Below are positions 1-23,337 of a DNA stretch of 23,337 nucleotides, piece by piece. Below the pieces are notes generated by a model. It was given only the letters and a program-made list of their open reading frames with translations, was not told where the DNA came from and did not search any database. The position numbers and the translations under genes were made by a program. Source of the DNA: a virus; IMG/VR virus record IMGVR_UViG_3300030116_005565, positions 3,264-26,600 of that record; one strand, given 5' to 3'. Every line of letters begins with the position of its first letter. Position 1 is the stretch's first letter.

Positions 1-989
1 ATGAAACTGCACCTTTAGAAAATAAAACAGAGGAGCAAGCAACCGAAGAAGTACAAAGCTCTTCTGAAATATCAGAAGAAGACGTTCTTTCATATATTGG
101 AAATAGATGGGGACAAGAGGTAAACTCTTTGGAAGAGCTCAAAGCTAAACGTGAAGAGCAGGAGCCTTTAGCTGAAGATGTTGCCGCTTACCTCAAATAT
201 AAAAAAGAAACAGGGCGCTCGATGAGTGATTATCTTAAATTACAAAAGGATTATTCTGATGTGAGCCCTGACAATTTGCTTAGAGAATATCTAACAATAA
301 CTGAAGAGGGTTTGGATCCCGAAGACATAAGCGACCTAATGGAAGAGTATGTTTATGACGAAGATTCTGACGAACCGGCAGTTATTAAAAAGATTAAACT
401 AGCAAAGAAAAAGATGGTTGCTAAAGCCAAAAAGTTTTTTTATCAAGAGCAACAAAAATACAAACTACCTCTTGAGTCAAGGGAAAGTTCAGGCGCAAAT
501 GATGAAGACTACCAAGCTTATAAGCAATACATTAATGAGGCTAAATCTAGAGAAGAAGAAAATTCAAGAAAGTCCGAGTGGTTTAGATCACAAAGCGACA
601 AACTTTTTTCTCCTGAGTTTAAAGGTTTTAAATTCACAATAGGCGAAAACAATTTTACTTATTCTCCCGGTACAGCAGCAGAACTAAGAAAATCTCAAGA
701 AACTCCAATTAATTTTATTAGTAAATATTTGGATGAAAGAGGAATGCTTAAAGATGCTGAGGGTTATCACAGATCTCTAGCCATAGCTATGAATCCTGAA
801 AAATTTGCTTCGTTCTTTTTTGAGCAAGGCAAATCTTTTGCGACTGAGGATGTAATGCGTAAAACAAAAAATGTCGAAATGACTGAACGTAGTGCACCCG
901 AAGTATCAACTAAAGGAGGGCTTCAAGTTAAATCAGTATCACAGCCTTCAAGCCGTGGTCTGAGAATTAAGAGTATTAAAAAAATGTAA
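1..989 (+). CDS. Putative capsid scaffolding (prohead core) protein, 5'-truncated
   Basis: The frame is already open at the window edge (first full codon at base 3), so the N-terminus lies upstream. The TTG at 129 is internal and not the start. About 328 residues are visible. The N-terminal part is acidic and Glu-rich, the middle has charged, probably helical stretches, and the C-terminus is basic (ends SSRGLRIKSIKKM). Acidic-to-basic polarity, low complexity and a position 19 bases before the capsid gene are typical of scaffolding proteins, which fill the procapsid and bind the capsid protein through a basic C-terminal helix. The residues MNPEKFASFFFEQGK near the C-terminus resemble proteins found just upstream of capsid genes in marine phages, from memory. 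No protease motif was seen, so a protease-scaffold fusion is unlikely in the visible part. The function is inferred from context. Confidence 0.6.
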   Translation, partial: ETAPLENKTEEQATEEVQSSSEISEEDVLSYIGNRWGQEVNSLEELKAKREEQEPLAEDVAAYLKYKKETGRSMSDYLKLQKDYSDVSPDNLLREYLTITEEGLDPEDISDLMEEYVYDEDSDEPAVIKKIKLAKKKMVAKAKKFFYQEQQKYKLPLESRESSGANDEDYQAYKQYINEAKSREEENSRKSEWFRSQSDKLFSPEFKGFKFTIGENNFTYSPGTAAELRKSQETPINFISKYLDERGMLKDAEGYHRSLAIAMNPEKFASFFFEQGKSFATEDVMRKTKNVEMTERSAPEVSTKGGLQVKSVSQPSSRGLRIKSIKKM

Positions 990-1008
990 AATTTAAAAAT
1001 TAAAAATT

Positions 1009-2466
1009 ATGCCTGGACAAGTTAAATCGATTCCAACATTTGCGTTGACACCGAGTTCGGAAAGAACTCCAACAACGGAAAACTACATAACTAATTTTGA
1101 CTTTTTGAATCAGTATCTACCTGATACTTATGAAAAAGAGTTTGAACGTTATGGTAATAGAACTATATCTTCATTCTTACGTATGGTAGGAGCGGAGATG
1201 CCTACAAATTCTGACCTTATTAAATGGGCTGAGCAAGGTAGGTTACACACTAAATACACTCAAGTAGGTAGTGCAGGAACAGCTGGAGATGATCAAGTTG
1301 TTTTTCAAGTAAATGATACATTAGATCCAACTGCAGCAGAGCAGGTTATCAGAATAGGACAAACTATAGTAGTTGTTCAAAACGATGGCTCAGGTTCTAA
1401 CAAAGCTGTAGTAAGCGCTGTAAATAACGCTGCTGGTGGTAGAGGACAATTTACTGCTGACTTTTATGAAGCAGGTGGTCTTGTTACTAACGGAACTGGT
1501 GTTGGTAACTCTGATGTTACTGTATTTATTTACGGATCAGAATTTAGAAAAGGAACTGCTGGAATGGTTGGTTCACTTGAAGCTAATGATTTTATTTTCG
1601 AAAACAAACCTATTATAATCAAAGATACTTACAATGTATCAGGTTCTGATATGGCACAAATCGGTTGGGTAGAAATAACAACTGAAGATGGTGCAACTGG
1701 TTACCTATGGTATTTAAAATCTGAGCATGAAACTAGACTAAGGTTTGATGATTATTTAGAAACTGCAATGATAGAAGCTGTCCCTGCTGAGCAAAACTCA
1801 GGAGCTGCAGCAATTCTTGGAAGCTCAGGTGCAGCAGCAAATCCTGGTGCAGGATCTGATGGTATCTTCTATAGCGTACAACAAAGAGGAAATATTTGGG
1901 ATGGTGGAAATCCAACCACATTAGCAGACTTTGATAATGTTATTAGTAGACTTGACAAGCAAGGTGCAATAGACGAAAATGTTTTATTTGTTGATAGACA
2001 ATTTGCGTTTGATATTGACGATATGCTTGCAGCTCAAAACTCTTATGGTGCTGGTGGTACATCTTACGGTCTTTTTGACAATGACGAAGAGATGGCGCTT
2101 AATTTAGGTTTCACAGGGTTTAGGAGAGGTTATGACTTCTATAAATCAGATTGGAAATATTTAAATGACCCAACAATGAGAGGAGGTCTACCAACAGGTG
2201 CAGGATCAGGACGTATTAACGGATTATTAGTGCCTGCGGGTTCAACTAGTGTTTATGATCAAATACTTGGTAAAAACGCTAAAAGACCATTTTTACATGT
2301 TAGATACAGAGCTTCAGAAACTGAAGACAGACGTTACAAAACTTGGATTACTGGTTCAGCTGGTGGTGCAAGAACAACTGATGTGGATAACATGCAAGTA
2401 AACTTCTTGTCTGAAAGAGCTGTTTGTACTTTAGGTGCTAACAACTTCTTTATTTTCCAAGAATAG
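1009..2466 (+). CDS. Probable major capsid protein (HK97-fold type)
   Basis: This 485-residue protein is probably the main shell subunit. It follows the scaffold-like gene and is closed off by a strong terminator, as expected for the most abundant virion protein. The N-terminal section (about residues 20-85) has the pattern FLNQYLPDTYEKEFERYGNR and then FLRMVGAEMPTNSDLIKW, which I recognise from capsid proteins of uncultured marine and Bacteroidota phages. Residues about 85-205 are Gly/Asn/Val-rich beta sequence and may form an E-loop insertion. Residues about 290-390 hold a mixed alpha/beta section (FDNVISRLDKQGAIDENVLF). The C-terminus ends in a Cys-containing strand (SERAVCTLGANNFFIF). The start is ATG after an A/T-only leader. 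The stop is TAG, the only one in the window, with a second in-frame TAG three codons later. The fold is inferred, not computed. Confidence 0.82.
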   Translation: MPGQVKSIPTFALTPSSERTPTTENYITNFDFLNQYLPDTYEKEFERYGNRTISSFLRMVGAEMPTNSDLIKWAEQGRLHTKYTQVGSAGTAGDDQVVFQVNDTLDPTAAEQVIRIGQTIVVVQNDGSGSNKAVVSAVNNAAGGRGQFTADFYEAGGLVTNGTGVGNSDVTVFIYGSEFRKGTAGMVGSLEANDFIFENKPIIIKDTYNVSGSDMAQIGWVEITTEDGATGYLWYLKSEHETRLRFDDYLETAMIEAVPAEQNSGAAAILGSSGAAANPGAGSDGIFYSVQQRGNIWDGGNPTTLADFDNVISRLDKQGAIDENVLFVDRQFAFDIDDMLAAQNSYGAGGTSYGLFDNDEEMALNLGFTGFRRGYDFYKSDWKYLNDPTMRGGLPTGAGSGRINGLLVPAGSTSVYDQILGKNAKRPFLHVRYRASETEDRRYKTWITGSAGGARTTDVDNMQVNFLSERAVCTLGANNFFIFQE

Positions 2467-2476
2467 TTTTGTTCAT

Positions 2477-2503
2477 AGGGGGGCGTAAGCTCCCCTTATT
2501 TTT
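2477..2503 (+). terminator. Intrinsic terminator after the capsid gene, GUAA tetraloop
   Basis: Arms 2477-2484 (AGGGGGGC) and 2489-2496 (GCTCCCCT) form an 8-bp GC-rich stem with one G-T wobble. They close a GTAA tetraloop of the GNRA class. A T-rich tract (TTATTTTT) follows. The stem lies 10 bases after the capsid stop codon. This is a textbook Rho-independent terminator and separates the capsid message from the downstream gene. Confidence 0.9.
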
Positions 2504-2526
2504 AAAATCTAATTAAATTTAATCTA

Positions 2527-3276
2527 ATGAATAAGTCTAAATACGTAGATAAAATCTACAAACTTACACGTGATAACGCACCGTTATCATTAATATTAGC
2601 CTCTAGACACACGCAGAGGTATCCTCTACTTCATTTTGATGAGAAGACGGGAACAAATAAATCCTTAAGATATGCACGAAATCAAAATTCCCCATTCATG
2701 GAGGAACAAGATGGTAATGCTATATTAGAACCTATCGTATTTGAAAATGGATTTTTGACAGTACGTAAAGAAAACCAAAATCTACAAAAGTTTTTGGCCT
2801 TACATCCAGGTAACGGTAGGACATTTGTAGAGGTTGATAAAAATAAAGATGCGCAAGATAAAGTAGACGCTCTTAATCAAGAGGTCGATGCGCTTATCGA
2901 AGCAAGACAATTATCTATTGATCAAGTTGTAAACATGTCAAGGGTTTTATTTAATAAAAATGTGAGCAAGATGACAACGGCTGAATTAAAAAGAGATTTG
3001 TTAGTCTTTGCTAAAAACAATCCCAAAGATTTTTTATCTATATTGAAAGACCCAATGTTGCAACTTAATGCAACTGTGCAATCCTTTTTTGATAGTAATT
3101 TATTGACTTTACGAAACGGAGATAGAGAAATATGGTTCAATACACCGTCAAACAAAAAGAAAATGTTAAACGTGCCATATGGAGAAGATCCTTTGCACAT
3201 GGCTGTTTCGTTTTTTCAATCTGATGACGGGGTTGAGCTTTTAAAGCACTTAAAAAAGCTAACAGAAAATTTGTAA
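2527..3276 (+). CDS. Conserved phage virion-associated protein, function unknown
   Basis: The product has 249 residues and starts at ATG after an A/T-rich leader, between the capsid terminator and a small structural gene. The N-terminal third contains LRYARNQNSPFMEEQDGNAI and the pattern LQKFLALHPGNGRTFVEVD. I recognise this as recurrent in head-gene clusters of marine phages, without a known function. Residues about 115-185 are helical and charged, with the segment KMTTAELKRDLLVFAKNNPK resembling small helix-turn-helix or SAP-like nucleic-acid-binding modules. The C-terminal third has WFNTPSNKKKMLNVPYGEDP. No signal peptide or membrane segment is visible. Position suggests a head or head-neck component, or a DNA-associated packaged protein, but nothing in the sequence proves either. 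Confidence 0.8.
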   Translation: MNKSKYVDKIYKLTRDNAPLSLILASRHTQRYPLLHFDEKTGTNKSLRYARNQNSPFMEEQDGNAILEPIVFENGFLTVRKENQNLQKFLALHPGNGRTFVEVDKNKDAQDKVDALNQEVDALIEARQLSIDQVVNMSRVLFNKNVSKMTTAELKRDLLVFAKNNPKDFLSILKDPMLQLNATVQSFFDSNLLTLRNGDREIWFNTPSNKKKMLNVPYGEDPLHMAVSFFQSDDGVELLKHLKKLTENL

Positions 3277-3328
3277 CTTAGTATCACATAAATCTAAAAT
3301 TTTTGTTTAATCCATAAAAAATAATAAC

Positions 3329-3616
3329 ATGGCAAAATATATACAGATTACAACAGGAGCAGGCGACGAGATAATTCCAATAGGAGATGGACTTTTCGTG
3401 GAAAGAACAAGTGCGACAGCAATGAGACTTTACAGCACATCTTCTTTTTCACATCATTATGCTTTAGTAACAGTTGGAAGCACATTTGCTTTAGTAACAG
3501 CAATTAATGCTGCTATTGAAAAAGCATGTCAAACAAGCTGGACTAACGTAGTTACTCCTGTAGAATTACCAACAGGACAAACTGTTACAAGTATTGCAGT
3601 TACTGTATTTTCTTAA
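3329..3616 (+). CDS. Small structural protein, candidate capsid decoration or auxiliary protein
   Basis: This 95-residue protein (MAKYIQITTGAGDEIIPIGD...) is rich in Thr, Ser, Ala and Val, with alternating hydrophobic positions that suggest a compact beta fold. It has one short helical stretch (about residues 55-72, FALVTAINAAIEKACQ). It lies in the head region and is followed by a strong terminator, so with its upstream leader it may form a short, highly expressed message. Small beta proteins in this position are often capsid-decorating or head-fibre subunits. The family was not identified, so the role is inferred from size, composition and location. A 7-bp inverted repeat overlaps its stop codon. 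Confidence 0.75.
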   Translation: MAKYIQITTGAGDEIIPIGDGLFVERTSATAMRLYSTSSFSHHYALVTVGSTFALVTAINAAIEKACQTSWTNVVTPVELPTGQTVTSIAVTVFS

Positions 3617-3621
3617 AATAC
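3605..3621 (+). other. AT-rich inverted repeat over a stop codon
   Basis: GTATTTT (3605-3611) and AAAATAC (3615-3621) form a perfect 7-bp stem around a 3-base loop. It spans the TAA stop of the 95-residue gene. A run of T (3630-3636) follows after 8 bases. The stem is AT-rich and weak. It may protect the 3' end of the message or act as an accessory hairpin to the strong terminator 40 bases downstream. Confidence 0.35.
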
Positions 3622-3660
3622 TAAGACGCTTTTTTTCATTGGTTTGAAATGGTTTGAAGG

Positions 3661-3691
3661 AGACACTCTTTTTAGGGTGTCTTTTTTTTTT
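3661..3691 (+). terminator. Intrinsic terminator between head and tail genes
   Basis: AGACACTC (3661-3668) pairs with GGGTGTCT (3675-3682) in an 8-bp stem with one wobble pair, enclosing a TTTTTA loop. An unbroken T-run (3682-3691) follows at once. This is a strong Rho-independent terminator. It lies inside the upstream extension of the next open frame, which argues against any start of that gene before 3692. Confidence 0.92.
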
Positions 3692-3694
3692 ACC

Positions 3695-3702
3695 TATCTT
3701 TG
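3695..3702 (+). promoter_or_regulatory. Bacteroidota-type promoter -7 element (TATCTTTG)
   Basis: TATCTTTG fits the TAnnTTTG consensus of Bacteroidota housekeeping promoters exactly. It sits 3 bases after the terminator T-run and 14 bases before the ATG at 3717, so a transcript would begin roughly 10 bases before that start codon. No clear TTTG -33 element was found at the usual spacing. The terminator-promoter-gene order supports it as the start of the tail transcript. Confidence 0.6.
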
Positions 3703-3716
3703 TTAAAATATTAATA

Positions 3717-4448
3717 ATGATTAATTCCGTAAGAAATACTGTCTTAGCTATTCTTAATAAAAATAACTACGGTTATATATCGCCATCTGATTTTAATTTA
3801 TTTGCAAAACAAGCTCAGCTAGATATATTTGACGATTATTTTTATCAATACAATCAATTAATAAATCAAGAAAATGCAAGATTAGTTGGCACAGGATATG
3901 CTGATATAAGAAAAGGTTACGAAGAGGTAATTGATTTATTTTCTGAAACTAAAACTTTAACACAAAGCACGCTCAACCAATATTTTTTACCCTCGCAATC
4001 TACAACAGGTGATGATTATTATTTAATTAATAAGGTGTTATGTTTTAGTGGTGGTATATTTCAAGGAGAGGCAGAAAAAGTTTCAAATAGCCAAATTACA
4101 CTTTTAAACAATTCAATGTTAACAAGTCCATCTTTGGGATTTCCTGCATATAGTTTACAAGGAAATTTGATGACTGTATTCCCTGCACAATATAATGGTG
4201 CAAGCGATATACAAGCTCAATATATAAGGTATCCAAAAGCACCTAATTGGACCTATATTACAGTTAGTGATGGTGCGCCTGCATTTAACCAAAGTGCATC
4301 GGATTTTCAAGACTTTGAGTTATCTCCCGATGATGAAACCTCTTTAGTATTTAAAATATTACAATATGCAGGTATGTCTATTCGGGAAATACAAGCTGCA
4401 CAATTTGGTGCAGAGCAAGAAATGATGGAAGAACAAAAAGAAAATTAA
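3717..4448 (+). CDS. Neck/ring (head-tail connector) protein
   Basis: The ATG at 3717 is chosen over the in-frame TTG at 3654 because a terminator and promoter lie between them. The product has 243 residues and begins MINSVRNTVLAILNKNNYGY. The N-terminal half is helical (LFAKQAQLDIFDDYFYQYNQ). The middle is beta-rich, and a segment with YIRYPKAPNWTYIT and FQDFELSPDDETSL leads into a C-terminal helix ending in an acidic tail. I recognise this layout from structural genes of marine and crAss-like phages, where two medium-sized proteins precede a very large tail-hub protein. They are usually interpreted as connector or ring proteins under the portal. Its stop codon overlaps the next start (TAATG), indicating coupled translation. 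The exact position in the virion is inferred. Confidence 0.78.
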   Translation: MINSVRNTVLAILNKNNYGYISPSDFNLFAKQAQLDIFDDYFYQYNQLINQENARLVGTGYADIRKGYEEVIDLFSETKTLTQSTLNQYFLPSQSTTGDDYYLINKVLCFSGGIFQGEAEKVSNSQITLLNNSMLTSPSLGFPAYSLQGNLMTVFPAQYNGASDIQAQYIRYPKAPNWTYITVSDGAPAFNQSASDFQDFELSPDDETSLVFKILQYAGMSIREIQAAQFGAEQEMMEEQKEN

Positions 4449-5371
4449 TGGCTTACTTATCTCAATATCAATACTACGAAAATGCTGGAGCTATACCCAC
4501 GAATGCTAATTACGGTTCATATCAATATGTTTCTCTGAAAGATATAGTAACTAATTTTTTGTTGATGTATCAAGGAAATCATGCTTTGGTAAACAATGTA
4601 AACAGATTCAAAATATTATTTCATGCTAAAAGATCCATACAAGAACTTAATTATGATGCCTTCAAAGAAATAAAAGCTTTGGAGTTAAAAGTATTTGATA
4701 ATCTTGTATTTACTCTCCCTTCTGACTATGTGAATTGGATACGGTTATCTTTATATAAAGACGGTTATCTAAGACCTCTTACTGAAAATATTCAAGTGAA
4801 TTCGGCACAAGCTTATTTACAAAGTTCTACAGGATCATTAAGTTTTAATGCAGATGGTTCAGTAGTTACAGCTGAATCGAAACTAGACCAACAACGCATA
4901 TCAGGACAACAAGAAAGTATATATTTAAATCAAAACAACTCAAACACAACAATAAGTGATCCAAGCGCATATGACCCATATGAGTTAAAAGATTATAATA
5001 TAGGGGCTAGATATGGTTTAAATACCGAGACTGCCAACTTTAATCCTACATTTCGTATAGATAAAAAAGCTGGCGTAATAAATTTTGACTCTACTATGGC
5101 TAATGAACTTTGTGTACTTGAATATATTAGTGACGGTATGGAAGGGGGCGATGATTCGAAAGTAAGTGTCAATAAACTATTTGAGCAGTACATATATGCA
5201 GCTATAAAATATGAATTATTAAATAATAAATTTGGCGTACAAGAATACATAGTCAACAGAGCAAGAAAAGACAAATCAGCATTATTAAGAAATGCAAAAA
5301 TAAGAATGAGTAACATTCACCCTGGTAGACTATTAATGAATATCCGTGGTGAAAACAAGTGGATAAAATAA
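4448..5371 (+). CDS. Tail stabilisation / ring protein, P22 gp4-like position
   Basis: This 307-residue protein overlaps the upstream stop by one base and ends 1 base before the next ATG, so it is translationally coupled on both sides. Residues about 28-80 hold a characteristic helical region (SLKDIVTNFLLMYQG, then FHAKRSIQELNYDAFKEIK). A beta segment with LPSDYVNWIRLSLYKDGYL follows. The middle (about 125-185) is Gln/Asn/Ser-rich and probably a surface loop. The C-terminal 70 residues are helical and basic (YIYAAIKYELLNNK...). The FHAKR...LNYDAF...LPSDYVNWIR pattern is what I associate with the P22 gp4-like tail accessory proteins of crAss-like and marine podophages. That assignment comes from memory, not a search. 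It probably seals the portal and contacts the large hub protein encoded next. Confidence 0.78.
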   Translation: MAYLSQYQYYENAGAIPTNANYGSYQYVSLKDIVTNFLLMYQGNHALVNNVNRFKILFHAKRSIQELNYDAFKEIKALELKVFDNLVFTLPSDYVNWIRLSLYKDGYLRPLTENIQVNSAQAYLQSSTGSLSFNADGSVVTAESKLDQQRISGQQESIYLNQNNSNTTISDPSAYDPYELKDYNIGARYGLNTETANFNPTFRIDKKAGVINFDSTMANELCVLEYISDGMEGGDDSKVSVNKLFEQYIYAAIKYELLNNKFGVQEYIVNRARKDKSALLRNAKIRMSNIHPGRLLMNIRGENKWIK

Positions 5372-5372
5372 G

Positions 5373-8300
5373 ATGCCAAACACTCAAAGAAATTTTGTAA
5401 GAGGTAGAATGAACAAGTCTCTTGACGAGAGACTAGTGCCTAATGGTGAGTATATAGACGCACTTAACGTTAGACTAGGTTCAACTGAAGCATCAGAAAT
5501 AGGAGCTGTAGAAAATTCAAAAGGTAATACGCAGTTAACAACCTTACAATATGAAGAAACGGGCAGTGATGAGGCAACAACATTTCTTAGTCCAGACGCA
5601 AAGTGTATAGGTACTTTTGAAGACGGTCAAAATAATAGAATATATTGGTTTGTTCATGACCCAAATTTTTCCAAAGGTCTTACTAAAAAACTAGATTTAA
5701 TAGTATCTCTTAACCCAACCACTAACAACTTAAATTATCATGTTGTTAGTATTGATGATGGCACTGGTGTAAATACCACTTTAAACTTCAATAGCACAAA
5801 CTTAATAACATCTGTCAATAAAATAGAAGATTTACTTTTTTTTACAGATAATGTAAATCCACCTAGAGTCATCAACGTACAAACTAATTACCCAAACCCT
5901 GAATTCAATCAAGATTTAATTACAGCTGAAGAGTTACTTGTCATTAAAAAACCACCTACAGCATCACCACAACTTTCTTTTAAATTTAAAACAAATCCGT
6001 TAGGTGATGATTTTTTATCTGATAGATTTATATGTTTTGCTTACAGGTATCAATATGCTAACGGAGAATTTTCTGCAACTTCACAGTGGACGCAACCTGC
6101 TTTTGACCCTGGCATATATGATTATAACTTTTCTACAAACACTAACGAGGGGATGATTAACACTATAAGTGGTGTTGATATCGTTTTTAATAGTGGTAGT
6201 CCACTTGTAAAAGCTATTCAGCTATTATATAAAGAAAACGTAAGTAATGTAATAAAAATTATAGATAAGTTAGATAAGAATTTATTAGGTTATGCAGACA
6301 ACACAGATTATAGTTTTGCATTTAACAACAGTAAAATATTTACTGTCTTGCCCGAATCAGAGCTATTAAGGTTATATGACAATGTACCTTTACGTGCTGT
6401 AGCTCAAACTATAATGGGCAATCGTTTGGTTTATGGAAATTACTATGAGGGCTACGATCTAAAAGATTTATATAATAACCCTGTACAACAACAATATACC
6501 GCTCAGTTAGTTGAAACTGAAATCACAAATATAAACCTTGAAACTTCAACTATTGCAGGCACTTATACTTATGGTGCTTCGAAAACAATAGCAAACTCTG
6601 TTTTGCAAGTAGAGCTAGGTGCACTTAATCAATTCACACAATTGATTGCGGGGGTATCTTTAAACTTTACATTTGTTTTTGAACACTCAGAATATGATCC
6701 AACAGCGAGTCAACCAACAACAACTACACAAAACGTTGAACTTCAGTTTTCTTACACACTTCCTAGAGACTATACATCTGTATTTGACTTAGTAGCTGAT
6801 AGTGAATTTCAAGAAGCAATAGGGACAAGCGGAAACATAAAGCCTGTTTATGATGCAGCGGGTGCTAATTCTTGTACTGGATTTACATTGACAGATAACT
6901 TTAATTGTTTAGTGCCAACAACACAAACAACAAGCACAGGTACAGTTACTAAGTATGCAAGTGGGATAACCTCAAGCACTACAGCTGCAGGTGAACCTAT
7001 TGCAATTGTTGGTAATGTACCCGCTTCAACAGCGATTAAGTTGCAACTACCTGCAATGAGATACGTTACAGATCCTGCGAGTCCAACAGGTGGGTTTTAT
7101 GAATATTATAAAATTGTTTCATCTGAAGCTACTTACAGTTCGGTAAGTACACCAAAAAGCTTACATAGTAACAGAGGATATGAAGTTGGTATAGTTTATA
7201 TGGATGAATTTTTAAGATCCTCAACTGCACTTACAAGCACTAATAATACAGTGTATATACCATGTAGAAACTCTAGACAACAGAATGAAATACAAGTAAC
7301 GATACCATGGGGGCAACGTGCACCGTTTTGGGCAAAATTTTATAAGTTTTGTATCAAGCCCGATAAAGGAACTTATGAAACTATATACGCTGAAACATAT
7401 TTCAAAGACCCAAATAGCAATTCTGTATACTTTTTGTTGGAAGGCGAAAATGCTGCGAAAGTAGAATCAGGTCAAAGGTTAGTAGTTAAAAGAGATAGTG
7501 GTGGAGCAGTTGAACAATGTGTAGTTGCTACTGTAATAGAAAAGGCAAGTCAAGAGGCTAACTTTCTACAAATAGAAAACCCATTTAATACGGGCACAGA
7601 CCCTACCGCAGAGGGATATTATTTACCTATTCCATCTGGTGCATATGCTGAAATAGTGCCCTCAGGATTTAATATATCTGTAGATCAATCGGTAGGACAA
7701 AACTTTGTAGCTTACCCAGCGGTGCGTACTACTTTTCCCGCCAACAACACTACACGAGGTTATCCTGTTGGTAGAGCGAGAGTAAACATCTTGAATCCAA
7801 ACCCCGATTTTGCTACGGTAACACCGACTGAATATAAATATAAGGACTATACTATACCTGTAAATAGTAAAATTAATATACGAATATTTCAAAACAGGGA
7901 AGGGGGTAATAGAAAAAATGGCAAAGGTTGCGAGTTTCGTAGAAACTTGTATGAATCTCCTGATTTATTTGCGAGTCAGAATTACAACGATTTTAAAGAT
8001 TGGTTTGATGGTGATAATATAGCTAATAAAATAATATCAAATAGTGTGCCTGAAGTTGGTGGAGGTGGTACAGTAAATAATGTTTACAATAATACAATTC
8101 TAACAGGCGCAGCGACTGAACCTGAAGAACAGATAAGACGATCAAATCAAAATCCATATATTAATGTTGCTGTAGATACAAATTATTATCAATTTTATAG
8201 ATCTGATCCTTCGTTAGGTGGTGATAATTCATTTTGGTTTCTTGCCACAGGAACTCTTAGTTGCAAAAGTGCTTTAGGTATTGGAGGTCAATCCTCGAAT

Positions 8301-11105
8301 GTTGAAATAGAAATTACAGTAGAAAGAGCAAATCAAGCGGGTGTTGTTGTTTTTGAAACTGAACCTTCGGATGCTGCACCTGATATATGGTTTGAAAATG
8401 AATTGTCTTTTCCAATTAATGACAATGGTGAACATCAAGGTAACTTACAAAACCAAAACATACAAACACAAACCCCTGCTATAATAGAAACAAACTTTTT
8501 TGATTGTTTTTCTTTTGGTAATGGAGTGGAAAGCTATAGAGTTAGAGACTCAATAAAAGGTGAGCAATTTACTTATGGTAATAGAGTAACAACAACCGCA
8601 GGACAAGACTATAAAGAGGTGCATAGATTTGCTGACCTTACTTACAGTGGTGTTTTTAATGACGAAACAAATGTCAACAAGTTAAACGAATTTAATTTAG
8701 GTTTATTAAATTTTAAAAATTTGGAAGAGGCTTTTGCTTCTGTACAAAAACTTTTTGCTCGGGAAACTGATATATTAGTTCTGCAAGAAGATAGAATTTC
8801 ATATGTATTAGCAGGTAAAGATTTATTGTCAGACGCAGGTGGAGGTGGTGCATTGACATCTGTACCTCAAGTATTAGGGCAACAAATAGCTAGACTTGAA
8901 GAGTATGGTATAAGTAGAAACCCTGAAAGTTTCGCAGTATTTGGACCAGATAAATTTTTTACAGACGAGCAAAGGGGTGCAGTTCTACAACTTAAAGGAG
9001 GTGCATACAATAATGAATCACTAACGGTTATATCAGAGTTTGGTATGCGACCGTACTTTAGAGATCTATTTCACAGTACATATGATCAACAAAAAATTGG
9101 AGGGTTTGACCCATACATGAATGAATATGTTTTATCATCTAACGGAAATAAACTACCGTTTGTAGGTGATTGTGATTTTTGCGGCACGAGCAGAGACATA
9201 CAACTTCAACCAAATGTATCTTTTACATATTGTGTTAACGTAACCCAAGAGGTTGGTACTGTAAATATTGACTATGTTTTGCCAAGTGGTGGGAACAACA
9301 ATATAGTTACGGAAGACGGTACAGGTACTAGTAATGAAATATTAACAACCGAAACAAATTCTACCGCTTCAAGTGGCGGAAATATTGTAACCGAAGACGC
9401 TACCTCAAATAATAATTATACCATTACAGCACTTTACAACGGTAATTCATTTACTACAGGCCCCGTTAGTATTAGTGGTACATTACAAATTGACAAAAAT
9501 TCTGTTTATGCGGACATAATAGCAATTACCGTTTCATCAGATGCAATAACAACTGATGCCATTGAAATAACAACTTTTTGTCCTGAGCCAGATCAAATTA
9601 CCATATTCCAAGTTTCAATAACAAGCAATCAAGATCGAGGTAAATTCATACATAATGAATATAGATGGACAGATGGTTTATTTATATCTCCTTTACATTC
9701 AGAGCTCGTGGAATTTGCTTCAGGCACTCAATATCCATTGTTATCACAGTTTACAGAACTTACAGGATCGCAAGGCGCAGGAGTCATTCCAGATGACGGA
9801 GCAGAGATTACTATAATTAGCAACAAGTTAGACTTTGATGATTTTGAGTTTGACGCATCCAAAAACAACTTTAGATATTTAAGGACAAGTACATTCTATG
9901 GTAAAACTTTAACTGATTTGTCAGCTCTTCTAGCTGCTTCAGCTACAGCAACACCTATTAGCACAAGATTTGATCCACAATTTTCAGCACAATTTAATAT
10001 GCCTGCAGGCACATCGGCAGATAAAAACTTGTACTTAATATGGGATTATAGAAAATCTACACAAGTTCAGTTATGCTATTCAAATATAGATGCCACAGAT
10101 GCATGTTGTACATGTGCAGTAGAACCGACCCCAACATCGACTTTAACTCCAACACCAACTCCAACTATATGTCATCAATATACATTGGAAGTTCCTGCTG
10201 CATGTGAGTCTGTTTCCGTAAAAGCGACTGCAACAAACACTTCATCTGTAAACTTTACTAAGTGTGCGGGTGGCGCAGGTTTCAATTATATATTACAACC
10301 TAATGAGGAGGTTGAGGTTTATGCACAAACGGGTACTGTTACAGCAACTAATGGGGCTACTCTTACTGTTGTAGGGCAAAATGGGGGTGATGTAGGGACT
10401 TTCTGGTGGTTAGGGTGTGACGGTACACCAACACAAGAAACCGTTCATCCTGGCACAGCAAATGCAATCACAAGGTGTGCTATAAACGTACCGCAACAAC
10501 CTGTCGGTCAAGGTGGAACAATTACACAAACAGGATTATGTACAGTATTCTTTTATAGAGCTCAAGTTTGTAACTCAGCTTCTACTGTATTTTTACAAGG
10601 ACAAACAACGCTTGGACAATTCAGCATAGGTGATGTCGTACAATTTACTCCTATAAATCAAGATCTTATAAATACAGGACAACCGACAGAAACAAACTGT
10701 GCAACTATAGATAGAGTAGGTGTGGGTAATGGACAGGATGGTGTAATTAATTTACAAGCCTCAGCTTGTGGTGATACAACTAATTGTCCACAAACAATAC
10801 CTGTTTACAAATGGGTGTTTAGTAGCAATTCACCTGGTGCGGGCTCTGCCACTCCTATACCGTGTACAGATAGCACATTCTGCGCAACTTTTGTTTACAC
10901 TACTGCATCTAGTTTATCAACAACATTCCCAGGGGTCACTAGATTTTATTTGGATATAAATCTTAATGTACCGTTCCAAGGACAAAACAATTACTTTGGT
11001 GTGGCTGCCCCTGCTGCGGGACAGACTCAAGCAAATCCACAATTTAAACAAGGTGTTTTGAGGATGGATGATTCAGGATTTTCAACGGAACTTCAAATAT
11101 GTTAA
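5373..11105 (+). CDS. Giant tail hub/muzzle-like structural protein with Cys-rich C-terminal modules
   Basis: The product has 1910 residues. Its N-terminus (residues 6-53) contains RNFVRGRMNKSLDERLVPNG, a signature I recognise at the start of large stabilisation or muzzle proteins of marine and crAss-like phages; P22 gp10 is the usual comparison. Residues about 60-360 have recurring short beta motifs suggesting a propeller-like body. Residues about 1190-1260 end this body (GGFDPYMNEYVLSSN at 1243). From about residue 1260 the character changes to Ser/Thr/Gly-rich beta modules with many Cys. There is a 29-residue repeat (SGGN..IVTED, at 1305 and 1334), a Thr/Pro linker (1584-1598) and two modules shared with the next gene (around 1627 and 1727). 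The protein looks like a tail hub fused to surface-exposed adhesion modules. The C-terminal domains could also be passive decoration. Confidence 0.85.
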   Translation: MPNTQRNFVRGRMNKSLDERLVPNGEYIDALNVRLGSTEASEIGAVENSKGNTQLTTLQYEETGSDEATTFLSPDAKCIGTFEDGQNNRIYWFVHDPNFSKGLTKKLDLIVSLNPTTNNLNYHVVSIDDGTGVNTTLNFNSTNLITSVNKIEDLLFFTDNVNPPRVINVQTNYPNPEFNQDLITAEELLVIKKPPTASPQLSFKFKTNPLGDDFLSDRFICFAYRYQYANGEFSATSQWTQPAFDPGIYDYNFSTNTNEGMINTISGVDIVFNSGSPLVKAIQLLYKENVSNVIKIIDKLDKNLLGYADNTDYSFAFNNSKIFTVLPESELLRLYDNVPLRAVAQTIMGNRLVYGNYYEGYDLKDLYNNPVQQQYTAQLVETEITNINLETSTIAGTYTYGASKTIANSVLQVELGALNQFTQLIAGVSLNFTFVFEHSEYDPTASQPTTTTQNVELQFSYTLPRDYTSVFDLVADSEFQEAIGTSGNIKPVYDAAGANSCTGFTLTDNFNCLVPTTQTTSTGTVTKYASGITSSTTAAGEPIAIVGNVPASTAIKLQLPAMRYVTDPASPTGGFYEYYKIVSSEATYSSVSTPKSLHSNRGYEVGIVYMDEFLRSSTALTSTNNTVYIPCRNSRQQNEIQVTIPWGQRAPFWAKFYKFCIKPDKGTYETIYAETYFKDPNSNSVYFLLEGENAAKVESGQRLVVKRDSGGAVEQCVVATVIEKASQEANFLQIENPFNTGTDPTAEGYYLPIPSGAYAEIVPSGFNISVDQSVGQNFVAYPAVRTTFPANNTTRGYPVGRARVNILNPNPDFATVTPTEYKYKDYTIPVNSKINIRIFQNREGGNRKNGKGCEFRRNLYESPDLFASQNYNDFKDWFDGDNIANKIISNSVPEVGGGGTVNNVYNNTILTGAATEPEEQIRRSNQNPYINVAVDTNYYQFYRSDPSLGGDNSFWFLATGTLSCKSALGIGGQSSNVEIEITVERANQAGVVVFETEPSDAAPDIWFENELSFPINDNGEHQGNLQNQNIQTQTPAIIETNFFDCFSFGNGVESYRVRDSIKGEQFTYGNRVTTTAGQDYKEVHRFADLTYSGVFNDETNVNKLNEFNLGLLNFKNLEEAFASVQKLFARETDILVLQEDRISYVLAGKDLLSDAGGGGALTSVPQVLGQQIARLEEYGISRNPESFAVFGPDKFFTDEQRGAVLQLKGGAYNNESLTVISEFGMRPYFRDLFHSTYDQQKIGGFDPYMNEYVLSSNGNKLPFVGDCDFCGTSRDIQLQPNVSFTYCVNVTQEVGTVNIDYVLPSGGNNNIVTEDGTGTSNEILTTETNSTASSGGNIVTEDATSNNNYTITALYNGNSFTTGPVSISGTLQIDKNSVYADIIAITVSSDAITTDAIEITTFCPEPDQITIFQVSITSNQDRGKFIHNEYRWTDGLFISPLHSELVEFASGTQYPLLSQFTELTGSQGAGVIPDDGAEITIISNKLDFDDFEFDASKNNFRYLRTSTFYGKTLTDLSALLAASATATPISTRFDPQFSAQFNMPAGTSADKNLYLIWDYRKSTQVQLCYSNIDATDACCTCAVEPTPTSTLTPTPTPTICHQYTLEVPAACESVSVKATATNTSSVNFTKCAGGAGFNYILQPNEEVEVYAQTGTVTATNGATLTVVGQNGGDVGTFWWLGCDGTPTQETVHPGTANAITRCAINVPQQPVGQGGTITQTGLCTVFFYRAQVCNSASTVFLQGQTTLGQFSIGDVVQFTPINQDLINTGQPTETNCATIDRVGVGNGQDGVINLQASACGDTTNCPQTIPVYKWVFSSNSPGAGSATPIPCTDSTFCATFVYTTASSLSTTFPGVTRFYLDINLNVPFQGQNNYFGVAAPAAGQTQANPQFKQGVLRMDDSGFSTELQIC
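9285..9404 (+). repeat. 29-residue tandem protein repeat inside the giant tail protein
   Basis: Residues from 1305 read SGGNNNIVTEDGT and residues from 1334 read SGGNIVTEDAT. The copies are 29 residues apart and differ at synonymous sites (gttacggaagac versus gtaaccgaagac), so this is an old coding repeat rather than a recent DNA duplication. It marks the start of the modular C-terminal half. Confidence 0.6.
10122..10166 (+). other. Thr/Pro-rich linker in the giant tail protein
   Basis: Fifteen codons (residues 1584-1598) encode EPTPTSTLTPTPTPT, between a Cys cluster (ACCTCAVE) and a new Cys-containing module (ICHQYTLEV). It separates the hub portion from the terminal modules. Thr/Pro runs of this sort are flexible, extended and classic O-glycosylation substrates. 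A GlcNAc-transferase-like gene lies 3 kb downstream. Confidence 0.75.
10551..10571 (+). repeat. Copy of the [YF]Y-x-[LAI]-x-x-C module start (giant tail protein)
   Basis: FYRAQVC (residues 1727-1733) opens a module that matches four modules in the next gene: YYKLLSC, YYNAVEC, YYNLRKC and FYQIRQC. Each is followed by 50 to 70 residues of Gly/Ser/Thr-rich sequence with one or more further Cys. A second shared module type lies just upstream, at NFTKC (residue 1627). Confidence 0.65.
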
Positions 11106-11110
11106 CTTTG
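11103..11110 (+). promoter_or_regulatory. Bacteroidota-type promoter element (TAACTTTG) over a stop codon
   Basis: TAACTTTG fits TAnnTTTG, and its first three bases are the TAA stop of the giant tail gene. TTTC at 11080-11083 lies 19 bases upstream, close to the expected -33 TTTG element and spacing. Transcription would start at or next to the ATG at 11116, giving a leaderless or nearly leaderless message. Chance occurrence is possible in AT-rich DNA. Confidence 0.45.
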
Positions 11111-11115
11111 TAATT

Positions 11116-13209
11116 ATGGGAGCTGCAGCGGTATTTTACATAGACGGACCTAGTTTTGAAGAAGCTACAACAGTATTTTCAGATGCAGCCTTAACAACTT
11201 GCGCTCCAAATGGTTTTTACCAAATAGGTGGTATTGTTAGAGAGCAAGTGGATTGTGTTGCAGGTTTAGGTGGTAGACTATTACCACAAACAGCTTGTCC
11301 ATCTTGTGGTGCACCGCCTACTACTGCACCTCCTGTCACAACACCACCCGCCACAACTTCACCTCCTATAACTCAACCACCTCCTGTTACGTTGTATTAT
11401 AAACTATTGTCTTGTCCAACCACTCAAGGTAGCACATTAAAATATACGGCTACACCGCCTGATACTTCACAGTTTAACCAAAGATATCAAGACAGTCAAC
11501 AAGACCCACCTATATTTTATATTTATGATAATAGTGCAGGTAACCCAACGCCACCTGCAGGGACTATAAGTAACGAAATACAAATAGTCCCTACACAATT
11601 TGGTTGCCCACCGCCTGCTGTTCAATATAATTACTATAATGCAGTAGAGTGTAATAATGTAACGGCAGTTGTCATAAGGTCAGCGATCAATACCACGTTA
11701 AACTCTAGTGAAGTTGTTAGAACAGTTGGCTCTTCTGTCTGTTACTCCATTCAAACAGTTGCGGCTGAAACTACAAACTTTTTGGAATACGATAGTAGTA
11801 TACCACCTTTCGCTAATTGTGATGCATGTGACCCACCAGTCCAAGATCCTAATGGTTTTATAATATCACAAAGTGGTCAATCAGATAGTGAGGTACAGCA
11901 AGATGCAAATAACCCAAGAACAGAGGGACAAAAAGTATTGACTAATATAAACAGTAATTGTTGGACACTCGGCACACCTATTATTACTAGTACAGGTAAT
12001 ACTATTACAGGCGATTGTCCACCTGTATCGCCATGTACTTTATTTATTGTTCAAGGTGGAGGATCGGGTGGTACAATAAGTTATACTGACTGCGATGGCA
12101 CAAATTTTAACAGCCAAGCAATTGGTATAAATGAAGAAACAGCCAGATGTGTGGTAACAGGATCTATTACCGCAACAGGTACAGTAACTTTGGACGAACA
12201 ATCTCCTTGCGACGGAACACCAAGCGCACCTTCGGATCCATACGATTATTACAATCTACGAAAATGCGATGGTACAGGTTCCACAATTGTAGCACGTTAC
12301 AACGGTGCTGCAATTAGTAATGGTCAATCAGTAAAAATAGGTGGAATTTGCTATCAAGTAATAAGCACATCCACTGACTCATCTACAACTACCGATATAG
12401 TAGGTAATCAAATATACACTAACTGTTCTACTTGTGATCCATGCGCAGGTGTGACTACGTTATCTTTGAGTTATAACCCTAATAATAACTGTACAACTAG
12501 TGGCAGTGTTAATGTTAGAGCAAACGGTACAACACTGTTGTCAGCAAGTCAAATATATAACCCAACAGGTGCGTGCGATAGTACAAACTTTGCAGCCATA
12601 GGTTGGTATACACAAATCACTGCATCAGGATCAAGTTCTAAATTTTGGAATGGTGCTGCATTTACGCAAACCATAAGCCCATGTCCGACTGCACCAACAG
12701 AAGTAACGGCAACTTTAGGAAATGTTATCAACGAAATAGTAGGCCCAACAGAAGGATATACTATAAGTGGAGACGTTGCAGGAGATACTAGAAAGGGTGC
12801 ATATGGAGCTTCTACTCCATTTACATTCAACACCACTGTTTCTGCGAATCAAGGCTTTTCGTTTACGACACCTGCTAATGTTACTAACTTTAGCGGTACA
12901 CTTACGACGTCTGATGTAACGGGCAACACAACTATAACAGGTACCGTAGCTGAGGACAGACCAGCTAACTTCTATCAAATAAGACAGTGTGGTACTAACA
13001 CTTTATTTAATATTGAATCTGGAACTCCGTTTTCAACAAACACAGTGGTAGTGTTTAGATTTGATGGTGGGTCAGGGTTTCCATGCGGAACTATAATTGG
13101 CAATGCACCAATAGGTGCAACTGTTGCTGGAAGTGTAATGTATCAAGTACCAAGCTGTAATAGTCCGCAATGTACACAAGGCGGTTCTTTTCCTTTCAGC
13201 ACTTTCTAA
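11116..13209 (+). CDS. Cys-rich modular tail fibre/adhesin-like protein
   Basis: The ATG at 11116 gives 697 residues and starts 10 bases after the previous stop. The in-frame ATG at 11068 would overlap the giant gene by 38 bases and is less likely. The first module (residues 1-65) reads AVFYIDGPSFEEATTVFSDA and ends CPSC, a pattern recurrent in marine-phage tail proteins. A Thr/Pro linker follows (66-92). Then come YYKLLSC (from 94), YYNAVEC (173-179) and ISYTDC (321-326). YYNLRKC (378-384), a long Thr/Ser/Gly-rich beta segment (about 430-610) and FYQIRQC (619-625) follow. The many Cys residues, often in CxxC pairs, suggest disulfides or metal sites in short beta domains. Location next to the hub gene and modular build point to a receptor-binding fibre or decoration. 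No catalytic motif was seen and there is no signal peptide. Confidence 0.8.
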   Translation: MGAAAVFYIDGPSFEEATTVFSDAALTTCAPNGFYQIGGIVREQVDCVAGLGGRLLPQTACPSCGAPPTTAPPVTTPPATTSPPITQPPPVTLYYKLLSCPTTQGSTLKYTATPPDTSQFNQRYQDSQQDPPIFYIYDNSAGNPTPPAGTISNEIQIVPTQFGCPPPAVQYNYYNAVECNNVTAVVIRSAINTTLNSSEVVRTVGSSVCYSIQTVAAETTNFLEYDSSIPPFANCDACDPPVQDPNGFIISQSGQSDSEVQQDANNPRTEGQKVLTNINSNCWTLGTPIITSTGNTITGDCPPVSPCTLFIVQGGGSGGTISYTDCDGTNFNSQAIGINEETARCVVTGSITATGTVTLDEQSPCDGTPSAPSDPYDYYNLRKCDGTGSTIVARYNGAAISNGQSVKIGGICYQVISTSTDSSTTTDIVGNQIYTNCSTCDPCAGVTTLSLSYNPNNNCTTSGSVNVRANGTTLLSASQIYNPTGACDSTNFAAIGWYTQITASGSSSKFWNGAAFTQTISPCPTAPTEVTATLGNVINEIVGPTEGYTISGDVAGDTRKGAYGASTPFTFNTTVSANQGFSFTTPANVTNFSGTLTTSDVTGNTTITGTVAEDRPANFYQIRQCGTNTLFNIESGTPFSTNTVVVFRFDGGSGFPCGTIIGNAPIGATVAGSVMYQVPSCNSPQCTQGGSFPFSTF
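11311..11391 (+). other. Thr/Pro-rich mucin-like linker in the fibre-like protein
   Basis: Residues 66-92 are almost entirely Thr, Pro and Ala (TTAPPVTTPPATTSPPIT in the middle). They connect the first CPSC-ending module to the first YYKLLSC module. Composition and placement match the linker at residues 1584-1598 of the giant protein, but the repeat unit is different (TTxPP against TPTP), so the two linkers are not simple copies. Confidence 0.8.
11395..12990 (+). repeat. Four copies of a Tyr-Tyr...Cys module in the fibre-like protein
   Basis: The consensus [YF]Y-x-[LAI]-x-x-C begins modules at residues 94, 173, 378 and 619 (YYKLLSC, YYNAVEC, YYNLRKC, FYQIRQC). A different module (ISYTDC at 321, continuing NEETARCVVTGSITATG) matches NFTKC...NEEVEVYAQTGTVTATN in the giant protein. 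Spacing is irregular, so this is divergent domain duplication and shuffling, not a tandem DNA repeat. Confidence 0.65.
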
Positions 13210-13212
13210 AAT

Positions 13213-13229
13213 ATTACTACCTTAGTAAT
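13213..13229 (+). other. Short AT-rich hairpin before the glycosyltransferase gene
   Basis: ATTACTA (13213-13219) and TAGTAAT (13223-13229) form a perfect 7-bp stem with a CCT loop, 3 bases after the fibre gene stop and 12 bases before the next ATG. Only two G-C pairs form and no long T-run follows, so it is a weak terminator at best. It may be a processing or stability element between the two genes. Confidence 0.35.
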
Positions 13230-13241
13230 TAATTTAATCAA

Positions 13242-14507
13242 ATGGAATCTATATTTATTCAAATTCCTAGTTACAGGGATCCTGAATTATTGCCTACGAT
13301 CAAAGATATATTAGCGACAGCAATACACCCCGAAAGACTTACATTTGGTATTTGTCATCAATTTCATCCAGATGATACATGGGACAATTTAGAAGAATAC
13401 AAAGATGATCCACGGTTTCGTATAATATCTGTACCATGGGATGAGTCACGTGGATTGTGTTGGGCGAGACACCTTATACAAAAATTATGGAAAGGAGAAA
13501 AATGGACACTTCAACTTGATTCACATCATAGAATGCTACACGGTTGGGATCAAGCTTTGATATATATGGCTAATCAAACAGAGGTTTCCAAACCTATGTT
13601 AACAACTTATTGTGGAATGTATAATCCAAAGACTAACGAAAAGATATGTGAGGCTCCATATAAAATGTTACCTGTAAAATTTACCAGTGCAGGTACAATA
13701 GTTTTTACACCTAGCGAAATAGAAAGGTGGCAAAGTTTGTCTAAGCCTATACCAGGTAGATTTGTTTCTGGGCATTTTTATTTTACGTTAGGTATTCATT
13801 GTAAAGAATATCTTTATGATCCAAATTTATATTTTCAAGGCGATGAGATATCGCTTTCTGTTAGATCATATTCTTTAGGTTACGATATATTTCATCCTCA
13901 CAGAACTGTTGTTTGGCATGAATATACTAGAGATGGCAGAACAAAACATTGGGATGATTTTAAAAATGAATCAACAAATAAATTGAATACAACATGGTAT
14001 AAAATAGATGAAGCATCAAAGAGTAGGTTGCGTCAGTTATTAGGAATGGAAGATAATGGATATACTTTATACCCTCACGATATTGGAAGGATTAGAACTC
14101 TTAAAGAATATGAAGACTATGCGGGTGTTGATTTTAAATTAAGAAGACTTCATTTAGATGCGAAAGATGGCAAGATACCACCAACTGTGTTGTCACGAGA
14201 TGATAATTGGAGAACTGTGTCACAAACATTGTACAAGGGCACTGTAGATTGGAGTAAAGAATATCCTAATATACAAAAGTCTCTTGGTTGCACATGCAAT
14301 ATATCTTTTATAATGGTTGCAATCGAAGATGAAACAGGGCGAACTTTATATCGAGAGGACTTAAATAAAAGCGAGTATAAAAATGGTGCGCTTACTACAC
14401 TAGCCTACGAGTTTGAATCTACTGAGACACCTGTTAAATCTATTGTATGGACATATACAACCAAAAATGAATGGGTGCATAAAATAGAGAAACAAATAAT
14501 TTCTTAA
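13242..14507 (+). CDS. GlcNAc-transferase-like glycosyltransferase (GT60 / Pfam Glcnac type)
   Basis: This 421-residue protein probably transfers a sugar, GlcNAc by family analogy, from a nucleotide donor. It begins IFIQIPSYRDPELLPTIKD, the hallmark first strand and helix of the family. It continues with ESRGLCWARHLIQ and LQLDSHHRM, whose D93-S94-H95 takes the place of the DxD metal-binding motif. G200-D201-E202 (YFQGDEISLSVR) and the segment YDIFHPHRTVVWHEY complete the GT-A core at about residue 230. Residues about 330-421 form a separate, probably beta-rich, C-terminal extension. GT60 includes polypeptide alpha-GlcNAc-transferases acting on hydroxyproline (Dictyostelium Skp1) and on Thr in mucins (Trypanosoma). 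It sits inside the virion operon directly after two proteins with Thr/Pro linkers, suggesting virion protein glycosylation. Cell-surface glycan modification of the host is the alternative. No membrane segment is visible, so cytoplasmic action is likely. Confidence 0.87.
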   Translation: MESIFIQIPSYRDPELLPTIKDILATAIHPERLTFGICHQFHPDDTWDNLEEYKDDPRFRIISVPWDESRGLCWARHLIQKLWKGEKWTLQLDSHHRMLHGWDQALIYMANQTEVSKPMLTTYCGMYNPKTNEKICEAPYKMLPVKFTSAGTIVFTPSEIERWQSLSKPIPGRFVSGHFYFTLGIHCKEYLYDPNLYFQGDEISLSVRSYSLGYDIFHPHRTVVWHEYTRDGRTKHWDDFKNESTNKLNTTWYKIDEASKSRLRQLLGMEDNGYTLYPHDIGRIRTLKEYEDYAGVDFKLRRLHLDAKDGKIPPTVLSRDDNWRTVSQTLYKGTVDWSKEYPNIQKSLGCTCNISFIMVAIEDETGRTLYREDLNKSEYKNGALTTLAYEFESTETPVKSIVWTYTTKNEWVHKIEKQIIS

Positions 14508-14520
14508 TTTAGTACAAAAT

Positions 14521-15336
14521 ATGGCACACGAAAACTTAAATTTTACAGACCTTACACTTACCTTTAGTGAAAACTCACAAGGTTGGCCTTCTTTTTATTC
14601 ATATATACCTGAGCAAATGATAGGCATGAATAACTTTTTTTACAGTTTCAAAGGAGGCAACATATATCAACACAACACTAATGCAGTGCGTAATAATTAT
14701 TACAACGTGCAATACCTGTCTCAAATAAAAAGTGTATTTAATGAGCTACCACTTGAAAACAAAGTGTTCAAAACTCTGAATATCGAAGGTGAAAACTCAT
14801 GGACAACAACTTTTGAAACTGATTTACCTAATACAGGTCTAGTGAATGATGATTGGTTTGTAAAAAAGGAAGGTGATTGGTTTGCTTACATAAGATCTAC
14901 AGGCACTGATCCTGCAAACGTTACTGAGTATCTTCAAAGATCAATGAATGGTATTGCTCAAAGCACAAGTGTTACAGGTACAAGCACAATACCAATAATA
15001 AACTTTGCAAATAGTGTTGAAATAGGTAATATAATCGCCATAGGGGATATGATATATCACGCTATACCCCCTTACACCACGCCAACACTTGCAGGCAAAA
15101 TTACAAACATAGAGGTTGACATACCAAACAATATAAATAGAATTACACTAGACGCAACAATAACAGGGGCAACAGCACCATCCACGCAGACGGGTTTTAT
15201 ATTATATATCAAAAATCAAACAGTAGAATCTCATGGTTTACTTGGACACTATATGGTTTTCACTATGCAGAATAACAAGACAACTTCAACAGAATTGTTT
15301 GCTGTTGAAACTGAGGTCTCGAAAAGCTTTCCATAA
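14521..15336 (+). CDS. Conserved tail/virion structural protein
   Basis: The product has 271 residues. The N-terminal half has LTFSENSQGWPSFYSYIPEQ followed by the pattern NNFFYSFKGGNIYQHN, then FNELPLENKVFKTLNIEGEN. I recognise this block from structural proteins of many marine and T4-like or crAss-like phage clusters, where its function is not established. Residues about 150-235 are beta-rich, with an alternating hydrophobic pattern, and include IGNIIAIGDMIYHAIPPYTT. The C-terminal section ends HYMVFTMQNNKTTSTELFAV. No membrane segment or enzymatic motif is seen. It follows the glycosyltransferase by 13 bases, so it is probably on the same transcript. It could be a fibre-anchoring or baseplate-like component. 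Confidence 0.72.
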   Translation: MAHENLNFTDLTLTFSENSQGWPSFYSYIPEQMIGMNNFFYSFKGGNIYQHNTNAVRNNYYNVQYLSQIKSVFNELPLENKVFKTLNIEGENSWTTTFETDLPNTGLVNDDWFVKKEGDWFAYIRSTGTDPANVTEYLQRSMNGIAQSTSVTGTSTIPIINFANSVEIGNIIAIGDMIYHAIPPYTTPTLAGKITNIEVDIPNNINRITLDATITGATAPSTQTGFILYIKNQTVESHGLLGHYMVFTMQNNKTTSTELFAVETEVSKSFP

Positions 15337-15342
15337 AATTAG

Positions 15343-15350
15343 TATCTTTG
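15343..15350 (+). promoter_or_regulatory. Second TATCTTTG promoter-like element
   Basis: TATCTTTG is identical to the element at 3695-3702. It lies 6 bases after the preceding stop codon and its last three bases are the TTG start of the acetyltransferase gene. No -33 TTTG element was found at the usual spacing. If active, its transcript would begin after that TTG and could not use it, so either the promoter or the start codon call must be wrong, or the promoter serves the ejection genes from 15769. Confidence 0.35.
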
Positions 15351-15767
15351 TCAGTAAATGAATTAACCGTACGAAACCTAAACGAACTTGACTACGAAAA
15401 GTATTTAGTTAAGTGGTGGAAAGATTGGAAATGGGTTGCGCCCGTGAAAGATTTTCTGCCTGACTCTGGTAAGGGTGGTATAATGGTTTTGGATAAAGAT
15501 ACCCCTGTTTGTGCAGGATATATATATATGACAAATTCTAAAGTAGCTTGGGTGGATTGGATTATATCAGATCGTCATTATAAAAAGAAACCGCAAAGGA
15601 AACAAGCTATTTTTTTACTTATAGAAACTTTAACCAAGATGTGTCGTAATTTAGGTTTTGTTTTTTGTTATGCGTTAATTAAAAATAAAAACCTAATGGC
15701 AACATATACGGAACTTGGTTATAATGAAGCCGATTCGTACAATAAAGAAATGATAAAAAAATTATAA
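15348..15767 (+). CDS. GNAT-family N-acetyltransferase-like protein, TTG start
   Basis: The 139-residue product contains YEKYLVKWWKDWKW followed by KGGIMVLDKDTPVCAGYIYM and TNSKVAWVDWIISD, a pattern I know from phage GNAT acetyltransferases. These move acetyl from acetyl-CoA to an amine. The fold ends with ETLTKMCRNLGFVFCYALIK and a TELGY turn. The acetyl-CoA loop is normally R/QxxGxG/A; here the corresponding segment is KKKPQRKQAIFLL, which lacks the glycines, so activity may be altered. The frame has no ATG before residue 46, which would delete the first strands; TTG at 15348 is the only plausible start, with ATA at 15333 the alternative. It ends 1 base before the next ATG. Substrate unknown; virion protein or host protein acetylation is possible. 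Confidence 0.77.
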   Translation: MSVNELTVRNLNELDYEKYLVKWWKDWKWVAPVKDFLPDSGKGGIMVLDKDTPVCAGYIYMTNSKVAWVDWIISDRHYKKKPQRKQAIFLLIETLTKMCRNLGFVFCYALIKNKNLMATYTELGYNEADSYNKEMIKKL

Positions 15768-15768
15768 T

Positions 15769-16524
15769 ATGGCAGCAGCAACAGCAATCGTAGGTACAGC
15801 TTTATCTGCAGCAAGCACAGGATTAAGTTTTGCGCAATACTCTAAGCAAAACAAAGCACAAAAAGAGGCCGAAGCTGCGGCTGAAAAAGCAATGAAAGAT
15901 GCACGTGCAAAATTAGAGGAGAACGTTTTCAAAGGGTTAGATATAAATCTTAAATCTTTTGAAAGAGAAAGAGATGCATTAGCGGGAGTAGGTGCTCAAC
16001 TTGTAACAGCAGGTCAAGAAGCTGAGCGGGGAGCGGCAGCTACAGCTGGAAGAGTAGCTATGGCAGCTACACAACAAGCGCAAAACATTCAAGATAGGGA
16101 GATAGATGCTTTAGAAAATTTAGAAAGATTGATTGCGGCTGAAGAATCTGCTTTACAAAAGGCAAGAGTGGATTTAGATTTAGGAGAAGTACAAGGAGCT
16201 CAACTCGCCGCACGAGATGCAGAGCGTAATAAAAACCTTGCTCTTGCTTCAGGTGTTCAGTCTCTCGCTCAACTTGGTCAAGGTATTATGGGAACGGATC
16301 CTTATAGTGATAGCCCCGAAAGAAAAAACAAACGTCTAGAGAATCGTACTACACGTCAAAATAATAGAGCAACACGAGTGGCACAGGGTGAAACATCTAT
16401 GGCGGGTGATACACTCCGTGATGCTTTTGGTGCATTGAAATCTGTAGGTGGTACACTTTTAAGCCCTTTGTTAAATGTGTTTGGCGTAAGTGGTGGTGGA
16501 AACGTTGGTGGTGCACAAATTTAA
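15769..16524 (+). CDS. Internal virion (ejection) protein, T7 gp14-like
   Basis: This 251-residue protein begins with a small hydrophobic Ala-rich segment (TAIVGTALSAASTGLSFA, about residues 5-22) that could insert in a membrane. A long Ala/Glu/Lys/Arg-rich coiled coil (about 28-165) follows, with the heptad-like EAEAAAEKAMKDARAKLEE near its start. The C-terminus is basic and then Gly-rich (about 185-251, with SPERKNKRLENRTTRQ). T7 gp14 is 196 residues with a similar build; it is ejected first and forms an outer-membrane pore. Order supports this: the next two genes match gp15 and gp16 in relative size. It starts 1 base after the acetyltransferase stop. The assignment rests on composition and gene order only. 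Confidence 0.68.
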   Translation: MAAATAIVGTALSAASTGLSFAQYSKQNKAQKEAEAAAEKAMKDARAKLEENVFKGLDINLKSFERERDALAGVGAQLVTAGQEAERGAAATAGRVAMAATQQAQNIQDREIDALENLERLIAAEESALQKARVDLDLGEVQGAQLAARDAERNKNLALASGVQSLAQLGQGIMGTDPYSDSPERKNKRLENRTTRQNNRATRVAQGETSMAGDTLRDAFGALKSVGGTLLSPLLNVFGVSGGGNVGGAQI

Positions 16525-16534
16525 TATTTAATAA

Positions 16535-18481
16535 ATGGCTACATTTTATAAATATGCTGAACGGGAGAAAACCAATCAGATAGATTGGAATAAAATATCT
16601 TCTGATATAAACAAAAACATGGCTGCCATCGAAGAGGCTAAAGCCTCAAGACGAGCGGCAGATCAGAAGGCACTGAATGATTCGTTAACAAGGTTAATGG
16701 AGAAACCTGTTGGTGAAGACTTAGCAGAAAATCAACGTATAGCTAACTACACTCAACAAGCCGAAGAAGTTTTACTAAATGATTTGAGGGCGTTGAAGCG
16801 TGGGGATATAAGCCGTAGAGATTATAATCTAAAATACAACAATGTAAAGATGGGAACCGAAAGAGCTTTTAGTTTATCTAAACAGTATCAAGACTCTTAT
16901 CAAATGCATGTGGATAGAATCAAAGCTGATGAGGCAAGCGGTATTGAAGGAGGTTTACTAGGTTTAGCTGAACAGTACGGACTTGCTTCTGGATCACAAT
17001 ATTATATAAACCCTATCAATGGTGATGTTAGTTTGGCTCTAACCACAGGCGAAGGAAAAGAAGGGGATATAAAAATAGGTGACAGCCAATTCGATTTAAT
17101 GGGACTAAGCACCGCTCAAAATATTATTTTTCAAAAAATAGACAAATACAAAACTCAAGACCAAGTAGCAAAATTAACAGAAAATTTAAAAACTGAAGCC
17201 CTAGATGTCCTAGATGGACTAGCTCCAGATGGTACAAGTTTGAAAGGCTACATAACAACAGAAAAAGGTTTTGATGTGCAAGCATTATTTGATGTTGTTG
17301 AAGGGAAGCTTGTTCCTAAAAAAGGACAGGAGGATGCAGCTAATGCTTTATTATCACAAATAAACGCAACTTTTGCGGGCGACCCTTTTTCCAAAGCTAG
17401 TTTTTTATTTGATACCATTGGTACAATTGACGGTAAAACAGTAGAGATGGTATTTCCAGACGCTCAAGGAAACTTTGTCGATACAGGTAATCACCAAATA
17501 AGAATGAAACTTGACAAACAAAGTCGATATGTCCCTGAGATAACAGAAGATCAACAAAAAATTATTGACAAGAACATGGTTGCTCTTGTGAAAAACTCAA
17601 TAGATAAAGAGTTTAAAATCAAAGCTGATACAAGACTAACCGATGCACAAAGATTTGATATAGGTCAAGTTAACCGAAAACTACAAGAAGAAAAAGATTC
17701 ACTTAGATTAAGTATGGATACTATGTCTCAAATGTATCGAGGTGGTGATGTAGATTTGGAAGTAGCGACAACTTACTTTAAGGGTATTGAACCAGGGATA
17801 AGGAAGGTAGAAAGAAATGATGACGGTTTAATATTAACTGTAGAAGATGATCTAGGTAATATAAGAACAGAAACGGTTAGTTTCTTTGCAAAAGATGCAG
17901 AAGGTAATCCTGACAAAACTAAACCTTTATCAGAAAGAGATTTCATACAAGCTGCTTCTAACTTATTATTAGGTAGTGAAAAGACCCAAACAAAAGAGTT
18001 TAGACAATTATGGAATCGTAGAGATGATGAGGGTAATTTTATTTATGGCGCCACTACAAGTTCAAAAGGCAAAGCTACCGCAGGCGAGGGAGTATCCCGA
18101 ACAGGCAGAACAAGATTCAATATATCTACAAACAGATATATTGACACGAAGTTGAAAAGTGGAAAACTTGATTTTGATAAGGGAGTGCCTTTTGGTAAAC
18201 AAGATAATGATTTAGCTAAAGAATTAGAAGCAGAGTTTACTGACCTAGGTTTAAAAGCAGAAGCCACTGGAGGATTGAGCAATGAAGTATTTGTTACTGT
18301 ACCTGGTGTAGAAGAAACGGTGATTATAGATGCTAACAATTACACCCCTTCAGGTGTAAGGAAGGAAAAAGATAAATTAAAAAAATTCTTATTAGTAGCG
18401 ATTAAAAAATTAGGGCTTGAAGAAAAATTAAATTTAGAACCAGACCCTCTAACAGGTAGGACATCTCAATATAATAAATAA
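16535..18481 (+). CDS. Internal virion (ejection) protein, T7 gp15-like position
   Basis: The protein has 648 residues and is charged and mostly helical. The N-terminus (MATFYKYAEREKTNQIDWNK) and the following segment (about residues 20-130, with RDYNLKYNNVKMGTERAF) are a pattern I recognise from virion proteins of marine and Bacteroidota podophages. The middle (about 150-360) mixes helices and short strands. From about residue 390 a segment rich in Lys/Asp/Glu leads into a Ser/Gly/Thr linker (about 500-520). A compact C-terminal domain follows (about 525-648, with PFGKQDNDLAKELEAEFTDL). No catalytic motif was seen. T7 gp15 has 747 residues and forms the periplasmic tunnel of the ejectosome. 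It lies 10 bases after the gp14-like gene and 1 base before the next start, so the three are probably co-translated. Confidence 0.68.
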   Translation: MATFYKYAEREKTNQIDWNKISSDINKNMAAIEEAKASRRAADQKALNDSLTRLMEKPVGEDLAENQRIANYTQQAEEVLLNDLRALKRGDISRRDYNLKYNNVKMGTERAFSLSKQYQDSYQMHVDRIKADEASGIEGGLLGLAEQYGLASGSQYYINPINGDVSLALTTGEGKEGDIKIGDSQFDLMGLSTAQNIIFQKIDKYKTQDQVAKLTENLKTEALDVLDGLAPDGTSLKGYITTEKGFDVQALFDVVEGKLVPKKGQEDAANALLSQINATFAGDPFSKASFLFDTIGTIDGKTVEMVFPDAQGNFVDTGNHQIRMKLDKQSRYVPEITEDQQKIIDKNMVALVKNSIDKEFKIKADTRLTDAQRFDIGQVNRKLQEEKDSLRLSMDTMSQMYRGGDVDLEVATTYFKGIEPGIRKVERNDDGLILTVEDDLGNIRTETVSFFAKDAEGNPDKTKPLSERDFIQAASNLLLGSEKTQTKEFRQLWNRRDDEGNFIYGATTSSKGKATAGEGVSRTGRTRFNISTNRYIDTKLKSGKLDFDKGVPFGKQDNDLAKELEAEFTDLGLKAEATGGLSNEVFVTVPGVEETVIIDANNYTPSGVRKEKDKLKKFLLVAIKKLGLEEKLNLEPDPLTGRTSQYNK

Positions 18482-18482
18482 T

Positions 18483-21400
18483 ATGAACGAACAAGCTTTA
18501 CAAGACGCATATGAGTTGTTTACTGCTGAAGGCTATGAGGGTAGTTTGCAAGATTTTGTAAATCTAATTAACAGCAATCCTAATGCTTTACAGGACTCTT
18601 ATGATCTTTTTAAAGAAGAAGGTTATACCAAACCTATTGAAGATTACCAAGTTCTTGTAGGCGTAAAAAAAAAAGACGGTGGGGCATCTACTTCAGAGGT
18701 TGGTTTATTGGAGCCACCAACTGTTCCACAGGTCTCTTCGACAGAGCAACCCGAAAGTGAGCAACAGTTTTTAAAGACAGACGCAGAGGGTGAGGTTGAC
18801 TATTTTCAAGGAACATTTGGTGATATACTAAGAGGTTTAGATAGTGTAGCCCCTGTAGGTATAGGAGACTTTGTTGACGATATGGCACGTAGCATAGCGT
18901 CAGGATACAGACGTGGTGTATCATCAGAGAATGCTGCTGACCTTTTAGTTCGTGGTAACAAAGCAACTGACGAAGATATTTATTCGTTCATAGAAGCCAA
19001 CAAAAACGCACAAGCCTTGCCTCCATCCAAAGAGATGGAAAACTACATGAAAACATATGAAGATAGTGGCAAAGGTATCATGGGCGTCGTTTTGGGCTTG
19101 GTAAAAAACCCCACTGTTATACCTGAAATTATATTTAGTTCCTTTACGTCGATGGCAACTAACACCGATTCTATTATTGCAGGATTGTCCGCAATTGGAA
19201 CAGGCGCAGCCCTTGGTGCGCCAGGCGGACCAGTAGGAATTGCAACAGGAGCGGGTGCTGCTATACCTTACGCATTTGCTGCGGCAGGCTCAGTGCTTGA
19301 GATGGGTGCTACATTTGCAGAAGTTTTAGAGCAAGAGGCAGAAGGAGAAGAACTTACTCCTGACAAAGTACGGGAGTTGATAAGTAAGCCTGAAGTGTAT
19401 AACAGAATAAGAAACAAAGCCGTAACAAGAGGATTAACAATAGGTGCCGTAGACGCCTTCACTGCACGAATGGGTGGCAGAATAGCAAAAGAAATAATTA
19501 AATCAGCTAAAACAAAACCATTTACAAAAGCAGCAATAGCAGGAACTGTGACTGAAGGTGTAGGTGGATCTGCGGGTGAAGCTGCCGCTCAACTCGCTAC
19601 AGGACAAGAGTTGGACATATCAGACATAGCACTAGAAGGTATTGCAGAACTGCCTATGGGCGTTATAAATTTAGCTTCACAAAAGAAAGTAAAACCTGCA
19701 AAGTATATAGTCAATGATGTGGAATCTACGAAAGAAGAGGTCGATAACATGATTGAAACTATGACCTTAGAAGAACTTACTGAATCTCAAGGCAAGAATA
19801 TAAAAATAGAGAATGACGAGCAGACGCAACAAAAGCTACAGGACAAAATTACTTTCTTGTCTAAGAAAAAAAGTATAAAAAATACATTACCAAACTTAAA
19901 CGAGCCTACATTAGACGAGATAACAAAAAAGCAAATTGAAATTGATAATCTCGAAAATGAAACCACTGAGGTTGCAAAAGAGGAAAAGTCTAAGTTAAGA
20001 CAAGAAATAAAAGAGCTAACAGAAAATCAGCTTGACCCAAACGAACAAGTAACAACAGATCAGAAGACAGATGAACAGGTTACTACCGAGCAAGATATAG
20101 TGGAGGACACTACAAACCAGGAGCAGGTATCGGAAAATCTTTTTATAAATAGAAGCCCCGAGGGAGTACAAGTTATACCAGAGAGAGAAAGCACGATTAA
20201 AAAAGTTATTGATATAGCAAAAGTTGGAGCTAAATCTGTAAGAAAGATATTGCCAAATATGCGGATAGTAATGCACGAGACGCAAGAGCAATTTGAAAAT
20301 GCAACTAATAAAACAGGACGAGCATTCTTTGATGCGCAGGATACTATACATATTAATTTAAGCAAAGCGTCATTGTCTACGGCTCCGCATGAAATATTTC
20401 ATGCCGTATTTTTAAAGAACATTAAGACTAATCAGCAGGCTGCACAACAAGCAGAAAATATGATGAAGTCTGTTCGTAAGGTTCTTCCGAACAACAGTCC
20501 ACTCGCAAAACGCATAGATACATTTGCCGAGTCATATACGGATGTATCAGAATTACAAAATGAAGAGAGAGCTGCTGAACTGTTTGGTATTATGGCAACT
20601 GAAGAAGCATACAGCTCATTACCAACTCCAACCAAAAATATTATAATTAAGTTTTTAGAAGACATAGCAAAGACTATAGGTCTTGATATAAACCTATCAG
20701 AGTTTACTAGAACTGACGAAGATGTAATAAACTTACTCAATACTTTATCCCAAAGAGTAAGGACAGGAGAAGAAATACAGCAGTCAGACATAGAAATATT
20801 GGAGTCAGGTGAGCTATTAGAACAAGAACAAGGAGAGGGTGGACAAGTCGGTACAGTTGAAATAACAGAGCAACAAGAGCGTGAACAAAAAGCACCTAGT
20901 GTATCAAATGATACAAGGTCTTTTGCGACACTTATACAACAAAAAAGTCTAGCTGATTTCAATGGACAAAATTTTGTTACCAACATGTATGACTTCACTA
21001 ATGCAGGCCCAACTGAAATTGCACCAGGAATAGTTCTTCAACTTGACGGAGGTAAAAGCTACGTGCCTTTGATGATGGAAAGGCAAGGATTAAAGCTTGG
21101 AGATAAATCTAATCTAGCTGCTTTTAATAGTCAAGCGCAAGCCGAAACATTTATTAGGAATTCTGTTCAAGGTAATGCTAATTTATTTATGCCACATGTA
21201 GGAACAAAAGAAGGTTCATGGCAGTTTCAACAAAACCTATTAGAACAACTTACTGATGCGGCATTACAAAACAACATACTAACTAACAGAGAAATAATAA
21301 ATACTTTTAATGAAGGCTTAACTAGTATTGAAGGGGTAAAAGCATTTAATATATTCAAGAAAAAACTAGGCAGGAATATTAAAAATTTAAATATCTTCAG

Positions 21401-23337
21401 AGACAATCCAAAACAACTAATTGAATTACTTGATATAAATAATAATTACTCTCCTGATTTAAGAAAAATTTTAAACGATAAACTTTCTGCTAATAAAAAA
21501 TATCAGGAGGCTGTAGGTGTAAAAAATAAATTAGACTTTGTAGGAAAATTTGAAGACCCTCTAAATGTAGGTAGTGTCTCTGGTGATTTGGTGAGTATAA
21601 TAGAATTTGATAATAAAACATTTGAAATTTCAAAACCAAATGTAGGTGACGTAGATTATCATCCTTCCTTTGCTTTTACAATTAAAGCTAACATAAACGG
21701 AATATATCAGCCTACTGAGTTTCTTCAGTCAAGTAATGTAACAAAAAAATATTTAAAATATAATCAGAAAGATGTTCAGGTCTCTGAAAAAGAAGCAATA
21801 GGTGAAACTAAATTTGATAAAGCAAACGTAAAAAGTAGTGCAGGATCTATACCTAAAGTAGGTACAGCAGAATTAGTTAGAGAACAAAGAAGTATAGAAG
21901 ATGTTACCCGTCTTTACAATATGAACAACGATGGTTTTATTCCCAAGACTGCAAATTTATCGCAACTAAGAAAAGCAGTAGAGCCGTTTGGGTTTGAAGC
22001 ATTTCGTTCACGTGAAGATCAGTTCGGTAGAGGCGGTGGATTATTTATAAAGAAACCTGGGCAACCTAGATATAAGCCACCAAGACTTGGTGGACGTCAA
22101 CAAGTTGAGGAGGAACTAGGAGCAAGCAAAGAAAGAGTCTTCAAGGAGATAGAAGGCATTATAGAAAAGTCAAAGAAAAGGGGTAGACAATTTAAACAAA
22201 TACCTAAGAATGTCATAAGTTATCTAGAGCAAACAAAACTTTACGAACAATCTTCTGATGTACAACGTGAGGCATTATTTAGAGATGTGAGGAAGCGTTT
22301 AGGTATAAAAGAAAAGAGCGCTCCATCTGTAAAAAGATTATTTGGTACACTGAAGGATGTAAAAAAAGTAACGTTTACGGAAAAAAATCTTTTATATAAA
22401 AGGATAAAAGATATTCAAGAGGGCGCAAAGACTCTGAAAGTCGCTCTGAAAAGGGCTGAAAAGGTATTAGGTCAAGAACTCAAAGAGCTTAGTGTAAACG
22501 GCACTATTACAGTTAATCAGATGACCTCGATAATGTCTCGTCTAAGAAAGACAGACTTACTCAATCCTGTCTCAAGAGATAACTTTATTGACTACATGAC
22601 GAGAGTCATGGCGGACGTAGACTACACCAACAAAATAAGAGGTGCCAACACAAAACTCAAAAGAGCTAGGAAAGCTGTTGAAACTAAAATAGGTATTGCT
22701 TCTGGTATCAAGTCGCAATTGCAAAGAGTATTTAGTATAAGCCCCTCCCGTGTGCCACTACAAGTTCTTGATAACTACCTCGAACTAATTAATATATTCT
22801 CACAACCAAAACAAATATTAGACTTACCTACTCAAAATAAAATAGAAGAGTTGTATGAACCTGTGCTCAAACAATTAGACGAAGAATTATCCATGTCTAG
22901 TGATCTATCAGACAGGTTAGCAGAAACGGATCAGAAGGTATTCAAAGATGGTAAGTTAGACTACAGAGCCACTATACAGAAGATGCTTGATACAGGTCAA
23001 ATAGATGATAGGGAGTTTGAAGTGATGCGAAAGTATAAATCACAAATCTTACCAACACTTGAGCCAACGCAAAAAAGCGAAGCTGAAATAGAAGCTGCAA
23101 AGACTTTGCTTAAAATAGAGATTGCTACGGCGGGTGACCCCAACCCAAACAATTTACCTTCACGGGATGAAAGAAATGTGATTAGAGAATTTGGTAAACT
23201 TATAAGAACAAAAGCATTAGATTCACTAACACCTCAGGAGCTAACTAACGTACTACGTATATTAGACAACATACAAAATGGTTACTTGCCACATGCCGCA
23301 AAGACCATGGTTAATAGGTTGAACGCAATAAATTCTG
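18483..23337 (+). CDS. Giant ejection/internal virion protein with embedded metallopeptidase, 3'-truncated
   Basis: The frame runs without a stop from ATG at 18483 to the window edge (1618 codons), already longer than T7 gp16 (1318 residues). A 30-residue helical motif is duplicated at residues 5-34 and 35-64. Residues 200-280 form a Gly/Ala-rich hydrophobic region that could insert in membrane, followed by a similar region around 325-400 (GGSAGEAAAQLATGQ). A Glu/Gln/Lys-rich stretch (about 415-545) follows. Residues about 570-740 hold the metallopeptidase: HEIFH at 636-640, preceded by RIVMHETQEQF, and followed by EERAAELFG at 694-702, which probably supplies the third zinc ligand. Residues about 800-930 carry KSYVPLMMERQGLKLGDKSN, seen in other giant phage proteins. 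The remainder is charged and helical. No polymerase DxDGD motif or lysozyme motif was found. It probably enters the host with the DNA. Confidence 0.83.
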   Translation, partial: MNEQALQDAYELFTAEGYEGSLQDFVNLINSNPNALQDSYDLFKEEGYTKPIEDYQVLVGVKKKDGGASTSEVGLLEPPTVPQVSSTEQPESEQQFLKTDAEGEVDYFQGTFGDILRGLDSVAPVGIGDFVDDMARSIASGYRRGVSSENAADLLVRGNKATDEDIYSFIEANKNAQALPPSKEMENYMKTYEDSGKGIMGVVLGLVKNPTVIPEIIFSSFTSMATNTDSIIAGLSAIGTGAALGAPGGPVGIATGAGAAIPYAFAAAGSVLEMGATFAEVLEQEAEGEELTPDKVRELISKPEVYNRIRNKAVTRGLTIGAVDAFTARMGGRIAKEIIKSAKTKPFTKAAIAGTVTEGVGGSAGEAAAQLATGQELDISDIALEGIAELPMGVINLASQKKVKPAKYIVNDVESTKEEVDNMIETMTLEELTESQGKNIKIENDEQTQQKLQDKITFLSKKKSIKNTLPNLNEPTLDEITKKQIEIDNLENETTEVAKEEKSKLRQEIKELTENQLDPNEQVTTDQKTDEQVTTEQDIVEDTTNQEQVSENLFINRSPEGVQVIPERESTIKKVIDIAKVGAKSVRKILPNMRIVMHETQEQFENATNKTGRAFFDAQDTIHINLSKASLSTAPHEIFHAVFLKNIKTNQQAAQQAENMMKSVRKVLPNNSPLAKRIDTFAESYTDVSELQNEERAAELFGIMATEEAYSSLPTPTKNIIIKFLEDIAKTIGLDINLSEFTRTDEDVINLLNTLSQRVRTGEEIQQSDIEILESGELLEQEQGEGGQVGTVEITEQQEREQKAPSVSNDTRSFATLIQQKSLADFNGQNFVTNMYDFTNAGPTEIAPGIVLQLDGGKSYVPLMMERQGLKLGDKSNLAAFNSQAQAETFIRNSVQGNANLFMPHVGTKEGSWQFQQNLLEQLTDAALQNNILTNREIINTFNEGLTSIEGVKAFNIFKKKLGRNIKNLNIFRDNPKQLIELLDINNNYSPDLRKILNDKLSANKKYQEAVGVKNKLDFVGKFEDPLNVGSVSGDLVSIIEFDNKTFEISKPNVGDVDYHPSFAFTIKANINGIYQPTEFLQSSNVTKKYLKYNQKDVQVSEKEAIGETKFDKANVKSSAGSIPKVGTAELVREQRSIEDVTRLYNMNNDGFIPKTANLSQLRKAVEPFGFEAFRSREDQFGRGGGLFIKKPGQPRYKPPRLGGRQQVEEELGASKERVFKEIEGIIEKSKKRGRQFKQIPKNVISYLEQTKLYEQSSDVQREALFRDVRKRLGIKEKSAPSVKRLFGTLKDVKKVTFTEKNLLYKRIKDIQEGAKTLKVALKRAEKVLGQELKELSVNGTITVNQMTSIMSRLRKTDLLNPVSRDNFIDYMTRVMADVDYTNKIRGANTKLKRARKAVETKIGIASGIKSQLQRVFSISPSRVPLQVLDNYLELINIFSQPKQILDLPTQNKIEELYEPVLKQLDEELSMSSDLSDRLAETDQKVFKDGKLDYRATIQKMLDTGQIDDREFEVMRKYKSQILPTLEPTQKSEAEIEAAKTLLKIEIATAGDPNPNNLPSRDERNVIREFGKLIRTKALDSLTPQELTNVLRILDNIQNGYLPHAAKTMVNRLNAINS
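18495..18674 (+). repeat. 30-residue helical repeat at the N-terminus of the giant ejection protein
   Basis: Residues 5-34 and 35-64 align with exact 30-residue spacing and share the pattern ALQDxYxLFxxEGYxxxxxD[FY]xxL. The DNA copies share most bases but differ at wobble positions (gctttacaagac versus gctttacaggac). The duplication is therefore genuine but not recent. It may be a docking or packaging motif for the capsid interior. Confidence 0.7.

Follow-up and report, generated by a model that had tools for sequence, protein, structure and literature searches.

Why does a giant phage protein, encoded last in a set of ejection genes, carry a zinc peptidase motif, and what might such a peptidase cut? 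The question is raised by a window of 23,337 nucleotides (the whole stretch of DNA analysed here), which covers bases 3264–26600 of the 40,892-base virus record IMGVR_UViG_3300030116_005565 and stems from a phage related to viruses of Flavobacteriia. The reading frame of the giant starts at window position 18483 and is still open, with 1,618 residues, at the window end, exactly where a scaffold gap of 10 N is located (L006:4902-4911). The frame crosses this gap and reaches a stop after 2,510 codons in total. A 98%-identical relative contig reads across the gap position with zero residues missing, so the true length of the giant is about 2,506 residues. An initial annotation of the window had described a protein of at least 1618 residues with HEIFH at residues 636–640 and a downstream EERAAELFG; the frame indeed extends well beyond that length, and the ORF translation places both motifs as claimed, the second at residues 694–702. 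The features of the giant and its neighbours are listed in Table 1.

Table 1. Features of the giant protein, its gene neighbours and comparable loci (window coordinates unless loci are named; residues refer to the giant)
Feature	Position	Strand	Evidence or remark
251-aa ejection-type protein, PHROG 13764 (virion structural protein)	15769..16524	+	E 2.7e-16
648-aa ejection-type protein, PHROG 35506	16535..18481	+	position equivalent to N4 gp51
Giant ejection-type protein, first 1,618 of ~2,506 residues	18483..23337	+	stop ~2.7 kb past window
N1 head, residues 1–61, two tandem repeats	18483..18665	+	99 matches, all N-terminal
N2 conserved N-terminal arm, residues 127–420	18861..19742	+	PHROG 32588 match, E 1e-49
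E/Q/T-rich linker, residues 430–557	19770..20153	+	sequence
Zincin-type metallopeptidase domain, residues 566–775	20178..20807	+	alignments, AlphaFold model, PHROG links, dN/dS 0.07–0.16 (silent-site comparison)
HEIFH, residues 636–640: two predicted zinc ligands and general base	20388..20402	+	
Y685 and E694–E695	20535..20567	+	Y685, E695 invariant 19/19
EQGEGGQVG linker motif, residues 782–790, candidate cleavage site	20826..20852	+	19/19 type-A cargos, 0/22 others
Cargo domain type A, residues 810–1130	20910..21872	+	exchangeable; fold not found in PDB
X1 small mobile domain, residues 1135–1207	21885..22103	+	
MID arm, residues 1217 onward	22131..23337	+	continues to C-terminal arms past window
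HEFGH or HEYGH in variable bay, same arms	L103-L106, L121, L130, L141, L142, L144, L145, L147, L159, L160		

Taken alone, the HExxH motif is suggestive, because three of 1,000 shuffles of the giant's composition also produce it; it is the conservation across homologues that decides for a genuine zincin. A search with the peptidase domain matched 58 viral loci and one contig from a bacterial genome, and the ORFs concerned are all long, with 1,143 to 3,694 residues, although contig ends truncate some of them. This search used HEIFHA as its pattern and hence cannot prove conservation of the motif. In loci fetched via the neighbouring cargo domain and not via the motif, HE and H are constant and the two middle residues vary (VF, AF, LF, MM, LL, VT). 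Every intact domain among 67 non-redundant homologous peptidase domains retains HExxH; its loss in close homologues, which the initial annotation had named as contrary evidence, was not observed. HEIFH itself occurs in 49 of the 67 domains, partly because one search used that pattern. Across 19 diverse peptidase domains, H636, E637, H640, Y685 and E695 are invariant (19/19), compared with 18/19 for E694, and the second Glu of EERAAELFG, E695, is most likely the third zinc ligand. When 16 full-length or near-full-length giants are aligned globally, over 6,013 columns, the same five catalytic residues and one glycine of the cargo are the only invariant positions.

The AlphaFold model of the peptidase consists of a helix, three strands, the HExxH helix and then a later Glu-bearing helix, with an overall pLDDT of 70.5; block values are 90–95 across most of the sheet and 83 for the block with HExxH. 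Structure prediction, proposed in the initial annotation as a check on the zincin fold, contains the HExxH helix and places the predicted third ligand, E695, on the helix that follows it. The predicted topology matches that of polyvalent-protein metallopeptidases (excerpted text of Iyer et al. 2017, PMC5512222), which makes this a peptidase of an already known kind. Individual members of the family match PHROG families of metallo-proteases, DNA pilot proteins and virion RNA polymerases, the last being PHROG 2206 (E 4e-6 in some members). A Foldseek search of the PDB with the peptidase model gave zero significant matches, and no Pfam model exceeded its cut-off for peptidase or cargo. Anthrax lethal factor, which is a zincin, was set aside as a PDB fold match at a non-significant E of 1.3, as was IrrE, found in a PDB sequence search with the peptidase profile at a non-significant E of 0.08. 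Apparent second peptidase copies in L046 and other loci, as well as cross-matches between the peptidase and cargo profiles, were judged to reflect drift in iterated profiles and were discarded. The conserved catalytic set and the predicted topology together support the zinc metallopeptidase domain of the initial annotation, and it is highly probable that an active-site-bearing zincin resides within this polyvalent-type giant protein.

Among the domains of polyvalent proteins, zincin peptidases rank first in frequency, with one or more in about 36% of these proteins, and both autoprocessing and effector roles have been proposed for them, in a discussion that includes N4 (PMC5512222, in excerpt). 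The window giant resembles the proteins described in that excerpt in being a giant multidomain late protein beside virion genes, and in its small zincin core, predicted to combine HExxH with a later Glu helix. Its relatives carry Pfam matches to LPD38, LPD23, methyltransferase and GNAT domains; in the window protein itself, Pfam found no named LPD or effector domain. Neither a cargo-linked EQG motif nor an exchangeable cargo is described in the excerpted text of Iyer et al. What is new here is the placement of the peptidase in a variable bay from which it is often missing, an exchangeable cargo with no PDB match, and a cargo-linked EQG motif.

Whether the giant is part of the virion can be judged from its gene neighbourhood. 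The gene lies among the late virion genes, in the order portal, major capsid, ring-like proteins, muzzle, GNAT, and then the small, middle and giant ejection proteins, and this order is common, wholly or partly, to MW202828, elemo, Panino and Cellulophaga phages. The protein at window 14521-15336 contains a crassvirus muzzle C-terminal domain (PF25729, E 4e-19), and a GNAT-like gene (15348-15767; weak Pfam match), with a counterpart in MW202828, is located between muzzle and ejection genes. A glycosyltransferase (13242-14507; PF11397, E 2.5e-63) is also found within the structural gene block. The small, middle and giant proteins of Cellulophaga phage phi18:3 are annotated from experimental MS/MS. 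Its MS/MS-detected small protein, gp120, shares PHROG 13764 with the 251-aa protein of the window, and its giant, gp123, occupies the same gene position as the window giant; sequence homology between the two giants was not detected, nor was direct homology to the phi38:1 giant. The giant structural protein of the cultured Flavobacterium phage elemo (MT497075, NC_055854; 3,694 residues) lies in an identical gene order and is homologous in peptidase (33% identity), cargo and C-arm (E 3e-74, 7e-61 and 2e-10), whereas its N-arm is unmatched by the N1 and N2 profiles; these matches are those of the elemoE giant, which is annotated as structural. The phi18:3 gene position and the elemo annotation support, indirectly, the presence of the window giant in the virion.

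The initial annotation had assigned the giant to the gp16 position of a T7-like set. It is indeed the last member of its ejection gene set, but homology to T7 gp16 was not found, and the closest sets are instead those of Flavobacteriia podoviruses (elemo, Cellulophaga phi18:3 and phi38:1), together with the N4 layout and with a crassvirus muzzle domain nearby. The lytic transglycosylase domain of T7 gp16 is absent from either half of the giant according to Pfam. The remark that lysozyme and polymerase are not seen holds for both halves in Pfam, including the 3' end that was missing from the window; a scan of window protein and 3' end returned nothing relevant, the displayed matches being under the curated cut-offs. 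DxDGD, the catalytic motif of crassvirus virion RNA polymerase, is likewise absent from the giant, including its 3' end. N4 gp50, the virion RNA polymerase of a member of the Schitoviridae, shares with the window giant the order of small, middle and giant ejection proteins and an HExxH domain within the giant, whereas no Pfam or PHROG polymerase match is present here; a profile comparison with the N4 HExxH domain aligned only 27 columns (P 0.016). Virions of a crassvirus, phi crAss001 (PMC10172136), and of N4 (PMC12633501) store large cargo proteins and eject them. With phi crAss001, the window has in common a muzzle gene nearby and, probably, large proteins stored in the virion and ejected; the word "protease" is absent from the main text of that paper (PMC10172136).

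Profiles of the arms resolve the order N1 head, N2 arm, bay, MID, C1 and C2 arms, with a bay length of 171 to 1,633 residues. Among 9,650 ORFs, N1 produced its matches at the N-terminus in each case, although the loci overlap and the matches do not represent as many independent proteins. It is found only on giant ejection-type proteins, including ones with otherwise unrelated arms, and matches MW202828 (E 1e-18); a packaging or ejection signal is a possible function. X1, a mobile domain of 75 residues, is found again behind the cargo in giants whose arms are unrelated; peptidase, cargo and X1 each form a mobile unit of their own. A search with the C-arm gave 63 loci, of which 8 contain this peptidase family, 13 contain HEFGH or HEYGH, 1 has a different HExxH, 1 has an unusable ORF, and 40 are without any HExxH, about 29 of which look like complete ORFs. 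The arms are conserved and the bay between them, where the peptidase is located, is variable; in many giants the peptidase is missing. Since most C-arm giants do not carry this family, the peptidase is accessory to the ejection machine, and its frequent absence from giants with the same arms argues against a general ejection processor. Processing of the other ejection proteins, one of the roles offered in the initial annotation, is disfavoured by the complete-looking giants without HExxH and by the 13 loci with HEFGH or HEYGH.

The cargo domain directly follows the peptidase; it comprises about 320 residues, among which D, G, GG, A, R and HPS are conserved. The initial annotation had not noted it. 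Its model is of high confidence (pLDDT 92.5, pTM 0.89) and matches no fold in the PDB (best E 1.9), whereas a comparison with predicted phage proteins gave 16 matches with E below 1e-6 and then nothing up to E 0.42. The fold is thus not among solved structures, the predicted proteins compared being those of phages; a search for the cargo in plasmids gave no match. The cargo, with a fold found only in phage proteins, is a candidate for a novel class of effectors injected by phages. Of 31 loci retrieved with the cargo domain, 30 match the peptidase profile upstream of it, usually directly; in the remaining one, L094, the upstream sequence contains HEAFH and HEVQH.

Identity between cargo types A and B is about 22%, and sequence comparison indicates that the cargo exists as exchangeable alleles. 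L014 and L015 are 93% identical in the N-arm, 90% in the peptidase and 95% after the cargo, and only 23% identical in the cargo itself. Conversely, silent sites of L011 and L014 differ by 0.02 (2%) in the cargos and by 0.28 (28%) in the peptidases, and these near-identical cargos beside diverged peptidases point to a recent exchange. A cargo shared by L010 and L013 (93% identical, flanks 39–70%) was rejected as a recent transfer, because its silent sites differ by 49%.

A short motif, EQGxxGxVG, travels with one type of cargo. It is located 21 to 24 residues before the cargo in every one of 19 non-redundant type-A cargos and in none of 22 other cargos, and all 40 of its occurrences in 425,381 residues of giant proteins directly precede a cargo. 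In L082 and L084, where other sequence splits peptidase from cargo, the motif accompanies the cargo. Its possible roles are those of a cleavage site, a cargo cap or a recombination seam; the cap and the seam are to be considered because type-B and other cargos are without the motif. NLxIN, located before the peptidase, was rejected as a cut site, being present in only 31 of 67 domains.

These observations can be combined in a model in which the giant is a virion-packaged, polyvalent-type protein that would be ejected together with the DNA or immediately ahead of it. The arms at its two ends would serve packaging and passage, and its middle would act as a cassette bay holding the zinc metallopeptidase and the adjoining cargo. 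After ejection and refolding, the peptidase would most likely cut the giant itself in a linker next to the cargo, with EQGEGGQVG or its vicinity as a plausible site, and the cargo so freed could then act in the host. Self-cleavage is the best of the options listed in the initial annotation, and that the peptidase frees the cargo in this way has about an even chance of being correct; the whole sequence of ejection, self-processing after ejection and cargo release we rate equally, at evens. Self-processing would explain why the peptidase is conserved while the neighbouring cargo changes. On the other side, N4 vRNAP, with its HExxH domain, is packaged unprocessed (PMC5512222, in excerpt), and no biochemistry for this peptidase family was found.

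The main counter-evidence comes from L008, where the peptidase is retained although the cargo has been lost, and may thus act on another substrate. This locus keeps alive the reading that the peptidase is itself an effector, cutting a host envelope, regulatory or defence protein, with the cargo as a second, independent effector. An effector role is among the options of Iyer et al. (PMC5512222, in excerpt) and agrees with an accessory peptidase that is absent, or replaced by another HExxH, in giants with the same arms. Its tight coupling to the cargo, however, and its conservation while the cargo is exchanged, are less expected for an independent effector, and this reading appears unlikely, if still a serious contender.

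Considerably less probable is that the peptidase works while the virion is assembled, trimming the giant or its fellow ejection proteins, a role proposed for P1 DdrB. DdrB is processed before packaging (PMC5512222, in excerpt) and the gene studied here lies within the late structural block, but the same-arm giants that look complete without HExxH, as well as the giants encoded at this position in phi38:1 and phi18:3, which also contain no HExxH, speak against it. Equally improbable is that the zincin fold carries out no relevant proteolysis and is a module for folding or autoinhibition, comparable to the HExxH-containing C-terminal domain of N4 vRNAP, which inhibits its own polymerase (PMC12633501). 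Against this, the ligands and the general base persist in deeply diverged members although the residues around them change, and the window giant has no polymerase to inhibit.

Release of the cargo by self-cleavage, the preferred reading, has a more specific form, in which the peptidase of the ejected giant would recognise a short tag that accompanies interchangeable cargos of new fold and consists of EQGxxGxVG or an equivalent specific to the cargo type. This form is rather doubtful; if true, new effectors could be swapped in and released in the host. The kind of peptidase is already known; the cargo cassette and the EQG motif are the part worth pursuing, and the pairing of a peptidase with an exchangeable cargo and a type-A linker motif offers an unusually direct test of what such proteases cut.

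Several minor observations concern relatives and their records. PADLOC returned a single weak HTH match on relatives. A contig binned as Aliivibrio (L066) carries a close homologue of peptidase and cargo and is probably a phage contig placed in the wrong bin. Two positional counterparts have database names that look doubtful, namely 'reticulocyte binding/rhoptry protein' in MW202828 and 'tRNA methyltransferase' in Panino (L099:741-12320, L100:13229-18718). Finally, the note on gp101 of NC_021796 cites phi18:1_gp101; the phi18:1 record has only 65 genes, and the citation is probably an error.
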